From Ornithinibacillus caprae (GTDB taxonomy: Bacteria; Bacillota; Bacilli; Bacillales; Amphibacillaceae): DNA of 64,000 nt. The stretch is from contig NZ_WOCA01000006.1 in NCBI RefSeq assembly GCF_009728145.1, positions 1 through 64,000 of the forward strand. The letters are read 5' to 3'. Both the position numbers and the translations under genes were made by a program. The notes under the pieces were generated by a model that was given only the letters and a program-made list of their open reading frames with translations, did not search any database and was not told the origin of the DNA. Positions 1 through 64,000 of this stretch are shown one piece after another (the stretch's first letter is position 1; the number at the start of each line of letters is the position of its first letter).

Positions 1-87
1 CTTACGAAGTAAATGATCTTGGGGTACTAAGTCTTCTATACTTACAAATTCCACTTCATTTTGAGTATTATTTCTAGTATGAAACAC
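1..87 (-). CDS. IS1182-family transposase, N-terminal fragment (cut by window edge)
   Basis: Reading leftward from a GTG at 87-85, an AAGGCGGT ribosome site precedes about 29 codons that run off the window. The peptide contains SIEDLVPQDHLLRK, which I recognise as the conserved N-terminal motif of IS1182-family DDE transposases. Only the first residues are visible, so the catalytic triad cannot be checked and the gene could be intact or broken outside the window. The alternative of a host gene is unlikely given how characteristic the motif is. Confidence 0.72.
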   Translation of the reverse strand, partial: MFHTRNNTQNEVEFVSIEDLVPQDHLLRK

Positions 88-165
88 AGTTACCACCGCC
101 TTATATTGTTACTTATATTATAACAAATTAACGCGGTGAATTGTTAAAGTATTCTAAATAAAAAA

Positions 166-194
166 CAGGCTGTCGAGGGTTTTTCGACAGCCTG
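166..194. terminator. Perfect hairpin next to the transposase start
   Basis: CAGGCTGTCGA and TCGACAGCCTG form an 11-bp stem around a short T-rich loop. It lies just outside the transposase start, so it may be part of the insertion-sequence end (IS1182 elements often carry such palindromes) rather than a plain terminator. I see no gene between it and position 358. Confidence 0.55.
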
Positions 195-357
195 ACAATT
201 GAGTATGTATATGCGATTGTTTTCTTTTTTCATGCTGGATTTTGGCTTTTTAATAAACAGCACCTTTTAAACATCAATATCCGTGCAATTTAACTATAAT
301 TTTGGAATAATTAAGATAAAATAGGCAGAACTTTTTGTAATAGAGAGGTGTTGTAGC

Positions 358-1389
358 ATGAGCAATAAACAATCACAATTTTCGATTGGAGAACTTGATT
401 TTCATTGGAATTTAGATAAAGGACGTCTTCAATTCGAAAACGATGATGCAGTGCTTTTCTGGATTGAAAGTGCAATGGGGACCTTAATTGATACAATAGA
501 AGAGATTTCTGGTGAAGATGCTTCAAATTTGGTTTTGGAGACAACGGGATTTAGACAAGGGTTTGTAGTCGGAGAATATTTTCAAAAAATGAAAGAAGTA
601 ACCGTTACTGAAGCAGCGGAATTAGTCACGAATACATATGCTGCTGCAGGATGGGGCAAGTTTAATATACATTATTTAGACATGCAGGAAAAAAAGGTAA
701 CTGTACATCTAAAGGATAGCTGGGAGCATAAAATCTATAGTGAAAAAGGAGGAGAACGAAGTGGAATTTTAATACCAGCTCATTTCGCGGGTATTTTTAC
801 AGCCTTATTCGAAACAAATATTTGGTATGATGTAGAACATTACCAGATTGAAGGTTATAATTCTACTGTAGTTCATTATGAGCCTTCAGATATAACTGTA
901 ACAGACAATATTCATCGCTTAGCTAGAGAAAAAGAATTAGATGAAATTATGAAATTAGAAGCTCTAGTTGAGGATAAGACGAGAGAATTAGAGGCTCTGA
1001 TAACTAAACTTTCTTCACCTATTATTCCAGTATTAGAAGGTATCGTTGTCATTCCATTACTTGGTAAATATGAAGAGAAGCGTTCAGAAGAGCTTCTTGA
1101 AAAAACATTGAATAATTTGCCACCATATAAAGCGGATTATTTACTCCTTGATTTAACCGGATTAGACGAAAACATAAATAATCATACGGTTAGTTTGATT
1201 GAGCGATTAGGTTCATCGATTTCGTTACTTGGAATAAAGACCATTCTTGTAGGTATTTCCCCTAAATTAAGTAGAGTTATGGTGCAACTTGGGGTTAATT
1301 TATCCGACTTTGATTGCTTTCATTCATTGCAGCATGGTATCCACTATGCCCTTGGGCAGATGGGAAGAAGTATAATTAAAACCAATTAA
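358..1389 (+). CDS. RsbR-like STAS-domain protein with an N-terminal V4R/XylR-N-like sensor
   Basis: The 343-residue product has a C-terminal STAS domain (about 225-335) with the typical LLLDLTGL strand and preceding PIIPVLEGIVVIPL segment of RsbR/RsbS stressosome proteins. A helical linker (about 190-225) joins it to an N-terminal half (about 1-180) that resembles V4R/XylR-N ligand-binding domains rather than the globin-like domain of classical RsbR. An AGAGGTG site precedes the ATG. A soluble cytoplasmic sensor that signals through STAS-domain partners is the likely role; the ligand is unknown. No rsbS or rsbT gene lies next to it, so it is probably an orphan RsbR-type input. Confidence 0.72.
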   Translation: MSNKQSQFSIGELDFHWNLDKGRLQFENDDAVLFWIESAMGTLIDTIEEISGEDASNLVLETTGFRQGFVVGEYFQKMKEVTVTEAAELVTNTYAAAGWGKFNIHYLDMQEKKVTVHLKDSWEHKIYSEKGGERSGILIPAHFAGIFTALFETNIWYDVEHYQIEGYNSTVVHYEPSDITVTDNIHRLAREKELDEIMKLEALVEDKTRELEALITKLSSPIIPVLEGIVVIPLLGKYEEKRSEELLEKTLNNLPPYKADYLLLDLTGLDENINNHTVSLIERLGSSISLLGIKTILVGISPKLSRVMVQLGVNLSDFDCFHSLQHGIHYALGQMGRSIIKTN

Positions 1390-1413
1390 AAGTACTAAGC
1401 ATTTATAGAAAAT

Positions 1414-1436
1414 AAAACCTCCGCTATGGGAGGTTT
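1414..1436. terminator. Bidirectional terminator
   Basis: AAAACCTCC and GGAGGTTTT form a stem with A- and T-runs on either side. It lies between the converging STAS gene and the first sspH gene and can serve both. Confidence 0.8.
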
Positions 1437-1438
1437 TA

Positions 1439-1618
1439 TTACTTTTCAAATAGTCTAGACAACTGCGCATCAAATTCTTGTTCGGGATTATCTAAAAGAA
1501 ATACCCTTGCAGTTTCGTTATTGTTATTCACGTGTTGTATATAAACTGGTTTACCGTTATAAATTACATTTTTCATATCTGGAGATTGTGCAATCTCTTC
1601 CGCACGAAGCTTTTGCAT
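1439..1618 (-). CDS. sspH: Small acid-soluble spore protein, H type
   Basis: The 59-residue product starts MQKLRAEEIAQSPDMKNV and contains YNGKPVYIQHV and ETARVF. These are the hallmarks of the SspH family, minor SASPs packed in the spore core during sporulation. A GGAGGG site precedes the ATG. A close paralogue lies immediately upstream on the same strand and a third lies at 21.1 kb. Expression is presumably forespore-specific (sigma G), which I infer from the family, since I could not identify the promoter. Confidence 0.88.
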   Translation of the reverse strand: MQKLRAEEIAQSPDMKNVIYNGKPVYIQHVNNNNETARVFLLDNPEQEFDAQLSRLFEK

Positions 1619-1635
1619 TGTTATCCCTCCAAAAT

Positions 1636-1824
1636 TTAGTAGGGTCCTTCTTCAAATAATCCATTAAGATCCACTTCTTGTTCATTATGCAATTCGTCAA
1701 GTGGAAATACTCTTGCTTTCCCACCATTCAATGGTACTTCTTGTAAATAAACTGGAATTCCATGATAAGAGACATTGATCATAGTCGGAGAATTGATTAT
1801 TTCTTGTGCACGCTGTTTATCCAT
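1636..1824 (-). CDS. sspH: Small acid-soluble spore protein, H type (second copy)
   Basis: The 62-residue product starts MDKQRAQEIINSPTMINVSY and carries the GIPVYLQEV and KARVFPLDELH motifs of the SspH family. The ATG at 1824 is chosen because AAAAGGAGAG sits just upstream. A longer in-frame extension has no family resemblance and no ribosome site. It lies 17 bases upstream of the other sspH copy, so the two are probably a recent tandem duplication and cotranscribed. Confidence 0.88.
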   Translation of the reverse strand: MDKQRAQEIINSPTMINVSYHGIPVYLQEVPLNGGKARVFPLDELHNEQEVDLNGLFEEGPY

Positions 1825-1960
1825 TTTTTCCTCTCCTTTTAACAACGTCTTATTTATAATTTTGCACGTGTAAGACGTTCCTATCCAGGGGAAATTATGG
1901 TTAATAAACCAAGGGTTTAAGTAAGAATAAAAGCCATGAATCAAATCATGGCTCTCCATG

Positions 1961-2080
1961 TTAATGACGCTTATTTGGTAATCGTTTTGCTTTATTTCCA
2001 TTTGCTTGTCTTCTTCGATTTTGTTCATCTTTTCTTTTACGTTCATTAAACTTTTCTACAAATTGAGTAGTATCTTCCAT
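1961..2080 (-). CDS. Small basic protein, DUF4023-like
   Basis: A 39-residue, highly charged peptide starts MEDTTQFVEKFNERKRKDEQ and ends in KRLPNKRH. The pattern resembles the small DUF4023 proteins of spore-formers as I remember them. CAGGAGGAG lies 7 bases before the ATG at 2080, which is why I prefer it to the upstream in-frame start. Function is unknown. It lies between the sspH pair and the large LysM/GH18 gene, all on the minus strand, which would fit a sporulation role but does not prove one. Confidence 0.55.
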   Translation of the reverse strand: MEDTTQFVEKFNERKRKDEQNRRRQANGNKAKRLPNKRH

Positions 2081-2149
2081 GAGATTTCTCCTCCTGTGTA
2101 TAAAGTCTTTAGCTATACTGTTTCCTTTTAGGAGGCGAAACATACATTT

Positions 2150-5100
2150 TTAAGTAGATGGGATTTTTAATACTTGTCCAACAAAAATGGTATCCGTTGT
2201 TAATCTATTTGCCTCTTTGAGCTGATCGACGGTAATGTTGTTATGAACAGCTATTCGCCAAAGACTATCACCAGATTTAACAGTGTAGGTTGCTTCTTCT
2301 AGTGATGGTTCGGCTTCGGCTATAGGATCATCTGTTGAAACCTCTGTTGTAGAGTCTTTTGTAGAGAACCATGTTGGATAAGAACTCCATATAGAGCGAT
2401 CCTCTTGTCCGATACTCCAATGCCCAACCCCTTTTATTCCGTATTTTTCGACGAGAGCAATTTTGGATTGATAGGATTGCTCATTTTCAAACCATACCGT
2501 ATACGTACCCGGAGTTAGTGCGCTTCCCATCATGTACATCTTGGGATCATCTTCTTTTATCGTAACTACTGCCTTTGCACTTTGAGAGGTTTCATCGAAA
2601 GTTACCGTATGCTCAAATTTTTCAAGCATTTCGCGAACTTGAAAATTCGATATTCCTTGTCCCCCTACAGCGTCACCCTCTTTCCAGTAGCGACCATATT
2701 GAGCTAAGCCAAAAACAATTTTATGTTTTGGTACACCTTGTCCAATTGCGTATTGAATCGACCTTTCTACCCAACCAATACTTGCAACGGATCCCGGTTC
2801 TGATCCAGGATAACTTTCGTCATATGTCATCATCATTAAATAATCTGCGTGTTTAGCTAACGCGTTATAGTCATAGGCTCCATGCCAGCCAATATTCCAA
2901 CCGTTAGGATTTGCTGCAACGGCTACCGAAACTTCCTTAGAAGCAGGTAATAATTCGCGTAGCATACGAATGAAGTCTGTAAATTTTTCGCGATCTTCAT
3001 GGGTGATATTTTCAATATCAACATTTACTCCATCTAAGTTATATCTCATAATAGCATCCGCAATTTGCCTGGCAGCAACTTCACGATTGTTTAGCATCGC
3101 TCTTCCGACTTCACGGTCCCAATGATTACTTAAAAATGGTACAACACGAATGCCTTGTTTATGCATGTTTTCAATAAATGTGCGGTCAACTTGATAGGTT
3201 AATTTTAAGGTGCCATCTTTATTAATGTCAAAATAGCTAGGTGAGACCGTGTTAAAGGATCGTTCTGTAGCCAATACGTTGTTCGTATAGTTTTTGATAT
3301 CTCCAAAATACATGTAGCCAAGACTTAGGGTTGTGCTAGCTGTTACAGGAAGGCGAATTTGCTGATTAACATAGATTATATCTCCAGAAAGATTATTAAT
3401 AGCACGAATCGCATCAATCGTTGTATTGTATCTTTTAGCAATTGCCGATAAAGTATCACCAGCTTGAACGGTGTAAAATAATGCATTAGGGGTAATCACT
3501 TCACTAATATTTCCAACCTGATCAGATTGACTTACATAAAAGTAATACGTGCTATTAAGATCTAGTCCTTCCATTGAAATATCCAGATTAAAAATTCCTT
3601 TTTCATTTACTACGTGTGAGACAGTTCTAACGGTATTTCCATCCATATCGGCGATTTCCACCGTTAATTGAGAGGTTGGTTCTGCGCTGCCAACCATATT
3701 AAATACAACCGAATCACCTGCAATTGCATAACCACTACGCAAAACAGTTGGAGTATTAATTTCAATATCCTTTTCCAATAAAATGGTTTTTGTTGAACTG
3801 GTGTTACCTGCACGGTCAACTTGAGTAATTTCCATGGTAAGTAGTCCATCGTTTAAATTGCTTAAATCTAAACCAACTTGAAAAATTCTATCTGTTGCTA
3901 TTGCCTCACTAGTAACACTTGTTTCACCATCAGTAACTCTTAGAAACACGGTTACTGCATCTTCAGCCGTTTCTCCTTGGATGAGGAAGTCGTGTTGATT
4001 CGTATTATTTACAAAATTAGGCATATCGATGGTTGCTTCTTGAGGAGCGACGGTGTCTTTCATTACAACATGGGATTGCTTTTCACTTTTATTTCCGAAT
4101 GTATTCGTTGCTTGAACAATAATGGTAATATTGCCATCTTCTAAGGATCTGATATCCATAGGTAACCGAAAGTTTCCTCGATCATCCGATGTTGTTGTTC
4201 CCCTAAGCGTAGTAACTCCATCTGTTAAGGTGATTTCAATAGTGGAATAGTCATCAACAACCCCATCAATCGTGTAGCTTTCTCCATTTTCACTGAAGAT
4301 AATTGGTAATTCACTAATAGATAATTCAGGCGTATCGGTATTTTTGATAATGGTTGAATGTGCATTACTACTACTATTTCCTACAAGGTCTATTGACTGA
4401 ACTTCAACATGTAATTCCCCATCCTGAAAGTCGGATACATTTACGGGGATGGAATAGTGTCCATTTTCATCTGTCTTACCTGTAATTTCAACACGTTTAT
4501 TTTCTTCGTTCCGAATAATTGCATGGATATCGGTATTGCTCTCGGCATTGCCAGTGATTAAATAGGCTTCTTGGTTTTGGTTATTAATATATGCTTCACT
4601 TTCGATACTTGGAGCATCAGGTGCTAGGGTGTCCTTTTCTACATAACGAATAAAATATTGACTAATGTTCCCATAGGTATCTCTTTGTGAGGCTCGAATA
4701 GTTAGTGTACCGTCGGACAACTCATTTACATTCATAGTTAATGAGAAAACTCCATTTTCACCAACATTCGTTTCAACTGTTTTTTCTGTTCCTGTTTCAT
4801 CTATAGCGGTAATGAATACGGTTGCATTAGGCTTGCCGGTTCCAGTAATGGAAAATGAATCGGAGGTTTCTTGATTTATTATTTCATTTGCTTCCAATTC
4901 AGGTATTTCTATTGCCGTTTCTTTTAGAAGAGATGTTTCATGTTTATCACTTGTTTGACCATGTTGATTTACTGCATGTGTGATAACGGATAAGCTTCCG
5001 TCAGATAGTGACGACAGATCCATGGTGGCAGTAAAGTTTCCAGAATCATCACTACGAATTCTTTCCTTAACCTCTTTGTTAGACTTATCATAAACGGAAA

Positions 5101-6232
5101 TAACGATATCCATATTGGGTTCTGCACTTCCAACAATAGGATAGGATGCTTGGTTAGCTCCATGAACTGCCTCGAGTGAAGGTAGGATCGGAGCGATAGG
5201 AATCATCGTTTCTGGTTCGCTTTCCGTAGTCTGCTTTGGAATTTGTAGCTGTTGGCCAACAAAAATTCGATCAGAAGTTAGGTTATTTATGCTCTGGATT
5301 TCACCAACAGTCGTATTAAATCGTTTAGCAATAACTGAAAGTGAATCTCCTGCTACAACGGTATACGTCATCGTAGTCTCTTCTTCAGGAGAAGAAGTTT
5401 CTTCTACAGGATCCGGTTCGGTAATTGTTTTCTGTTGTGAAACAATTAAATGTTGTCCAATAGATATGGTGTTTGATGTAAGCTTGTTAAGCGATTTAAT
5501 GGTGTCGACGGTTGTATCAAATTTTCTCGCAATACTATATAACGTATCCCCAGCCTGCACGGTATAAGTAGCGGTAATCTCTTCAACCTGCTGTGGTGGT
5601 TGTATAGGTTCATCTATATCTGGTTCAGGAGTTTCTGTTACAGTATTTTCCTCCGCTGCTTGTGTTGTTGTAACAGGAATGCGTAACTGTTGTCCAACAA
5701 AAACAGTATCTGTTTTTAAGTTATTAAATGATTTAATTGCATCGACCGTAGTTGTGTGGCTTTTGGCTATGCGGAATAAATTATCACCAGACACAACGGT
5801 ATACGTCACATAAGGTAATTTTAACTCTTGACCTACAAATATTCGGTCTGAAGACAACTGATTGACTTCCTTAATGGCATCTACGGTTACATGATGATCT
5901 CTTGCTATAACAGATAAGCTGTCACCACTCTTTACGGTATATACTGCAAGAGGTTGCTCGATAGTGGAAGTAGCTTGGGCGGAAGCAGTTGTATCATCTC
6001 CTAGAAAAAGAGAAGAGACTAGTAAAGTCCCTACCATAATCTTCACATATTTTATTTTAACGTTTGGAAATTTCTCCTTCGCAAACCTTAAAAATTGCTT
6101 GCTGTACACTTCACGATCATTAGATATTCGGCCTAGTTCATCCGAAAATTCCGATAAGCCTGGATCTAAATAGACTACTAATGTGTATCCATCATCTACT
6201 TTCCTAAGCTCGTAACGTTCAATAGCTGTCAC
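2150..6232 (-). CDS. Very large secreted LysM / Ig-like / GH18 glycosidase, YaaH/SleL-related
   Basis: The 1360-residue product starts at GTG 6232, six bases after AAGGGAGTG. It has a short cytoplasmic-type leader, a single hydrophobic segment (about 63-80) and then four LysM repeats (about 98-140, 144-186, 222-264 and 291-333, each with YTVxxGD). Six bacterial Ig-like repeats follow (about 355-880), then a fifth LysM (about 905-950), a GH18 catalytic domain (about 960-1290) with the DGVNVDIE active-site motif, and a terminal sixth LysM. Spore-cortex lytic SleL/YaaH enzymes usually have two LysM repeats plus GH18 in about 430 residues, so this is an expanded relative. Likely role: a cell-wall or spore-cortex N-acetylglucosaminidase held off the surface by the Ig stalk. 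The neighbouring sspH genes hint at sporulation but do not settle it. Confidence 0.85.
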   Translation of the reverse strand: MTAIERYELRKVDDGYTLVVYLDPGLSEFSDELGRISNDREVYSKQFLRFAKEKFPNVKIKYVKIMVGTLLVSSLFLGDDTTASAQATSTIEQPLAVYTVKSGDSLSVIARDHHVTVDAIKEVNQLSSDRIFVGQELKLPYVTYTVVSGDNLFRIAKSHTTTVDAIKSFNNLKTDTVFVGQQLRIPVTTTQAAEENTVTETPEPDIDEPIQPPQQVEEITATYTVQAGDTLYSIARKFDTTVDTIKSLNKLTSNTISIGQHLIVSQQKTITEPDPVEETSSPEEETTMTYTVVAGDSLSVIAKRFNTTVGEIQSINNLTSDRIFVGQQLQIPKQTTESEPETMIPIAPILPSLEAVHGANQASYPIVGSAEPNMDIVISVYDKSNKEVKERIRSDDSGNFTATMDLSSLSDGSLSVITHAVNQHGQTSDKHETSLLKETAIEIPELEANEIINQETSDSFSITGTGKPNATVFITAIDETGTEKTVETNVGENGVFSLTMNVNELSDGTLTIRASQRDTYGNISQYFIRYVEKDTLAPDAPSIESEAYINNQNQEAYLITGNAESNTDIHAIIRNEENKRVEITGKTDENGHYSIPVNVSDFQDGELHVEVQSIDLVGNSSSNAHSTIIKNTDTPELSISELPIIFSENGESYTIDGVVDDYSTIEITLTDGVTTLRGTTTSDDRGNFRLPMDIRSLEDGNITIIVQATNTFGNKSEKQSHVVMKDTVAPQEATIDMPNFVNNTNQHDFLIQGETAEDAVTVFLRVTDGETSVTSEAIATDRIFQVGLDLSNLNDGLLTMEITQVDRAGNTSSTKTILLEKDIEINTPTVLRSGYAIAGDSVVFNMVGSAEPTSQLTVEIADMDGNTVRTVSHVVNEKGIFNLDISMEGLDLNSTYYFYVSQSDQVGNISEVITPNALFYTVQAGDTLSAIAKRYNTTIDAIRAINNLSGDIIYVNQQIRLPVTASTTLSLGYMYFGDIKNYTNNVLATERSFNTVSPSYFDINKDGTLKLTYQVDRTFIENMHKQGIRVVPFLSNHWDREVGRAMLNNREVAARQIADAIMRYNLDGVNVDIENITHEDREKFTDFIRMLRELLPASKEVSVAVAANPNGWNIGWHGAYDYNALAKHADYLMMMTYDESYPGSEPGSVASIGWVERSIQYAIGQGVPKHKIVFGLAQYGRYWKEGDAVGGQGISNFQVREMLEKFEHTVTFDETSQSAKAVVTIKEDDPKMYMMGSALTPGTYTVWFENEQSYQSKIALVEKYGIKGVGHWSIGQEDRSIWSSYPTWFSTKDSTTEVSTDDPIAEAEPSLEEATYTVKSGDSLWRIAVHNNITVDQLKEANRLTTDTIFVGQVLKIPST

Positions 6233-6433
6233 GCGGATCACTCCCTTTAAAAATCGATTATACATTAGTATCTCTGAATGTATTTTGGTCATTCAAAGAT
6301 TCTGTTAGGAAATGCCACAAAAGTGTTTGCATGTTTTTATAATTAACTTTGCATACTTGTTAACATAGGAACAAAATTAGCGGGGAAAATAACCAAGTAA
6401 TAAGTTTCCATTCTAAGGAAGGAGCTTCTTCGT

Positions 6434-7663
6434 GTGATTATTGCTATTATCATTTTATTATTCGTATCTCTTTTCTTTTCTGGTAGTGAAACTGCGTTAA
6501 CCGCTACAAATAAAATGAGATTACAAACAAGGGCAAATAATAATGATACAAAATCAGAAAAATTATTAACTATTGTTTCAAGACCAGATGAGTTTATTAC
6601 CACGATTTTGATTGGTAATAATATTGCTAATATATTATTACCTACTCTTGTAACAATGGTGGCCATTGATTATGGAGTAAATGTAGCTGTCGCATCAGCC
6701 CTGTTAACCATTGTTATTATAATTTTCGCTGAGGTAATTCCCAAATCGATTGCAGCAGCATTTCCTGATCGAATTGCTTATTTGATCTATCCGGTTATTC
6801 GTTTTTTGATTTTCCTTTTTAAACCACTTACGATTTTGTTAAATGGTATGACAGGACTAATCGTTCGGTTATTATCGAGAGGAGAAGAAGAGAATAATAC
6901 CATCTCCAAGGAAGAACTACGTGCCATGGTAGACATTGCAGGAACAGAGGGAACTTTTAAAGAGGAAGAGTCTCATCGTATTAAAGGGGTTCTCGATTTT
7001 TATAATTTAAATGTAAATGATGCGTTAAAAACACCACGAGTAGATGTTATCGCACTTCCACTGCAAGCAACATACGAGGAAGTACGAGATATAGTCATTC
7101 GTCATCCATTTACAAGATATCCTGTTTATGAGGATGACTTAGATAGTATCGTTGGAGTTTTTCATTCTAAATTTCTTATTATATGGTCTACAGAACCGAA
7201 TAAATCCCTTGAACATTTTATTGACAAGAACCCATTAATTGTATACGAATTTCATTCCATTGAGCTAGTTTTTCGTAAAATGATGCAGGAAAAGAAGCAT
7301 ATGGCAATTGTTTTGGATGAATATGGAGGAACAGAAGGGATTTTAACACAGGAAGATATTATTGAAGCGATGATTGGACTAGAGATTGAAGACGAGACAG
7401 ATCTTGCAGGAGAATCTTTAATTGAAAAGTTAACTGAAACGGAAATAATATGTAACGGAAAAATCACATTACATCGTTTAAATTCACTGCTTCATACTGA
7501 TATACCGGAAGAAGAGGATGTTTTGGCGGCATACTTATTAAAAGAATTTAATTATTTTCCTGAAGAAGGCGAGGTTCTCGAACGAGATGGTTTGATATTT
7601 TCGATTTTAGGTGTGGAAGGTAGGACAATCAAGCGAGTTCGCATCGTTAAGGATCTAAAGTAA
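6434..7663 (+). CDS. CNNM/CorC-type membrane transporter with DUF21, CBS pair and CorC_HlyC domain
   Basis: The 409-residue product has an N-terminal DUF21 membrane domain (about 1-140, starting with a long hydrophobic helix and the FSGSETALTA motif). Two CBS domains follow (about 175-305), containing TRYPVYEDD and VLDEYGGTEGILTQEDI, then a C-terminal CorC_HlyC domain (about 325-405). The family is linked to Mg2+ efflux or magnesium/cobalt tolerance. Translation starts at GTG, eight bases after AAGGAAGGAG. The gene stands alone, with a terminator immediately after it. Earlier hemolysin labels for this family are misleading. Confidence 0.85.
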   Translation: MIIAIIILLFVSLFFSGSETALTATNKMRLQTRANNNDTKSEKLLTIVSRPDEFITTILIGNNIANILLPTLVTMVAIDYGVNVAVASALLTIVIIIFAEVIPKSIAAAFPDRIAYLIYPVIRFLIFLFKPLTILLNGMTGLIVRLLSRGEEENNTISKEELRAMVDIAGTEGTFKEEESHRIKGVLDFYNLNVNDALKTPRVDVIALPLQATYEEVRDIVIRHPFTRYPVYEDDLDSIVGVFHSKFLIIWSTEPNKSLEHFIDKNPLIVYEFHSIELVFRKMMQEKKHMAIVLDEYGGTEGILTQEDIIEAMIGLEIEDETDLAGESLIEKLTETEIICNGKITLHRLNSLLHTDIPEEEDVLAAYLLKEFNYFPEEGEVLERDGLIFSILGVEGRTIKRVRIVKDLK

Positions 7664-7681
7664 GGGGGGATTTTATCCCCC
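7664..7681. terminator. Terminator after the CNNM gene
   Basis: GGGGG-ATTTTAT-CCCCC hairpin directly after the stop codon. Only a short T-run follows, so strength is uncertain. Confidence 0.6.
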
Positions 7682-7706
7682 TTCCATTTATGTTTGCGGA
7701 GTATTC

Positions 7707-8111
7707 TTAACTACTCTTTGAAAAGGTCTCTTTTACGACAATAGTTTGTGTGATCTTGGATTTCTTACAATCTGTAAAATCCTTTTCTTCTACTAATCCT
7801 AGCTTAATTGCTGATTCAAGCTTTTCTGTATCTGGGCGTCTTACTTCGACAATGAAATCGTTCAAATTTAACTCTTCCAATTTTTCAATGGTGTGATCAT
7901 CATCGTAACGGACGGAAGAACGAATTTGCCTTTGTAGTTTATAGTTCCCTCGCTGTATTTCTCCTTTACTCTCCTTGCCAAATGAGTCATCCAAGAGTTC
8001 ATGAAACTTTTTCTTCAAATAATTCATTTCCTGCTCAATATCTTTCTTTTGTTTGTTCAGCTCATAGTATCTTTTTATATCTTCTTCGGTGATGGTTAAA
8101 GCCTCCTCCAT
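7707..8111 (-). CDS. Unrecognised coiled-coil protein
   Basis: The 134-residue product starts MEEALTITEEDIKRYYELNK. GGAGGT lies six bases before the ATG at 8111; the next in-frame ATG upstream lies inside that ribosome site, so I reject it. Residues 10-50 form a strongly charged coiled coil, followed by a basic stretch and a C-terminal region rich in Glu, Lys and Thr. No catalytic motif or membrane segment is visible. I do not recognise the family. It is monocistronic, between the CNNM gene and the nickel operon. Confidence 0.7.
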   Translation of the reverse strand: MEEALTITEEDIKRYYELNKQKKDIEQEMNYLKKKFHELLDDSFGKESKGEIQRGNYKLQRQIRSSVRYDDDHTIEKLEELNLNDFIVEVRRPDTEKLESAIKLGLVEEKDFTDCKKSKITQTIVVKETFSKSS

Positions 8112-8177
8112 ATTTGGAACCTCCATTCTAATCTAGTTGATTTATATGTATGAAGGAGGGGGTTCTTTCATGACTCG

Positions 8178-8230
8178 TAAAGTGAATCTTCAATCCGTGG
8201 GGGGGCTTACGCCTGTTATATACGGGATAA
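8178..8230. repeat. Short copy of the AAAGTGAAtCTTcAAT palindromic repeat
   Basis: The segment begins AAAGTGAATCTTCAATCC, continues with a G-run and CTTACGCCTG, and ends CGGGATAAAA. Both ends match the complement of the long element at 50885-51045, with its middle missing. It is the only structure I see in the 150 bases between the neighbouring genes. Confidence 0.5.
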
Positions 8231-8262
8231 AATAGATAAATAATCTATTAAGAAAAAATCTC

Positions 8263-8994
8263 TTAGTTAAGTATGCTTTTTTCTACAACGATGAAACATA
8301 GAATTAATATAATCGTACAGGAAGTCTTAATAAGATCTAGATGACCGATCTTTTGCACATTCTGAAAGGTTAATTTCCCTGTGAAGCCTCGTGAGGCCAT
8401 AGCTTCATACATTTTATCAGAACGTTGAATTGCTTTTGTAAGGAGTGACGCAATCAAATGACCATATATTTTTAAACTAGCAATCCGTAAACCTCCTGAA
8501 AAAAAACGCGATTTTGCAGCGGTAAGCATCTTGTCAATATCATCCAAAAATAAAAATACGTATCGATACGATAAAATTAAGATGGTGACTAAAACCGGGG
8601 GCATTTTTAATCCAACTAAACTATTCATTAAGTCATCTAGTGATTGGGTTTCTAGTACAATTGTAATTACCGTCATTGAAGTGAAAGCTTTTATGATAAT
8701 AGCAAGGGCAAATAGTGCATGGTCTGTGCTGTATTGCCATAACAGGGGGACGGTCATAAGTAACAGAAAAGGTGTTATGATTAAATATCGTTTTAGTAAC
8801 AGTGAAAATGATATTCTTATAAATAGAAAAAATATAACTACTAGAATATAAGTAAGTAATAACATAGAAGGAGTTTCTAGACTGATGACCCCAAATATAT
8901 AGCAAATAGCTGCAATAAGTTTAGATCTAGCCTCCCAAGAAGTAGCCCCATTTGGAATTGCGGAAAACCTTCCTTCTTTGGATGCATTTTCCAT
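8263..8994 (-). CDS. nikQ: ECF transporter T component, nickel/cobalt (NikQ/CbiQ)
   Basis: The 243-residue membrane protein carries the EcfT signatures: several N-terminal helices, then a cytoplasmic loop with AAKSRFFSGG and YEAMASRGFTG, the two Ala-Arg-Gly type coupling motifs that touch the ATPases. AAGGTGG precedes the ATG at 8994. It is the last gene of the nikM-accessory-accessory-nikQ operon. The matching ATPase (nikO) is not next to it but 4 kb away. In the family, NikQ couples ATP hydrolysis to metal release by NikM. Confidence 0.85.
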   Translation of the reverse strand: MENASKEGRFSAIPNGATSWEARSKLIAAICYIFGVISLETPSMLLLTYILVVIFFLFIRISFSLLLKRYLIITPFLLLMTVPLLWQYSTDHALFALAIIIKAFTSMTVITIVLETQSLDDLMNSLVGLKMPPVLVTILILSYRYVFLFLDDIDKMLTAAKSRFFSGGLRIASLKIYGHLIASLLTKAIQRSDKMYEAMASRGFTGKLTFQNVQKIGHLDLIKTSCTIILILCFIVVEKSILN

Positions 8995-9004
8995 GGTAAC
9001 CACC

Positions 9005-9835
9005 TTAATTCAATTTCTTTCTTAGAAAAACTAAGGTTATAGCAGAACCAATTAATAGGCCTATCACAAGCATAGCTACAAGGGACCAATTACTTGTTTG
9101 GGGTTGTTCATTTTCGTCACTAGATGTATCAAGTAAAAATGTAGATGTATTGCTTATCACATCATAATCCTCACCGTTTATTGAACCAGATTCTTCCTCG
9201 ATTAGATTTGCTCTAATGAGCCATTTACCTTCTGACTCCAACTCAAACTGAAAGCTACCTTTTTCATCCGTTGTAGTCTCTAAAATCTCATGTTTGGGTC
9301 CATATGCGATAACTGTAGCCTCACTAACAGCAGAGTTATCTAACAAAATATTTCCAGAGAAGGAACCAGTTGAAAAATCAGATATATCGGTGCTTGGAAC
9401 AATCTCAAATTCCATATTAACTGCCTCTTCGGTGTTCGTATTTTCGTTTCCGACATGATGTACAATTTTTGCCATATGATTACTTAATTGTGTAACATCT
9501 TCATCCTCAGGGGTATATGTACTCTTTTCCCGAAGAGCCCAAAATGTGTACGTACCCTCTTTTTTAATTGGGACATAAGCTCTAGAATAAACACCTGCTT
9601 CTTCTAGGTTCAATTGTTCTACCGCTCCGTCTGGATAACGTACAAATAGTTGATAGTCGGTAGGGCTTGATTCACTAACATAGTCTCTAATATGTCCCCA
9701 TAAGATGTCGACTCTCAACTCTCCACTATCTTCAAACTCATCAACTTGAATAAACAATTCGTGCGCAGATACTTGTGGTAAGTATATAAATAGGGAGCAT
9801 ACCACGATCAAAAAAATAACAAAAGATTTTCTCAT
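9005..9835 (-). CDS. DUF4198-type extracytoplasmic accessory protein of the nickel transporter (NikK-like)
   Basis: The 276-residue product has a signal peptide (1-24, ending VSAHE), a DUF4198-like beta domain (about 25-130), a second carboxypeptidase-regulatory-like beta domain (about 155-225) and a C-terminal membrane anchor followed by RKK. The mature N-terminus begins with a His that could bind metal. Such proteins accompany nickel ECF transporters (Nik(K)MLQO types) and are absent from the cobalt CbiMNQO systems, which carry CbiN instead. It lies 17 bases downstream of the second accessory gene and 10 bases upstream of nikQ. Confidence 0.75.
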   Translation of the reverse strand: MRKSFVIFLIVVCSLFIYLPQVSAHELFIQVDEFEDSGELRVDILWGHIRDYVSESSPTDYQLFVRYPDGAVEQLNLEEAGVYSRAYVPIKKEGTYTFWALREKSTYTPEDEDVTQLSNHMAKIVHHVGNENTNTEEAVNMEFEIVPSTDISDFSTGSFSGNILLDNSAVSEATVIAYGPKHEILETTTDEKGSFQFELESEGKWLIRANLIEEESGSINGEDYDVISNTSTFLLDTSSDENEQPQTSNWSLVAMLVIGLLIGSAITLVFLRKKLN

Positions 9836-9852
9836 GTTACACCTCTTAACAC

Positions 9853-10269
9853 TTATTTTCTTTTGGTACGGAAATAGAATATAGAAGCTATAAAGCTCAA
9901 AATAGATAATCCAAGTAATACCTTAATCAACTTAGGGATCGTTTCCTCCTGGGCTTCATTACGTAACGAGGCAGCACGGTGTCCTAACCCATCATCCGCT
10001 ATCATTCTATGTACTTGTAATTGCTTATCATACTCTAGGTAGCCATTTTCATCTACTTGTTTTTTCTCTATGAGAGCATTCCCGTTTTTATCATACAAAG
10101 TAACTTCAGCCATCTTTGCAGGTGATCCATTGTCATAGTGTACAAATATAAGACCATCTTCTGCATGATCGATTATCATTTTATGGGCAAATATTGTTTG
10201 TGGGGTTGTAATTAGGTATACAACTACGGAGAATAGCAGTATTAATATGGAACTATATGATTTGTTCAT
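9853..10269 (-). CDS. Small membrane-anchored accessory protein of the nickel transporter (NikL-like)
   Basis: The 138-residue product has a signal peptide (about 1-28, cleaved near IFAHK), an extracytoplasmic beta domain with several His residues, and a C-terminal transmembrane helix ending in RTKRK. Its start overlaps the nikM stop by four bases, so the two are translationally coupled. Size, topology and position match the NikL/NikN-type accessory subunits of nickel ECF transporters. Assignment to NikL specifically is by context. Confidence 0.7.
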   Translation of the reverse strand: MNKSYSSILILLFSVVVYLITTPQTIFAHKMIIDHAEDGLIFVHYDNGSPAKMAEVTLYDKNGNALIEKKQVDENGYLEYDKQLQVHRMIADDGLGHRAASLRNEAQEETIPKLIKVLLGLSILSFIASIFYFRTKRK

Positions 10270-10895
10270 GTTTTTGAACCTCCTGTTTCCATGGAGGTAT
10301 GTTTAAATAAACTAGGTCTCATTGCATAAAGATGCTTAACAGCAAATCCGGTTAATACGCCTTCAAGCAATGCTAGGGGGAAATAAGCCATTAAAACAAT
10401 TTGAATAACAGAGAAAGCTCCATTCCCGTAACGTTCATTGGATAATAAAAGGAGTGTAATTAATAATAAAACTCCAATACAGATGGCAATGAATCCTCCA
10501 ATAAAACCTTTCCAAAAGATTGGTATTTTCTTTACATATGTAAAGAACGAATGGACCAAAAGGGCTGGTAATGACATTAGCAGAAAATTAGCACCAAATG
10601 TACTGATTCCTCCATGTTGAAATAATAGGGCTTGGAGTATTAAACCTACGAATACAGCTAAAGGAGCTCGTCGGCCGAGAATTAATCCGAGAAATCCACC
10701 TAATAAGGGGTGGATAGAGGTAGGACCAATTGGAATATTGATTAAGGATGCAACAAAAAATGCACCAGATAGTAAGCTGATTTTAGGGATTTCCTCTTCT
10801 TTTATTCCTTTAAGGGAATAAGTGAGTACACCAACAGCCGCTATCGTAGTAGTTGCTGCAATCGAAATATTTAATACACCATCCGTTACATGCAA
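10266..10895 (-). CDS. nikM: ECF transporter S component, nickel (NikM/CbiM)
   Basis: The 209-residue membrane protein has the CbiM/NikM core, including PTSIHPLLGGFLG with the metal-binding His. I place the start at TTG 10895, not at ATG 10901. The GGAGG site is only one base from the ATG but seven bases from the TTG, and the TTG gives the N-terminus Met-His-Val-Thr-Asp-Gly. In this family the N-terminal amine, His2 and a later His bind Ni2+ or Co2+, so an exact Met-His start matters. It heads the nikM-accessory-accessory-nikQ operon. Confidence 0.88.
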   Translation of the reverse strand: MHVTDGVLNISIAATTTIAAVGVLTYSLKGIKEEEIPKISLLSGAFFVASLINIPIGPTSIHPLLGGFLGLILGRRAPLAVFVGLILQALLFQHGGISTFGANFLLMSLPALLVHSFFTYVKKIPIFWKGFIGGFIAICIGVLLLITLLLLSNERYGNGAFSVIQIVLMAYFPLALLEGVLTGFAVKHLYAMRPSLFKHTSMETGGSKT

Positions 10896-11007
10896 AAGCA
10901 TCCCTCCTCACATTTAAAGATCAATACAACTAAATATATTATGTTTTTTACATGAATATGAGTGGGGTGTGTAAATAATGCTCGTTGAGTGTTTATGTGA
11001 TAGTATA

Positions 11008-11045
11008 CGTACACCACCTGTGAAGCATTTTATAGGTGGTGTACG
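11008..11045. other. Perfect 12-bp inverted repeat between nikM and a coat-like gene
   Basis: CGTACACCACCT and AGGTGGTGTACG flank a 14-base loop. It lies downstream of the minus-strand coat-like gene and about 110 bases upstream of nikM. No U-run follows on either strand, so it is a weak candidate terminator; it could be an operator or an RNA stability element. Confidence 0.5.
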
Positions 11046-11057
11046 AGTACTTTCGAT

Positions 11058-11348
11058 TTAACGATGTGGAACATATTGCCCTAGCGTTTGTTGTGTATGC
11101 AACGTATGCGAAAAGCCTTTTGGATGGGGCTTTTTGTAATCGTCTGACGGCCAATGTAAAATGTTTAATTTATTATAGGTTACTGGTTGGTCTGGTGCAT
11201 ATGCACATACATTGCCTTTGTTTTTGTTGCCACCTTTAACTTTCTGTTGCTGTGGAAATTGAGACCATCCTTGATATGGAACATTTGTGTAGGGAATGCC
11301 TTGATTTCCGTAATACATAGGAACTCCTGGTTGGTAATAGTAAGTCAA
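11058..11348 (-). CDS. Tyr/Gly/Pro/Gln-rich small protein, possible spore coat component
   Basis: The 96-residue product starts MTYYYQPGVPMYYGNQG from a TTG six bases after GGAGGG. Its N-terminal half is rich in Tyr, Pro, Gly and Gln, followed by a short Lys/Gly/Asn linker and a C-terminal part containing CAYAPDQPVTYNKLNILHWPSD. The composition resembles spore coat or exosporium proteins, and four gerP-like genes start 275 bases away on the other strand. I do not recognise a named family, so the coat role is inference. Confidence 0.6.
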   Translation of the reverse strand: MTYYYQPGVPMYYGNQGIPYTNVPYQGWSQFPQQQKVKGGNKNKGNVCAYAPDQPVTYNKLNILHWPSDDYKKPHPKGFSHTLHTQQTLGQYVPHR

Positions 11349-11429
11349 TCTTATCCCTCCTTGTTATTCTGTATATATGTATTCACGGATAGGCTCTAAT
11401 GCTATTCATAGGGTTTGTCTAAAATAATA

Positions 11430-11545
11430 AAGTGAATCTTTAATCAGTGGGGTTTCCCTTCATCCCCACTGATTGTTAGTATCGCAAAGGTATGACCTAG
11501 AGGCCTCTGAACGAATCGGGCAGCCAGTAACTTGCGGAATAAATT
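11430..11545. repeat. Copy of the AAAGTGAAtCTTtAAT palindromic repeat
   Basis: It begins AAAGTGAATCTTTAATCAGTGGGG and includes a 13-bp hairpin (ATCAGTGGGG...CCCCACTGAT, 11441-11471). It then continues through GTTAGT and CGGGCAG to CTTGCGGAATAAA. The order of blocks follows the complement of the 50.9-kb element, with divergence in the middle. It fills much of the gap between the divergent coat-like and gerP-like genes; the rest of the gap holds nothing I recognise. Confidence 0.5.
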
Positions 11546-11623
11546 TATGTTATGTACAATGCCTTCACAGTTTATTTGAGTCATGAATAGAATAATGTAT
11601 TACAGCAAAGCAAGGTGGTGCTT

Positions 11624-11851
11624 ATGGTTCCTACACACATTAATAATATATTCGCAATAAGAATTAATTCTGCTACTAGTAATTCTTCCATAAACTATGG
11701 AAATGCCGCACATAAAGGGCATCAAGCAAATATGAAGCAGAATACGGGGTATTGGCAGCCTGGAGATGCTAATTTTAGTCCATTACAGTTTAATAACTCC
11801 AATATATCTAATGATCCAGATGTTACGGATCAAGCACAGGCACAGGTCTAA
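11624..11851 (+). CDS. GerPA/GerPF-family spore germination protein
   Basis: The 75-residue product starts MVPTHINNIFAIRINS, six bases after AAGGTGG. It follows the gerPA/PF pattern: an N-terminal beta strand with INxxxxNSSINYGN, a glycine/asparagine-rich centre, and a C-terminal NDPDVTDQAQ motif. GerP proteins sit in the inner coat and help germinants reach their receptors. The next gene is a paralogue (TNNIFGIRINN shared), and gerPD- and gerPC-like genes follow on the same strand, so this is a small gerP-type operon, probably sigma-K dependent. Confidence 0.78.
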   Translation: MVPTHINNIFAIRINSATSNSSINYGNAAHKGHQANMKQNTGYWQPGDANFSPLQFNNSNISNDPDVTDQAQAQV

Positions 11852-11931
11852 TATAATATAGTATTAATGGGGGGGGAAATCCCCCTTTAATTAATTAAAT
11901 ATAGTCGTCCATAGATATAAGGAGGCTAGGT

Positions 11932-12156
11932 ATGAGTAGTCATACGAATAATATTTTTGGAATCCGCATTAATAATGTTGTTAGTAATGGTTCCGTGAAT
12001 TTTGGTAATACATGGCATACGGGACATCAAGCCAATTTGAAAGTTAATGTAGGATATTGGCATAGTGGAGATGCAAACAATAGTCCATTGCAATTTAATA
12101 ATGTGAATTATGCTAATGATTCCGATATAAATGATCAAGTGCAGAAGCAGTTATAA
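11932..12156 (+). CDS. GerPA/GerPF-family spore germination protein (second copy)
   Basis: The 74-residue product starts MSSHTNNIFGIRINNVVSNG, with ATAAGGAGG upstream. It shares GHQAN, the GYWxxGDAN motif and SPLQFNN with the preceding gene, so the two arose by duplication. The C-terminus NDSDINDQVQ matches the DPDVxDQ end of GerPF. It is 80 bases downstream of its paralogue and 16 bases upstream of the gerPD-like gene. Confidence 0.78.
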   Translation: MSSHTNNIFGIRINNVVSNGSVNFGNTWHTGHQANLKVNVGYWHSGDANNSPLQFNNVNYANDSDINDQVQKQL

Positions 12157-12172
12157 GAAAGGCTGATGTGAT

Positions 12173-12373
12173 ATGAATATGCAAATAAATATTAGAGGTA
12201 TAAGAGTAAATACCATAAGTACATTAGGATCATTAAATGTAGGAAAAGTATTATTTGCTAAAAATCAGTCTAGCAAAATCCAACTTCCTAAATCGCATTT
12301 TGAGGATCAAGAAATGGAAGAAGAAGAAATAAAACCGCTTGTTCCAGACTTTCCCCTCCCCAATAAGGATTAA
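12173..12373 (+). CDS. GerPD-like spore germination protein
   Basis: The 66-residue product starts MNMQINIRGIRVNTIS and ends with an acidic stretch and PLVPDFPLPNKD. GerPD proteins are about this size, begin with a similar beta strand, and end with a PLVxDVPxP motif, so the match is reasonable though short. It lies between the gerPA/PF-like pair and the gerPC-like gene, which strengthens the call. It is presumably an inner-coat protein. Confidence 0.62.
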   Translation: MNMQINIRGIRVNTISTLGSLNVGKVLFAKNQSSKIQLPKSHFEDQEMEEEEIKPLVPDFPLPNKD

Positions 12374-12415
12374 TAGGTATTAGGATAGTATTTTTTTAGT
12401 TAGGAGTGTAAGTGA

Positions 12416-12895
12416 ATGAGTAAGAATCAACCGCATTATTATCCACAATATCGATATCATCCATTCCCCTTTCAAGGAACGTATTTTCAAAGCCCTTACT
12501 TTTTAATGCCTAATATACAAAAACAGGAACAAAATAATGAACCAAAGCAGAAAGCTGAAGAAGTGCAACAGCCGTATAACATCGTTGAGCATTTGGAAAA
12601 AATTTATAACAAACTGAATCAACTGGAAGAGGAAAATAAGCAGATTAAAGAAGAGCTAGAAAATAAAAAAGCGATTAAAGTTGAAAATGTAAATTATAAA
12701 ATTCAAGACTTACATGTGGAAGATTTATCTGGGGCATTGCTAGTTGGGCTAACCTCATGGAGTGATGCGGAGGAATTACAGGAGTTGCTGGCTGAGAATG
12801 GTCCTGTGATGTTTAACGATCTAAATACCGATGAGATGCAAAACAATATGGAGAACCAACAAATGCAAAATGAACAAAATGGAGAAAATGGATAA
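12416..12895 (+). CDS. gerPC: GerPC-like spore germination protein
   Basis: The 159-residue product has a Tyr/Pro/Phe-rich N-terminus (1-35), a coiled coil (about 58-88) and then VENVNYKIQDLHVEDLSGAL, which corresponds to the conserved IEYKFDQLKVExLEGTLNIGL block of GerPC. The tail is rich in Gln, Asn and Met. It lies 42 bases downstream of the gerPD-like gene and is followed by a strong terminator, so it closes the operon. No gerPB or gerPE homologue is visible here. Confidence 0.75.
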   Translation: MSKNQPHYYPQYRYHPFPFQGTYFQSPYFLMPNIQKQEQNNEPKQKAEEVQQPYNIVEHLEKIYNKLNQLEEENKQIKEELENKKAIKVENVNYKIQDLHVEDLSGALLVGLTSWSDAEELQELLAENGPVMFNDLNTDEMQNNMENQQMQNEQNGENG

Positions 12896-12898
12896 ATC

Positions 12899-12937
12899 AA
12901 CTTTCGTAGCTTTATATAAGGTATCGCTACGAAAGTT
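12899..12937. terminator. Bidirectional terminator between gerPC-like and nikO
   Basis: AACTTTCGTAGC and GCTACGAAAGTT form a perfect 12-bp stem with a 15-base loop between the two converging genes. Confidence 0.75.
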
Positions 12938-12942
12938 GGTTG

Positions 12943-13779
12943 CTAATATTCATACTTATCTTTTTCATTGAGTTGCTTAAAAAGTAATCGAAAAGCTTCT
13001 TGCTCATTTATTGGAAGTTTATTAGATGAAAACTCTGGAACCATTTTAAACGTTCTAGCAATAATAGGTAAGTGAAGGTTTGCTTCGCGAATATATTTTT
13101 CATCCGCTAGCAATTGATTATCCCCTACGGCTAATATTTTTCCATCCTTGAGTAGGACAACCATATCAGCCCAAGAGGCAGCAAAATTCACATCATGTGT
13201 GGATAATAATATGGTTTTCCCCATATAATGCAGTCCTTGCAACAAGCCAGCAATCTCATCTTGACCAGCTGGATCCAAGAATGCCATTGGCTCATCTAAA
13301 ATAACTATATCTGGACGCATTGCAAGAATTCCTGCAATGGCAACTCGTTTTTTTTGTCCATAACTTAAATGATAAGGTGCTCTGTCCTTGTATTCTAGCA
13401 TTCCTACATTGCCTAATGCGACTGTACACATTTCATTAATATCTTCCTCTGACATATGTAAATTACGTGGTCCAAAAGCGACGTCATCCCAAACGGTACC
13501 GGAAAATACCTGGTCATCTGGATCTTGGAAAACCAATCCAACCTGCTCTCTAATAAAATGTGCATTTTTTTTCGTTACCATATTTCCTAAAATAGAAATG
13601 GTTCCTTCGTTTGGTACTTTTAATCCGTTTAGGTGATGTAAGAGGGTCGACTTTCCGGCGCCATTTGGTCCAAGCAGCGCTACTTTAACTCCAATGGGTA
13701 TTGTTAACGTTATATCTTTTAGCGCTTCTATACCATTATCATAACGAAAAGTTACCTTATTCATTTCAATTGCATTCAT
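12943..13779 (-). CDS. nikO: ECF transporter ATPase, nickel/cobalt (NikO/CbiO)
   Basis: The 278-residue ABC ATPase has Walker A (GPNGAGKST), the Q-loop VFQDPDDQVF typical of ECF ATPases, signature LSYGQKKRVAIAG, Walker B (IVILDEP) and the switch His (LLSTHDV). The ATG at 13779 follows AGGGGGAAAG. It is transcribed in the same direction as nikM-nikQ but is separated from it by the divergent spore genes, so it must have its own transcript. It most likely powers the NikM/NikQ complex. A terminal extension of about 45 residues after the ABC core is normal for CbiO. Confidence 0.85.
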   Translation of the reverse strand: MNAIEMNKVTFRYDNGIEALKDITLTIPIGVKVALLGPNGAGKSTLLHHLNGLKVPNEGTISILGNMVTKKNAHFIREQVGLVFQDPDDQVFSGTVWDDVAFGPRNLHMSEEDINEMCTVALGNVGMLEYKDRAPYHLSYGQKKRVAIAGILAMRPDIVILDEPMAFLDPAGQDEIAGLLQGLHYMGKTILLSTHDVNFAASWADMVVLLKDGKILAVGDNQLLADEKYIREANLHLPIIARTFKMVPEFSSNKLPINEQEAFRLLFKQLNEKDKYEY

Positions 13780-13857
13780 TAAGCTTTCCCCCTGTCTAAC
13801 CTGTTTATAGTGGATCATGTCGTTACTAATGTAAAATGCACAGTAACATGAAACGAT

Positions 13858-13912
13858 AGTTGGTGTATTTATATCGCTGCGGAAAGCAACTGCCCGTAGC
13901 GGAAATCACGTT
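13858..13912. repeat. Fragment of a Bacillaceae intergenic repeat
   Basis: The sequence around GGAAAGCAACTGCCCGTAGCGGAAATC matches, from memory, the end of a repeat common in intergenic DNA of this family. A different part of what looks like the same repeat lies at 59676-59739. It sits in the 245-base gap between nikO and the ureohydrolase gene; the rest of that gap holds only a terminator. Confidence 0.4.
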
Positions 13913-13990
13913 GTTATTACTGCGCATTCTACATCAATTATGAATACTAGAAAAAGCAACAAGCAGTTTGAAAAAGTAATTAACAATGAC

Positions 13991-14019
13991 ATGGAGTCCC
14001 ATCGAAGTTGGGACTCCAT
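13991..14019. terminator. Terminator near the ureohydrolase gene
   Basis: ATGGAGTCCCA and TGGGACTCCAT pair around a 7-base loop, a few bases past the ureohydrolase stop codon. Confidence 0.7.
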
Positions 14020-14024
14020 CATTT

Positions 14025-15179
14025 TTATGTGAACTTTTTACCTAGTTTTCCCGCTTTTACCATAGCTGCAAGAACATCAGAAATTACTCTTGTTCCTAGT
14101 AGTGCAGTTTGATCACTAACATCATATGGTGGAGATACTTCCACTAATTCCATTCCACAGATTCCTTCACTTGCTACTCGACTTACAAATTGAATTCCTT
14201 CTCTAGGTAGGAATCCACCTGGCTCTGGCCATCCGGTACCAGGTACAAAACCGCTATCAAATGAATCGATATCGACACTTAGATAGACAGCTTTAGCCCC
14301 CTTCCAAGCTTTTTCCAATGCAATATCCGCTATTCGATCGATACCATGTTTTTCTATATCTCCCATTGTGATGACCGTGGTATTAAACTTGCGAACATTT
14401 TTAACTGCTTCACGTGGAACTTGCCATCCGCCTATTCCAACTTGAACAAGATTTTCAGGTGGGGCATTTGGAATATTAGTGGCATGGAACCATGGTGTAG
14501 TGTGCATTCGTTCATCCATATCTTTTTCTTGTAGATCAAGATGACGATCCATATGAATGATCCCGACTTTTCCATCTACATTATCAGCAATTGCACGTAA
14601 ACATGGATAACCAATAGCATGGTCTCCACCAAGCATTACTGGGAGTGTTCCTTGTGCGAAAACATGAGATACTGCTTTATAAATTTGGTCAAAGCTTTTT
14701 TCAATATTGGCAATGGTAAATACATCACCGACATCACACATCTTTAATGACTCTTTTAAATCCACTTGATATTCGTAACTGTATGATGTATACAATTTGG
14801 AAATTCTACGAATGGCTTCTGGGCCGAATCTTGCCCCTGCGCGATATGTTGTACCAATATCGAACGGCACACCAATAAAAGCTACATCATACTCACCAAC
14901 ACGTCGGACGTCTTCTAAAAATGGAGAACGTAAAAAAGTGGGGATACCAGCGAATGCAGGTCGTGGTTCACGTGTGAAAGTTGAAATAGTTCGATCACCA
15001 ATAGATGGAGCTGCTTCTAATCCATAGCGAAGGGATCGCTCAATTTCCTTTTCTCCTTCAACCTCTGGAATTTTAGCTTCTTCTTGTGCCTTTTCAATTC
15101 CTAAAAGATCGGTCGTCCGTTCACTTTCTAAGGCTTTTTTTTGCCTAAAGCTTAATCCATGATTATCAAAAAAACCCAA
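14025..15179 (-). CDS. gdmH: Ureohydrolase of the guanidine hydrolase (GdmH) type
   Basis: The 384-residue arginase-fold enzyme starts at TTG, behind AGGAGGTG. Metal-binding motifs are GGDH (184-187), DRHLD (211-215) and SVDIDSFD (301-308). Ordinary agmatinases have DAHxD; the Arg in place of Ala, the roughly 90-residue N-terminal extension, and the blocks TPWFHATN, GIGGWQVPRE and GTGWPEPGG match what I remember of cyanobacterial Ni2+-dependent guanidine hydrolase (Sll1077). The predicted reaction is guanidine to urea and ammonia. Its neighbours include a nickel ECF ATPase 245 bases downstream. I found no guanidine riboswitch in its 100-base leader. Alternatives are guanidinobutyrase or another guanidino-acid hydrolase. 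Confidence 0.75.
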   Translation of the reverse strand: MGFFDNHGLSFRQKKALESERTTDLLGIEKAQEEAKIPEVEGEKEIERSLRYGLEAAPSIGDRTISTFTREPRPAFAGIPTFLRSPFLEDVRRVGEYDVAFIGVPFDIGTTYRAGARFGPEAIRRISKLYTSYSYEYQVDLKESLKMCDVGDVFTIANIEKSFDQIYKAVSHVFAQGTLPVMLGGDHAIGYPCLRAIADNVDGKVGIIHMDRHLDLQEKDMDERMHTTPWFHATNIPNAPPENLVQVGIGGWQVPREAVKNVRKFNTTVITMGDIEKHGIDRIADIALEKAWKGAKAVYLSVDIDSFDSGFVPGTGWPEPGGFLPREGIQFVSRVASEGICGMELVEVSPPYDVSDQTALLGTRVISDVLAAMVKAGKLGKKFT

Positions 15180-15280
15180 ATAAACACCTCCTGTTGCCTA
15201 GACCTTTTTGTTATATCTTTCGTATCGATTAAGTATATTCAGCATGAAGCTTATTTCATGCAAAAATATCTCGATATTCT

Positions 15281-15787
15281 TTAATCACTTTCCTCAAGAT
15301 CCTGGATCTCAAGCTTTTTCAATGTTTCCTTCGTACGGATTAATCGATGTAAATGAACGTAGAGATATCCGTACTGGTAAGAAGCACTGATTTTGTCATG
15401 ACGACAAGGGTATGGCAATTTTACCTTCCGAATAACTGGACCTTGATAGAGCTCTGATTGAATGGGGCGAAATCCTTTATGATTAATCTGTATATACCCG
15501 GAGATCTCCAGGGTTTTGTCATATACATCAATTTCAACATCTTCAAGCATTAATCCTGGTGCTCTAAATATAAGCAAAAGTTCATTTTCCAGTTCACACA
15601 TGTCAACCTTCATACTAGAGGTATTGACTGAATTGGACTGATTATTATTATTATTATTATTATTATTGACTTCTGATCCTTCTTCATTGTTTTCTAGAAA
15701 ATCAAAGCTTGAAAAGAAATCTTCGCCAAGGAAGTTTGGTAGTTTCTCGTTCCACTTCTTTGGCCAATATTTATTCAAAGATACCAC
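15281..15787 (-). CDS. Spore-coat-like Hsp20/alpha-crystallin protein with poly-Asn tract
   Basis: The 168-residue product has a variable N-terminus (1-60) with nine consecutive Asn codons. It is followed by an alpha-crystallin domain (about 62-150) with ELLLIFRAPGLMLEDVEIDVYD and a beta-strand pair around YQYGYLYVHL. Such short Hsp20 proteins in spore-formers (CotP/CotM-like) are often coat components, but that is inference here. It is about 100 bases upstream of the ureohydrolase, with a small hairpin between them, so cotranscription is possible. Confidence 0.72.
   Translation of the reverse strand: MVSLNKYWPKKWNEKLPNFLGEDFFSSFDFLENNEEGSEVNNNNNNNNNQSNSVNTSSMKVDMCELENELLLIFRAPGLMLEDVEIDVYDKTLEISGYIQINHKGFRPIQSELYQGPVIRKVKLPYPCRHDKISASYQYGYLYVHLHRLIRTKETLKKLEIQDLEESD
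15641..15668. repeat. ATT trinucleotide microsatellite inside the Hsp20 gene
   Basis: Nine uninterrupted units encode nine Asn residues (minus strand AAT). Copy number could vary by slippage without breaking the frame. Confidence 0.8.
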
Positions 15788-15908
15788 TCCCTTCTGCCCA
15801 GTTATAGATAGTTTAGTATAGAGGTACTAAAAAGGTGCATGTATGTATATGAGTTATAACAAGATCATGAATCCCATAGGATATAGAGGAAAGGTAGGAG
15901 GTGTTCTT

Positions 15909-16214
15909 GTGGATGATAAGGTTGTCCAGTTGGAAAAGCGAGTAAGGGAAATGGAGAAAAATAATGCAACTTTTCAAGCAGAGCTAAAAGAATTAAAGGT
16001 AGAACTAGATCTTTCCATTAAAAAGACGTTAGAGTCCTTAACTACCAATCAAGGGTTTGCAGGTAATGAAAAAATAAATTATTTACAGGAAGTTAATGAG
16101 CAAATGTTTCAGCAGAATCTTCGACTGAGAAATTTAATTGAGAAGTGTATACAAAACCACATAGTACCAACTCAGGATCAATACTATGAAGCCTTACGTG
16201 AAGATACTACGTGA
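15909..16214 (+). CDS. Unrecognised coiled-coil protein
   Basis: The 101-residue product starts at GTG 15909, seven bases after TAGGAGG; a longer in-frame start at 15843 lacks a ribosome site. About residues 5-45 form a heptad coiled coil (VVQLEKRVREMEKN). A second helical part begins near NYLQEVNEQMFQQN and the C-terminus is hydrophilic. No family is recognised. It is divergent from the Hsp20 gene, sharing a 120-base intergenic region, which fits a sporulation-associated pair but does not show it. Confidence 0.65.
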   Translation: MDDKVVQLEKRVREMEKNNATFQAELKELKVELDLSIKKTLESLTTNQGFAGNEKINYLQEVNEQMFQQNLRLRNLIEKCIQNHIVPTQDQYYEALREDTT

Positions 16215-16244
16215 TACCTTTTTAGTAAATTGGAATGAAACAGT

Positions 16245-16282
16245 AATATTCACACAATACCAGTTGACATTGTGTGAATATT
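16245..16282. terminator. Perfect 14-bp hairpin after the coiled-coil gene
   Basis: AATATTCACACAAT and ATTGTGTGAATATT are separated by 10 bases. The A/T-rich stem and weak T-run make it a modest terminator. Confidence 0.55.
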
Positions 16283-16295
16283 TATTATATATTGT

Positions 16296-16312
16296 ATTCA
16301 ACAAAGTTGAAT
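16296..16312. promoter_or_regulatory. Possible operator upstream of the HMG-CoA lyase gene
   Basis: ATTCAAC-AAA-GTTGAAT is a perfect 7-bp palindrome about 140 bases upstream of the lyase start. No regulator is assigned. Confidence 0.35.
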
Positions 16313-16454
16313 GAAACGAAACTTAATTGAATATATATGAATTAGATCTATGATGAAAAACCGATTTTGTATAGCTGGAATAGGATATAGGGAAGATGGA
16401 ATTATCAGGTTATGAAAGCGCATTCATTTAGTGAAATGAAATGGAGGGGTGGAA

Positions 16455-17360
16455 ATGAAACGTTGGCCAGAGGTTGTACAGATTAAGGAAGTCGGACCTA
16501 GAGATGGGTTGCAAAATGAAAAAAATCGTGTGTCAACTGCAGATAAGGTTGCTTGGATTAACATGCTATCTGAATCTGGTGTGAAGGAAATTGAGTTTTC
16601 ATCATTTGTTCATCCAAAGTGGGTTCCTCAGTTATCTGATGCACATGAGGTTGGGAGAAGAATTAAAAGAAACCCAAAGGTTCGCTATTCTGCACTTGTC
16701 CCAAATAGGAAGGGACTAGAATTAGCACTTGGAGCAGGAATTGATGGAGCATCTGTATTTATGTCAGCTAGTGAGACACATAATCTGAAAAATATTAATA
16801 AATCTATAGACAACACGTATCCCGTTTTGGAAGAAGTGATTGGAGAAGCAAAAAAAGCGGGTAAACATGTAACAGGATATGTTTCTACCGTTTTTGATTG
16901 TCCATATGAGGGGAAAATTAGTCCAGAAGAAGTTATTCGTGTTTGCGACCAATTAATGGAGTTTGGGGTGGATGATTTATCACTTGGCGATACAATTGGC
17001 ACAGCAGTTCCATCACAAGTAGAAGCGTTACTGGAAGCTGTACTACGTAGGTATCCAAAAGAAAAGATAATTATGCATTTCCATGATACAAGAGGAATGG
17101 CAATCGCTAATATATTATCTTCTATGGAATATGGTATTACTCGTTTTGATAGTTCGATCGGAGGGTTAGGTGGTTGTCCATACGCACCTGGAGCTGCAGG
17201 AAATGTAGCAACAAATGATATTCTTTATTTATTACATGGGATGGGAATTGAAACCGGAATTGATGAAAAGAAAGTACAAGAAGCTGCATTTTTTATCCAG
17301 AATAAATTGGGAAAGTCTCTTCCTAGTAAGTCACTTGCGTATGCTGCGGCTCAACAATAA
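16455..17360 (+). CDS. Hydroxymethylglutaryl-CoA lyase
   Basis: The 301-residue TIM-barrel enzyme has the N-terminal KEVGPRDGLQNE motif (catalytic Arg and metal-binding Asp), SLGDTIGTA, the HFHDTRGMA metal site and the GGLGGCPYAPGAAGN signature with the active-site Cys. It splits HMG-CoA into acetyl-CoA and acetoacetate, the last step of leucine breakdown (B. subtilis YngG). The ATG at 16455 follows GGAGGGG. The gene is solitary here: no methylcrotonyl-CoA carboxylase genes are adjacent. Its acetoacetate product could feed the ketone-body operon at 37-42 kb. Confidence 0.9.
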   Translation: MKRWPEVVQIKEVGPRDGLQNEKNRVSTADKVAWINMLSESGVKEIEFSSFVHPKWVPQLSDAHEVGRRIKRNPKVRYSALVPNRKGLELALGAGIDGASVFMSASETHNLKNINKSIDNTYPVLEEVIGEAKKAGKHVTGYVSTVFDCPYEGKISPEEVIRVCDQLMEFGVDDLSLGDTIGTAVPSQVEALLEAVLRRYPKEKIIMHFHDTRGMAIANILSSMEYGITRFDSSIGGLGGCPYAPGAAGNVATNDILYLLHGMGIETGIDEKKVQEAAFFIQNKLGKSLPSKSLAYAAAQQ

Positions 17361-17361
17361 A

Positions 17362-17412
17362 ATAATTCTTCAATCAGTGTGGGTTTTACTGCCAATAATA
17401 CACAGTATAAGA
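17362..17412. repeat. Short copy of the AAAGTGAAtCTTcAAT palindromic repeat
   Basis: The segment contains ATTCTTCAATCAGTG, then TTTTACTGCC, then TATAAGAAAG. These match both ends of the complement of the 50.9-kb element with the middle deleted, as in the 8.2-kb copy. It starts right after the lyase stop codon. Confidence 0.4.
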
Positions 17413-17530
17413 AAGCAGTTAAAAAAGTCATCCAAAAATACGTAAAGTGGATGGCTTTTAATCGTTATGAATCTTTTTCTTTAGACGATTCGTATGAACT
17501 ATTATACTCAAGTTTAAAGGAGAATGTAGA

Positions 17531-17776
17531 ATGGCTAAATTTATTATCCTTTCCATTTTCATTATTTATTTAATCATATTAGTCCCACTTCAATATCATA
17601 ATTTAGTAGCGACAAAGAAAGAGTTACGAGAATCAGGTAAACGTCATAATGATCACAATGAAGATGTGAGCTTTGAGCAACAACAGCTACAATATAATTT
17701 ACAAGGTAATCTCTTTAATCTTCCTGCGACACTAGTTGCGATGTTGATCTATAGGGTTCGCCATGGTGAGTGGTAG
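17531..17776 (+). CDS. Small membrane protein, DUF3949-like
   Basis: The 81-residue product has an N-terminal transmembrane helix (about 3-22, KFIILSIFIIYLIIL), a charged central stretch and a second hydrophobic segment (about 62-74) after YNLQGNLFNLPA. This arrangement resembles DUF3949 proteins from Bacillus, recalled from memory. AAAGGAG precedes the ATG. Function is unknown. It lies between the lyase gene and the PTS operon promoter and seems monocistronic. Confidence 0.6.
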   Translation: MAKFIILSIFIIYLIILVPLQYHNLVATKKELRESGKRHNDHNEDVSFEQQQLQYNLQGNLFNLPATLVAMLIYRVRHGEW

Positions 17777-17783
17777 AATTACT

Positions 17784-17797
17784 AGGAAGCGTTTACA
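17784..17797 (+). promoter_or_regulatory. Probable cre site (CcpA) upstream of the PTS operon
   Basis: AGGAAGCGTTTACA agrees with the cre consensus TGWAANCGNTNWCA at 12 of 14 positions and lies just upstream of the -35 box. This placement suggests CcpA control. Confidence 0.5.
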
Positions 17798-17806
17798 CAA
17801 AATGTG

Positions 17807-17835
17807 TTGATTTTTAAATAGGAAAATGGTACGAT
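17807..17835 (+). promoter_or_regulatory. SigA-type promoter of the PTS operon
   Basis: TTGATT, 17-base spacer, TACGAT. Transcription would start near 17842, just before the RAT/terminator. Confidence 0.6.
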
Positions 17836-17858
17836 CATTATACAAATTAATTATCGAT

Positions 17859-17942
17859 CACATGTTACTGACACGATCAGGCATGGTGGTACTTTTAAGG
17901 AGACGTTTCAGACCCTCTTTATGTGCCCCCATGCCTTTTTTT
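17859..17942 (+). promoter_or_regulatory. GlcT-type RAT antiterminator overlapping a terminator
   Basis: CATGTTACTGACACGATCAG is nearly the same as the ribonucleic antiterminator upstream of B. subtilis ptsG, as I recall it. It overlaps the left arm of a terminator (GGCATGG at 17880-17886 pairing with CCATGCC at 17929-17935, then a T-run). Binding of the antiterminator protein GlcT would block the terminator. The GlcT gene is second in the operon it would control. Confidence 0.85.
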
Positions 17943-18068
17943 GGTATAGTTATATTGCTGTTTTAGTACTTTTGGTGGGTAAATAATTCAAAGGTTAGTA
18001 AAATAATAATTCCGCCCTTTTTTTACATACTAGAAATAACAGTAATGAACAGGAAAGGAGATTGTCAT

Positions 18069-18560
18069 ATGTTTAAAGGTTTATTTAAGAAATCTAAATC
18101 AACATCTAATTCGATAATTGCACCAATTGATGGTGAAATCGTTGCACTGGAAGAGGTTCCAGATCCCGTATTTAGTCAGAAAATGATGGGGGACGGGGTA
18201 GCGATTAAACCGACTAGTGGAAAAATAGTTGCTCCAGTAGATGGCGAGGTTGTACAAGTGGCTCCAACTAAACATGCTATTGGTATACGAGCGGAGGATG
18301 GTACAGAAATTTTAATCCATGTCGGTCTAGAAACCGTTTCATTAAATGGAGAAGGATTTACTGTGGATGTTAATACGGGTGATCAAGTTTCTGTTGGACA
18401 ACCTATGTTGACGGTTAACTTAGAGTATGTAAAAGAGAATGCCAAAGATATTATAACTCCTATAGTTATTACAAATAGTAATAACAGCGATAAGGAGTAT
18501 ACAGTTACCGATCAGAAGGATAGTAAAGCTGGCGAAACCATATTGATGACTTACGAATAA
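18069..18560 (+). CDS. crr: PTS glucose-type EIIA (Crr-like)
   Basis: The 163-residue protein has the IIA-Glc beta-sandwich with VFSQKMMGDGVAIKP and the phosphorylated His in EILIHVGLETVSLNG, preceded by the second site His in APTKHAIGIR. The ATG at 18069 follows GAAAGGAG. It receives phosphate from HPr and passes it to the IIB domain of the IICB protein encoded two genes downstream. In B. subtilis, IIA-Glc is fused to PtsG; here it stands alone as the first gene of the operon behind the RAT. Confidence 0.88.
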   Translation: MFKGLFKKSKSTSNSIIAPIDGEIVALEEVPDPVFSQKMMGDGVAIKPTSGKIVAPVDGEVVQVAPTKHAIGIRAEDGTEILIHVGLETVSLNGEGFTVDVNTGDQVSVGQPMLTVNLEYVKENAKDIITPIVITNSNNSDKEYTVTDQKDSKAGETILMTYE

Positions 18561-18604
18561 TAAGCTTCTTGGAATATGGTTTCTATAAGGATGTGTGGTT
18601 TCGG

Positions 18605-19423
18605 GTGAGGATCAAAAAAATATTAAATAATAACGCTGTTATCATATTTGATGATGAACAGGAAAAAATAGCTATAGGTGCTGGGGTAGCTTATAACAAA
18701 CGAAAAAACGACATTGTAAATCCAGACAAAATTGAGAAATTATTTGTCCTAAAGGAAAACGAAAAGCTACAACAGCTATTACTACGAATACCTGAAGACC
18801 ATTTCATTCTTTCCGAAGAAATCATTTCTTATGCAGAACAACAGTTACATACGAAATTAAATGATCATATTTCACTCGCGTTAACAGATCATCTTTCGTT
18901 TGCGATTGAAAGAGAAAGTCAAGGTATTCATTTAAAGAATAAACTCTTGCAGGAAATTAAAATTTTATATAAGAAAGAATTTGAAATTGGTCTTTGGGCA
19001 ATACGGCATATTAACGAGAAGCTGGGGATTGAGATGCCTGTTGATGAAGCTGCCTTTATAGCACTTCATATTCATACAATGAAAATTCAAGGAGGTGATT
19101 TGCACGAGACAGTAAGGCAAACGGCAATTTTGAGAGACATGGTGGACACAATACAAGACTACTTAAAGATCTCTATAAATGAAGAGGACTTGTCTTATGA
19201 ACGTTTAATTACGCATCTTCGTTTTGCGTTAACTCGAGCGCATCATTATGAGGCGCACACGATGGATGAAGAAATGTTAAACATGATTAAGCATAAGTTT
19301 GAGCTTTCGTATCGCTGTGCAATGGAAGTAAGAAAAGAGCTGTCTTCATTACATGGTATTGATTTACCAGAAGAAGAACTTGGCTATATTACACTTCACA
19401 TTGAAAGATTAAGGAAATATTGA
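18605..19423 (+). CDS. glcT: BglG-family transcription antiterminator (GlcT-type)
   Basis: The 272-residue product has an N-terminal RNA-binding CAT domain (1-55; KKILNNNAVIIF) and two PTS regulation domains. PRD1 (about 60-165) has His in LTDHLSFAIER and ALHIHTM. PRD2 (about 170-272) has His in LITHLRFAL and ITLHIERL. The family starts at this KKxLNNN motif, so I take GTG 18605 as the start; its ribosome site (AAGGATG) is weak. The upstream RAT resembles the GlcT target more than LicT or SacT targets. Phosphorylation by the PTS would inactivate it when sugar is absent. Confidence 0.82.
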   Translation: MRIKKILNNNAVIIFDDEQEKIAIGAGVAYNKRKNDIVNPDKIEKLFVLKENEKLQQLLLRIPEDHFILSEEIISYAEQQLHTKLNDHISLALTDHLSFAIERESQGIHLKNKLLQEIKILYKKEFEIGLWAIRHINEKLGIEMPVDEAAFIALHIHTMKIQGGDLHETVRQTAILRDMVDTIQDYLKISINEEDLSYERLITHLRFALTRAHHYEAHTMDEEMLNMIKHKFELSYRCAMEVRKELSSLHGIDLPEEELGYITLHIERLRKY

Positions 19424-19556
19424 GGTAGTGCAATTTTTGATTTTATATTGGTAGCAAAATCGAACAGGAACGAAATGAGTAAAGAGTAGTGATTGTGTAA
19501 AACTATGACATTCAAGTTGCTATTTCTAATAAAAATTTTGATAGGAGGAATTTATA

Positions 19557-21008
19557 ATGATGAAGTATTTACAACGTCTAGGTCGCTCATTAATGCTTCC
19601 GGTTGCAGTATTACCTGCAGCTGCGATTTTAATGGGTATTGGATACTGGATTGATCCTAATGGCTGGGGAGAAGGAAATATAATTGCGGCTTTCCTTATA
19701 ACAGCAGGGAAATCCATTATTGATAATATACCAATTCTATTTGCTGTCGGTGTAGCGCTAGGAATGGCTAAAGAAAGAGATGGATCTGCAGCGCTAAGTG
19801 GTTTAGTAGGTTTCCTAGTTGTAACCACAGTGTTATCAACGGATTCTGTTGCAATGTTCCAAGGTGTTGAGGCAGAAAGTGTAAACGCAGCATTCGGCAA
19901 TATTGGTAATGCATTTATTGGTATTTTATCAGGTATTGTTGCTGCAAATATGTTTAACCGCTTCAGTAATGTACAACTACCTGATGCTCTAGCTTTCTTT
20001 AGTGGAAAACGACTTGTTCCTATTATGACAGCAGTTTCGATGCTAGTTGCTTCAGCAATTCTATACTTTGTATGGCCGTTTGTATATAGTGGTTTAGTTT
20101 CATTTGCTGAAGGAATTAGTACACTTGGAGCAGCTGGTGCCGGGTTATATGGTTTCTTTAACCGTTTACTAATCCCGACTGGATTACACCATGCCTTGAA
20201 CTCTGTATTCTGGTTTGATGTTGCAGGTATTAATGATATCGGTAACTTCTGGTCAGGTGAAGGTGAAAAAGGTGTGACTGGAATGTATCAAGCTGGATTC
20301 TTCCCAATTATGATGTTTGGTCTTCCGGCGGCAGCACTTGCAATGTATCATACAGCAAAAACAAAGCGTAAAAAACAAGCTGCATCTCTTTTACTTGCAG
20401 CGTCATTTGCAGCATTCTTTACTGGAGTAACGGAACCACTTGAATTCTCATTCATGTTCTTAGCTCCAGCACTTTATGTGGTACATGCTGCTTTAACAGG
20501 TATTTCTTTATTCATTGCAGCAACATTCCAATGGACAGCAGGATTTGGCTTTAGCGCAGGATTTGTAGACTTTTTCTTAAGCTCAAGACTACCACTAGCG
20601 AATCAGCCATGGATGTTGCTTGTACAAGGTTTAGCATTTGCGGTTATTTACTACTTCTTATTCCGTTTCTTAATTGTGAAATTCAATTTAAAAACACCAG
20701 GTCGTGAAGATGAAGATGTAGTAGAAGAGACAACAGGTGATACTCCGGAAGACCGAAAAGCAAAATTTGCTACGATGGCAGAACAAATTTACGAAGGTTT
20801 AGGTGGAGACGAAAACGTAACATCGGTAGATAACTGTGTTACTCGCCTACGTCTAGAAGTAAAGGATATGGATAAGGTAGATCAAGATAAGATTAAAGCT
20901 ACAGGTGTACCTGGAATTAACGTTATCGATAAGCATAATATCCAAGTTGTAGTTGGAACTAACGTACAATTCGTGGCAGATGAAGTAGCTAAAATTAGAA
21001 ATAAGTAA
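19557..21008 (+). CDS. nagP: PTS IICB permease, N-acetylglucosamine/glucose type
   Basis: The 483-residue protein has a IIC membrane domain (about 1-370), starting with LMLPVAVLPAAAILMGIGYW and containing TGVTEPLEFSFMFLAP. An acidic linker joins it to a IIB domain (about 400-483) with the phosphocysteine in DNCVTRLRL. The IIC sequence looks closer to NagP/NagE than to PtsG, but glucose cannot be excluded, especially as GlcT sits in the operon. It lacks its own IIA, which crr supplies. AGGAGGAATTTATA precedes the start. The 133-base gap after glcT holds no second RAT. Confidence 0.82.
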   Translation: MMKYLQRLGRSLMLPVAVLPAAAILMGIGYWIDPNGWGEGNIIAAFLITAGKSIIDNIPILFAVGVALGMAKERDGSAALSGLVGFLVVTTVLSTDSVAMFQGVEAESVNAAFGNIGNAFIGILSGIVAANMFNRFSNVQLPDALAFFSGKRLVPIMTAVSMLVASAILYFVWPFVYSGLVSFAEGISTLGAAGAGLYGFFNRLLIPTGLHHALNSVFWFDVAGINDIGNFWSGEGEKGVTGMYQAGFFPIMMFGLPAAALAMYHTAKTKRKKQAASLLLAASFAAFFTGVTEPLEFSFMFLAPALYVVHAALTGISLFIAATFQWTAGFGFSAGFVDFFLSSRLPLANQPWMLLVQGLAFAVIYYFLFRFLIVKFNLKTPGREDEDVVEETTGDTPEDRKAKFATMAEQIYEGLGGDENVTSVDNCVTRLRLEVKDMDKVDQDKIKATGVPGINVIDKHNIQVVVGTNVQFVADEVAKIRNK

Positions 21009-21024
21009 GACTTAACATAAGATA

Positions 21025-21055
21025 AAGCGAACAGCGTCATAAATGCTGTTCGCTT
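21025..21055. terminator. Bidirectional terminator
   Basis: AAGCGAACAGC and GCTGTTCGCTT pair around a 9-base loop, followed by TTATTTT, between the PTS operon and the converging sspH gene. Confidence 0.85.
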
Positions 21056-21063
21056 TATTTTGG

Positions 21064-21270
21064 TTATATATGCTGTTTTGTTCCTGCGTTAACTAAACTC
21101 GTAATTTCTACATCAAATTGGCTGTGTAAATTATCAAGTGGAAAGACACGTGCTTTTTCTTGCAACTCATCAATTTCCTGAATGTATACAGGCTTTCCGT
21201 TATAAATGACTGGTATCAACTCCGTCGATTGAGCGATACGTATAGCCATCTGTTTATTCAAAGGATCCAT
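21064..21270 (-). CDS. sspH: Small acid-soluble spore protein, H type (third copy)
   Basis: The 68-residue product contains VIYNGKPVYIQEIDELQ and KARVFPLDNLH, the core SspH motifs, and is closer in those blocks to the copy at 1636-1824. It has a slightly longer N-terminus (MDPLNKQMAIRIAQSTEL). GAAGGGGGG precedes the ATG. It stands alone between two operons. Confidence 0.85.
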   Translation of the reverse strand: MDPLNKQMAIRIAQSTELIPVIYNGKPVYIQEIDELQEKARVFPLDNLHSQFDVEITSLVNAGTKQHI

Positions 21271-21363
21271 GAATAACCCCCCTTCTAAAATAAGCCCTTC
21301 CCAAGGACACCAAACACCCTGGAAAATTTTAAATTAGCATCCCCAATAAATACCAAAATATAC

Positions 21364-21410
21364 CTAGTGCCTGTCACTTGTAGTTTTTTGTCGAATAATG
21401 TCGAAAATAG
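21364..21410. repeat. GTGACAGGCAC-type REP-like element (copy 1)
   Basis: AGTGCCTGTCAC is followed by TTTTTTGTCGAATAATGTCGA. Copies 2 and 3 lie at 27911 and 29752. It is the only recognisable structure, apart from a promoter, in the 323-base gap between sspH and the sigma-factor gene. Confidence 0.6.
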
Positions 21411-21475
21411 GGACGCTCCTTTATAAGTGTTTGAAAATTTTAAAATCAATCATAAAAATTATGGTAGAATGAATA

Positions 21476-21504
21476 TTGAAAAAATAATCGGTTGAAGTTA
21501 TACA
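21476..21504 (+). promoter_or_regulatory. SigA-type promoter of the sigma-factor operon
   Basis: TTGAAA, a 17-base spacer and TATACA lie about 90 bases before the start codon. Confidence 0.55.
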
Positions 21505-21593
21505 AAAGATAAAAATAATTTCTTAATTTAATGATAGGTTTTAGAAAGTTATGGCATCTATAGTTTAAGGAGGGGGAGGGAGGTATTGGTTAA

Positions 21594-22316
21594 ATGCATA
21601 TGACTGAACAAAAAAGAGAGAATGAAGAATTAGTGGAGCGGGCAAGAGGCGGTGACCAAGAAGCATTTAGTGATTTAGTAAGAATGCATCGTGCTAAGGC
21701 GCTTGGATGGGCGAACTCCATTACAAAAGACTCATTCTTGGCGGAGGATATAGTGCAAGATGCTTTGATCCGTGCTTTTCTGAAACTTGGTACATTAATG
21801 GATACGAATAAATTTATCCCATGGTTACGTCAAATTGTACGAAACCAAGCATATATGAAGCTACGTAGAGGCGGGCAATATGGAAAAGAAATGCCAATTT
21901 GCGGCTTTGCTTTAGACCATCAATTTGATCAGGGTCAAGAATTCCAAATGGACTGGGGAAACGTTGACCGGATTTTATTTTTTCTATCATATTCAGCAAA
22001 AGAAAAGTCGGAGCACAGTGATCCGAGTGCACATGTGATGAGGCTAGAGGTGTTACAAGGTATTCACTCCCTATTGCATTGCTTGAGTAAGAGGGAGCGA
22101 GCTATATTTGAGGCGCATTTTTTTGGTGAAATACCTCCTTCTGAAATTGCGGCATTATTTGGAATGAACAAATCCAATGTATATAATACACTTTCACGAT
22201 CTAGAGCAAAGGTTCAGAAAGAACGCATTCGGGTATCCATCCGTGATTATGTCCGTAGTCGTTCTGAACAGGGACTGCCTAAACGCAAGATTCTTAAAAC
22301 CCCTCCAAAATTGTAA
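21594..22316 (+). CDS. ECF-like sigma-70 family sigma factor
   Basis: The 240-residue product has sigma region 2 (about 20-90; AFSDLVRMHRAKALGWA, AEDIVQDALIRAF, FIPWLRQIVRNQA) and region 4 (about 155-215; LSKRERAIFEAHFFGEIPPSEIA then a helix-turn-helix). These are joined by a linker of about 55 residues, longer than in most ECF factors. No anti-sigma factor follows. Instead a BtrH-like gene starts 17 bases downstream, then VOC and GyrI-like genes. A factor directed by ligand-binding neighbours rather than a membrane anti-sigma is possible, but this is inference. The G-rich leader has a GGAGGGAGG ribosome site. Confidence 0.8.
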   Translation: MHMTEQKRENEELVERARGGDQEAFSDLVRMHRAKALGWANSITKDSFLAEDIVQDALIRAFLKLGTLMDTNKFIPWLRQIVRNQAYMKLRRGGQYGKEMPICGFALDHQFDQGQEFQMDWGNVDRILFFLSYSAKEKSEHSDPSAHVMRLEVLQGIHSLLHCLSKRERAIFEAHFFGEIPPSEIAALFGMNKSNVYNTLSRSRAKVQKERIRVSIRDYVRSRSEQGLPKRKILKTPPKL

Positions 22317-22333
22317 TTGAAGGAGAATACTAA

Positions 22334-23335
22334 ATGGTAAAAGCTAAAGAAAAAGATTGGTCAACTACGTGGACATCAGCTGCTGGAGCTATACATGGTG
22401 CCATAAGTTATCACGAAGATAACGAATTATCTCTAATTGATGTTATGGGGCTTACTGGTCATGCTTTTCGAATAAATATTGACCCAATTGAAGTGAATGT
22501 TGCGGGACCAACATCTTTTCCAGGTGGATATATTTTACGTAGAAATTTATGTAATCTAGGTTATATTAGCTGTCTGGCTGATTCAGAAACTCCAGTGTTA
22601 CCTGAAAGATTGGCAAAGACAATAGCACTTATCCAGGATTCTGTTGATCGTGGCTTTCCTGCAATTTGTTTTGATCTGTTTATCCCAGAATTTGGTTTAA
22701 TTTACGGGTATGACGATGAAAAACAGGAATTTTACGCAAAAGATAGTTCGCAAGAGGGTGTCGTTTCCTATGAGAAATTTGCTGACGTAAAAGGTGTATT
22801 GTTTGCGACAACCATTAGTGAAAAATTACCACATTCCAAATATGAAAAACTACGTATGGCGTTAGATATGATTGTTGATCATACTCGTGGTAATGAATGG
22901 AAGCATATTTTTAAAGATAAATATAAGATTGGTCTATCTGGCTATGATGCATGGATCCATGTTATGGAAAAGCGAAAAGCCGATCCTACGGGAAATGCGT
23001 TTAATGTTGCAGTTGTATCAGATGCTCGCGAATTCGCTACTAAATTTTTGCAGGAATTAACCCTAAAGTGGGATGGGGAGAATGTGGTGGAACGTAGTGT
23101 ACGAGAATTAGCTGGCGAAGCAGCTAATCATTATGCGGAAGTAGCTAAATCACTAGTAGAAATGCGGACATTATTTCCATTTCCTCAGGGTGGAAACGCA
23201 CAAGATTCAGGAATAGCTGATCAGGCCATTCGTCTTTTAAGACGTGCTCAGGAAGCAGAAGAACAAGGAGTGAAGCTTTTAGAAAGATTGCTCCATTTTA
23301 TGAAAGCATATCATTCGGAAAAATGGATTTATTGA
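22334..23335 (+). CDS. BtrH N-terminal-like protein
   Basis: The 333-residue soluble protein has an N-terminal half reminiscent of BtrH_N/C39-peptidase-like proteins, with SYHEDNELSLIDVMGLTGHAF and then FDLFIPEFGLIYGYDDEKQ. Its C-terminal half is helical. BtrH is an acyl-transfer enzyme of butirosin synthesis. A Cys near residue 80 (YISCLADSE) may or may not be catalytic. AAGGAG precedes the ATG, 17 bases after the sigma-factor gene, so the two form an operon. The family call is from memory and tentative; the substrate is unknown. Confidence 0.55.
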   Translation: MVKAKEKDWSTTWTSAAGAIHGAISYHEDNELSLIDVMGLTGHAFRINIDPIEVNVAGPTSFPGGYILRRNLCNLGYISCLADSETPVLPERLAKTIALIQDSVDRGFPAICFDLFIPEFGLIYGYDDEKQEFYAKDSSQEGVVSYEKFADVKGVLFATTISEKLPHSKYEKLRMALDMIVDHTRGNEWKHIFKDKYKIGLSGYDAWIHVMEKRKADPTGNAFNVAVVSDAREFATKFLQELTLKWDGENVVERSVRELAGEAANHYAEVAKSLVEMRTLFPFPQGGNAQDSGIADQAIRLLRRAQEAEEQGVKLLERLLHFMKAYHSEKWIY

Positions 23336-23355
23336 TTTTGAAAGAGGAGATTAAC

Positions 23356-23602
23356 ATGACTCAAGCCAATAAAGTAAGCGTAACTGGCATTGCTTGTATC
23401 AATCTACCAGTCACAAATGTTACGGTATCGAAAGATTGGTATGTGAAAAATTTTGGTTGCCAAGTATTGCGAGATATGGAAAGAGGTAATGAATGGGCAA
23501 ATGAGATGTAATAGGTGATGTAATTCCGCATAAGTGTGGCGATCGTTTTCAAGTGTCGGATCCTGATGGTCATCGTGGACGATCATTAAATCTTAATTAT
23601 AA
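23356..23602 (+). pseudogene. Broken VOC (glyoxalase-like) gene
   Basis: AGAGGAG precedes an ATG at 23356. The first 52 codons read like a VOC domain start (VTGIACINLPVTNVTVSKDW) and stop at 23509-23511. A different frame immediately continues with the typical VOC end (HKCGDRFQVSDPDGHR). About 50 residues of the middle and the frame are lost, so this is a deletion-plus-frameshift relic. It lies between the BtrH-like gene and an intact VOC gene. Confidence 0.75.
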
Positions 23603-23613
23603 GAGGAGGGCTA

Positions 23614-24045
23614 ATGATGGGAAAGGTTCAACCTTTAACAAGGACACCATTATTAAAAAAGATTCATTGCAGTTATTTACCTGTGAAAAATTTACAGGAG
23701 TCAGCAGAATGGTATGAAAAGGTTTTAGGCTTAAAGCGACTTAAAGAAGATGGTTCTATCATGGTATTAGCAGAAGGACAATGGATATTTTTATTAGAGG
23801 CAAAAGATAATGTCACTTCAAATTTTTACACAGCTCAGTGGCAAGGAGAGAATTATGAGATGTTTTCTCTCACCTTTGAAGTAGATGATATCCAATTAAT
23901 TCATCAAACATTGGAAGAAAGCGGTGTAGAAATAGAGCCAATATTGGATGATGGATCATGTGGCTTAAAGTTTACGTTTAAAGATATCAATGGCAACAAA
24001 TTTCACGTTTGGCAGGACTCAACACGTAAAGATGGGGTAGTATAA
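23614..24045 (+). CDS. VOC-family protein (glyoxalase/bleomycin-resistance fold)
   Basis: The 143-residue protein has two beta-alpha-beta-beta-beta halves: LKKIHCSYLPVKNLQESAEWYEKVLG (about 14-40) and FEVDDIQLIHQTLEESGVE (about 88-107) with a terminal FKDINGNKFHVW. Metal ligands expected in glyoxalases are His21 and a C-terminal Glu or His; only partial support is visible, so it may bind rather than convert a ligand. GAGGAGGG precedes two adjacent ATGs (23614 and 23617). It is followed five bases later by a GyrI-like gene. Confidence 0.78.
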   Translation: MMGKVQPLTRTPLLKKIHCSYLPVKNLQESAEWYEKVLGLKRLKEDGSIMVLAEGQWIFLLEAKDNVTSNFYTAQWQGENYEMFSLTFEVDDIQLIHQTLEESGVEIEPILDDGSCGLKFTFKDINGNKFHVWQDSTRKDGVV

Positions 24046-24050
24046 ATAAA

Positions 24051-24530
24051 ATGAAAATCTCGACAGCATACAAAAACTTTCAAGTAGTTGGTATTAAATT
24101 TACGGGGCGTTTTAAAGAATATCCTAGCCTTATTCCTAAAGCAAATGCTAGCTTTAAAGAGAGGTATCAAGCATTTAAGGGTGAATCTGAATTCACAAGA
24201 GCAATTGTTTATGAACCAATGAAATCACAGGACCATGAGGTTGGATTCTTTTATATTGGCGCTTTGGTCGATGAGCCTGTTCAAAATCTTCCTGATGATA
24301 TGGAAAATATTTCGATGGAGGGCGATTATGTCTTTTTAAGGCATCCATTCGATGTCTCTAAAATGGGAGAATTTTATACAGCATTAGACAATTGGATGAT
24401 TGAAAATGGCAAGTCATTTACGGAAGACTTCTTAGTTGAATTGTATTATCCTAATGCAAATTCTGTAGAAGACTTAGAGGTATACATGCCTTATAAAAAA
24501 GAAGGAAATAGTTTAGCAGAGTATAAATAG
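24051..24530 (+). CDS. GyrI-like / AraC effector-binding domain protein (first of three)
   Basis: The 159-residue product is a stand-alone small-molecule-binding domain of the GyrI-like (SHS2) family: two repeats of strand-helix-strand, with NFQVVGIKFTGRF at the N-terminus, EVGFFYIGALVDE in the middle and DFLVELYYPN at the end. Relatives bind hydrophobic drugs or inhibit gyrase. The gene lies five bases after the VOC gene, so they are cotranscribed. Two further divergent copies follow at 24850 and 25369. Confidence 0.72.
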   Translation: MKISTAYKNFQVVGIKFTGRFKEYPSLIPKANASFKERYQAFKGESEFTRAIVYEPMKSQDHEVGFFYIGALVDEPVQNLPDDMENISMEGDYVFLRHPFDVSKMGEFYTALDNWMIENGKSFTEDFLVELYYPNANSVEDLEVYMPYKKEGNSLAEYK

Positions 24531-24849
24531 CTTCTAGGTAAGATGAACTGTTTTCCTTTTCTAGATTTAACCTGTGCCTTCAAAGGAGAAAGAAACCTAC
24601 AGGTAAACTCTACTCATCAAAATAAAAGCTTACAAAATAGTGATCTGAAAATGCACATAGAAATCTATTCTACAGCATATACATGTTCGTCAAACGAACC
24701 TTTTGCTATGGGGGGTATTTATCAGAAGTGAAACCTATTCTTATACAAAAAATGAACTCTCCATGTAAATGGTGTTATTTTGGAATACCAAATGATGATT
24801 AGAATGTGTAATTCGGTATTATTTTCATACTATCATAGGAGTGATATGA
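24531..24849. other. 319-base gap, no gene seen
   Basis: I see no ribosome site with a plausible frame, no hairpin terminator and no family repeat. A frame at 24543-24731 lacks both a ribosome site and coding-like composition. Confidence 0.6.
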
Positions 24850-25332
24850 GTGGAGCCAAAGGTAGTTAGAAAGCCATCCTTCCATGTAATTGGGTATCAT
24901 TTTTTAGTGAATTTAAAAGAAATTGAAGAGCAGAACATAGGCGAGAAAGCCTTAATAAGTTTACGGGAAAATGCCCACAAAATCCCTAATAAAAAAGGGG
25001 AGCATGTATATCTCATTCAGGTTTATCCAATGAGGGAGTATTTTAATCCGTATGAAGATAAATTTACCCAAATAATTGGGTATGAGGTATCTGAGCTAGG
25101 AGAAGTACCTGAGGGCGCTATATTTTATACTGTTCCTGAAGGCACCTACGTAACAACCACACACCAAGGACCAGAGTCGGAACTGTATAAAACATATGAT
25201 TATTTATACGGTAAATGGATGACTGATCATCGCTGCATGCCAATAGGTTATGACTTTGAATTATGGGATGAGCGATATAATCCAGAAGAAATGGATAATG
25301 AAATTGATTTGTTTATTGCGATAAACAAATGA
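24850..25332 (+). CDS. GyrI-like / AraC effector-binding domain protein (second of three)
   Basis: The 160-residue product starts at GTG, nine bases after ATAGGAG. It has the SHS2-like pattern (FHVIGYHFLVNLKE, FTQIIGYEVSELGEVPEG, a central TYVTTTHQGPES and the terminal YDFELWDERYN), which is the arrangement of AraC-type effector-binding domains. No DNA-binding domain is attached, so it probably acts as a free ligand-binding protein. It is separated from the first copy by the 319-base gap and from the third by 36 bases. Confidence 0.72.
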   Translation: MEPKVVRKPSFHVIGYHFLVNLKEIEEQNIGEKALISLRENAHKIPNKKGEHVYLIQVYPMREYFNPYEDKFTQIIGYEVSELGEVPEGAIFYTVPEGTYVTTTHQGPESELYKTYDYLYGKWMTDHRCMPIGYDFELWDERYNPEEMDNEIDLFIAINK

Positions 25333-25368
25333 TTTACCGTTACCGAAATAATAGAGGAGATAAACAAA

Positions 25369-25845
25369 ATGTCCAACAAAACAGTACCAGAAATATATAC
25401 AAAAACGCTGAAAGAGATAAAAATAGTAGGAGTACGAATTCAATGTGCTGATGATCAATATGCCGAAAAGATTCCAGAAGCTGTTAAATTAATAACAAAT
25501 AGGCTACATGAGTTTAAGCACCTCGTTCAACCGGTAAAACAAATTGGTGTATTTAAAGTAAATGCTACACAAGAGGAAGATGGGTATTGGGTGGGATTTG
25601 AGGTGTCAAGCTTTGCAGATGTGCCTATGGATATGACCACATTAATTGTTCCTGAACAAATGTACACCGTTTATCAGCATATTGGATCAGCATCAGAAAT
25701 ATTTCCCACGTATGATTTTATTCACCAATGGAGTTCGAAAAATGGGTACAAAAGGCAACCCAATCAGTGGTCGATGGAGATATATAGTAATTGGGAAAAT
25801 CCACAGCAGGTTGATGTGTTGTTATGCGATCCGGTGAAAATGTAA
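25369..25845 (+). CDS. GyrI-like / AraC effector-binding domain protein (third of three)
   Basis: The 158-residue product shows the same fold (KEIKIVGVRIQCADD, GYWVGFEVSSFADVP, YTVYQHIGSASEIFPTY, WSMEIYSNWEN). Sequence similarity to the other two copies is low by eye, so the triplet is old or was assembled from separate sources. AGAGGAG precedes the ATG. A good terminator follows, marking the end of the cluster that began with the sigma factor. Confidence 0.72.
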   Translation: MSNKTVPEIYTKTLKEIKIVGVRIQCADDQYAEKIPEAVKLITNRLHEFKHLVQPVKQIGVFKVNATQEEDGYWVGFEVSSFADVPMDMTTLIVPEQMYTVYQHIGSASEIFPTYDFIHQWSSKNGYKRQPNQWSMEIYSNWENPQQVDVLLCDPVKM

Positions 25846-25860
25846 CAATTTCAAAACAAA

Positions 25861-25891
25861 AGACTGCATTGGCTATTAAACCAGTGCAGTC
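25861..25891. terminator. Terminator closing the sigma-factor/GyrI cluster
   Basis: AGACTGCATTGG and CCAGTGCAGTCT pair (one G-T) with a short loop and a following TTTTATT. Confidence 0.8.
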
Positions 25892-26058
25892 TTTTATTAT
25901 TGAGTGAGCTTTCATATCCTACAGGTTTTTCTATAGAGCTTGAAAAATTCTAAGTGTTTTTTAATCTCATTTCCTCGGCAATAAGTTTTTTTACAAGGAT
26001 ATCTGTTTATACAGTGAGCAAAACCTCGGACAAAGGTTGATTCTAGGAAATAGGTGAG

Positions 26059-26098
26059 CCATCAAATTTTATTTGATGGAAACATTCCTTTTTTGTTA
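26059..26098. terminator. Hairpin with T-run in a 365-base gap
   Basis: CCATCAAAT and ATTTGATGG form a 9-bp stem with a 3-base loop, followed after 11 bases by a T-run. Apart from this and the terminator at 25861-25891, the gap 25846-26210 shows nothing else I can name. Confidence 0.5.
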
Positions 26099-26210
26099 TT
26101 TAGTGTATCACAATTTTAATTTTTTCAAGTTAACCAATACCTTGTATGTACGATAACTAAAAATATAGTATTCTATTAATAACTAATTGTGTGTATAGAG
26201 GAGGGATTGG

Positions 26211-27902
26211 ATGATACGAATGCACAAGGTAAGGATAGTTTTTATCATAATTGCTGTTATCTTGATTGGATGTAAAAACAATACGGACTTGGATTCATCA
26301 TCAGATAATGATACGGAGGAAAAAGATATGGAAGTATCAGTAGAGGTTGAAGAGGATGAATCAGAGATTCAACTTAGTTCGTATGCGGAGGAGATTGGAT
26401 TTTCGCTTATTACTCCTACCAAAAGTGAATTGAATGCCCAAACTACCGTTGATATTCAGGGGGAAATAGAAAAATCACCCGAACTGACTGGAGATCTAAT
26501 TTGGATTGTAATTACACCTAACCATCAAGTAGACGAACTTGTACAGGATGATTTTAACTATTATATTCCTATAAATGAAGGTAAATTTTCTAAAGAACTT
26601 GTCATGCATCATGGTGAGGGGGAATACGAAGTAAGTGTTCGAGTTCCAAGTAATAAATCGGAGGAAGAAGGTAACTTTTACGAGGCAACAAATTTCGTGG
26701 TAATAAATGAGGATCCTACTATACAAAGAGAAGTAGAAATCACACAATACGGAGTAGAAAATAAAATAGAGCTAAGTAACCCGTTGCTTGGATTACAGGA
26801 TGCGTCGGGTAGTGTTAATGTGGAAGGAACGGTTCCTGATGGTTATTTAGGGGATATGGTTCTCTTTCAAGTGGAGAAGGAGAACGAAAGCAAACAAGTA
26901 ATTCTTCCAGTAAAAAATCATACGTTTTCAGGTGATGTGCCTTTATACTTTGGAGAAGGGGTTCATTATATACGTATACAATTATTTAACGGGGAAGATG
27001 AGTTATACTATGATTCCGCAACCTTTTATGCTGACAATCAAACTGCAACCGCATTTGCGGAGATGGAAACCTACAAGACATACACAGAACACGGCATTAC
27101 TCTCTATGAACCTACCTGGAAAGCAGAATCGGAATGGAATCAGGTTGAGTATCCAATTGCAGGGGAGATTGATCCAACGCTTCCAGGAGCCGATAAGATT
27201 TCACATGTTATTGTTACAATGAACTATAAAGACGAAAATTTGGAATCTGGTTATCTAATACCAGTAGAGAACTATAAATTTGAAGGAAATGCTTATTTTC
27301 GATTTGGGCCTGGACAATATGAAGTGATGGTCAATATACCTAGCATGGAGCAGCATGATCAATCGATGTTTTATTTCCAGGCGATAGCTAAAGTTGTACA
27401 TCATGTAAGTAATGTTTCGGATCAACGTGATTTGCTTCCTTCTAGGGGCATTGAATCGAATCATCCTACAATTATTCAACAGGCCGAGTCTATTACTTCT
27501 GGGATTAATAACGAACGAGATAAAGCGAAAGCAATATTTGAGTTTGTAGCGAAGCATGTAGCTTATGATGTGGAAAAAGCCGAAAATGATATTTTTAATA
27601 TCGGTGATAGTGCGTTAACTGTATTAGAATCTGGTATTGGAATTTGTCAGGACTATGCCTTCCTTGCGACAGCATTACTACGTGCTACCGGTATGGAAGC
27701 ACATTATGTGGAAGGATATGCCGGTGAGCGTCATGCTTGGGTAGAGGTGAAAGTCGATAGGGATTGGATTGAAATGGATCCAACATGGGGAGCTGGCTAC
27801 GTCCAAGATGGACAATTCCACTTTAATTACAACGAAGACTACTTTGACCCAGACCCAGCATTTCTAGCAGAAACCCACACCCGAGACGGCATTATGTACT
27901 GA
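26211..27902 (+). CDS. Lipoprotein with a C-terminal transglutaminase-like domain
   Basis: The 563-residue product has a lipoprotein signal peptide (lipobox LIGC, Cys near residue 21), an acidic spacer and three beta-rich repeats (about 60-170, 180-280 and 290-400, each with a GxGxYEVxVxVPS-like edge). The C-terminal transglutaminase-like domain (about 430-540) has its Cys in GICQDYAFLATALLR, His in RHAWVEVKV and Asp in EMDPTW, so the Cys-His-Asp triad is complete. It would be anchored outside the membrane and may act as a peptidase or cross-linking enzyme. GAGGAGGG precedes the ATG. The gene stands alone. Confidence 0.85.
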   Translation: MIRMHKVRIVFIIIAVILIGCKNNTDLDSSSDNDTEEKDMEVSVEVEEDESEIQLSSYAEEIGFSLITPTKSELNAQTTVDIQGEIEKSPELTGDLIWIVITPNHQVDELVQDDFNYYIPINEGKFSKELVMHHGEGEYEVSVRVPSNKSEEEGNFYEATNFVVINEDPTIQREVEITQYGVENKIELSNPLLGLQDASGSVNVEGTVPDGYLGDMVLFQVEKENESKQVILPVKNHTFSGDVPLYFGEGVHYIRIQLFNGEDELYYDSATFYADNQTATAFAEMETYKTYTEHGITLYEPTWKAESEWNQVEYPIAGEIDPTLPGADKISHVIVTMNYKDENLESGYLIPVENYKFEGNAYFRFGPGQYEVMVNIPSMEQHDQSMFYFQAIAKVVHHVSNVSDQRDLLPSRGIESNHPTIIQQAESITSGINNERDKAKAIFEFVAKHVAYDVEKAENDIFNIGDSALTVLESGIGICQDYAFLATALLRATGMEAHYVEGYAGERHAWVEVKVDRDWIEMDPTWGAGYVQDGQFHFNYNEDYFDPDPAFLAETHTRDGIMY

Positions 27903-27910
27903 TGGGAAAA

Positions 27911-27959
27911 AAACGAGGAGTGACAGGCACTCCTCGTTTTTTGTCGTTTTATGTCGATG
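27911..27959. repeat. GTGACAGGCAC-type REP-like element (copy 2), also a terminator
   Basis: AAACGAGGAGTG and CACTCCTCGTTT form a perfect 12-bp stem with a 5-base loop, followed by a T-run and TGTCG repeats. It lies between converging genes and can end transcription of the transglutaminase-like gene. Confidence 0.7.
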
Positions 27960-27968
27960 TGCTAATAA

Positions 27969-28751
27969 TTATTTTTCAAATGTTTTTTCTTCTCCGTATT
28001 CAAGGGTAACAACCTTGGTATCATAATAGCCTTCTAGATAGATACTTAATTCTTTATCTCGATCAATCATCATTTCAACAACAGGGAATGCTTGAAGTAA
28101 ATTTTCTAGCTTTTCTGTTGAAGTTGCTGATTCCTTAGATGGGAAGGTGTGACTAGGAATTACATATTTAACATCTAGTAAATGCTTCACAGCATAGGCT
28201 GCCTCTTTGGGACCCATTGTAAAGTGTCCTGAGGATGAAAGGATTGCTACATCTGGCTGATAGACGTCTTGGATCAATTTCATATCATAGGTTAGTGTGG
28301 TATCCCCAGAATGATAAAGGGTACAGTCTTCTGTAAAATCAAAAACATATCCTGCTGCTTCTCCAGCGTAAGTAGGTGAGCTTTCTGTTTCTCCGTAGGA
28401 AGAAGTGTGTCTTGCTGGTACCATCGTTGCTTTCATATCATCGAAAGAGACAGATCCTCCTAAATTAATCGGGATTACATTTTTAGTTCCTTGTTGTAGT
28501 AAAATTAATGCCAATTCATATTGAGCAATAACCATTACTTCGGGGTTATGCTCTAATATTTTCGTCAGTCCACTTGTATGATCAAAATGACCATGAGTTA
28601 AAAAGATGCCATCAATAGATTGATAAAAGCTTGCGTCATCTAGTTCTTGTGGAAAGCCAGGATTCATATCAATAAAAGGATCAATTAAGTATGTCTTTCC
28701 TTCGTTACTTTTTAATGCATACATTGCGTGACCAAGCCGTAATATCTTCAT
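27969..28751 (-). CDS. UPF0173-type metallo-beta-lactamase-fold hydrolase
   Basis: The 260-residue cytoplasmic protein carries the metal motif THGHFDHT (about 53-60), a further His in PARHTSSYG, Asp in YHSGDTTLTYD and a late His in VIPSHTFPS, all as in the UPF0173 metal-dependent hydrolase family. Substrate is unknown. GGGGGA precedes the ATG at 28751; the TTG codon one triplet earlier is too close to it. Confidence 0.8.
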   Translation of the reverse strand: MKILRLGHAMYALKSNEGKTYLIDPFIDMNPGFPQELDDASFYQSIDGIFLTHGHFDHTSGLTKILEHNPEVMVIAQYELALILLQQGTKNVIPINLGGSVSFDDMKATMVPARHTSSYGETESSPTYAGEAAGYVFDFTEDCTLYHSGDTTLTYDMKLIQDVYQPDVAILSSSGHFTMGPKEAAYAVKHLLDVKYVIPSHTFPSKESATSTEKLENLLQAFPVVEMMIDRDKELSIYLEGYYDTKVVTLEYGEEKTFEK

Positions 28752-28889
28752 CAAATTCCCCCTAAAAATTTATTCTAGTATAAGTGTATTAAGGAGAGCT
28801 TTATTAAGAACGAATTATTTTTAACTTGTGTGGAATGAAACTAAATATAGAACGTATACGTTACTATAAATATAAAAAGGAGTGAGGTA

Positions 28890-29060
28890 ATGGAAAAAAA
28901 TCAAAAAAATAAAAATAAAAGTCATGGATTTGGGATGGCTTACGGGATCGTATTTGGAGTGGTTTTTGGATTTCTATTGAATAATTTAGCTATCGGAATA
29001 GGTATTGGAGTTGCAATAGGTGCCGGGCTAGAAGGATATAATTTGCGTAAAAAGAAATAA
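28890..29060 (+). CDS. Small glycine-zipper membrane protein
   Basis: The 56-residue peptide starts MEKNQKNKNKSHGFG, then has two hydrophobic helices with Gly every few residues (GIVFGVVFGFLL and IGIGIGVAIGAG), and ends YNLRKKK. AAAGGAGTGAGG precedes the ATG. Such glycine-zipper peptides insert in the membrane; no function is known. It stands alone and converges on the phosphatidyltransferase gene. Confidence 0.7.
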   Translation: MEKNQKNKNKSHGFGMAYGIVFGVVFGFLLNNLAIGIGIGVAIGAGLEGYNLRKKK

Positions 29061-29088
29061 CCAGGTTCCTTGAGAGGTAGCCTGGTTA
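29058..29088. terminator. Bidirectional terminator
   Basis: AACCAGG and CCTGGTT pair around a 15-base loop between converging genes; this is a short stem, so efficiency is uncertain. Confidence 0.55.
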
Positions 29089-29095
29089 TCACATC

Positions 29096-29653
29096 CTAAG
29101 CATGACGGTATAACTTTAAAAATTCTGGTATATATAATACAAAGGATAATGTTAGAAAAATACCTGTAATAATCATTAGCATGGTTGCCATATCGGTATT
29201 TATTTCTGGGAAGGCTATTAACATAAACGTTGCCCCATAGAAAACCGCAGTAGAAACTTTACCAAACCACATTGCTCCATCCAGTTTCTTTCCTTTACTC
29301 AAAAGGACAAGGCCATTAACTCCCATAAATAGTTCTTTTACTACAAATAATACAATGAGAATCCAAATATAATCATATCGAAGTAAGAGACATACAATAA
29401 TTGCCATCTGTGTTAGTTTATCTGCAATCGGATCAACTACTTTTCCAAGCTCTGTTATTTGATTGAATTTCCGTGCAATTAACCCATCAAACATATCCGT
29501 GAGTCCAGAAAGTAAAATAATAATTGCAGCTATATAATAGTCTTTCGGCTCTGAAGCTATTATATAATAGAAGACGAAAATTGGGATCAGGATAAGTCGT
29601 ATGTACGATAATATATTAGGAATGGTAAATATCTCTTTCCATGTTACTTTCAC
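29096..29653 (-). CDS. CDP-alcohol phosphatidyltransferase (PgsA-like)
   Basis: The 185-residue membrane enzyme has the family motif DG-x2-AR-x8-G-x3-D-x3-D (DMFDGLIARKFN ... GKVVDPIADK). The sequence IPNILSYIRLILIPIF at the N-terminus is typical of phosphatidylglycerophosphate synthases. GTG at 29653 follows GGGGGGAAATT; the upstream in-frame extension has no homology. It moves a phosphatidyl group from CDP-diacylglycerol to an alcohol, probably glycerol-3-phosphate. The main pgsA of Bacillus usually sits next to cinA/recA, so this may be a second paralogue. Confidence 0.82.
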   Translation of the reverse strand: MKVTWKEIFTIPNILSYIRLILIPIFVFYYIIASEPKDYYIAAIIILLSGLTDMFDGLIARKFNQITELGKVVDPIADKLTQMAIIVCLLLRYDYIWILIVLFVVKELFMGVNGLVLLSKGKKLDGAMWFGKVSTAVFYGATFMLIAFPEINTDMATMLMIITGIFLTLSFVLYIPEFLKLYRHA

Positions 29654-29751
29654 AATAATTTCCCCCCTACAACAAATACGTAATCCATTATATAAAGTTT
29701 CAATAAATATATTGTATCCCTTCTGCAAAAATTTACAAATAACAAAGATTA

Positions 29752-29795
29752 TCAATTCGACAAAATTAGACAAAAACCGAGGAGTGACAGGCACC
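29752..29795. repeat. GTGACAGGCAC-type REP-like element (copy 3)
   Basis: On the minus strand, GGTGCCTGTCAC is followed by TCCTCGG, TTTTTGTC and TGTCGAA. It lies between the divergent pgsA-like and spx genes. Confidence 0.6.
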
Positions 29796-29938
29796 GTTAT
29801 TTAAAAGTTGACTAAAACTAATCACTGTACTAAAATTATACTTAATTAAAGATAAATAAATTAATAGTAATTACACTTCTTGTTAAGGAGTATTTATAGA
29901 GTATTTATATATTTAGTAAGAATAGGAGGCCTTAGAGC

Positions 29939-30343
29939 ATGGGAATGATAAAGTTATTTGTCACACCGAGCTGTACATCTTGCAGAAAAGCTAAATCTTG
30001 GTTGCAAGAGCATAATATACCGTATACAGAACGAAATATCACCTCCGAGCCACTAACAGTAGATGAAATTAAGGAAATATTACGTCTTACAGAAGATGGA
30101 ACAGATGAAATAATTTCAACACGTTCTAAAGTGTTTCAAGAAATGAATGTGGATATTGAACAGCTTTCTATCACTGATTTATATAAGCTAATTCAAGAAA
30201 ATCCAACTATCATTAAAAGACCAATTATACTGGATGATAAACGTCTACAAATAGGTTATAACGAAGATGAAATTCGCAGTTTCTTGCCAAGATCTGTGCG
30301 TACACTGCAATTACAGGAAGCTCAAAAAATAGTTAATTTCTAA
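29939..30343 (+). CDS. spx: Spx-family global stress regulator
   Basis: The 134-residue protein has the ArsC-like fold with the redox CTSC motif at residues 11-14 ([12 protein letters not shown]), [22 protein letters not shown] and [20 protein letters not shown], all hallmarks of Spx. It binds the RNA polymerase alpha subunit and, when the Cys pair is oxidised, activates thiol-stress genes. The paralogue MgsR is less likely given the close match to the Spx central region. AGGAGG precedes the ATG. The gene stands alone with its own terminator. Confidence 0.9.
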
Positions 30344-30345
30344 GC

Positions 30346-30376
30346 AAATCCTATGAAGTAACAAACTTCATAGGAT
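30346..30376. terminator. Terminator after spx
   Basis: AATCCTATGAAGT and ACTTCATAGGATT pair around a 5-base loop and are followed by a long T-run. Confidence 0.9.
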
Positions 30377-30455
30377 TTTTTTATCCACAACTTGTCCACA
30401 ATTATGTATAACTTTCATAGTATTCAAACAAGAATATGACTTGATGAACTAATCA

Positions 30456-30851
30456 CTATAAAAGGGCAATATATACACCAAACATAATAGCTACAATTAT
30501 CATAAAAATCCCAATTAATAGGAGAGATACTTTTGCGGTACGGAAAGTTTGGTTATTAATGGAGTGGAGCTTTTTGATATAACCAATAACTGCTAAAATA
30601 ATGGTCATTACTCCTAGAACAACGGATGAGTATCCAATGAGAATGACTAAGGAATTGCCATTAGATATCGTTGTGTTTTCAGAAGTGAAATGTAAATTAG
30701 TTACGAGAAATCCTACCCCCATAATGGCAATAGCTGTTCGAATCCATGCTAAAAATGTTCGTTCATTGGCAAGATGTTGTTGAATGTATTTTGACTCTAA
30801 CTTCTGAGTTAATTTCTTCTTTTCATCGCTGTTGTTCATTTTATCACTCAC
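30456..30851 (-). CDS. DUF202 (YidH-type) inner-membrane protein
   Basis: The 131-residue product contains QQHLANERTFLAWIRTAIAIMGVG, the DUF202 signature, followed by two more transmembrane helices (three in all, near 45-60, 68-92 and 105-130). Function is unknown. No strong ribosome site is visible; ATG 30851 is taken as the longest start and could be replaced by ATG 30839. Confidence 0.8.
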   Translation of the reverse strand: MSDKMNNSDEKKKLTQKLESKYIQQHLANERTFLAWIRTAIAIMGVGFLVTNLHFTSENTTISNGNSLVILIGYSSVVLGVMTIILAVIGYIKKLHSINNQTFRTAKVSLLLIGIFMIIVAIMFGVYIALL

Positions 30852-30991
30852 TTCAATGCAGGATCCTTATATATTTTTTAATCTCCTCCCTATTTTTATC
30901 CATAAATAATTATTTGTTATGTTGACATTCTCAATAATTAGAATTATACTTTACATAACCAAAAGGTTATACATGGGAGCGAGGAATGTAT

Positions 30992-31303
30992 ATGCCTGAT
31001 ATTTATCGTGCTTTAGGAGACCCAACAAGACGAAAAATTTTACTTATGCTTAAAAGTGGTGATAAAACGCAAAAGGAAATTGTTGCAGCTTTTAATATTT
31101 CGCAGCCTGCAGTAAAAAAACACCTTAAAGTGCTTCTTGACGAACAAATCATCAAAGAACAGATTCATGGTAAATATCGTATATACCATCTGGATCTTCA
31201 TATGTTACAAACTGCATACCAAGAAATGCTTCATGACATCGGAGACCTACTTGATCACAAGCTTCATAGCTTAAAAGATTATATGGAAAAGGGAGAAGAT
31301 TAA
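30992..31303 (+). CDS. ArsR/SdpR-family transcriptional repressor
   Basis: The 103-residue winged-helix protein starts MPDIYRALGDPTRRKILLML, with a recognition helix in FNISQPAVKKHLKVLLDEQII and a wing in HGKYRIYHLD, as in SdpR-like autorepressors. No metal-binding Cys cluster is present. An ATG two codons earlier (30986) is equally possible. The next gene starts one base after its stop codon and encodes an SRPBCC-PDZ protein. ArsR-AHSA1 pairs are common in Bacillus and usually form one operon controlled by the repressor. Confidence 0.85.
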   Translation: MPDIYRALGDPTRRKILLMLKSGDKTQKEIVAAFNISQPAVKKHLKVLLDEQIIKEQIHGKYRIYHLDLHMLQTAYQEMLHDIGDLLDHKLHSLKDYMEKGED

Positions 31304-31996
31304 ATGAGCAAGGTAGAGAGTTCAGTAAAGCGTGATATTGTAGTTCATGCACCGTTAAAAAAGGTTTGGGATGCACTGACTAAACCAGAGCATTTAAATC
31401 GTTGGTACACAAAAGAAGCAAACATTGATTTTCGTGTTGGCGGGTATGGTGAAATGCAACATGGATGGGGAGTTACATCATCAGGTATTTACACTGAAAT
31501 TGAAGAATTGCATCGCTTTGTCTTAGAAGGTAAAAATGGCGATTTTAAAACCATCACAACATTGGAAGAAGTAGATGATGGGGTATGTGTAACAATAGAG
31601 TATCAAACAGCCTTCCACGGTGAAGAAGGGGAATCAGCAAAAGAAAATATGCTCTATGGAACGTATCAATTTTTAAAGAACTTAAAAAGTGTTTATGAGT
31701 CTAATAGGGATAACCGTTCGAAAATGTGGAGGACATCTATTGGAATCATGCATAGGACACATGCTTCAGGTAGTAAAGTTTTAAAAGTTGGTAAGACATC
31801 TGCTGCTAGGGAAGCAGGTATCCTTGCTGGAGATGTTATTGTTGCCGTAGACGGAGAACCTGTGAATGGATATGATTCTTTAGAGAACATTATCCATTCA
31901 AAAGAAGTGAATACAGAAGTACAGTTGATTGTTAAACGTGATGAAGAATTATTAAAGAAAGATTGCAAGATTACAAGTTATCCAGTTCCCTATTAA
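31304..31996 (+). CDS. SRPBCC (AHSA1-like) protein fused to a PDZ domain
   Basis: The 230-residue protein has an AHSA1/SRPBCC lipid- or ligand-binding domain (about 5-130; VHAPLKKVWDALTKPEHLNRW, TTLEEVDDGV). A short basic linker leads to a PDZ domain (about 143-222; VGKTSAAREAGILAGDVIVAVDGEP and NTEVQLIVKRDEE). No signal peptide or protease domain is present, so it should be cytoplasmic. In the usual ArsR-AHSA1 pairs the second gene encodes SRPBCC alone, so the PDZ tail is unusual. It begins one base after the repressor gene. An SRPBCC domain without the C-terminal part would be about 140 residues. Confidence 0.8.
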   Translation: MSKVESSVKRDIVVHAPLKKVWDALTKPEHLNRWYTKEANIDFRVGGYGEMQHGWGVTSSGIYTEIEELHRFVLEGKNGDFKTITTLEEVDDGVCVTIEYQTAFHGEEGESAKENMLYGTYQFLKNLKSVYESNRDNRSKMWRTSIGIMHRTHASGSKVLKVGKTSAAREAGILAGDVIVAVDGEPVNGYDSLENIIHSKEVNTEVQLIVKRDEELLKKDCKITSYPVPY

Positions 31997-32002
31997 TTCT
32001 GT

Positions 32003-32044
32003 GAAAAGTAGTGTTGATACATTTTGTTCAATGCTGCTTTTTTA
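32003..32044. terminator. Terminator after the SRPBCC-PDZ gene
   Basis: AAAAGTAGTGTTGA and TCAATGCTGCTTTT form an imperfect stem with a following T-run. Confidence 0.6.
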
Positions 32045-32091
32045 ATTTGTTACAATAGGTATAATTGATAAAAAAAGAGGCTGGTGTAAGT

Positions 32092-32568
32092 ATGGGGAAA
32101 TGGATTCGACGTATTATAATTCTTGCATCCCTAATTATGTTAATTCCAAATATATTTTCATTTTTTTCGGAACTAGGAAGTGATATTCCAAAACATATAA
32201 GGGATGAGGTCGAGTCAGGTAATGCGATTGTCTATGATGTGAACGAGGAAGTTATCGTAGACCAGGACACAATTAATTTTAAACATGTAGTACGTACAGA
32301 AGATGAAACAATGGTAATCTATGAAGTGCATAAACATGAACCTGGCTGGTCTTTTCCAACTGGAGCGTTGGAGCTTAAAGACGAAGATGGGAATGACTAT
32401 TCCATTCAAGGTGGTGGTTCTGCCGGTAAACCATGGGGATCCATCATAACTATGGGTTACGAACCACTTCCAGAAAATGTAGAATCTATCATTTTAGATT
32501 TTAATTGGTATGACCGTTCTTTCCAATTGGAAGTTTCGTTAATTGGAGAGGGGAATTCACATGGGTAG
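32092..32568 (+). CDS. Unrecognised membrane-anchored protein
   Basis: The 158-residue product starts MGKWIRRIIILASLIMLIPN, a signal-anchor helix, followed by a soluble beta-rich part with GGGSAGKPWGSIITMGYEPLP and a terminal strand FNWYDRSFQLEVSLIG. I do not recognise a family. ATG 32092 is preferred because a longer TTG start would add a sequence without signal character. Its last eight bases overlap the next gene, which also encodes an anchored unknown, so the two are coupled. Confidence 0.65.
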   Translation: MGKWIRRIIILASLIMLIPNIFSFFSELGSDIPKHIRDEVESGNAIVYDVNEEVIVDQDTINFKHVVRTEDETMVIYEVHKHEPGWSFPTGALELKDEDGNDYSIQGGGSAGKPWGSIITMGYEPLPENVESIILDFNWYDRSFQLEVSLIGEGNSHG

Positions 32569-33157
32569 CAAAAAGATTCAGGCAGTACTTGAATGGGCAT
32601 TAGCACTTGTATTGATTTTTTTCGTGGTAAAAGATTCATCGTACCTAAATTATTATCATTTATCACCAATTAAGGCTCATGAACAATCCGAAAGAACCTT
32701 TTATTATGGCCCTTCTGAAATTATAGAGGAATTTGACTTCGGCGATATACGTATATATTTAGCGAAATATAAGGATTGGTTCTCCGCAAATACCGTAACA
32801 AAATATGCGGGAGTATTTTGGCAACCAGGTAGTCATGTTAATGGATTTAAAATCGAAGAAGAAGAGGATATTTCTTATACATGGTCTAGTTCTAAAATTA
32901 ATGAAGAACTGATGCTTATGAAGTATTATGGAATTGTGACGAACCCAAAGATAGATAAAGTAGAACTAGATGTTACGGTAGGATATGTCTGGGACGAGGA
33001 AGTGCCAGAGGATGATATTGAAACCTTATCCGAGTCGTTAGATGATCACCGTATGTTCTTATTTCACTGGAACGAAAATGAAGATAACTATTTAGCATTA
33101 GCTCTAAGAGGGTTAGATGAAAAAGGAAACATTATTTACGAAGAAAATTTAAGGTAA
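32561..33157 (+). CDS. Unrecognised membrane-anchored protein, coupled to its neighbour
   Basis: The 198-residue product starts MGSKKIQAVLEWALALVLIFF, one N-terminal transmembrane helix, then an extracellular-type domain rich in Tyr, Trp, Asp and Glu (DFGDIRIYLAKYKDWFSAN, AGVFWQPGSHVNG, LDVTVGYVWDEEVP). GGAGAGGGG precedes the ATG. No family is recognised. The eight-base overlap with the previous gene suggests a two-component envelope function. Confidence 0.65.
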   Translation: MGSKKIQAVLEWALALVLIFFVVKDSSYLNYYHLSPIKAHEQSERTFYYGPSEIIEEFDFGDIRIYLAKYKDWFSANTVTKYAGVFWQPGSHVNGFKIEEEEDISYTWSSSKINEELMLMKYYGIVTNPKIDKVELDVTVGYVWDEEVPEDDIETLSESLDDHRMFLFHWNENEDNYLALALRGLDEKGNIIYEENLR

Positions 33158-33218
33158 AAAATTTGCAAACTAGCTAAAAGGAGTCAGTTCCTAAGCAAAA
33201 GAAAGGAATGAAGTAATA

Positions 33219-34178
33219 ATGAAGCAAGTAAATGTAGGTATTATTGGATTAGGTGCTATAGGTGAAAGATTACTAAAGCAATTTGATACACATCCATCAA
33301 CAACAATTACTGCGATTAGTGATGTGAATGTGAAGCGGATGGAAGAAATGGAGGAACTGTTAACAGACGTTGCTAGCTATCAAGATTATCATAACCTTAT
33401 TGCAGATGATTCAGTAGATTTAGTTTATGTTGCGGTACCACCTAAGTTTCATCATCAAATTTCACTTGAGGCTTTATATGCAGGCAAGCATGTATTATGT
33501 GAAAAACCACTTGCTAATTCATATCAAGAAGCAAAAGAGATGCGTGATAAAGCAAAGTCTGCTGGAGTTGTCAATGCGATAAACTTCCCGCTGCCATATA
33601 GTAACACGGTAGAATCGTTAGTTGAGCACATTGATAATGGTAAGATTGGAACATTAAAGCGAATTGAACTTACGATGCAATTTCCAGAATGGCCAAGAAG
33701 CTGGCAACAAAATGAATGGATTGCTGGCCGAGAACAAGGTGGTTTTATTCGAGAAATCACTCCGCATTTTATCCAATTAACACATCAATTGTTTGGCAAA
33801 GTGAGAAACATTCAATCCTATGTTGATTATCCTGAAAATACAGAGGCGTGTGAAACAGGAGTTATTGCTCGGATGGAATTACAGGATGGTACACCGATCG
33901 TAATTAACGGAATAAGTGGAATTGGTAAAAAAGAGGAACTTGCTTATCGATTGTATGGGGATCAGGGTGTATTATCATTATTGAATTGGGGGCAACTTAC
34001 ATACTCTACAATGCAGGAAGATGATATTAGGATATCCGAAAGAGATGCTAAACATCCTGGGTTAATAGATGAGCTTGTGAAAGCTATATCTGGTAAATCA
34101 GCTAAGTTAGTTACATTCGAAGATGGATTTGCTGTCCAACAAGTACTCGAGGACCTATTAGAAAATACAGGAGAATAA
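33219..34178 (+). CDS. Gfo/Idh/MocA-family NAD(P)-dependent oxidoreductase
   Basis: The 319-residue enzyme has a Rossmann start (VGIIGLGAIGERLLKQ), the family AVPPKFHHQISLEALYAGKHVLCEKPLA motif with the catalytic Lys in EKP, and a C-terminal domain from about 125 with a putative His in REITPHFIQLTHQ. The substrate cannot be read from sequence; sugar or inositol derivatives are usual. AAAGGAATGAAG precedes the ATG. The gene is alone between the unknown pair and a terminator. Confidence 0.85.
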   Translation: MKQVNVGIIGLGAIGERLLKQFDTHPSTTITAISDVNVKRMEEMEELLTDVASYQDYHNLIADDSVDLVYVAVPPKFHHQISLEALYAGKHVLCEKPLANSYQEAKEMRDKAKSAGVVNAINFPLPYSNTVESLVEHIDNGKIGTLKRIELTMQFPEWPRSWQQNEWIAGREQGGFIREITPHFIQLTHQLFGKVRNIQSYVDYPENTEACETGVIARMELQDGTPIVINGISGIGKKEELAYRLYGDQGVLSLLNWGQLTYSTMQEDDIRISERDAKHPGLIDELVKAISGKSAKLVTFEDGFAVQQVLEDLLENTGE

Positions 34179-34187
34179 GATTATTAC

Positions 34188-34220
34188 AACGATATCAGAA
34201 CTATTTTGGTATCGTTTTTT
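34188..34220. terminator. Terminator after the oxidoreductase gene
   Basis: AACGATA and TATCGTT pair with a following run of seven T, ending about 28 bases before the cad promoter. Confidence 0.75.
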
Positions 34221-34247
34221 TATTCAAACATTCATAAGAGTGTTTGA

Positions 34248-34301
34248 TTGACAAAAAATAACTTTAGACCATATACTGTTTATAATCAAATGAATATTTG
34301 A
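34248..34301 (+). promoter_or_regulatory. cadCA promoter with CadC operator
   Basis: TTGACA (34248-34253), an 18-base spacer and TATACT (34272-34277) are followed by the palindrome TCAAATGAATATTTGA (34286-34301). This is nearly the classical cad operator of staphylococcal CadC, as I recall it. Binding there would block transcription until Cd2+, Pb2+ or Zn2+ releases CadC. Confidence 0.85.
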
Positions 34302-34320
34302 ATGAAGGAAGTGAATCGTT

Positions 34321-34686
34321 ATGAGTAAAGAAACTTGTGAAGTAACTTGTATAGATGAAGTAAAAGTGAAACGGGTTCAAAGCAAACTTTCAGAACAGAA
34401 TCCGCTTGAGGTAGCAAAAATATTTAAGGCGCTTTCAGATAACACAAGGATAAAGATAGCATATGCTCTTTCCGTAGAGGATGAATTATGTGTATGTGAT
34501 ATAGCTAATGTTGTTGGAGCTACAACCGCAACAGCATCCCATCATTTGCGTTTACTTAAAAATATCGGCTTAGCCAATTACCGTAAAGAAGGGAAAATCG
34601 TATACTACTCCTTAGATGATGAACATGTAAAACAATTAGTTAAATTAGCATTCGAACATCAACAGGAGGTTGCTGAAATTGGATGA
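34321..34686 (+). CDS. cadC: Cadmium/zinc-sensing ArsR-family repressor CadC
   Basis: The 121-residue protein carries the CadC features: an N-terminal Cys pair (CEVTC, residues 6 and 10), the [12 protein letters not shown] helix with the metal-binding Cys residues, and [18 protein letters not shown] as recognition helix. The operator lies just upstream and the efflux ATPase follows with an overlap, so this is a classic self-repressing resistance operon. Confidence 0.92.
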
Positions 34687-36847
34687 GGCAGAGAAAAGAG
34701 TAGAACAAAAGAATATTTATCGAATTGAAGGATTTTCTTGTGCCAATTGTGCAGCGAAGTTTGAAAAAAATGTAAAGCAAATAACTAGCGTGCAAGATGC
34801 TAAAGTAAACTTTGGTGCATCCAAAATCTCTGTCTATGGAGATCCTTCTGTTGAGGAATTAGAAAAGGCTGGAGCTTTTGAAAACTTAAAAGTAATACCA
34901 GAGAACCAAACGAGAGAAAAAGCAGAGGATTCCCAATCCAATAAGAAGTTGGATATTGGAGCTTTTATTCAAAAGCACCATACATTATTAACTTCGGCAT
35001 TGTTTATTATGCTCGGTTATTTATCTCTTGTTGTAAATGGTGAGGAAAATATAATTACAAGTCTTTTGTTTGCTACGGCTATTGTAATCGGCGGTTTTCC
35101 CCTTTTTAAAGTGGGATTACTAAACCTTACTAGACTTGATTTTGATATGAAAACATTAATGACGGTGGCCATTATTGGTGCTGCTCTCATTGGCGAGTGG
35201 GCAGAAGGAGCAATTGTTGTTATTCTTTTTGCTATTAGTGAAGCATTGGAGCGCTTCTCCATGGATAAGGCAAGACAATCGATTCGTTCATTGATGGATA
35301 TTGCACCAAAAGAAGCGCTTGTTAAACGGAATGGCCAAGAAACTATGGTACATGTCGATGATATAGTGGTTGGAGATATTATGGTTGTTAAACCAGGTCA
35401 AAAAATTGCTATGGATGGAATTGTAGTAAATGGATATTCTGCAGTGAATCAGGCAGCAATTACAGGTGAATCGGTTCCTGTTGAAAAACTAGTTCATGAT
35501 GAAGTATTTGCCGGTACGCTTAATGAAGAAGGCTTGTTGGAAGTAAAAGTAACAAAATTAGTAGAAGACACAACGATTTCAAAAATTATTTATCTTGTAG
35601 AAGAGGCTCAAGCGGAAAAAGCTCCATCACAGGCTTTTGTTGATAAATTTGCGAAATACTATACTCCGGCAATTATGGTTATTGCTGGGCTAGTCGCTAT
35701 TATTCCACCGCTCCTTTTTCATGGGGAATGGGGAACTTGGATTTATCAAGGATTAGCTGTTCTAGTAGTTGGATGTCCATGTGCACTCGTAATTTCTACA
35801 CCAGTATCGATCGTAACAGCGATTGGTAATGCTGCGAAAAACGGAATTCTCGTAAAAGGTGGCGTTTATTTAGAGCAATTAGGTGCAATTAAAGCAATAG
35901 CCTTTGATAAAACTGGAACATTAACTAAAGGTATTCCTGTTGTGACAGATTTTCAGACTATTAATCAACACGTCGATGGAAAAGAATTGTTTGCGATTAT
36001 CACGGCATTGGAGTACCGTTCCCAGCATCCACTTGCTTCAGCTATCATGAAAAAAGCAGAACAAGATCAGATTACCTATGCTGATCTTGCTGTGGAAGAT
36101 TTTTCTTCCCTTACTGGTAAGGGAATTAAAGGGACTATTAATGGCACAACGTATTATGTAGGAAGTCCAAACTTATTCCACGAGATGGATGTCCCTAATT
36201 TTGATAAAGAAACAGAAGAAAAAGTAGAGTCTCTACAGAACCAAGGAAAAACAACTATGATTATTGGAACGAATCAAGCAATTTTGGCAGTAATTGCTGT
36301 TGCTGATGAGGTTCGGGAAATTAGCAAGCATGTCATACAAAAGCTCCACCAATTAGGAATACAAAAGACAATTATGTTAACAGGAGATAATCAAGCAACA
36401 GCTCAAGCAATTGGTCGCGAAATAGGTGTAACAGATATCCAATCAGAGCTAATGCCGGAGGATAAACTAAATTTTGTTAAAGAAATTAGATCAACATTCG
36501 GTAATGTTTCCATGATTGGTGATGGAGTTAATGACGCACCTGCACTAGCAGCTTCTACTGTTGGTGTCGCAATGGGGGGAGCGGGTACAGATACAGCTTT
36601 GGAAACGGCAGATATAGCTTTAATGGGCGATGATTTAGGAAAATTACCATTCGCGGTTAGACTTAGTCGGAAAGCTTTAAATATAATCAAGCAGAATATT
36701 ACATTTTCCATAGCAATAAAATTATTTGCCCTATTATTGGTTATCCCCGGTTGGTTAACACTTTGGATTGCGATTATTGCAGACATGGGTGCAACATTGT
36801 TGGTAACAGCAAATGGTTTAAGATTGTTAAGAGTAAAAGATCGTTAA
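34679..36847 (+). CDS. cadA: Cd2+/Zn2+/Pb2+ efflux P-type ATPase CadA
   Basis: The 722-residue P1B ATPase has an N-terminal HMA domain with [12 protein letters not shown], the TGES loop, CPC in the membrane ([11 protein letters not shown]), DKTGTLT with the phosphorylated Asp, the HP pair (SQHPLASAI) and [13 protein letters not shown] at 34679, nine bases after AGGAGG, is preferred over TTG 34670, which is too close to the ribosome site; the gene overlaps the cadC stop. It pumps divalent soft metals out of the cell. Confidence 0.93.
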
Positions 36848-36876
36848 AAGTCTTCCGCTATTTGGAAGGCTTTTCT
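36846..36876 (+). terminator. Terminator after cadA
   Basis: AAAAG-CTTCC and GGAAG-CTTTT pair with one mismatch and are followed by TTTCTTTTT. Confidence 0.7.
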
Positions 36877-36917
36877 TTTTCTGTGGGTTTGATGCTTTCA
36901 TAACCATTCCACTTAGA

Positions 36918-36965
36918 TTCCGAAAATTCGGAAGAAAACTAGTGATCAGTTCCGCGATAACGGAA
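36918..36965 (+). promoter_or_regulatory. Twin palindromes, candidate sigma-54 enhancer sites
   Basis: TTCCG-AAAATT-CGGAA (36918-36933) and TTCCG-CGATAA-CGGAA (36950-36965) have identical arms and equal spacing. Their centres are 32 bp apart, about three helical turns. They lie about 180-210 bp upstream of the -24/-12 promoter, a usual place for the upstream activator sites of sigma-54 activators. Confidence 0.6.
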
Positions 36966-37127
36966 TTTTCCGCTTTTTAGGAAACGCTTTCATTGAACGC
37001 GAATCCTCTTATGGTTAAAATTTTTCCCTTTATTAAAATTGAATTCATGGTAAACCTTTTCGATTTCGAGTGAGATAAAACGTATTTGTTACGTGACAGT
37101 AAATAGTTAAATGAAACATACCAGCTG

Positions 37128-37144
37128 TTGGCATGATTTTTGCA
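37128..37144 (+). promoter_or_regulatory. Sigma-54 (-24/-12) promoter of the ketone-body operon
   Basis: TTGGCATGATTTTTGCA matches the YTGGCACGN4TTGCW consensus with GG and GC at the right spacing. A start near 37155 would precede the first gene by about 48 bases. The gene for a sigma-54-dependent activator closes the cluster at 42038-43450. Confidence 0.85.
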
Positions 37145-37202
37145 TATATAAAAGTGGATGAACATCTTTTTTATTAATACAACATCAGGAGGTGCTTTTA
37201 TA

Positions 37203-37847
37203 ATGAGTAAGTTAATTACAATGAAAGAAGCAGCAGAGCTTTTCAAGGATAACATGACAGTCATGTCCGGTGGATTTATGGGAGTCGGCGCACCTGAAAA
37301 ACTCGTAACTGCTATATTAGATTCAAATGTGCAGGATATTACATTAATATCTAGTGATACGGCACTAGAGGATACGGGTGTTGGGCCATTAATTGCGAAT
37401 AATCGTGTAAAAAAAGTGATTGCTTCACATATTGGTACAAACCCAATGACCGGCAAAAAGATGATAGCTGGTGAACTGGATGTGGAACTTGTTCCTCAAG
37501 GTACGTTAGCCGAACGAGTCCATGCAGGTGGAGCAGGTCTGGGTGGTGTACTAACTCCAACCGGTGTTGGAACAGTTGTTGAGGAAGGCAAAGAAACGTT
37601 GGAAATTGATGGTGCGAAGTATCTAATTGAAAAACCACTCCGAGCCGATATAGCAATTCTTAAAGCATATAAAGCTGATAAAGCAGGGAATCTAGTATTT
37701 CACCAATCTGCAAGAAACTTTAATCCTGTTATGGCGTTAGCAGCAGATCTAGTCATAGTGGAAGTGGAAGAGCTTGTAGAGATTGGCGATCTTGACCCAG
37801 ATACAGTAGTAACCCCTGGTGTTCTAGTAGATAAGGTTTTAGCATAA
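37203..37847 (+). CDS. atoD: Acetoacetate/3-oxoacid CoA-transferase, alpha subunit
   Basis: The 214-residue subunit has the CoA-transferase I signature ([18 protein letters not shown]) and the [13 protein letters not shown] glycine-rich loop with [14 protein letters not shown]. With the beta subunit it exchanges CoA between acetyl- or succinyl-CoA and acetoacetate. ATG 37203 follows AGGAGG; an upstream in-frame ATG at 37158 lies in the leader. First gene of the sigma-54 operon. Confidence 0.9.
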
Positions 37848-37861
37848 AGGAGGTAATGACA

Positions 37862-38524
37862 ATGACGACATTAAAGACTGCCAAGGAAGTTATTGCAGAA
37901 CGTGTAGCAAAAGAAATGAGTAATGGTGATTTAGTCAATTTAGGAATAGGGTTACCGACCATGGTACCCAATTACTTGCCAGAAGGTATAGATGTAATTC
38001 TTCAATCTGAAAATGGATTCGTTGGACTTGGTCCAGTAAAAAGTGAAGTTAGTAAAGACCTAGTTAATGCAGGAGGACAACCCACAGGAATTAATCATAG
38101 TGGTGCGTTCTTTGATAGTCTTCTATCCTTTGCCCTAATTCGCGGAGGGCATGTGGATGTGACGGTTTTAGGTGGACTCGAAGTTGACCGACATGGTAAC
38201 CTTGCTAATTGGATTATACCTGGAAAAATGGTACCGGGAATGGGTGGTGCAATGGATTTAGTTACAGGGGCTAAAAAGGTTATTGTTGCGATGGAGCATT
38301 GCTCTAAAAAGGGTGCCGCAAAAATTTTAAATGAATGCAATCTCCCGTTAACTGGTAAAGGAGTTGTTGATTTAATCGTAACAGAGTTAGCAGTCTTTCG
38401 TGTTACAGATGATGGTTTTGTATTAGAGGAGCTACAAGATGGAGCCAATATAGAAATGGTAAAAGAGAAAACAGAAGCAACCTTTACCATAAGCTCCAAT
38501 TTAAAAATAAAACAGTTTAGTTAA
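37862..38524 (+). CDS. atoA: Acetoacetate/3-oxoacid CoA-transferase, beta subunit
   Basis: The 220-residue subunit has [18 protein letters not shown], the active-site Glu in [10 protein letters not shown] and [18 protein letters not shown] 37862 is eight bases after AAGGAGG; the ATG at 37856 is too close to it. It is 14 bases downstream of the alpha subunit. Confidence 0.9.
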
Positions 38525-38541
38525 TAAAGGAGGGTGTGATG

Positions 38542-39726
38542 ATGCGAGAGGTTGTAATTGTAAGCGCTGTCCGAACGGCGATAGGAAATTTTATGGGAAC
38601 ATTAAGTAATACCCCAGCTACGGAATTAGGTGCAACCGTAATTAAGGAGGCACTAAAACGTGCTGGAGTAGAAGGAAATCAAGTTGATGAGGTTATTATG
38701 GGTAATGTGCTTCAGGCTGGATTAGGCCAGGGGCCGGCTCGTCAGGCTGCACTAGAAGCAGGGTTGCCAGAAGCTGTTCCTGCAACAACCATTAATAAAT
38801 TATGTGGTTCTGGGCTGAAAGCTGTTCACCTTGCATCCCAAGCAATACAGCTAGGTGATGCAGATATTATAGTAGCTGGTGGAATGGAAAATATGAGTCT
38901 AGCACCTTATCTATTACCCAAAGGAAGAACTGGTTACCGAATGGGGGATGGGAAAATCGCTGACAGTATGATAGCAGACGGGTTGCAATGTGCGATTAAT
39001 GACTACCATATGGGGGTAACAGCTGAGAATATTGCAGAAAAATATGGTTTAACACGTGAAGAACAGGATGAGTTTGCTGCTTGGAGTCAACAAAAAGCAG
39101 AGGTAGCAATAAATGACGGCAAATTTAAAGAGGAAATTGTTCCAGTTGTTATTCCACAACGCAAGGGTGACCCAATTGTTTTTGATACGGATGAATTTCC
39201 ACGCTCAGGTGTGGCTGCAGAGAAGCTAAGTAAACTAAAACCAGCATTTAAAAAAGATGGTACGGTTACTGCAGGGAATGCTTCTGGAATAAATGATGGA
39301 GCTTGTGCTCTTGTATTAATGAGTAGAGATAAAGCAAAAGAATTAGGAATGAAACCGATGGCTATCCTACGTGGGAATGGTTCAGCGGGTGTAGATCCAA
39401 AAATCATGGGTATTGGACCTGTTCCTGCAACAGAGAAAGCATTAGAAAAAGCGGGTCTTTCCATGGAAAGAATCAACTTAGTAGAAGCAAATGAAGCATT
39501 TGCAGCACAATCATTGGCTGTTGGTAAAGAACTTAATATACCGAATAATAAATTGAATGTAAATGGTGGTGCTATTGCATTAGGGCATCCCATTGGTGCA
39601 AGCGGTGCGAGGATATTAGTAACATTACTTTATGAAATGATAAAACAAGATTCTCAGATTGGATTGGCTACCCTATGTGTTGGTGGCGGTATGGGAGTTT
39701 CTAGCATAGTAGAATTAGAAAAATAG
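38542..39726 (+). CDS. atoB: Acetyl-CoA acetyltransferase (thiolase)
   Basis: The 394-residue thiolase has the acyl-enzyme Cys in [14 protein letters not shown] (about residue 86), the NEAFAAQ motif, [17 protein letters not shown] and the second Cys in [10 protein letters not shown]. Acetoacetyl-CoA is cleaved into two acetyl-CoA. AAGGAGGG precedes a run of ATGs (38539 and 38542); either may be used. Third gene of the operon. Confidence 0.92.
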
Positions 39727-39775
39727 TTTAGTTAAAAATTATTAAATATATATACATTATTGGAGGTTTGTAAAA

Positions 39776-40552
39776 ATGGTTGAAAATAAAGTGGTTTTTA
39801 TTACCGGTGCAGCAAGTGGAATTGGGTATCAAATTGGCGTTGAATTCCTTAAAAATGGTGCAAAGGTTGTTTTTACAGATGTCAATGAGCCTAAACTAAA
39901 AGAAGTAGCTGATGAGCTAAAAAATAAAGGGTATGACTGTTTAGGGATTAAAGTTGATGTAACCAAAGAAGAGGATATTAAAAATGCAATTGAAGCAACA
40001 GTAGAAACATATGGTAGATTAGATGTGCTTTTCAACAATGCAGGTCTACAGCATGTTTCACCAATTGAGGATTTTCCAACAGATAAGTTTGAGTTTATGG
40101 TGAAAGTGATGCAAATAGCGCCATTTATTGCAATGAAATATGCCTTGCCAATCATGAAAAAACAAGGAAGTGGCCGTGTTCTAAACATGGCATCCATTAA
40201 TGGTTTAATTGGATTTGCGGGTAAAGCTGCCTATAATAGTGCAAAACATGGGGTTATTGGTTTAACAAAGGTGGCAGCATTAGAAACAGCTGAATATGAC
40301 ATTACGGTCAATGCCATTTGTCCTGGTTATGTGGATACACCACTTGTACGTGGACAATTTGAAGACTTAGCAAAAACGAGAAATGTCCCTGTGGAAAAAG
40401 TAAAAGAAGAAGTATTATATCCACTAGTACCGCAGAAACGTTTGCTAGATGTAAAAGAAATTGCTGATTATGCTTTATTCCTATCCAGTGACAAGGCAAA
40501 AGGTATAACCGGTCAAGCTGTTGTACTTGATGGAGGTTATACAGCTCAATAA
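39776..40552 (+). CDS. bdhA: 3-Hydroxybutyrate dehydrogenase
   Basis: The 258-residue short-chain dehydrogenase has the Rossmann motif TGAASGIG, NNAGLQHVSPIEDFP, the catalytic Ser in NMASINGL, and YNSAKHG. The NAGLQHVSPIE block is characteristic of D-3-hydroxybutyrate dehydrogenase. It converts 3-hydroxybutyrate to acetoacetate with NAD. TTGGAGG precedes the ATG. Fourth gene of the operon. Confidence 0.88.
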   Translation: MVENKVVFITGAASGIGYQIGVEFLKNGAKVVFTDVNEPKLKEVADELKNKGYDCLGIKVDVTKEEDIKNAIEATVETYGRLDVLFNNAGLQHVSPIEDFPTDKFEFMVKVMQIAPFIAMKYALPIMKKQGSGRVLNMASINGLIGFAGKAAYNSAKHGVIGLTKVAALETAEYDITVNAICPGYVDTPLVRGQFEDLAKTRNVPVEKVKEEVLYPLVPQKRLLDVKEIADYALFLSSDKAKGITGQAVVLDGGYTAQ

Positions 40553-40607
40553 TGGCTGATAACTTCAACCGAGTTAAAAAAACGAATAAATAATAAGGAG
40601 CGTTTTT

Positions 40608-41891
40608 ATGTTTGGTATAATTTTAGGTCTTATCGTATTAATGGTGCTTGCCTTTAGAGGTTGGTCTATTATCTGGGTAGCTCCAATTGCAGCTGGAGTT
40701 GTTGCGTTAACAGGAGGACTAGATTTACTTGAAGCGTATACAGATACCTATATGAGTGGGTTTGTAGGATTTGCAAAGCAATGGTTTCCAGTATTTATGC
40801 TTAGTGCGGTTTTTGGTAAGTTAATGGCTGATACAGCTATGGCGAGATCCATTGCTATATCCTTAGCTAAATTAATGGGCAAAAAGCGTGCTATATTAGG
40901 TGTATTATTAGCAGCAGCTGTATTAACATATGGTGGTATTAGCTTATTTGTTGTCGTGTTTGCTATTTATCCACTTGCATTATCCTTATTCCGTGAAGCG
41001 AATATTAGTAGAAAACTATTGCCTGCTACCGTTGCATTAGGTGCATTCACGTTTACGATGACAGCACTACCAGGGACACCACAAATTCAAAATCTGATTC
41101 CAATGCCATACTTTCAAACAGATCCGATGGCAGCACCATTTATGGGAATTGTAGCAGCCATTATTATGAGTGTTGGAGGGTACTTTTACTTAATCTGGAG
41201 GCAAAAGCAATTAACAGAAAAAGGGGAAGTATTTGAGGAACCAAAAGATAAAAATATTCTTGATGTGGAAGGAAAAGACCCAAATGTTTGGGTATCATTG
41301 TTACCATTAGTAACAGTTATTCTCACATTAAATTTATTGAAATGGGACATTGTTGTTGCTCTTATTGTCGGTAATCTTTTAATACTTGTTCTTAACCTGT
41401 CGAAAATCAAAGGTTTTGTTAAGTCGATTAACGAAGGTGCAGTTAGTTCTGTTACAGCGATTATTAATACAAGTGCTGCAGTTGGATTTGGAACAGTGGT
41501 ACAAAATGTTCCAGGATTTAAAAAAATTACAGAATTATTAATGGGTATTCCAGGTAATCCACTAGTCTCAGAAGCTGTTGCTGTTAACCTTTTAGCTGGT
41601 GCAACTGGTTCTGCTTCAGGAGGTATGGGGATCGCACTAGAAGCACTTGGTGATAAATACTATGAGCTTGCCCAAACTTCAGGAATTGCTCCAGAGGCTT
41701 TTCACCGTATTGCTTCTTTAGCATCAGGGGGGTTAGACGTACTACCGCATAATGGTGCCGTATTAACGGTTCTTACGATTACAGGTATGACACATAAAGA
41801 TAGTTATAAAGATATTGCCGTTGTTGGAATTGTTATTCCGATTGTTGCTACAGCTGTTGCTATTGTTATGGCGGCAATGGGAATCTATTAA
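40608..41891 (+). CDS. GntP-family permease, probable 3-hydroxybutyrate transporter
   Basis: The 427-residue membrane protein has about 12 hydrophobic segments and GntP features (TYGGISLFVVVFAIYPLA, TMTALPGTPQIQNLIP, ATGSASGGMGI, and SGGLDVLPHNGAVLTVL near the C-terminus). Its place after the 3-hydroxybutyrate dehydrogenase gene suggests uptake of 3-hydroxybutyrate or acetoacetate. AAGGAG precedes the ATG. It is the last metabolic gene of the operon. Confidence 0.85.
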   Translation: MFGIILGLIVLMVLAFRGWSIIWVAPIAAGVVALTGGLDLLEAYTDTYMSGFVGFAKQWFPVFMLSAVFGKLMADTAMARSIAISLAKLMGKKRAILGVLLAAAVLTYGGISLFVVVFAIYPLALSLFREANISRKLLPATVALGAFTFTMTALPGTPQIQNLIPMPYFQTDPMAAPFMGIVAAIIMSVGGYFYLIWRQKQLTEKGEVFEEPKDKNILDVEGKDPNVWVSLLPLVTVILTLNLLKWDIVVALIVGNLLILVLNLSKIKGFVKSINEGAVSSVTAIINTSAAVGFGTVVQNVPGFKKITELLMGIPGNPLVSEAVAVNLLAGATGSASGGMGIALEALGDKYYELAQTSGIAPEAFHRIASLASGGLDVLPHNGAVLTVLTITGMTHKDSYKDIAVVGIVIPIVATAVAIVMAAMGIY

Positions 41892-42037
41892 AAGATATTC
41901 AAATACCTTTTCTAACCTATACTCTCTTGGAGATTGACTCCAGTTAAAATTACAAAATATTTCTATTAATCGGCTTATTATATTCTGTTACAATAAAGAG
42001 ATAGAAAATAATTAGCCTTAAAAAGGGGTGGAAATAT

Positions 42038-43450
42038 ATGAAAATGCTTTCAAGAGAGTGGTTAGAAGAAATAATTAGTCTATTAAACGAACGCATTGTA
42101 GTTGTTAACCAAGAAGGCATTGTCATGTATATGGATAAAGCTTATTGTGACTTTATTAATACAACAATGGAAGAGGTAATAGGAAAACCTGTTCAGGATG
42201 TGATTGAAAATACAAGAATGCATATTGTCGCCAAAACGGGGAAAGAAGAAATTCAAGACTTCCAACCGATTAATGGTAGTGTTATGGTGGCAAGTAGGTT
42301 TCCTATTGTAATAGATGGTGAGATAGTTGGGGCAGTTGGAACCGTAAACTTTCCAGATCCCGAAGATTTGAGAGGCTTTAAAAATAATATTCAACAACTA
42401 GTTAATGACTTAAGCTATTATAGATCAGAAGTAGAGAAGGAACTGAAAAGCAAGTATACTTTTGATGATTTAGTTGGCGATAGTCCCTCTTTTAAGAAAA
42501 TAAAGGAATTTGCAAAGGTGATTTCCGGGAGTGACTCATCTGTTTTGATTACTGGTGAATCTGGAACTGGAAAAGAGCTTTTTGCGAATGCGATTCATAA
42601 TAGTAGTTTACGAGGTCACCATCCTTTTGTACCGATTAATTGTGCATCTATTCCCGAAGAATTATTAGAATCAGAGTTGTTTGGGTATGAAGATGGGGCT
42701 TTTACAGGTGCGAAAAAGGGTGGTAAAAAAGGCTTATTTGAAGTTGCTAAAAATGGTACCGTTTTTTTAGATGAGATTGGGGATATGCCTCTTTCCATGC
42801 AAAGTAAATTATTACGAGCCCTACAGGAAAGGGAAATTCAACCAGTAGGAGGACAAAAAACAGTACCTATCGATGTGCGGATTATCGCAGCGACACATCA
42901 GGATATTCAAAAGATGGTGGAAGAAGGGACATTTCGTAAAGATTTATACTATCGATTAAATGTCATACAATTAGAGATTCCCTCTCTTCGAAATAGAAAA
43001 GAAGATATAAAAATACTGTCTGAAATGTTGCTGAAAAAACTAGAAAAGAAATTTTACCGAAAGGGTGTTATGTTATCCCCGGAAGTGCTCGAGAGATTCA
43101 AACAACACTCATGGCCAGGAAATGTAAGGGAGCTTGAAAATGTTCTTGAACGTGCTATTAATGTGTTAGATGATCATATTATCAAATGGAACGATTTACC
43201 CTTATATTTAAGGGAGTTAAAGAAAGAGGAAGAAAATGTACACCAGCAAGAGACCCATGTGAAAAGGGATGAAATAAATCTCTCGTTATTGCCGATTCAA
43301 CCTTTAAAAGATACAGTTGCAATGGTTGAAAAGCAAACTATTATAAATACGTTAGAATTTACTCGGGGTAGCAAACTAAAAGCGGCACAATTACTAGGTA
43401 TTGGAAAAACAAGCTTTTATGATAAGTGTAAAGCTTATGGTATCAAATGA
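42038..43450 (+). CDS. Sigma-54-dependent activator (PAS, AAA+, Fis-type HTH)
   Basis: The 470-residue regulator has a PAS sensor (about 10-115; RIVVVNQEGIVMYMDKAY), an AAA+ domain (about 145-380) with Walker A GESGTGKE, the sigma-54 contact loop GAFTGA, Walker B FLDEIGD and the WPGNVRELENVLERA motif, and a C-terminal Fis-type helix-turn-helix (GSKLKAAQLLGIGKTSFYDK). GGGGTGG precedes the ATG. It probably senses ketone bodies and drives the operon at 37.1 kb from enhancer sites there. The 146-base gap before it holds no sigma-54-like box that I can see. Confidence 0.9.
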   Translation: MKMLSREWLEEIISLLNERIVVVNQEGIVMYMDKAYCDFINTTMEEVIGKPVQDVIENTRMHIVAKTGKEEIQDFQPINGSVMVASRFPIVIDGEIVGAVGTVNFPDPEDLRGFKNNIQQLVNDLSYYRSEVEKELKSKYTFDDLVGDSPSFKKIKEFAKVISGSDSSVLITGESGTGKELFANAIHNSSLRGHHPFVPINCASIPEELLESELFGYEDGAFTGAKKGGKKGLFEVAKNGTVFLDEIGDMPLSMQSKLLRALQEREIQPVGGQKTVPIDVRIIAATHQDIQKMVEEGTFRKDLYYRLNVIQLEIPSLRNRKEDIKILSEMLLKKLEKKFYRKGVMLSPEVLERFKQHSWPGNVRELENVLERAINVLDDHIIKWNDLPLYLRELKKEEENVHQQETHVKRDEINLSLLPIQPLKDTVAMVEKQTIINTLEFTRGSKLKAAQLLGIGKTSFYDKCKAYGIK

Positions 43451-43478
43451 AAAAGAGGACCAAGCTGGTCCTCTTTTT
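43450..43478. terminator. Bidirectional terminator
   Basis: AAAAAGAGGACCA and TGGTCCTCTTTTT pair almost perfectly between converging genes. Confidence 0.9.
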
Positions 43479-43480
43479 CA

Positions 43481-44272
43481 TTACAACTTATAAATTTCTG
43501 GACGCCGGTCGCTGAAAATTGGTATGGTACTTCTTACTTTATCAACTTGATCTACATCAATCTCACCAAAAAGAACCGTTTCTACTTCATCAGCTTCTGC
43601 AATTACCTCTCCCCATGGTCCAATAATAATAGAGTGGCCACCAAATTGGTTGTTTGGATCGGAGCCAACCCTGTTACAAGCAACAACAAAGCATTGATTT
43701 TCTATTGCTCGACTGACAAGAAGGGCCCGCCAATGATCAATCCTTGGCTTTGGCCATTCGGCGACAACATATAGAATTTTCGTATCATCTAACATATGGG
43801 TACGAATCCATTCTGGAAAACGTATATCATAACAAATGACACCAGCGCTTCTATGTTCTTCAAGTTCAAAGATCCCATTACTATTCCCTTCGATTAAGTG
43901 CTTTTCTTCATCCATCAGTCGAAAGAGGTGTGCTTTACTATATTCTTTTATTAATTCACCTTGACGATTTACAATCAATAAAGTATTCGTAACGGTTGCA
44001 TCTGAATGCTTCTTTGCAATAGAACCTGCTACAATACTTACATGGTACTTTTTAGCAAGACTACTGATAAATTCTACCGATTCAGTTCCGTCTTTATCTG
44101 CGATCTCATCTAATCTAGTTAAATCATAGCCCGTTGTCCATAACTCTGGAAGGACGACTATATCTATTTCGTTTGTTGGAAGTGTTTCAAAATGGTTCTC
44201 CACGTTCTTATAATTCTCTGAAGGATTACCAAAAACAATATCCATTTGTAATAAAGCTATTCTTAAACCCAT
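43481..44272 (-). CDS. mtnU: Nitrilase-superfamily amidase, MtnU/YkrU type
   Basis: The 263-residue carbon-nitrogen hydrolase has the Glu-Lys-Cys triad in VLPELWTTGYD, KEYSKAHLF and GVICYDIRFPEW. It matches B. subtilis MtnU (YkrU), an omega-amidase-like enzyme tied to methionine salvage that would hydrolyse 2-oxo-glutaramate-type amides made by transamination. The aminotransferase MtnE lies 1.6 kb away, divergent, which supports the call. No S-box is visible before it; its upstream region holds tandem repeats. Confidence 0.82.
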   Translation of the reverse strand: MGLRIALLQMDIVFGNPSENYKNVENHFETLPTNEIDIVVLPELWTTGYDLTRLDEIADKDGTESVEFISSLAKKYHVSIVAGSIAKKHSDATVTNTLLIVNRQGELIKEYSKAHLFRLMDEEKHLIEGNSNGIFELEEHRSAGVICYDIRFPEWIRTHMLDDTKILYVVAEWPKPRIDHWRALLVSRAIENQCFVVACNRVGSDPNNQFGGHSIIIGPWGEVIAEADEVETVLFGEIDVDQVDKVRSTIPIFSDRRPEIYKL

Positions 44273-44367
44273 AACTGCCTCCTTATCTAACGGCTTTTTT
44301 TACTAGGTGACGTTTGATTCCTTTACAGGAACAACCGCGTCCAGTTTTAGCGCCAGTTCCTGATCGA

Positions 44368-44459
44368 TATGCTGAATAAATCTCGGAAATGCTGAATTAA
44401 CCACTTGAAATACTGAATTATTCTCCAAAATGCTGAATTATTAAAGGTCATACTGAATC
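44368..44459. repeat. Five tandem ~20-bp repeats
   Basis: The core RCTGAATTA recurs at 44371, 44391, 44412, 44432 and 44452, that is every 20-21 bases (about two helical turns), with variable sequence between. It lies 100 bases upstream of mtnU (minus strand). Confidence 0.7.
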
Positions 44460-44484
44460 TAGAGAATGACGAGTAAGCGCAGGT

Positions 44485-44537
44485 CTGCATAAGTGCAACT
44501 AATTCATTCACTATAAAAGCTTGGTGAATGTCAAGTT
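44485..44537. repeat. TGCATAAGTGCAACT repeat, copy A
   Basis: TGCATAAGTGCAACT, then CATTCAC, AAAG, TGGTGAAT and CAAGTT. The same order of blocks recurs at 47117-47169. The TTCAC and GTGAA parts form a small hairpin. It abuts the HcxA-like gene stop. Confidence 0.65.
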
Positions 44538-44539
44538 GT

Positions 44540-45616
44540 CTAACAGAGATGTGATTCTAATAAACGAATGCCTTCCGCAACTTCATTTGCATTAGAAATG
44601 TTCATCAGATGGATCGATTCTCCATCTTTTGTTGCTGCCTCCGCAATCCGCTGAATCGACTCTTCTACATTTTCTCTAATCCCAAGTTCAATTAATGAAA
44701 CAGGTAATTCTAGTTCTTGATAATAGGATAACAGATAATCAATTTCATCAAATCTTTTTTCTAAGGATAATTGCACCAATACCCCATATGCTACCTTATC
44801 TCCATGCAAGTATTGATGTGTTTCTGGAACGGTAGTTAATCCATTATGAATGGAGTGAGCTCCAGATATTCTACCGTATTGATCGCCAAAGCTACCAACC
44901 ATACCACCAGCCATAATAATTGTTTCAATAACGCGGATAAAGGAAGAATTAACCTGTTTCGAATGTAGCGCTGATATTGCATTAGTTCCTTCTTCTAATA
45001 AAACATTACGACATTGTTTAGCTGCGTGCAGAGCTACCTCTACAGCAATAGGTTTTGGATCAATTGGTCGTGTTAGGACATCTGCTTCGTACCATTTAGC
45101 TATGGTATCACCAATACCAGCTTTCAAATATTCTACAGGGGAATTAATAATAATTTCTGGTTCAACTAGCACCATAAACGTATTTTTCGTGAAGATTTTG
45201 TAGGTTAAAAAGTTCCCCTGATCATCATAGAATACACTAAGTGGAGTCCATGCGGCACAATTCGACGCTAATGTTGGTACCAGAATTACTGGTAAGTTAA
45301 TCGAGTCACCTACTGCTTTTGCGATATCTAGAATTTTTCCCCCACCAACGGCTAAAACAAAGTCAGCTTCATTTTTAGAAGCAAGATCACTAACTCTATT
45401 TACTTCTTCATATGTACATTCACCATTATATATGACATCAGTTAAAGGCAACTCCAAGCCTGAAAAGTAATCTTCAGCGGCTTGCCATGATTTATTTCCT
45501 CGAAGAACGATTCCTTTCGTTAGCTTGTTTTCTCTTAACCTACCAGGCAAACTTTCAAGTACTCCTCGATCACATACATAATGATTAGGCGCCCCCCTAA
45601 CTTCTAATGTTTGCAT
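44540..45616 (-). CDS. Iron-containing alcohol dehydrogenase family, HcxA/GldA-like
   Basis: The 358-residue oxidoreductase has the family glycine-rich GGGKILDIAK, VPTLASNCAAWT, and metal-site residues in the helical half (GDTIAKWYEADVL, SGAHSIHNGL, HQYLHGDKVAYG). It resembles E. coli HcxA (YbdH), an NADPH-dependent reductase of 2-oxo acids that neighbours the methionine aminotransferase YbdL, just as this gene neighbours mtnE. A SAM riboswitch precedes it, so it is shut off when methionine is plentiful. Reduction of 4-methylthio-2-oxobutanoate is my guess; glycerol dehydrogenase remains possible. Confidence 0.75.
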   Translation of the reverse strand: MQTLEVRGAPNHYVCDRGVLESLPGRLRENKLTKGIVLRGNKSWQAAEDYFSGLELPLTDVIYNGECTYEEVNRVSDLASKNEADFVLAVGGGKILDIAKAVGDSINLPVILVPTLASNCAAWTPLSVFYDDQGNFLTYKIFTKNTFMVLVEPEIIINSPVEYLKAGIGDTIAKWYEADVLTRPIDPKPIAVEVALHAAKQCRNVLLEEGTNAISALHSKQVNSSFIRVIETIIMAGGMVGSFGDQYGRISGAHSIHNGLTTVPETHQYLHGDKVAYGVLVQLSLEKRFDEIDYLLSYYQELELPVSLIELGIRENVEESIQRIAEAATKDGESIHLMNISNANEVAEGIRLLESHLC

Positions 45617-45640
45617 ATTCTCACTCCACTCCTCTAGATT

Positions 45641-45790
45641 AAAAAAACCTCTTCCTAAAAAAGGAAGAGGTTTTTACGCTCCGCTTCCTCTTATCTCGCA
45701 ATGATTCGCAGGATTTAGCACCGTGTAATAAAAATATTATCGGTTGCCGGGCTTCATAGGGCCATTCCCTCCGCCTTCTCTTGATAAGAG
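45641..45790 (-). promoter_or_regulatory. SAM-I (S-box) riboswitch with terminator, for the HcxA-like gene
   Basis: On the minus strand the aptamer (45790-45687) has CTTATCAAGAG, GGCGGAGGGA, CTATGAAGCCCGGCAACC, GGTGCTAAATCCTGC and GAGATAAGAG, the S-box core in order. The terminator (45672-45647, AACCTCTTCCT stem plus T-run) follows and competes with an antiterminator around GAGGAAGCGG. High SAM should end transcription. Confidence 0.95.
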
Positions 45791-45807
45791 TTATTATATT
45801 GCTGACA

Positions 45808-45836
45808 ATTATGACACTCGATGAATTTTCTGTCAA
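45808..45836 (-). promoter_or_regulatory. Promoter of the S-box-controlled gene
   Basis: On the minus strand, TTGACA (45836-45831), a 17-base spacer and CATAAT (45813-45808) lie 18 bases before the aptamer. Confidence 0.75.
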
Positions 45837-45848
45837 GATGTTTTAATC

Positions 45849-45877
45849 TTTACAAATTACAAACATATGGCTATGAT
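45849..45877 (+). promoter_or_regulatory. Promoter of mtnE
   Basis: TTTACA, a 17-base spacer and TATGAT are divergent from the S-box promoter; the two -35 boxes are about 13 bases apart. This mtnE transcript would carry no riboswitch. Confidence 0.65.
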
Positions 45878-45922
45878 AGGTAACTAGAATTTGAAATCGT
45901 TTATTCTAGGAGGGTGAAACCC

Positions 45923-47095
45923 ATGCAAAGTTTTGAGCAATCGGAAATGTTGAAAAGACTACCAGAGCAGTTTTTCGCTAAGCTTGTTTTAAAAGCACAA
46001 TCGTTGGCTAAAGAGGGACATGATGTGATTAATCTAGGTCAGGGAAATCCAGATTTGCCAACCCCATCTCATATTGTAGAGGAATTAAAACTGGCTGCTG
46101 AAAACCCAAATTTTCATAAATATTCTCCGTTTCAGGGGCATATGTTTTTAAAACAGGCTATAGCTACGTTTTATAATCGAGAATATGGAGTTGAGCTAGA
46201 TCCACAAACAGAAGTAGCGGTTTTGTTTGGTGCTAAAACAGGGTTGGTAGAATTAAGCCAGTGTTTACTTAATCCAGGTGATTTAGCGCTTTTACCTGAT
46301 CCAGGCTACCCGGATTATATGTCAGGCATTGCATTAGCAGATGCTTCAACTTCTTTGATGCCACTCTTGAAAGAGAATGATTTTTTACCGGATTATTCCA
46401 TGCTTGATGATCAAACATTGAAACGTGCTAAATTAATGTTTTTGAACTACCCGAATAACCCGACATCAGCTACAGCTACCAAGGAATTTTTTGATGAAAC
46501 GGTAAAGCTAGCAAAGCGTTACAATATTTGTGTCGCACATGATCTTGCATATGGCGCAATTGGATTTGATGGGGAGAAGCCACGAAGCTTCTTGCAAGCA
46601 GCAGGTGCTAAGGATATTGGGGTAGAATTTTATACGTTATCGAAAACGTATAATATGGCAGGCTGGAGAGTAGCATTTGCAGTAGGAAATCCTTCAGTGA
46701 TTGAAAGTATTAATTTGATTCAAGATCATCTGTATGTCAGTTTGTTTGGTGGGATTCAAAAGGCTGCAGCGGAAGCACTTTTAGGTGATCAAACAGCTGT
46801 TGATGAGCTGGTACAAACCTATCAGGCTAGACGTGATCGCTTTATCGGAAGGTTGAATGAAATAGGCTGGGAGGTAGATGCTCCAAAAGGCACCTTTTTC
46901 GCATGGCTTCCTGTTCCAAAGCGATATACTTCGCAAGAATTTGCTGATGTTTTACTAGAAAAGGCACATGTTGTAACAGCTCCAGGAAATGGATTTGGAC
47001 CACATGGAGAAGGGTATTTACGAGTTGGCCTTCTTGAAAGTGAAGAACGGTTAGCTGAAGCAGTCGATCGGATTGAGAAATTAAACATATTTTAG
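45923..47095 (+). CDS. mtnE: Aminotransferase of methionine salvage (MtnE)
   Basis: The 390-residue class I/II aminotransferase has the INLGQGNPDLPTP motif, FLNYPNNPTSAT, the substrate Asp/Tyr region HDLAYGAIGFDG, the PLP Lys in TLSKTYNMAGWRVAF and the terminal Arg in YLRVGLLES. It matches B. subtilis MtnE (YkrV), which makes methionine from 4-methylthio-2-oxobutanoate. ATG 45923, eight bases after AGGAGGG, is preferred over GTG 45914. The MtnU and HcxA-like genes lie across its divergent promoter, so the three probably share oxo-acid chemistry. Confidence 0.85.
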   Translation: MQSFEQSEMLKRLPEQFFAKLVLKAQSLAKEGHDVINLGQGNPDLPTPSHIVEELKLAAENPNFHKYSPFQGHMFLKQAIATFYNREYGVELDPQTEVAVLFGAKTGLVELSQCLLNPGDLALLPDPGYPDYMSGIALADASTSLMPLLKENDFLPDYSMLDDQTLKRAKLMFLNYPNNPTSATATKEFFDETVKLAKRYNICVAHDLAYGAIGFDGEKPRSFLQAAGAKDIGVEFYTLSKTYNMAGWRVAFAVGNPSVIESINLIQDHLYVSLFGGIQKAAAEALLGDQTAVDELVQTYQARRDRFIGRLNEIGWEVDAPKGTFFAWLPVPKRYTSQEFADVLLEKAHVVTAPGNGFGPHGEGYLRVGLLESEERLAEAVDRIEKLNIF

Positions 47096-47116
47096 CAAAT
47101 AGGAAACTTTCTTATC

Positions 47117-47169
47117 CTGCATAAGTGCAACTATGGCATTCACCACAAAGGCATGGTGAATACCAAGTT
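47117..47169. repeat. TGCATAAGTGCAACT repeat, copy B
   Basis: CTGCATAAGTGCAACT, CATTCAC, AAAGGCATGGTGAAT and CAAGTT, as in copy A at 44485. It starts 20 bases after the mtnE stop. Confidence 0.65.
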
Positions 47170-47241
47170 TTTCTAAACATCGCTAAAATATAAGTTAAAA
47201 AATAATGCCATATAAATATTTGTTTTTAGTAAAAAAATGCA

Positions 47242-47270
47242 TTGACAAATCTGATTTTCAGGATTATGAT
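47242..47270 (+). promoter_or_regulatory. Promoter of metNIQ
   Basis: TTGACA, a 17-base spacer and TATGAT lie 30 bases before the S-box aptamer. Confidence 0.8.
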
Positions 47271-47299
47271 TGTTTCTAACGTTAATTTCACAAGTTAAT

Positions 47300-47457
47300 A
47301 ACTTATCAAGAGTGACTGAGGGAACAGGCCCAGCGACGTCACAGCAACCTTCCTTTATGGAGTGGTGCTACCTCCTGCAGAATGATTACATTCTGAAAGA
47401 TAAGGCTTAAACAATAAATTTTGGTGCCCTCTTTCGGAATGGAAAGAGGTTTTTTTT
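47300..47457 (+). promoter_or_regulatory. SAM-I (S-box) riboswitch with terminator, for metNIQ
   Basis: The aptamer shows CTTATCAAGAG, GACTGAGGGA, GGCCC, GCAACC, a GTGGTGCTA-type block and GAAAGATAAG. The terminator follows at 47428-47449 (CCTCTTTC/GAAAGAGG) with eight T. Methionine uptake would be switched off at high SAM. Confidence 0.92.
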
Positions 47458-47473
47458 ATGGAGTGTGATAAAG

Positions 47474-48487
47474 ATGATCACCTTAGAAAATATTGAAAAG
47501 GTCTATGAAACGAAGTCTCAGAGAGTAATAGGAGTAGATAAGGTTTCCTTAACGATTCAAAAAGGAGAAATTTATGGCATCGTTGGCTATAGTGGGGCAG
47601 GTAAAAGCACCTTACTGAGATGTATAAATATACTCGAGCGCCCTACTTCTGGAAAGGTTATTGTTGATGGAGTTGACCTATTACAGCTATCAGGAAAAAA
47701 GCTAAGAGAAGCTAGACAATCGATCGGTATGATTTTCCAAGGGTTTTACTTAGTTTCCTCCAAAACGGTATTTGATAATGTGGCTTTTGCTTTAAAGGCT
47801 GCAGGAGTAGATCGTGCAGAGAGGAAAGATAGAGTACTAGAATTACTATCGCTAGTAGGTTTAGCCGATAAGGCGAATCAATATCCAGCCCAATTAAGTG
47901 GTGGACAGAAGCAACGAGTAAGTATTGCTAGAGCATTAGCGAATAACCCGAAGGTACTCCTTTGTGATGAAGCAACCTCTGCCTTAGATCCAAGTACGAC
48001 CAAATCGATTTTATCGTTATTAAAAAAGATTAATGAAGAGCTGGGGATCACGATTGTTATTATTACCCATGAGATGGAAGTTGTGAAAGAAATTTGTGAT
48101 CGATGTGCAGTAATGCAGGATGGGAAAATTGTTGAGCAAGGTGCATCCTATGAAATTTTTGCTAATCCGATGGAGTCATTAACGAAAGAATTTATAAAAA
48201 CAGTACTAGATTTTCAGTTACCAGCTAAATTAGTGCAAAACTGTACTGGAACCCTGGTGAAATTACAGTTTCGCGGAAATCTTGCAGAAGAAGCAGTCGT
48301 TTCGGATATGCTCCAACAGCATTCAGTGAAAGGGAATATTCTACATGGAAAAGTAGAGTACATACGAGAAAAACCCTTGGGGATTTTTATCATGGAGATT
48401 ATTGGAGAACAACCGGAAGTAAACAAAGCAATTAATTACCTTGAGAATAGAGTCCAGCAAGTGGAGGTGATTCAAGGTGTTTCTTGA
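47474..48487 (+). CDS. metN: Methionine ABC transporter ATPase MetN
   Basis: The 337-residue ATPase has Walker A (GYSGAGKST), signature LSGGQKQRVSIARAL, Walker B (VLLCDEA) and the switch His (IITHEMEV). The C-terminal NIL domain (about 262-335) binds methionine and provides transinhibition. ATG 47474 is used because GTG 47465 is too near the GGAG site. First gene of the riboswitch-controlled operon. Confidence 0.92.
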   Translation: MITLENIEKVYETKSQRVIGVDKVSLTIQKGEIYGIVGYSGAGKSTLLRCINILERPTSGKVIVDGVDLLQLSGKKLREARQSIGMIFQGFYLVSSKTVFDNVAFALKAAGVDRAERKDRVLELLSLVGLADKANQYPAQLSGGQKQRVSIARALANNPKVLLCDEATSALDPSTTKSILSLLKKINEELGITIVIITHEMEVVKEICDRCAVMQDGKIVEQGASYEIFANPMESLTKEFIKTVLDFQLPAKLVQNCTGTLVKLQFRGNLAEEAVVSDMLQQHSVKGNILHGKVEYIREKPLGIFIMEIIGEQPEVNKAINYLENRVQQVEVIQGVS

Positions 48488-49142
48488 TAGTATTGTAGAT
48501 TTGTTACCTGAACTAAATCAAGCTTTTCTAGAAACTATGCTGATGGTAGGTATTGGGTTATTAGTTGCTTTAATTCTTGGCCTGCCAATGGGAATCTTGC
48601 TCTATGTGACAGATCGCGGGTTATTTTTGGAAAACCGCCTCGTGAAAAGCGTTGTAGGTATGATCGTAAATTTAATTCGTTCTATCCCGTTTATTATCTT
48701 GCTTGTTTTTTTATTACCATTCACGAAGTGGTTAGTGGATACTACAACTGGACCACTGGCGGCATCCGTATCGCTTTCGGTAGCAGCGATTCCATTCTAC
48801 GCTAGAATTGTGGAATCGTCTGCACGGGAGATTGATAAAGGAGTTATTGAAGCAGCCGTAGCGGCTGGTGCTTCACCCTGGCTCATTATAAAAGACATTA
48901 TATTTCCAGAAGCAAAGCCGGGACTTATTAGTGGGTTAACGATTACGGCAATAAGTTTAATTGGTTATTCTGCTATGGCAGGTACTGTTGGTGGAGGAGG
49001 TATCGGTGACTTAGCTATTCGCTATGGTTATTATCGCTACGATGACACTGTTATGTTTACTACCGTTATTGTTCTTATTGTATTAGTACAGCTTATTCAA
49101 TATCTTGGCGATTTTATAGCGAAGGCGGTGAACAAACGCTAG
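48477..49142 (+). CDS. metI: Methionine ABC transporter permease MetI
   Basis: The 221-residue permease has five hydrophobic segments and the EAA loop EAAVAAGASPWLIIKDIIFPEA. It starts at GTG inside the last 11 bases of metN, so the two are coupled. GGAGGTGATT precedes the start. Confidence 0.92.
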   Translation: MFLDSIVDLLPELNQAFLETMLMVGIGLLVALILGLPMGILLYVTDRGLFLENRLVKSVVGMIVNLIRSIPFIILLVFLLPFTKWLVDTTTGPLAASVSLSVAAIPFYARIVESSAREIDKGVIEAAVAAGASPWLIIKDIIFPEAKPGLISGLTITAISLIGYSAMAGTVGGGGIGDLAIRYGYYRYDDTVMFTTVIVLIVLVQLIQYLGDFIAKAVNKR

Positions 49143-49154
49143 GGAGTGCAGTTT

Positions 49155-49257
49155 AGGTCAATTTATAGAGAAAACAGTCTTTGACATCCTCCCTCACCTA
49201 AACGTTTTCTTGTTTTGAGGAAGGGGTCTTGTCGCCCAAGTACGATAAAAATTACAA
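49155..49257. other. Hairpin-bearing spacer between metI and metQ
   Basis: The 115-base spacer contains CTTTGACATCCTCCCTCACC and a loose hairpin (CCTCCCTCA with TGAGGAAGG, loop about 18). It may be a small-element insertion or a segmental processing or attenuation signal that sets MetQ levels. Nothing further is recognised. Confidence 0.35.
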
Positions 49258-49272
49258 TTGGAGGGAATAAAA

Positions 49273-50100
49273 ATGAAAAAATCTTTATTGGTATTATTTT
49301 CAGTATTACTTATTTCTTTATTAGCAGCTTGTGGTTCAGATAGTGAGGCTTCTGGTGATGGAGAGAAAACAGAAATTGAATTCGGTGCTACCGTTGGACC
49401 GTATAGTGATATGGTAAATAAAGCTATTGCTCCTTTACTAGAAGAGAAAGGATATGAAGTAAAAAATACAGAGTTTACGGATTATATTCAACCTAATAAT
49501 GCATTAGATAATGGCGACTTAGATGCTAACCTTTTCCAGCATAAAATTTACTATGAAGCATTTGCAAAAGAACATGGGATGGAACTATCAGAGGTAATCA
49601 TTGTCCCAACAGCTCCAATGGGTCTTTATTCTAATAAATTTGATAGTGTAGATGCTATCGAGGATGGAAGCAAGATCACAATTGCTAATGATCCAACAAA
49701 TCTTGCAAGGACGTTAATTATGTTACAGGATGAGGGATTAATTAAGATAAGCGAAGAAGTAGATCCATTAAAAGCTTCTGTTAAGGATATTGTAGAAAAT
49801 CCTAAAAATATTCAGTTTGAAGAAGTAGAAGCAGGGCAATTGCCACGGTTAGTGGAATCAGAGGATGCTTCTGCCGTTCCAGGAAACTTTGCCCTTGCTG
49901 CAGATATGAATTTATTAGATGCTTTAGCACTTGAAGATATGCCAGATGACTATCGTAACCGTGTAGTAGTAAATACTAAAGATTTAGATGAGCAATGGGT
50001 AAAGGATATTAAAGAAGTGATTGAATCTGATGAATTTGAACAAATAATTGATGAAGAATTCCAAGGTTTTGGTAAGCCACAATGGATGTTAAATAAATAA
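49273..50100 (+). CDS. metQ: Methionine-binding lipoprotein MetQ
   Basis: The 275-residue protein has a lipoprotein signal peptide with lipobox LAAC (Cys about residue 20) and the NlpA/MetQ fold, including GATVGPYSDMVNKAI, NDGDLDANLFQHK-like residues, NDPTNLARTLIML and PGNFALAADM. ATG 49273 follows GGAGGG. It delivers methionine to MetI/MetN. A terminator follows. Confidence 0.92.
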   Translation: MKKSLLVLFSVLLISLLAACGSDSEASGDGEKTEIEFGATVGPYSDMVNKAIAPLLEEKGYEVKNTEFTDYIQPNNALDNGDLDANLFQHKIYYEAFAKEHGMELSEVIIVPTAPMGLYSNKFDSVDAIEDGSKITIANDPTNLARTLIMLQDEGLIKISEEVDPLKASVKDIVENPKNIQFEEVEAGQLPRLVESEDASAVPGNFALAADMNLLDALALEDMPDDYRNRVVVNTKDLDEQWVKDIKEVIESDEFEQIIDEEFQGFGKPQWMLNK

Positions 50101-50105
50101 TTGAT

Positions 50106-50131
50106 AGAACGCCTAAAAATACGGGCGTTCT
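50106..50131 (+). terminator. Terminator of metNIQ
   Basis: AGAACGCC and GGGCGTTCT pair and are followed by seven T. Confidence 0.88.
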
Positions 50132-50283
50132 TTTTTTGCAGTTATGAAAGTATAATCCTTCCTATCCTCACAGAAAAAATAAATAAATCAAAAAAACCAT
50201 TAACATAGACATAATTTTAACATATGATAATATTATTATAGAATATTTGGAATAATCACGAGATTATTGTGGAGTGAGCATAA

Positions 50284-50631
50284 ATGAATGGATTTGGGAA
50301 ACGGTTAAAGGTGTTGCGTGAACAAGGCTCTCTGACCACGGATCAAATGGCAGAACAAATTGGTTTTACGAAAAGTGTTATTTGGAGTTATGAGATGGAG
50401 AAAAAAGAGCCGAGTGTAAGGCATATTATGAGAATAGCTGAATTTTTTGATGTATCAATTGATTATCTACTTAAAGGTACTAAATTGAAACGAACAATTA
50501 ATCTTCAGCATAAAAATGATATGAAGAACCATACGTTAATAGTCGATAACATTGTACTTAGCAATGAGGAAATAGCGGATGCAGTAGCCTTTATTAAAGC
50601 GAAACGATTATTAAAAGAGGCGGAGTTTTAA
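50284..50631 (+). CDS. XRE-family transcriptional regulator
   Basis: The 115-residue protein has an N-terminal XRE helix-turn-helix (about 5-60; LKVLREQGSLTTDQMAEQIGFTKSVIWSYEMEKKEP) and a short C-terminal region (about 75-115) that may oligomerise. No phage genes accompany it. GTGGAGTGAG precedes the ATG. Target unknown. Confidence 0.8.
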   Translation: MNGFGKRLKVLREQGSLTTDQMAEQIGFTKSVIWSYEMEKKEPSVRHIMRIAEFFDVSIDYLLKGTKLKRTINLQHKNDMKNHTLIVDNIVLSNEEIADAVAFIKAKRLLKEAEF

Positions 50632-50666
50632 AGAGTAGTTTGACAAAAATGTATAGTCCAATTGAT

Positions 50667-50716
50667 ATCCGAACTATGATTCAAATTCTTCTATTCAAAT
50701 TTGTATTAGTTCGGAT
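50667..50716. terminator. Weak hairpin after the XRE gene
   Basis: ATCCGAACTA and TAGTTCGGAT pair across a 30-base loop, with little T-run. With the repeat at 50885-51045 it is all that I recognise in the 407-base gap 50632-51038. Confidence 0.45.
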
Positions 50717-50884
50717 TTCTCTATGGGGCTTTTTCGAAAAAACGTGTTACTAATTATACATAAAAAAATGGGTAGTTATTTTCACATGGGTTTACATTTT
50801 TCCGCTTCTTCAAGTAACATCCTATCCTTCATTATCCTGAATAATTGATCTTTAGAATGGAGGGTTTTATTATGCTCCAGCCTT

Positions 50885-51045
50885 TCTTTTATCCCGCATG
50901 TAACGGGCAGTAAGACCCCACTTCAAGACTTTGAAGTGAAGAAGGATAAGTGGGGGATCAACTGCCCGTAAATGTCCGAGTGGTTCAACTAACATTCAGT
51001 GGGGGATGAAGGAAACCCCCACTGAATGAAGTTTCACTTTATTTT
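50885..51045. repeat. 160-bp nested-hairpin element (full-length copy)
   Basis: Three nested stems: ACGGGCAGT/ACTGCCCGT outermost, CCCCACTT/AAGTGGGG inside, ACTTCAA/TTGAAGT innermost (50903-50973). A second hairpin follows (CATTCAGTGGGGG/CCCCCACTGAATG, 50993-51029). Read on the minus strand it begins AAAGTGAAACTTCATTCAGTG and ends CGGGATAAAAGAAAG. Shorter relatives lie at 8178, 11430 and 17362. It abuts the deacetylase stop and may act as its terminator. Confidence 0.75.
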
Positions 51046-51845
51046 TGATAAGGAATATTAAGTAAATCAGGAACAGTTTCAAACTCATATCCTTGTCCGA
51101 TTAATTCGGGAATAATTTGATGAAGGGATTCAATGGTATTGGTTCTGTCACCTTCCCATTCTGCACCATCATGCATGAGAATGATGGCACCAGGATGAAT
51201 ATTATTAATAACTTGATTAGCAATTACTACTGGTGGTTCCTCCTGCCAGTCTAAGGAATCAACAGTCCAGCCTACAACTGTGTAGTCTAGTTCCGCTAAC
51301 TTCTCTACGAGTTCGTTATATAAGAAACCATATGGTGCTCGAAATAGCTTTGTTCGATATCCGATTAGTTCTAACAACAGATTTTCAGTATTTGTCACTT
51401 CTCGCTCTAGTGTTGCAATATCTGCTTGTTCGACTAGATTTGGATGCCAATATGTATGGTTTCCAATAATATGTCCCTCATTGATGATTCGCTCTACTAG
51501 TTCAGGATATGCCTCAGCTCGAGCTCCCATAAGAAAGAATGTTGCTTGAACATCATATTCTCTTAATACATCCAATATTAGTGGAGTAAAACGGGGATCT
51601 GGTCCATCATCAAAAGTAAGAGCAATTTTATTATCAGTTTGATCGCCGCTTAATACGATTGTTTCTGGATATCTTTGTTGTAAAATGATGTTTGATACTG
51701 GGTAACGAACACGTTCCGTCATTTCGGGCCCCCCTTCAGGTTCAGGAAGCTCCTCTTGTTGAGCAGAAGTTGTCAGGTTTCCTAATAACAGGAAACTAAC
51801 CACACCCAACAGACAAGTAATCAGCTTCACCATGTATTTCTTCAA
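51039..51845 (-). CDS. Secreted polysaccharide deacetylase
   Basis: The 268-residue product has a signal peptide (about 1-28) and a NodB domain (about 65-255) with TFDDGPD (metal Asp and catalytic Asp), HTYWHPNL (metal His residues), RAPYGF, and LMHDGAEW with the catalytic His. TTG 51845 lies eight bases after AGGAGG and is preferred. Family members remove acetyl groups from peptidoglycan or chitin-like sugars outside the cell. Its gene end touches the nested-hairpin element. It is followed upstream by the phosphodiesterase gene on the same strand, 29 bases away, so the two may be cotranscribed. Confidence 0.85.
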   Translation of the reverse strand: MKKYMVKLITCLLGVVSFLLLGNLTTSAQQEELPEPEGGPEMTERVRYPVSNIILQQRYPETIVLSGDQTDNKIALTFDDGPDPRFTPLILDVLREYDVQATFFLMGARAEAYPELVERIINEGHIIGNHTYWHPNLVEQADIATLEREVTNTENLLLELIGYRTKLFRAPYGFLYNELVEKLAELDYTVVGWTVDSLDWQEEPPVVIANQVINNIHPGAIILMHDGAEWEGDRTNTIESLHQIIPELIGQGYEFETVPDLLNIPYQK

Positions 51846-51874
51846 TAATATCACCTCCTAATTCTAATCTATAA

Positions 51875-53458
51875 TTACTGGTTATTTCCAAGAATTAATT
51901 GCTCGATCCAAGGTTTCATATCTTTTAGACGGAAGTTATTAGGCTTTGTATCTGTTCCTGTTACTATTAAAGGAACTAATGAATCGTCTTCGTGTAAAGA
52001 GCCATGTGAACCGCCGCCTGGGTGAGTTGGTGTTCCTTCACCAATAAATTCATATCCTGGCTTTGCATCCGCAATAAGAAAAGTACCTTTGTGGGAATGT
52101 AGGGCACTATGAAGTCTTGCTAAGGCATCTGGGTATATCCCATATTCCAATTGGTTATTGTTCTGTTTTAGATCAAGAATGGATAGCTCTCCTTCTACTG
52201 TCCAGGATTGACCATATGGATCGGTAAGAGGTCCATTAGGGCGGAATAATAAATTTCCTTCTTTATCACTATTAACTACTTGTACACCTTCATTTGATTT
52301 CCATGCGATAAAGTTAATCCGATCATCTTCTTGTAATGTAGTGGCGATATCATGTAGTTTAACGGATTTATCTACACTATAGATGTATACCATTCGCTCG
52401 TTTAGGGCTAAAACTATTTGATCATCATCTTTCATTGGTTCAGAAGTTTTATGGATGTTATAAGCATCTAATAACGAATGCAAACTAATTAACGATTCTC
52501 CTTTATCTCCTTTAACAGGAGCTTGACCACTGTCACCCATGACCATCCAAACATTATTTTTTAATGCTTCCTCCCATGATCTATAGCTATCCAATACTTC
52601 TTGTAAATATTGATCCACTTTCTCTATTGCTTCCATATGGTTTTGTGGTCCATCTTTATGAACCGCTTGATCTAAATCCGCATAGTAAGCAAGCGTTAAT
52701 GCTGGGAGTTTGTCGTTTTTAATAATAGACTTTAACTCTTCTGTTACAAATGGATCATTAAAACCGTAACGCTCCCAGAGTTGGGTATTTTTCTTATTTT
52801 CAGGACTATATTGTGCAAAGGCACCATATGAGAAAATAGTTGGTGTCATGATGTCAACACTTTTAGGCATTAAATCAACGTTAGCCAGTGTCTCTGATAA
52901 ATTGATCGTTTTCGGTTCGTTACCACGATACACTAACGCATTAATAGATCCAGTTTGTAAGCCGCTATTAGCTAGTTCTTCATGAATTGTTTTCGTTTGT
53001 TTGCTTAAATGCTTATGGTTTAAATGGAATAATTGGTCTTCAATTACTTGTTTAATACCTAGCTTAAATATCTCTTCCTTGGCTGTTCCGTAATTGATTA
53101 GTCTTGTTTCGGCTTTATTGTACCAAACTAAACCAGGTATTCGATGTTCATCCGGATATTTTCCAGTTAACAGGGTACTATCAATAGAAACGGACATGGT
53201 TGGATAACTACTAACAAAATCGGGATAATAATGACCATTCTCCATTAAAAATTTTAATGCTGGTGCCCGTCCTTCTTGAATAGCTTGCTGTAATGAATTA
53301 TCCATTAATGAATCAACAATTAATAAAATAACGGGTTTATTAGTCGGATCTATATGCTCACTTTCTAACGATTGGTTAGCTTTATTCCGACCAATTAAAA
53401 ATAAGGAAAGTGCAATAACTAGGACGACGATAAGAATTATATAAATCACTTTTTTCAT
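51875..53458 (-). CDS. Membrane-anchored alkaline-phosphatase-superfamily phosphodiesterase
   Basis: The 527-residue product has an N-terminal transmembrane helix (about 4-23), then a type I phosphodiesterase/nucleotide pyrophosphatase domain with metal residues in VILLIVDSLMD, the nucleophile region YPTMSVSIDSTLLTGKYPDEH, DLDQAVHKDGP, MVMGDSGQAP and HPGGGSHGSLHED. The substrate is unknown; nucleotide or lipid phosphodiesters are usual. It lies outside the membrane, as does the deacetylase encoded 29 bases downstream, so both may modify envelope polymers. Confidence 0.82.
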   Translation of the reverse strand: MKKVIYIILIVVLVIALSLFLIGRNKANQSLESEHIDPTNKPVILLIVDSLMDNSLQQAIQEGRAPALKFLMENGHYYPDFVSSYPTMSVSIDSTLLTGKYPDEHRIPGLVWYNKAETRLINYGTAKEEIFKLGIKQVIEDQLFHLNHKHLSKQTKTIHEELANSGLQTGSINALVYRGNEPKTINLSETLANVDLMPKSVDIMTPTIFSYGAFAQYSPENKKNTQLWERYGFNDPFVTEELKSIIKNDKLPALTLAYYADLDQAVHKDGPQNHMEAIEKVDQYLQEVLDSYRSWEEALKNNVWMVMGDSGQAPVKGDKGESLISLHSLLDAYNIHKTSEPMKDDDQIVLALNERMVYIYSVDKSVKLHDIATTLQEDDRINFIAWKSNEGVQVVNSDKEGNLLFRPNGPLTDPYGQSWTVEGELSILDLKQNNNQLEYGIYPDALARLHSALHSHKGTFLIADAKPGYEFIGEGTPTHPGGGSHGSLHEDDSLVPLIVTGTDTKPNNFRLKDMKPWIEQLILGNNQ

Positions 53459-53552
53459 TCGATCCTTCCTTTATGAATGTATACAACTTAGTATGATTTT
53501 TAACAAATATTCTATGCCAATAGTTTTAAAGATAGGGAAAGAAGGGAAAACA

Positions 53553-54281
53553 TTGGAACTAACCGTAATGACTTACAATATTCATCATGGTAAAAGTGTT
53601 GAAAAGGAGCTTAATCTAGACCAAATTGCTCACGTTATTAAAGAAAGTAATGCAGATATCATTGGTTTAAATGAAGTAGATAAAAACTTTCATAAAAGAA
53701 GTGAATTTGAGGATCAAATAAATTGGTTAGCTAAAGAATTAAATATGGAACAAGCTTTTACACATTCTATTTCTTTAAAATCGAAGGAAAAGGATACTGC
53801 AAGGCAGTATGGGAACGGGTTATTGTCAAAGTATCCTATTGTGAAGAAAAAAGATCATCATTTTAACTTTGTGAAAGGATTGGTAGAGGGACGTTCTTTG
53901 CTAGAAGCAACCGTACAACTAGATGAGAAAATGATACAAGTATATGTGACACACTTAAGCTTGATTCCTTTTCTACAAAATAAACAGACTAACTATATCA
54001 CCAATTGTTTGTCTGAATGCTCACATCCGAAGATTATAATGGGTGACTGGAACATGAAGCCAGGTTCAAGAACATGGGAGAAAATGACAGATATCCTGGT
54101 AGATGCTTGGGAGACTGGTGGAGAAGAAGGGGCAGGGTATACCTACCCATCCACTCAGCCGAAAAGAAGGCTAGATTATATATTCATGAATACTACGTTT
54201 CATATCCGAAACGTGGAAGTTGTAACCACCAAACCAAAGGCATCTGATCACTTACCATTAAAGGTAACAGTATTTATCTAA
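53553..54281 (+). CDS. Endonuclease/exonuclease/phosphatase-family protein
   Basis: The 242-residue product has EEP motifs: MTYNIHHGKS, IIGLNEVDKNFHKRSE (metal Glu), VTHLSLIPF, MGDWNMKPGSRTW and RRLDYIFM, with DHLPL at the end. Substrates range from DNA to sphingomyelin, so no activity is claimed. I choose TTG 53553 after AAGGGAAAA; ATG 53493 is possible but has no ribosome site. The stop codon TAA (54279-54281) lies within the left end of the adjacent mobile-element relic, so the last residues may have been replaced by the insertion. Confidence 0.75.
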   Translation: MELTVMTYNIHHGKSVEKELNLDQIAHVIKESNADIIGLNEVDKNFHKRSEFEDQINWLAKELNMEQAFTHSISLKSKEKDTARQYGNGLLSKYPIVKKKDHHFNFVKGLVEGRSLLEATVQLDEKMIQVYVTHLSLIPFLQNKQTNYITNCLSECSHPKIIMGDWNMKPGSRTWEKMTDILVDAWETGGEEGAGYTYPSTQPKRRLDYIFMNTTFHIRNVEVVTTKPKASDHLPLKVTVFI

Positions 54282-54590
54282 AACAGGCGAGAAAACCCCC
54301 ATCTTCAAGGAATGAGAAGGGCGTTAGCCCAAACGAGTAAGTGGGAGATGAATCGCCTTCATAAGCACAAAGACGTTAAAAATCTTGCTTTGCGTGAATG
54401 GACTTGTCCAACGTGCAACAGTCATCACCAAAGAGATATTAACGCAAGTATCAATCTTCGTAATGAAGCATTACGATTAACCGCAGGGACTGCGGGGATA
54501 GCCTAATCCATATCTGACCTATAGGTTAGTGTTCTTAGGAATCGCCCACTTCAATCGAATCGTAAGGTCGATAAGTGGTGGGTAGTTCAA
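54278..54590 (+). mobile_element. Internally deleted IS605/IS1341-type (tnpB) element
   Basis: It begins CTAAAACAGGCGAG right after TTTAT (54273-54277), the pentamer that also precedes the intact copy at 63386. About 80 bases of left end (GAGAAGGGCGTTAGCCC hairpin, TAAGTGGG) join directly to the last 47 codons of a tnpB gene at about 54363. A right end follows with palindromic AATCGCCCACTT and AAGTGGTGGGTAG, ending near GTTCAA. The stop codons of both flanking converging genes lie within its ends. No transposase or nuclease function remains, but both ends and the region that encodes the omegaRNA in related elements are present. Confidence 0.8.
54363..54506 (+). pseudogene. tnpB 3' fragment (zinc ribbon and RuvC III end)
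   Basis: The remaining peptide reads KHKDVKNLALREWTCPTC then HHQRDINASINLRNEALR, which is the TnpB C-terminus with one CxxC pair and the RDINAS motif of the third RuvC segment. The first CxxC and everything before it are missing. There is no ribosome site, so it is unlikely to be translated. Confidence 0.85.
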
Positions 54591-55345
54591 ATGATCCAAT
54601 ATTCACTTCCATCCTTACTACGATCCATAAATCCATATTCAATTAAGTATCTTCTAATCGTTACAAAATCACTGTGAATGGTTTTTAATATTTCGTTTAC
54701 CTCTTTTTCAGTGTACTTTCTATTAGAACTAAATTTTGTAACGAGATGCTGTAAAATAATAATTTTTCGTTTTTCCTTACTAGGAAAGGAATGTAACGGT
54801 CCATCCAGCCCTTGTTTAAAATATGTGGATAAGACTTTTTCTTTTTCAGCGTTAGTAATCGCATAGCGTTCATCCACCATCGTGGCCCCCTTGTGAATAG
54901 TAATCAGGTCTTGTTCTAGATGATCTTCTTGTTTTAGCAAATCCATGATAGCTAGAAATACACGTGCTTGCTTTTCCTTCTCCTTGAGTTTAAAACGGTG
55001 TGTTCGAATGGTTGATGTACTGCCAGCATCTAATTTCTTAGCTATCTCTTTATCTGTCAATCCTTCTTTAAAGTACGAAATAATTTCCTTTTGGAGATCA
55101 GATAGACCTGTATATTTTTTATCCATTCCAACTAAGTAATGGAACATGGATTGGTGACTATTTTGAATGTGATGTCTCATCGCTAATTTAGCTTCATACA
55201 GGGTTCCGTCGATAGGGTAAATAATCCCTTGCTGATACGTCTTTTCACAGATAATGCATTGGTAAACTTCTAAACTAGGGTCGTAGGTAAAACCCGTTTT
55301 TAATTCTTCCATTGTTGCGTTCCAAAACAAATCTTCTTTCGACAA
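54587..55345 (-). CDS. LuxR-type/DUF2087 regulator with an N-terminal zinc-finger-like motif
   Basis: The 252-residue product has a putative zinc site (YQCIICEKTY about 27-36, then a His pair in RHHIQNSHQ about 57-65), a LuxR/GerE-like helix-turn-helix (about 81-125; LTDKEIAKKLDAGSTSTIRTHRF) and a C-terminal DUF2087 domain (about 175-250; FPSKEKRKIIILQHL, IRRYLIEYGFM). It is probably a DNA-binding regulator. TTG 55345 follows GAGGAGGATG. Its stop codon lies in the relic's right end, so its C-terminus may have been trimmed or tailored by the insertion. A palindrome upstream may be its operator. Confidence 0.78.
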   Translation of the reverse strand: MSKEDLFWNATMEELKTGFTYDPSLEVYQCIICEKTYQQGIIYPIDGTLYEAKLAMRHHIQNSHQSMFHYLVGMDKKYTGLSDLQKEIISYFKEGLTDKEIAKKLDAGSTSTIRTHRFKLKEKEKQARVFLAIMDLLKQEDHLEQDLITIHKGATMVDERYAITNAEKEKVLSTYFKQGLDGPLHSFPSKEKRKIIILQHLVTKFSSNRKYTEKEVNEILKTIHSDFVTIRRYLIEYGFMDRSKDGSEYWII

Positions 55346-55367
55346 ATATACATCCTCCTCACCATAA

Positions 55368-55400
55368 TTTATAAAACATTATAAAATATCGTTTTATAAA
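55368..55400. promoter_or_regulatory. Possible autoregulatory operator of the DUF2087 regulator
   Basis: TTTATAAAAC and GTTTTATAAA form a perfect 10-bp inverted repeat with 13 bases between, 23 bases upstream of the regulator's start. Confidence 0.4.
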
Positions 55401-55536
55401 TTACAAACGTTTTAAGATATTGTTTGTATTAATTTGTTATCTAGGAGCGTTTTAATTGTAGATAGACAAATTCAATCATGAAAAGAGTCTGGTGTGGAAT
55501 ACTAATAATTAGATAAATGTATAAAGGATGGTAGTT

Positions 55537-56064
55537 GTGCGTAATATTGGGATTTTTCTTGACCGAGACGGTGTCATTAATGAAGTGTTAAGCAAGAGAG
55601 TGAAGTTTGTGAATAAGCCAAAGGATTTCTACTTATTAGATGGTGTAGGTGAAGCGATTAAACGGTTGAATGATGCTGGGTATAAAGTGTTTGTTGTTAC
55701 CAACCAGGGGGGTATTGGACTTGGATATATGAAGGAAACAGCACTCCATGACGTGCATGATAAAATGAAAGCCGATTTAGCTGAATATGATGCAACCGTT
55801 GATGATATTGCCTATTGTCCACATAAACCGCACTCAGGATGTGCTTGTCGTAAGCCTGAGCCACAAATGATTTTAGAACTTGCTAAGAAGCATGATATTG
55901 ACTTAGCGAAAAGTTATATGGTTGGTGACCGAGAACCTGATATAGAAGCAGGAAAAAAAGCAGGTACAAAGACGGTATTGGTAGGGAATCGAGAAGATAC
56001 GGAAGCAGACGCAGACTTCTATTTTTCTGATTTACTTTCATTTACGGAATGGCTATTGAAATAA
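55537..56064 (+). CDS. HAD-IIIA phosphatase, GmhB/histidinol-phosphatase-like
   Basis: The 175-residue enzyme has motif I FLDRDGVIN, motif II in VVTNQGGIGLG, a zinc-binding loop CPHKPHSGCACRKP (Cys-x-His ... Cys-x-Cys) and motif III/IV in MVGDREPDIEAGKKAG. This set is typical of D-glycero-manno-heptose 1,7-bisphosphate 7-phosphatase (GmhB) and related HisB-N phosphatases. GTG 55537 fits the AAAGGA site better than ATG 55528. No heptose genes are near, so the substrate is open. Confidence 0.82.
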   Translation: MRNIGIFLDRDGVINEVLSKRVKFVNKPKDFYLLDGVGEAIKRLNDAGYKVFVVTNQGGIGLGYMKETALHDVHDKMKADLAEYDATVDDIAYCPHKPHSGCACRKPEPQMILELAKKHDIDLAKSYMVGDREPDIEAGKKAGTKTVLVGNREDTEADADFYFSDLLSFTEWLLK

Positions 56065-56139
56065 CAGTATATTTTATAATAATTAAGAGAGATTAAGTAT
56101 CATAATTAGGAACCGTTTCTTAGACTAGGAGGAATATTA

Positions 56140-56295
56140 TTGGCTGTCGTATTCATCTCTTTTCTAACAGGTATTGTATTAGGGATTGTTTTTTCCTTAC
56201 TAGAACTACCAATCCCAGCTCCACCTAATTTTGCTGGTGTTATGGGGATTGTTGGTGTCTTTACTGGATTTGTGCTAGTGAATAATTTATTTTAG
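56140..56295 (+). CDS. XapX-domain membrane protein (first of tandem pair)
   Basis: A 51-residue protein starting at TTG after AGGAGG. It has two hydrophobic helices with FLTGIVLGIVFSLL and PIPAPPNFAGVMGIVG, the XapX signature. These tiny proteins have no firm function. A paralogue starts 12 bases after its stop. Confidence 0.82.
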   Translation: MAVVFISFLTGIVLGIVFSLLELPIPAPPNFAGVMGIVGVFTGFVLVNNLF

Positions 56296-56306
56296 GAGGG
56301 ATCACG

Positions 56307-56489
56307 TTGAAACTTACTATTCAATCATTTCTAGCAGGAATTGTTTTAGGAGCTATTTTTTCACTACTAAACTTGCCAATTCCGGCCCCTCCGAATCTTG
56401 CGGGGATTACGGGGATTGTTGGAATCTTTGTTGGTTTTTTAATCATCAATCGCTTTAATCAAGCGAGGGGTAAAGTAAAAGAAGATTAA
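56307..56489 (+). CDS. XapX-domain membrane protein (second of tandem pair)
   Basis: The 60-residue product (TTG start, GGAGGG site) has FLAGIVLGAIFSLLNLPIPA and NLAGITGIVGIFVGF, and a charged tail. It is similar to the preceding gene over its length, so it is a tandem duplicate; the two may form a heteromer. Confidence 0.82.
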   Translation: MKLTIQSFLAGIVLGAIFSLLNLPIPAPPNLAGITGIVGIFVGFLIINRFNQARGKVKED

Positions 56490-56580
56490 TCCTAACCTAA
56501 TAATTGGTTAGGATTTTTTCTTTTCCCTAACGTATCATAAACTGCTAAACTTATTGTAATGATGAATGATAGGTGAGCTG

Positions 56581-58860
56581 ATGATGAATGTAGTAAAGAT
56601 ATCTGTTAGAAATTTAGTCGAATATGTATTTCGAAGCGGAAGTATTGAGAGTGGGTTTCGTACGGCGACTTCCATGACTGAAGGAACAAGGATCCATCAA
56701 AAAATCCAAAAAACATATCATGAAGGTGATCATAAGGAAGTATATGTCCAGGCAGAAATTCCCTTTGAGGATATTGTGATTCGGGTTGATGGGCGTTGTG
56801 ACGGTCTGCTGACTCGTGAAGATGGCACCATCATAATTGATGAAATTAAATCTACCTCCCATTCATTGGAGGAGATAATGGCGGATTCTCACCCTGTACA
56901 CTGGGCACAGGCTATTTTCTATGGATATATTTATGCAGGGGATCATGACTTAAATGAAGTTACGATTCAATTAACCTATGTACAAGTAAAAACAGAAGAA
57001 CAAAAAAAGTTTCAGCGTGACATGACCTATGAGGAAATGGAAGCATATGTCTTGGATGTTATTAAACAATATGGTGATTATGCAAAAACAAGGATTAAAC
57101 ATCAAGAACGAAGAGATCGAACTAGTCGAGAGTTATCATTTCCATTTGATGAATATCGAAGTGGCCAACGTAAACTAGCCGGCGCTGTCTATAAAACGAT
57201 TCTAGATAAAAAGGACTTATTTGCGAAAGCTTCTACCGGGATAGGGAAGACAATTTCAACAATTTTTCCGACCATAAAGGCGGTAGGTGAGGGTCATGTG
57301 GAGCGCGTCTTCTATTTGACAGCAAAAACAATAACTAGAACTGCAGCAGAAGATGCCTTTCGTTTGTTAATTAACAATGGTTTGGATATGAATGTAGTGA
57401 CCATAACGGCAAAGGAAAAGGTCTGCTTTCAGGAGGAAATGAATTGTTCGAAGGAGCATTGTCCGTTTGCAGAAGGATATTATGACAGAATTAATACAGC
57501 GGTACTAGATATTTTAGAAAATGAAAAGCTTATGAGTCGAGCAGTTATTGAAGCGTATGCGACCAAACATAGAGTTTGTCCATTTGAATTCTCTCTGGAT
57601 CTTGCTTATGCTGCTGATGCTGTAATATGTGACTATAACTATATTTTTGATCCTAGAGTTTCGTTAAAAAGGCTTTTCGAGGAACAGAAAAAACAGACGG
57701 TGTTACTAATTGATGAGGCTCATAATTTAGTTGAACGAGCTAGGGAAATGTATTCAGCAGAATTATACAAATCTAATTTTCTTCAAATAAAACGAGAATA
57801 TAGTTCAAAAAATCAAGCGATAGCCAAGTCTGCAAAAGCAGTAAATGACCATTTACTAATTGTTAAGAAACAGGAACAATTAATACAGAAAGAACTGGAT
57901 GAAGAATTAATTCAGCTTTTGGAAATGTTCGTGCTAGAAGTGGAAGTAGAGTTAGTGCAGAATGGGGATGACAACGACTTATTGCTGGATACCTATTTTG
58001 CTGCCCAAGCATTTGTAAAGATATCTAGTCTATATGATGAGCGGTTCGTTACGTATGTAGAGGTACATAAAAGTGAAGTGAAGGTAAAGTTGTTTTGCTT
58101 AGACCCTTCTTTACTCATTCAAAAAATGGGGAAGGGTTATCGTTCAAAGGTATTCTTTTCAGCGACGTTAACACCAGCAGATTATTATAAAAATTTGTTA
58201 GGTGGTAGTCCGGAAGATTATGTAATCTCTATTCCCTCACCTTTTATGCGGGAGAATGCGGAGGTAATTATACAACCATTGTCAACCAAATATCATGATC
58301 GTGAGCGGACGATGGGGGCTATGGTACAGTTTTTTATCGAGATCATTGAAAAAAGACCAGGAAATTTTTTAGTGTTTTTTCCGTCATATAGCTATATGCA
58401 GGCGGTTTATGAGTTGTTTATGGAAGAGTTCCCTCATATTAATACGATTATACAAGAAGTAGGGATGTCAGAAATAGAAAGGGAGGAGTTTCTTCAAGCT
58501 TTTCACTCAGAGCGAGATGACAGATTGGTAGGATTTGCAGTATTAGGCGGGATTTTTTCTGAGGGTGTGGATTTAGTAGGAGATCGTCTGCAAGGAGTTA
58601 TAATTGTTGGAGTTGGTCTTCCGCAAATAGGATTGGAACGGGATATTATTAAGGAATACTTCCAGTCAATTGGTCGGAATGGATTTGATTATGCCTATGT
58701 ATATCCAGGAATGAATAAAGTGTTACAAGCTGGGGGAAGATTGATTCGTTCTGAGAACGATAAAGGAGTCATTGCCTTAGTAGATGAGCGTTTTTTACAG
58801 CGAAAATATCAAGCACTGTTACCCTATGAGTGGCAGCATTATACAACCGGCAAGCAATAG
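56581..58860 (+). CDS. DinG/Rad3-type Fe-S DNA helicase with N-terminal PD-(D/E)XK domain
   Basis: The 759-residue product has an N-terminal nuclease-like domain (about 1-150; VDGRCDGLL and IIIDEIKST, with Asp-Glu-x-Lys). The helicase core follows, with AKASTGIGKT (Walker A), four Cys in VCFQEEMNCSKEHCPF and HRVCPFEF (Fe-S site), DEAH (VLLIDEAHNLV), FFSATLTPADYY, FLVFFPSYSY and a late QAGGRLIRS. The GATAGGTGAG site precedes ATG 56581. XPD-type helicases of this layout resolve unusual DNA structures; the nuclease domain may be active. Confidence 0.85.
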   Translation: MMNVVKISVRNLVEYVFRSGSIESGFRTATSMTEGTRIHQKIQKTYHEGDHKEVYVQAEIPFEDIVIRVDGRCDGLLTREDGTIIIDEIKSTSHSLEEIMADSHPVHWAQAIFYGYIYAGDHDLNEVTIQLTYVQVKTEEQKKFQRDMTYEEMEAYVLDVIKQYGDYAKTRIKHQERRDRTSRELSFPFDEYRSGQRKLAGAVYKTILDKKDLFAKASTGIGKTISTIFPTIKAVGEGHVERVFYLTAKTITRTAAEDAFRLLINNGLDMNVVTITAKEKVCFQEEMNCSKEHCPFAEGYYDRINTAVLDILENEKLMSRAVIEAYATKHRVCPFEFSLDLAYAADAVICDYNYIFDPRVSLKRLFEEQKKQTVLLIDEAHNLVERAREMYSAELYKSNFLQIKREYSSKNQAIAKSAKAVNDHLLIVKKQEQLIQKELDEELIQLLEMFVLEVEVELVQNGDDNDLLLDTYFAAQAFVKISSLYDERFVTYVEVHKSEVKVKLFCLDPSLLIQKMGKGYRSKVFFSATLTPADYYKNLLGGSPEDYVISIPSPFMRENAEVIIQPLSTKYHDRERTMGAMVQFFIEIIEKRPGNFLVFFPSYSYMQAVYELFMEEFPHINTIIQEVGMSEIEREEFLQAFHSERDDRLVGFAVLGGIFSEGVDLVGDRLQGVIIVGVGLPQIGLERDIIKEYFQSIGRNGFDYAYVYPGMNKVLQAGGRLIRSENDKGVIALVDERFLQRKYQALLPYEWQHYTTGKQ

Positions 58861-58954
58861 TTTTGTAAATATTTTATGAAAGAAGAGGACTTCTTATGTC
58901 TTAAATATGAATATAGATTATATGTAAAATAATTCTATTTTAGGAGGAGTTTTC

Positions 58955-59521
58955 ATGAGTAAAAAGGTTCTCATATTAGCTGGTGATGCGGTAGAAGCAT
59001 TGGAAATTTACTATCCATATTTCCGTTGCTTAGAGGAAGGATATCAAACGACGATTGCAGCATCATCTGCTAAAAAGCTACACACAGTAGTGCATGATTT
59101 TGTAGGTTGGGAAACGTATACAGAAAAAGAAGGCTACCTCATCGAAGCGACGGCAAAATTTGAAGATATTGACCCAGAGGAGTATGACGGATTAATTATC
59201 CCTGGGGGACGTGCACCAGAGCATATGCGTTTAAATGAGCATGTACCTGCAATTGTAGGTCACTTTTTTGAAGCAAATAAACCGATTGCAGCTGTCTGTC
59301 ATGCAAGTCAAGTACTAACAACTGTTGGTGAGTATATGAAAGGTAGGGAGTTAACGGCATATATTGCTTGTAAACCAGAAGTAGAAGCGGTAGGTGCTAC
59401 GTATAGAAGTGAATCGAATTATACCGATGGAAACCTTATTTCAGGTCATGCATGGCCAGATTTGCCAGGGTTGATGAAGGAATTTGTAAAGCAGGTTAAT
59501 GGTGTTGGAGTAGAAGCATAG
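58955..59521 (+). CDS. DJ-1/PfpI-family protein
   Basis: The 188-residue protein has the nucleophile Cys in AVCHASQVL and the Glu-containing N-terminal strand (GDAVEALEIYYPYFR), with LIIPGGRAPEHM and the late HAWPDLPG. Related proteins act as general stress proteins or glyoxalase III/deglycase; here no activity is claimed. TAGGAGGAG precedes the ATG. Confidence 0.85.
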   Translation: MSKKVLILAGDAVEALEIYYPYFRCLEEGYQTTIAASSAKKLHTVVHDFVGWETYTEKEGYLIEATAKFEDIDPEEYDGLIIPGGRAPEHMRLNEHVPAIVGHFFEANKPIAAVCHASQVLTTVGEYMKGRELTAYIACKPEVEAVGATYRSESNYTDGNLISGHAWPDLPGLMKEFVKQVNGVGVEA

Positions 59522-59525
59522 ATGA

Positions 59526-59552
59526 AGAACCGCCCCGATATTGGGCGGTTCT
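59526..59552 (+). terminator. Terminator after the PfpI gene
   Basis: AGAACCGCCC and GGGCGGTTCT pair around 7 bases, followed by a short T-run. Confidence 0.75.
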
Positions 59553-59675
59553 TTGAATTAGATGATGAGACAAACTTTTTCAAAGAGTCTCCGTGTATTT
59601 CTCCGCTGTTATTGGGCTCTACATTCATTTTGCATCTTAGTTTTTTAATAACATAGGATGCTCCTTTTAAGTCTA

Positions 59676-59739
59676 GTGATTGGAGTGGAGGGCAGTTGAC
59701 TCCTGCGGGAACAGCAGTTGTCCGAAGACCCCGCTACGA
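59676..59739. repeat. Partial Bacillaceae intergenic repeat
   Basis: TGGAGTGGAGGGCAGTTGA, CTCCTGCGGGAACAGC and AGACCCCGCT follow each other as in a repeat that I remember as common in this family. With the terminator it accounts for most of the 321-base gap 59522-59842. Confidence 0.5.
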
Positions 59740-59842
59740 ATTTTCTAATAAAGGAAAATTAATGTTGCTCACTCAATAGACTGTTTAAATTAATTTAATC
59801 TAGAAATACTAAAGGCAAATTATAGAAAAAGGAATGATTTAA

Positions 59843-60268
59843 TTGAGTCAACATGAAATACGAGCAAAAGTTGAAAAGCTGTTAGAGAATCATTCAGTTG
59901 GAACAATGGCTACGGTGAAAAATAATAAACCACATACTCGGTTTATGACGTTTTTTCATGATAATCTAAAACTATATACAGCTACAAGCAAGGATACGGA
60001 TAAGACCGAAGAGATTGAAGAAAATCCGTATACGCATATTTTAATTGGTTATGGTGGAGAAGGGTATGGCGATGAGTTTGTAGACTATCAGGGTAAAGTA
60101 TCGATTAACAACTCCAATGAATTAAAAAAGAAATTATGGAATGAGAAAATGGAACAATGGTTTGAAGGACCAGACGATCCGAATTATATTATTCTAGAGA
60201 TAGAACCAGTAACAATAAGATTGATGACCAATCAAATTGGTGATCAACCGAAAGAAGTGGAAATATAA
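59843..60268 (+). CDS. Pyridoxamine 5'-phosphate-oxidase-fold flavoprotein (general stress protein 26-like)
   Basis: The 141-residue split-barrel protein has EKLLENHSVGTMATVKNNKPHTRFMTFFH (strands 1-2), KLYTATSKDTDKTEEIEENP and VDYQGKVSIN. Such proteins bind FMN or F420-like cofactors, and this one resembles YdaG/GSP26-type stress proteins. A TTG start follows AAAAAGGAATG. It converges on the amidase gene with a shared terminator. Confidence 0.8.
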   Translation: MSQHEIRAKVEKLLENHSVGTMATVKNNKPHTRFMTFFHDNLKLYTATSKDTDKTEEIEENPYTHILIGYGGEGYGDEFVDYQGKVSINNSNELKKKLWNEKMEQWFEGPDDPNYIILEIEPVTIRLMTNQIGDQPKEVEI

Positions 60269-60276
60269 GTAGACAT

Positions 60277-60310
60277 AAAGTAACCGCTATTTTAGGTTAG
60301 CGGTTACTTT
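60277..60310. terminator. Bidirectional terminator
   Basis: AAAGTAACCGCT and AGCGGTTACTTT form a perfect 12-bp stem with a 10-base loop. Confidence 0.88.
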
Positions 60311-60315
60311 GTCTA

Positions 60316-61113
60316 TTAGCTAGAAATATAAGCATCTTCAATACCAGCATTTTTAACTTCTCGCAAACGTCTTTCTGCATTTTCACGCTTTGAGAAAGCT
60401 CCTGCTTGAACACGATACCATGTTTCACCAGAGATAGTGACTGCAACTAAAGTGGAATCAATTCCCCTATCTATTAAAAACTGTGCTCGCTCTTCAGCAT
60501 TAGTTCTGGATTTAAATGAACCGGCAATAACACGGTAAAAGGTACCTGAATCATCATCATCTTGTTTAGGTGTTAGATTAAAGGCACGTGCTATTCCGTT
60601 CACATGACCTTGTGCGACTTGCTGTCTCCATGAAGAGTCACGCATTTTTGAGGCGTCATTGCTATTGTCAATAAACCCATTCTCTGAAAGGAAAGCAGCC
60701 ATATTGGTTTCTCGTAGTACGTGAAAATTTGCTTTTTTCTTACCTCGATTCCGTAATTGATTAACCCTCGTAATTTCCTCGTGTAAAATATCTCGATATC
60801 TCGCAGTTTGCGAAGAATCTGCTAATCCGCTGTAAATATAATCTTCATATCCATCGGCAGAACCGTTAAATGCATTACAATGAATCGATACATAGTAATC
60901 TGCGCCCCATGAATTGGCTTCATTAGTACGTTGTTGGAGGCTTTTTGTGCTATCACCTGTACGGCTCATGCGGACCTCAACATCTTCATAGTCATTTACT
61001 AGAAGGTCACGAATCTTAAGGGCAATATCTAGTACAATATTTTTTTCTTGTAGTCCATTTCCACTGGCACCTGGATCTGATCCTCCATGGCCAGGATCTA
61101 AATAAAGCTTCAT
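60316..61113 (-). CDS. cwlC: N-acetylmuramoyl-L-alanine amidase with SPOR repeats, CwlC-like
   Basis: The 265-residue enzyme has an Amidase_3 domain (1-180; LDPGHGGSDPGASGNG with metal His, VSIHCNAF, SENGFIDN with the catalytic Glu) and two C-terminal SPOR-type repeats (FYRVIAGSFKSRTNAEERA and WYRVQAGAFSKRENAERR). It lacks a signal peptide, as does CwlC of B. subtilis, which lyses the mother cell wall late in sporulation. ATG 61113 follows GGAGG. The symbol is used for resemblance, not proof. Confidence 0.82.
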   Translation of the reverse strand: MKLYLDPGHGGSDPGASGNGLQEKNIVLDIALKIRDLLVNDYEDVEVRMSRTGDSTKSLQQRTNEANSWGADYYVSIHCNAFNGSADGYEDYIYSGLADSSQTARYRDILHEEITRVNQLRNRGKKKANFHVLRETNMAAFLSENGFIDNSNDASKMRDSSWRQQVAQGHVNGIARAFNLTPKQDDDDSGTFYRVIAGSFKSRTNAEERAQFLIDRGIDSTLVAVTISGETWYRVQAGAFSKRENAERRLREVKNAGIEDAYISS

Positions 61114-61416
61114 AGACTTTTCCTCCATTTCTGATTGGAAATAGTAATTCATTATTAACATATGATATAGATTTAAAAATTAATTGGACAATCGTCTGTT
61201 TTCTTTCATATTTCCACAAAATCACCACCCACGAGTTTCATCCTGTCGGTTACTAAAGGACGGATTTCTCCTTTCAACAATGCTAAGTCTTCATATGTAA
61301 TATCGAAAAAAAGATTTGGAAGGTGGCAAATTTATATGAAAATAGTCAAAAAGAAACTGGTGAAATATGGTAGACTTAGTTAATAATAAGATATACTAGG
61401 TTTGAGGTGGACTTTT
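61114..61416. other. 303-base divergent intergenic region, nothing recognised
   Basis: It separates the divergent amidase and AraC genes. I see no convincing promoter, riboswitch or repeat. Confidence 0.5.
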
Positions 61417-62199
61417 ATGAATAGCAACTACACCGAAATTGATGAGGTAATTGCATTTATACACCGAAATCTCGATGAATCTCTTTCTCTTACAAGGTTG
61501 GCAAAGCATGTATCATACAGTCCTTTTCACTTCACAAGAATTTTTAAAGAAAGAATTGGTCTTACACCACATTATTATATATCTTCTCTTCGTTTACAGA
61601 GGGCAAAGGATCTATTATTAAAAACCGATTTAAGTATAAGAGACATTGGGTTGGAGATTGGGCAACAAAGCCTGGGAACATTCACAACTAGATTTACGGA
61701 GCGGGTAGGTGTTACACCATCTGCTTTTAGAAACTCTTTACTGCAAGTACCTAATCACCTGAGTTCCTTAAAAAAACTGAATGATTGGGAGGGGATGAAT
61801 CTATCTAAGCAGTTTCCTAGCATGGTGACAGGAACTATTGAAACACCAAGAGTTTTTAAAGGTATCATTTTAATTGGTCTGTTTGAAAAGCCGATTCCAG
61901 AGGGGCTACCATTATATGGAACCTTACTTTCTTCTGCAGGAGATTTTTATTTTTCGGACGTTAGACCAGGAACATATTATTTATTGGCTACTGCAGTATC
62001 TTTTGAAATGCATGCAACAGACATTCTTCTTCCTCATAGAACTTTACGAGCCAAATCGAATACACCAATAACAGTCGCACCGTACGAAGACATTCCTCAT
62101 CAAAAAATTAAACTCCGAGAGCCTCGACTAGATGATCCACCAATATTAATTTCATTACCATTACTTATGAGGAATTTCCTAAACAGAACTAAAACATAG
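61417..62199 (+). CDS. AraC-family transcriptional regulator (DNA-binding domain N-terminal)
   Basis: The 260-residue product has an N-terminal AraC double helix-turn-helix (about 1-110; RLAKHVSYSPFHFTRIFKER and SIRDIGLEIGQQSLGTFTTRFTERVGVTPSAFR) and a C-terminal part of about 140 residues that may bind a ligand. Having the DNA-binding part first is the reverse of the classical order but is common in SoxS/MarA-with-GyrI types. TTTGAGGTGG precedes the ATG. It is followed, after 72 bases, by SnoaL-like and DHFR-like genes that it may control. Confidence 0.82.
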   Translation: MNSNYTEIDEVIAFIHRNLDESLSLTRLAKHVSYSPFHFTRIFKERIGLTPHYYISSLRLQRAKDLLLKTDLSIRDIGLEIGQQSLGTFTTRFTERVGVTPSAFRNSLLQVPNHLSSLKKLNDWEGMNLSKQFPSMVTGTIETPRVFKGIILIGLFEKPIPEGLPLYGTLLSSAGDFYFSDVRPGTYYLLATAVSFEMHATDILLPHRTLRAKSNTPITVAPYEDIPHQKIKLREPRLDDPPILISLPLLMRNFLNRTKT

Positions 62200-62271
62200 C
62201 AATCCATAAGAAATTTAGCAGCTTTCTGCATGCTAGAATGAAACCATTCAGTTTTAAGGAGGAATAGTACT

Positions 62272-62634
62272 ATGTCAAAAAATCTGGAATTTTTCCAAAA
62301 GGTTAATGAATCATTTATGAAAGGAGATGTTGATTTTCTCATTGAAAATATTGCTCCGAATATTGAATGGTATATGGTAGGTGAGCAAACGATCGTGGGC
62401 AAAGAAAACGTGAGGGAAATGTTAGAACCAATGAGAGGGGTAGTAGCAGAAGGATATGAAACGAAAAAAATTATTACCCATGGTGATACAGCAGCAATAG
62501 AAGGAACCATGAAAATGCCTGATGAAAATGGAGAAATAAAATCATATGCTTTTTGTGATATTTATAAGTTAGATAAGTTTAAAGGCGGTAAAATCAAGGA
62601 AATGACTGCTTTTGTCATAGAAGATAATAGGTAA
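62272..62634 (+). CDS. SnoaL-like/NTF2-fold protein
   Basis: The 120-residue product has the NTF2-like cone fold with FFQKVNESFMKGDVDFLIENIAPNIEW (helix and first strands), EGTMKMPDENGEI and FCDIYKLDKFKGGKIKEM. Such proteins are often ketosteroid-isomerase-like enzymes or binding proteins, and the substrate cannot be read. AAGGAGGA precedes the ATG. It lies 13 bases before a DHFR-like gene, so they form an operon. Confidence 0.78.
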   Translation: MSKNLEFFQKVNESFMKGDVDFLIENIAPNIEWYMVGEQTIVGKENVREMLEPMRGVVAEGYETKKIITHGDTAAIEGTMKMPDENGEIKSYAFCDIYKLDKFKGGKIKEMTAFVIEDNR

Positions 62635-62647
62635 GCGGAGGTTTATA

Positions 62648-63268
62648 ATGGGAGTTGTTACATTTGATATATCGATATCATTGGATGGATATGTTGCAGG
62701 ACCAAATGATGGGCCAAAGGTTCCACTTGGTGAAAATGGAGAAAGAATTCACCAATGGATATATGAATTAGCAAGCTGGCGGGAACAACATGGCCTTGCA
62801 GGTGGAAAAGCAAATAGTGATTCAGATGTTATTGGAGAATCTTCAGAGAATGTTGGTGCCATTGTGATGGGGAGAAGAATGTATAATAATGGGGAAAGGT
62901 ACTGGGGAGATAACCCGCCTTTTTATAAGCCTGTATATGTTCTAACGCATGAACCAAAAGAAAAGATTGTTAAAGAAGGTGGAACTACCTTTTACTTTAG
63001 TAGCGAAGGAATTGAAAGCGCTCTAAATCAAGCAAAAAGAGATGCTGGATCTAAGGATGTTTCCATTGCTGGTGGAGCGAATGTTATTCAACAGTATATA
63101 AAAGCAGGATTAATTGATGAATTTCAGGTCCATATCGTACCTGTCCTGTTAGGGGATGGTATTCGTTTGTTTGATTTTATAGGGTCAAAACAGATTGAAT
63201 TGGAAAAAACTAGAGTAATTGACTCCCCTTCCGTGACACATCTAAAGTATCGGATTATAAAGAAATAA
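62648..63268 (+). CDS. RibD C-terminal/dihydrofolate-reductase-fold protein
   Basis: The 206-residue protein has the DHFR-like start TFDISISLDGYVAGPNDG, the NADPH-binding segment VGAIVMGRRMYN, VYVLTHEPKEKI, the SIAGGANVIQQYIKAGLIDEF motif and the terminal IVPVLLGDGIRLF. These are typical of the YwjB/YyaP family. Reductase activity is likely but the substrate unknown. AGCGGAGG lies before the ATG. Confidence 0.83.
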   Translation: MGVVTFDISISLDGYVAGPNDGPKVPLGENGERIHQWIYELASWREQHGLAGGKANSDSDVIGESSENVGAIVMGRRMYNNGERYWGDNPPFYKPVYVLTHEPKEKIVKEGGTTFYFSSEGIESALNQAKRDAGSKDVSIAGGANVIQQYIKAGLIDEFQVHIVPVLLGDGIRLFDFIGSKQIELEKTRVIDSPSVTHLKYRIIKK

Positions 63269-63319
63269 TTTTAGAGTTAATGTGCTATAAGTAAATAATA
63301 GAATAAGGCGGTGTATAAC

Positions 63320-63385
63320 ATGATTGTAGAGATCTATCCTTATTTAGTTTTAAATGGTAATGGTCAGGAAGCAATAAATTTTTAT
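63320..63385 (+). pseudogene. PhnB-like VOC gene cut by a tnpB element
   Basis: After an AAGGCGGTG site, ATG 63320 starts a 22-codon stretch reading MIVEIYPYLVLNGNGQEAINFY, the start of a PhnB/3-demethylubiquinone-methyltransferase-like VOC protein. The frame then runs into the left end of the mobile element at 63386 and stops within it. The rest of the gene, if kept, would lie right of the window. Confidence 0.8.
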
Positions 63386-64000
63386 CTGAAACAGGTGAGA
63401 AAACCCCTCATCTTCAAGGAATGAGAAGGGCGTTAGCCCAAATGAGTAAGTGGGGATGAATCGCCTTCGGACAAGGAATGGGTGTTTCCATCTCACAGTC
63501 CGACATCCAAATAACAAAACAAACGTTCGCATCTTCTGATCCTTTTTGGTACAATTGGATAGAGGGGGTGAAAATCAATGAAAGTGAAACATGCGTACAA
63601 ATTTCGAATCTATCCAAACCAAAAACAAACTGTCTTAATCAATAAAACAATTGGATGTTCTCGTTTTGTCTACAACTATTTCGTAGGTAAGCAAAAAGTC
63701 AAAGATGCCTATTGGGATATCGTGAACGAAATGGTACAAAACGGTCAATTACCTCAGAACAATTGGATAGGTGAATTTTTCAATAAAAACCAATCCATTA
63801 AAGCTGTTCGTGAGTTAAAGGAACACTACCCATTCTTGAAAGAAGTAGATAGCATTGCTCTACAGAAATCAGTTGAAATGGCGAATGATTCCTATACACG
63901 ATACTACAAGAAGCAGAATCGTAAACCGCGTTTTAAATCCAAGAAGAACCCTATTCAATCGTACACAACCAAATATGTAAATGGGAATATCTCTGTTTTG
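63386..64000 (+). mobile_element. IS605/IS1341-type tnpB element (left part; runs off the window)
   Basis: The left end begins CTGAAACAGGTGAG immediately after TTTAT (63381-63385), just as in the relic at 54278. It carries GGGCGTTAGCCC and the pair CCCCTCA/TAAGTGGGG. A tnpB gene follows at 63578, and no tnpA is present in the 190-base leader. The right end and the guide region lie outside the window. Confidence 0.85.
63578..64000 (+). CDS. tnpB: TnpB RNA-guided nuclease/transposon protein, N-terminal part
   Basis: The 141 visible residues start MKVKHAYKFRIYPNQKQTVL, the classic TnpB N-terminus. This is followed by INKTIGCSRFVYNYF, AVRELKEHYPFLKEVDSIALQ and the basic RKPRFKSKKN stretch. AGAGGGGGTG precedes the ATG. 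TnpB proteins use an omegaRNA made from the element's 3' end to cut DNA beside a short transposon-adjacent motif; the TTTAT at both insertion sites is a candidate for it. The RuvC catalytic residues and zinc ribbon lie beyond the window. Confidence 0.88.
   Translation, partial: MKVKHAYKFRIYPNQKQTVLINKTIGCSRFVYNYFVGKQKVKDAYWDIVNEMVQNGQLPQNNWIGEFFNKNQSIKAVRELKEHYPFLKEVDSIALQKSVEMANDSYTRYYKKQNRKPRFKSKKNPIQSYTTKYVNGNISVL

Follow-up and report, generated by a model that had tools for sequence, protein, structure and literature searches.

The gene at positions 14025 to 15179 on the minus strand of the stretch analyzed here, 64,000 nucleotides of Ornithinibacillus caprae (contig NZ_WOCA01000006.1; hereafter the window), very probably encodes a guanidine hydrolase and lies in an island of spore-type genes and genes of a nickel ECF transporter. 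The reading that best explains this arrangement, to which a probability of about 0.6 is assigned, is that a nickel-dependent guanidine hydrolase is made in the mother cell from a sigma-E-type promoter and receives its nickel from the island transporter. The clade of the enzyme, its active-site residues, the co-occurrence of its gene with nikM, the absence of a riboswitch, and the conserved promoter pattern were computed here. The genes and predicted promoters of the island are as follows.

15843–16214, plus strand: small coiled-coil-like protein "coil8" (named by eye), a divergent island member (gene maps; no Pfam match)
15281–15787, minus strand: Hsp20/alpha-crystallin-like gene directly upstream of gdmH (Pfam, gene maps)
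15234–15261, minus strand: predicted sigma-E-type promoter of gdmH, -35 GCATG and -10 AATATA (pattern refined after inspection)
14025–15179, minus strand: gdmH-type guanidine hydrolase (ureohydrolase), TTG start, 384 amino acids (ORF, Pfam, PDB search, alignment, tree, model)
12943–13818, minus strand: NikO/CbiO-type ECF ATPase, next downstream of gdmH (TIGR01166, 217.5 bits, cut-off 211.8)
12416–12895, plus strand: GerPC-like spore protein (Pfam GerPC, 26.6 bits, cut-off 22.4)
11932–12156, plus strand: GerPA/GerPF-like spore protein (Pfam gerPA, 35.7 bits, cut-off 27.3)
11615–11851, plus strand: GerPA/GerPF-like spore protein (Pfam gerPA, 34.3 bits, cut-off 27.3)
11058–11348, minus strand: Tyr/Pro-rich island protein "coat11" (gene maps; no Pfam or NCBIfam match in the window protein)
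10935–10961, minus strand: predicted sigma-E-type promoter of nikM, -35 TCATATT and -10 AATATA (pattern scan)
10266–10901, minus strand: NikM/CbiM S component of the nickel ECF transporter (NF004907, 257.7 bits, cut-off 200; Pfam CbiM); visual inspection of the ribosome site makes the TTG at 10895 the probable true start
9853–10269, minus strand: NikL-like component (NF058648, 33 bits, under the cut-off of 100; gene maps)
9005–9835, minus strand: NikK-like component (Pfam DUF4198, 81.4 bits; we take DUF4198 to be NikK)
8263–9003, minus strand: NikQ/CbiQ T component (TIGR02454, 112.8 bits, cut-off 111.8)

The TTG start codon of gdmH is preceded by an AGGAGG box, and the open reading frame with its blocks GGDH (residues 184–187), DRHLD (211–215), SVDIDSFD (301–308), TPWFHATN, and GIGGWQVPRE was found as described in an earlier reading made from the letters alone (hereafter the sequence-only reading). 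The Pfam Arginase model (PF00491) matches GdmH with 263.3 bits and indicates an arginase fold, and the best NCBIfam models are both agmatinase models under their cut-offs (NF002564, 208.7 bits vs. 302; TIGR01230, 173.3 bits vs. 174.3). The expectation that automatic annotation would call the gene agmatinase or arginase was fair, as these two models rank highest and some plasmid relatives are so named: among 11 plasmid records holding gdmH-type genes 56.5–63.9% identical to the window protein, four are annotated as "agmatinase family protein" and seven have no annotation at that place. NZ_CP007516.1, NZ_CP031116.1, and Sinorhizobium fredii plasmids (2.2–2.5 Mb) hold gdmH-type genes with 57.8–63.9% identity. 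Plasmid spread of the Bacillaceae form of gdmH was rejected, since none of the 11 records is from Bacilli by name and the best reaches 63.9%. The long N-terminal extension of the protein is real but not special, since the guanidinase of Nitrospira inopinata (9fek) also has one (PMC11410670).

A PDB sequence search with GdmH returned the Synechocystis guanidine hydrolase as the best match (7esr/7oi1, E 7e-140) and that of N. inopinata as the second (9fek, E 2e-137), and the guanidinases were followed by guanidinobutyrase 3nio (E 4e-48). The local identity of GdmH is 58.2% to Synechocystis Sll1077/GdmH, 57.5% to the N. inopinata guanidinase, and 34.7% to 3nio. The genome encodes four further ureohydrolases, to which GdmH is 28.9, 33.3, 28.8, and 35.6% identical; each has DAH in place of DRH, and NCBIfam puts three of them over cut-off, as arginase, agmatinase, and HutG, with the fourth under every cut-off shown. 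The phylogeny that the sequence-only reading had proposed as a check placed the window protein and both characterized guanidinases in a clade of 67 among 72 rows (support 97/95), apart from an outgroup with long branches that consisted of guanidinobutyrase and the four paralogues, including the agmatinase. The underlying alignment left out L016 and the short or stop-containing L066, L097, L100, L101, L103, and L104, and the tree was additionally built without identical rows and the G-numbered copies of named genomes.

The six metal ligands H187, D211, H213, D215, D303, and D305, equivalent to H182, D207, H209, D211, D299, and D301 of N. inopinata, are kept in GdmH. The residues T105, H222, W313, and E344 of N. 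inopinata (T97 and W305 in Synechocystis) are described as important for guanidine in the part of the source available (PMC11410670), and their counterparts T111, H226, W317, and E347 (chain numbering) are all present. T111, R212, H226, E347, and all metal ligands are invariant across 73 aligned clade rows (67 distinct), but position 317 varies among these rows (52 W, 17 S, 4 T); after removal of copies, W occurs in 46 of 67 and Ser/Thr in 21 of 67. The proposal that DRHLD marks a guanidine hydrolase did not survive this comparison, as DRH is found throughout the clade (67/67 distinct rows), including the 21 rows that lack the specificity Trp, and R212 was rejected as a mark of specificity. 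In the alignment, the published specificity residues are the Trp within GTGWPEP and the second Thr within GTTYR, and the Trp would be the better mark. As the W-less relatives show, the substrate cannot be deduced from clade membership alone. The rows with T are three from Paenibacillus/Bacillus (L050, L051, and L098) and one alphaproteobacterial (L081), and the 17 with S (for example, L085, L086, L092, and L099) come from Micrococcaceae, alphaproteobacteria, and MAGs named only Proteobacteria or bacterium. Nickel transporter genes adjoin some W-less members, with NicO in L050 and HupE/UreJ in L085, and these proteins are possibly nickel ureohydrolases with another substrate.

An AlphaFold model of GdmH made from a 39-row alignment (pLDDT 82) superimposes on 9fek with Z 43.0 (rmsd 1.7 over 302 residues) and on 7esr with Z 42.6 (rmsd 1.9 over 304 residues), compared with Z 39.5 for metformin hydrolase and Z 34 for agmatinase. 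The top Foldseek matches of the model had an rmsd of 12–13 and a TM of 0.76, with 1.7–1.9 over about 300 residues in the second alignment. Confidence is low for residues 1–8, 74–77, 111–117 (T111 among them), and 382–384. The clade, the fold match, the published residues, and the riboswitches of relatives (see below) bear out the sequence-only naming of a guanidine hydrolase, with little doubt left about what the gene encodes, and the enzyme is a member of an already known family.

Against this identification stands the name that automatic annotation would give, agmatinase, which is largely refuted and highly improbable: TIGR01230 falls one bit short of its cut-off on GdmH, but another ureohydrolase of the genome passes the agmatinase cut-off with 294.6 bits beside a speE-like gene (named by eye), is only 33.3% identical to GdmH, and falls in a separate clade. 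It is also improbable, though less so, that GdmH is a nickel ureohydrolase with some small guanidino compound other than guanidine as its natural substrate. The W-less members of the clade would fit such an enzyme, as would the Km of N. inopinata for guanidine of ~14 mM and the discussion of another substrate by its authors in the text accessible to us (PMC11410670), but T111 and W317 are both kept in the window protein, and riboswitch linkage outside its group is found at W-bearing loci (9/19) and at none of the W-less loci (0/5; L050, L051, L086, L098, and L099).

The riboswitch evidence comes from 32 of the 69 named loci, 24 outside the group of the window gene and 8 inside it (Ammoniphilus L048 counted inside). 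A guanidine-I riboswitch over the Rfam gathering score lies upstream of gdmH on the same strand at 9 of the 24 outside loci (L052, L055, L057, L059, L061, L062, L070, L075, and L095), a lower bound since the upstream DNA is short in some loci, and the nine linked relatives are 63–68% identical to the window protein. In L055 and L070, the DNA that separates the riboswitch from gdmH encodes a binding protein, a permease, and an ATPase. Inside the group, no guanidine riboswitch was found at gdmH in any of nine loci (the window and eight others), and no such set of binding protein, permease, and ATPase genes occurs in the mapped gdmH surroundings. The window scan for guanidine riboswitch classes gave none at the gathering score, with classes other than guanidine-I searched in the window alone, and riboswitch control of this gdmH was rejected as no guanidine riboswitch is present at the gene. 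The only guanidine-I match of the genome, obtained with stricter filters, is on contig C7 before an SMR exporter gene pair (L126 2795–3631). Two divergent SAM riboswitches lie elsewhere in the window (45688–45790, minus strand; 47300–47406, plus strand).

Gene maps show that much of the island core is common to some 13 named genera, with mostly different flanking genes; for some loci, including L031 (G152), the maps show no gdmH ORF. Of 20 organisms in the group, counted without the decayed G152 and G-numbered copies of named genomes, 18 have the Hsp20 gene immediately upstream of gdmH; the exceptions, G153 and Ammoniphilus, have gdmH and Nik genes without Hsp20, and the spore genes are therefore not obligatory for the gdmH/Nik combination. 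Some Hsp20 match occurs in 94 of 159 genomes of the family sample, but close orthologues (E 2.1e-46 or better) occur in only eight, all gdmH-bearing; identity beyond these eight is at most 45%, and a branch with SH-aLRT 99 separates the eight from the other rows of a tree built on 29 of the 30 rows fetched (L161 left out). NikO alone among the Nik genes was found beside gdmH in L038, L040, L041, L054, and L076, and the place of coat11 is taken in some relatives by a protein that carries LysM and resembles coat11 in a GNVCA stretch. The identity of the spore genes is suggested by modest Pfam scores together with the neighborhood. Lipoprotein-like island proteins with a His/Asp-rich tail and internal HHHE/HHGE are encoded in Alkalihalobacterium and Halalkalibacter (L042 14126–14827, L044 13817–14464, and L043 14860–15498) and are perhaps a nickel-binding part. 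A second gdmH copy with 82% identity and one in-frame TGA is present in L143 (G199), where the 4.1 kb fetched contains no Hsp20 or NikO. Judging by their names, many carriers of the patchily distributed island come from salty or alkaline places.

The M, Q, and O components of NikKMLQO are present in the window by NCBIfam and Pfam, and the distribution of NikM ties the transporter to gdmH. In the family sample, gdmH occurs in 10 of 159 genomes, and exactly these 10 carry CbiM/NikM over cut-off (Fisher 4.7e-16, ignoring kinship), with an eleventh match (G091) under cut-off; the two genes lie apart in 3 of the 10 (G062, G063, and G156). In the order sample, which repeats the gdmH genomes G000 and G028 of the family sample, gdmH (E 1e-100 or better) occurs in 14 of 397 genomes, and CbiM is over cut-off in 13 of these 14 vs. 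60 of the 383 others (Fisher 1.3e-9, ignoring kinship); the one gdmH genome without CbiM (G416) carries a 57% relative. CbiM does not follow urease, as full-strength urease alpha (E under 1e-48) is found in 39 of 159 family genomes, only 4 of them CbiM-bearing. Urease is present in 4 of the 10 gdmH genomes of the family, but urease alpha was not found in the genome of the window, and urease as the client of the nickel transporter in this genome was rejected. HypA-type nickel loading was also rejected, as HypA had no match in this genome and was over cut-off in none of the 10 gdmH family genomes, with one weak match in G028; a search for HypB-like GTPases gave two strong cobW-family GTPases on C36, which may or may not be HypB. 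In G152 (L022/L031), gdmH is decayed by three TGA and one TAA codons, the adjoining NikM is intact, and the genome has urease; its nickel transporter may have changed client. Gene linkage and co-occurrence make it quite likely that the linked transporter supplies nickel to GdmH.

The sigma-factor scan used fixed letters, which we take to be the Bacillus subtilis consensus sequences, set before scanning. With these, no signal upstream of gdmH was significant (sigma-E z +1.65, sigma-H +1.79, sigma-G +1.42; sigma-E +1.4 on repetition), and sigma-K control of gdmH was rejected (z -2.0 and -2.9). An RAATATA block recurs upstream of gdmH: 23 of 29 regions contain it, and 20 of these 23 have a G 20 bases ahead of the block. 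It occurs at 14 of 19 gdmH loci vs. a shuffled mean of 2 (maximum 5, 400 shuffles), in 7 of 31 GerPF genes, and in at most 3 genes of every other island family. The relaxed pattern KMATR-N15-17-[AC]ATA[TC]A, chosen after this footprint had been seen, matches 15 of 26 gdmH regions (three near copies removed) vs. a shuffled mean of 0.37 and maximum of 3 (500 shuffles, which ignore shared ancestry). Wrong -35/-10 spacings gave 0 to 3 matches, and given the -10, the -35 was correctly spaced in 15 of 21 vs. a mean of 1.1. Compared with 2 of 267 non-island ORFs (mechanical ORFs of at least 100 amino acids, the NikO cluster among them), the pattern precedes 12 of 19 gdmH genes, window included (Fisher 9e-15, ignoring kinship), and 7 of 14 nikM genes (Fisher 5e-9, ignoring kinship), as well as 2 of 7 coil8 genes, 1 of 4 genes of another island family, and none in the remaining island families. 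One of the two non-island ORFs with the pattern is window 7707–8126. For nikM beside gdmH, the pattern is present in the window and in 11 of 17 further cases, three of these 11 being near copies, and absent in 6 of 17. For nikM away from gdmH, it is present in none of nine (two of them 44–51% second copies), and a common promoter for unlinked nikM was rejected.

The geometry of the gdmH pattern fits a mapped sigma-E promoter of Clostridioides difficile, ATA-N16-CATATATA, as given in the portion of the report available (PMC3789822), and a fixed spacing with 1 bp of play is described in the available text of another (PMC517825). Among the other island genes, with 25 shuffles each, a sigma-K-like signal precedes GerPF (z +5.7) and Hsp20 (z +3.5) and a sigma-E-like signal precedes coil8 (z +4.7) and nikM (z +2.5), with GerPF also scoring for sigma-A (+3.5) and sigma-H (+2.5). 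The upstream regions of coat11, GerPC, and c13 gave no sigma-K or sigma-E signal, and since coat-like genes thus lack a sporulation signal, confidence in sigma-E is slightly lowered; sigma-E control of gdmH still seems more probable than not. A 7-base inverted repeat seen by eye, GCATGAA-N6-TTCATGC (15242–15261), overlaps the predicted -35 of gdmH and is a possible operator.

The nickel assignment has to be weighed against cobalt transport for B12, with the co-occurrence of transporter and gdmH being incidental, which appears unlikely. The CbiM names of the components agree with cobalt, as do the 60 order-sample genomes that have CbiM over cut-off without gdmH; against it are the exact overlap of CbiM and gdmH in the family sample, the promoter type common to nikM and gdmH inside the island, and the NikK-like and NikL-like parts, which are tied to nickel uptake in the accessible portion of PMC2667541, a source that also reports five proteobacteria where a NikK/NikL-type set seems to serve cobalt. 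A more serious competitor, though still clearly the less probable account, is a standard guanidine hydrolase that works in growing cells, either for detoxification or to provide nitrogen, and whose spore-gene neighbors are there by chance. The enzyme clade and residues are those of known guanidinases, relatives are under guanidine-I riboswitches and some adjoin importer genes, urease is present in part of the family's gdmH genomes, and the fixed-consensus scan for sigma-E was not significant. The missing urease alpha in this genome, the absence of a riboswitch at gdmH in 9 of 9 scanned loci of the group, the lack of the importer set in the mapped neighborhood, the conserved sigma-E-type pattern, and an island kept while genes beyond it mostly differ all argue the other way. 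The nitrogen supply suggested by the sequence-only reading is accordingly weak as a role, given a genome with neither urease alpha nor HypA found, no riboswitch at the gene, and a neighborhood and promoter pattern of sporulation type.

According to the preferred reading of mother-cell expression, GdmH would be a binuclear nickel-dependent enzyme that converts guanidinium and water into urea and ammonium. Guanidine riboswitch control would be absent in this Bacillaceae lineage, with gdmH transcribed in the sporulating mother cell, and a NikKMLQO-type transporter expressed from a similar promoter would import the nickel without HypA. A private Hsp20-like protein and gerP-like paralogues would be made from the same island. 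Without urease, the product urea would stay or leave, and the benefit would lie in a single ammonium from each guanidine or in detoxification. As to purpose, a guess is that guanidine is cleared before the coat is assembled or during its assembly, and that growing cells use SMR export. It is doubtful that GdmH is located in the spore coat, and it is an equally tentative idea that the island enzyme is built into or around the forming spore as a guanidine-clearing or ammonium-releasing layer, with the riboswitch replaced by a sporulation sigma factor.

Known systems share parts of this arrangement. Synechocystis PCC 6803 GdmH/Sll1077 (7esr, 7oi1) has the same metal ligands, T/W specificity residues, and fold, and is accompanied in the available account by a guanidine-I riboswitch, an ABC importer, two nickel-delivery proteins, and urease (PMC12186494), whereas for gdmH of the window no riboswitch at the gene, HypA, or urease alpha was found, and the island around it combines spore genes with those of a nickel ECF transporter. 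For N. inopinata, the accessible text mentions no known nickel chaperone (PMC11410670) but, unlike here, a riboswitch and an APC permease (PMC11410670) and urease (PMC12186494, likewise in part). Closer relatives in Paenibacillus alkalitolerans (L070) and the MAG Bacillales bacterium RE-18aug17-241 (L052), with 67–68% identity and the W kept, also have nickel ECF genes downstream; unlike the window, they have a guanidine-I riboswitch upstream with importer genes between (permease and binding protein in L052). The island transporter likewise has M, Q, and O with K-like and L-like parts, as in NikKMLQO as far as it is described in the portions available (PMC2667541; Brucella ure2, PMC2868824), but its NikL-like part scores below the model cut-off, and it is linked to a guanidinase and spore genes, not to urease as in Brucella ure2 (PMC2868824). 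Metformin hydrolase (8snf, 8ryi), the next-best fold match, is also a nickel ureohydrolase but is only 24–26% identical to GdmH, heteromeric, and accompanied by hypA/hypB/hupE genes in the accessible text (PMC11399263).

Riboswitches that respond to guanidine occur widely, and its role in physiology was long elusive according to the available part of one account (PMC12186494). The literature search found nothing on guanidinase with Bacillus and nickel, no title on guanidinase in spore formers (wider result lists were looked at in part, with many subscription papers outside their scope), and guanidinase mentioned together with sporulation only in an unrelated context; new here are the proposed connection to sporulation, the accompanying transporter, and the lack of riboswitch control. 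For annotation, the lesson is that DRH is a mark of the clade and the Trp of GTGWPEP a better mark of specificity. The available text of a transporter survey lists 10 organisms with nickel-specific transporters, mostly NikABCDE, and no known nickel protein (PMC2667541), and GdmH is a candidate nickel client for transporters without a known client. If the preferred reading is true, guanidine chemistry would become part of spore formation in a lineage where a sporulation promoter stands in for the riboswitch.
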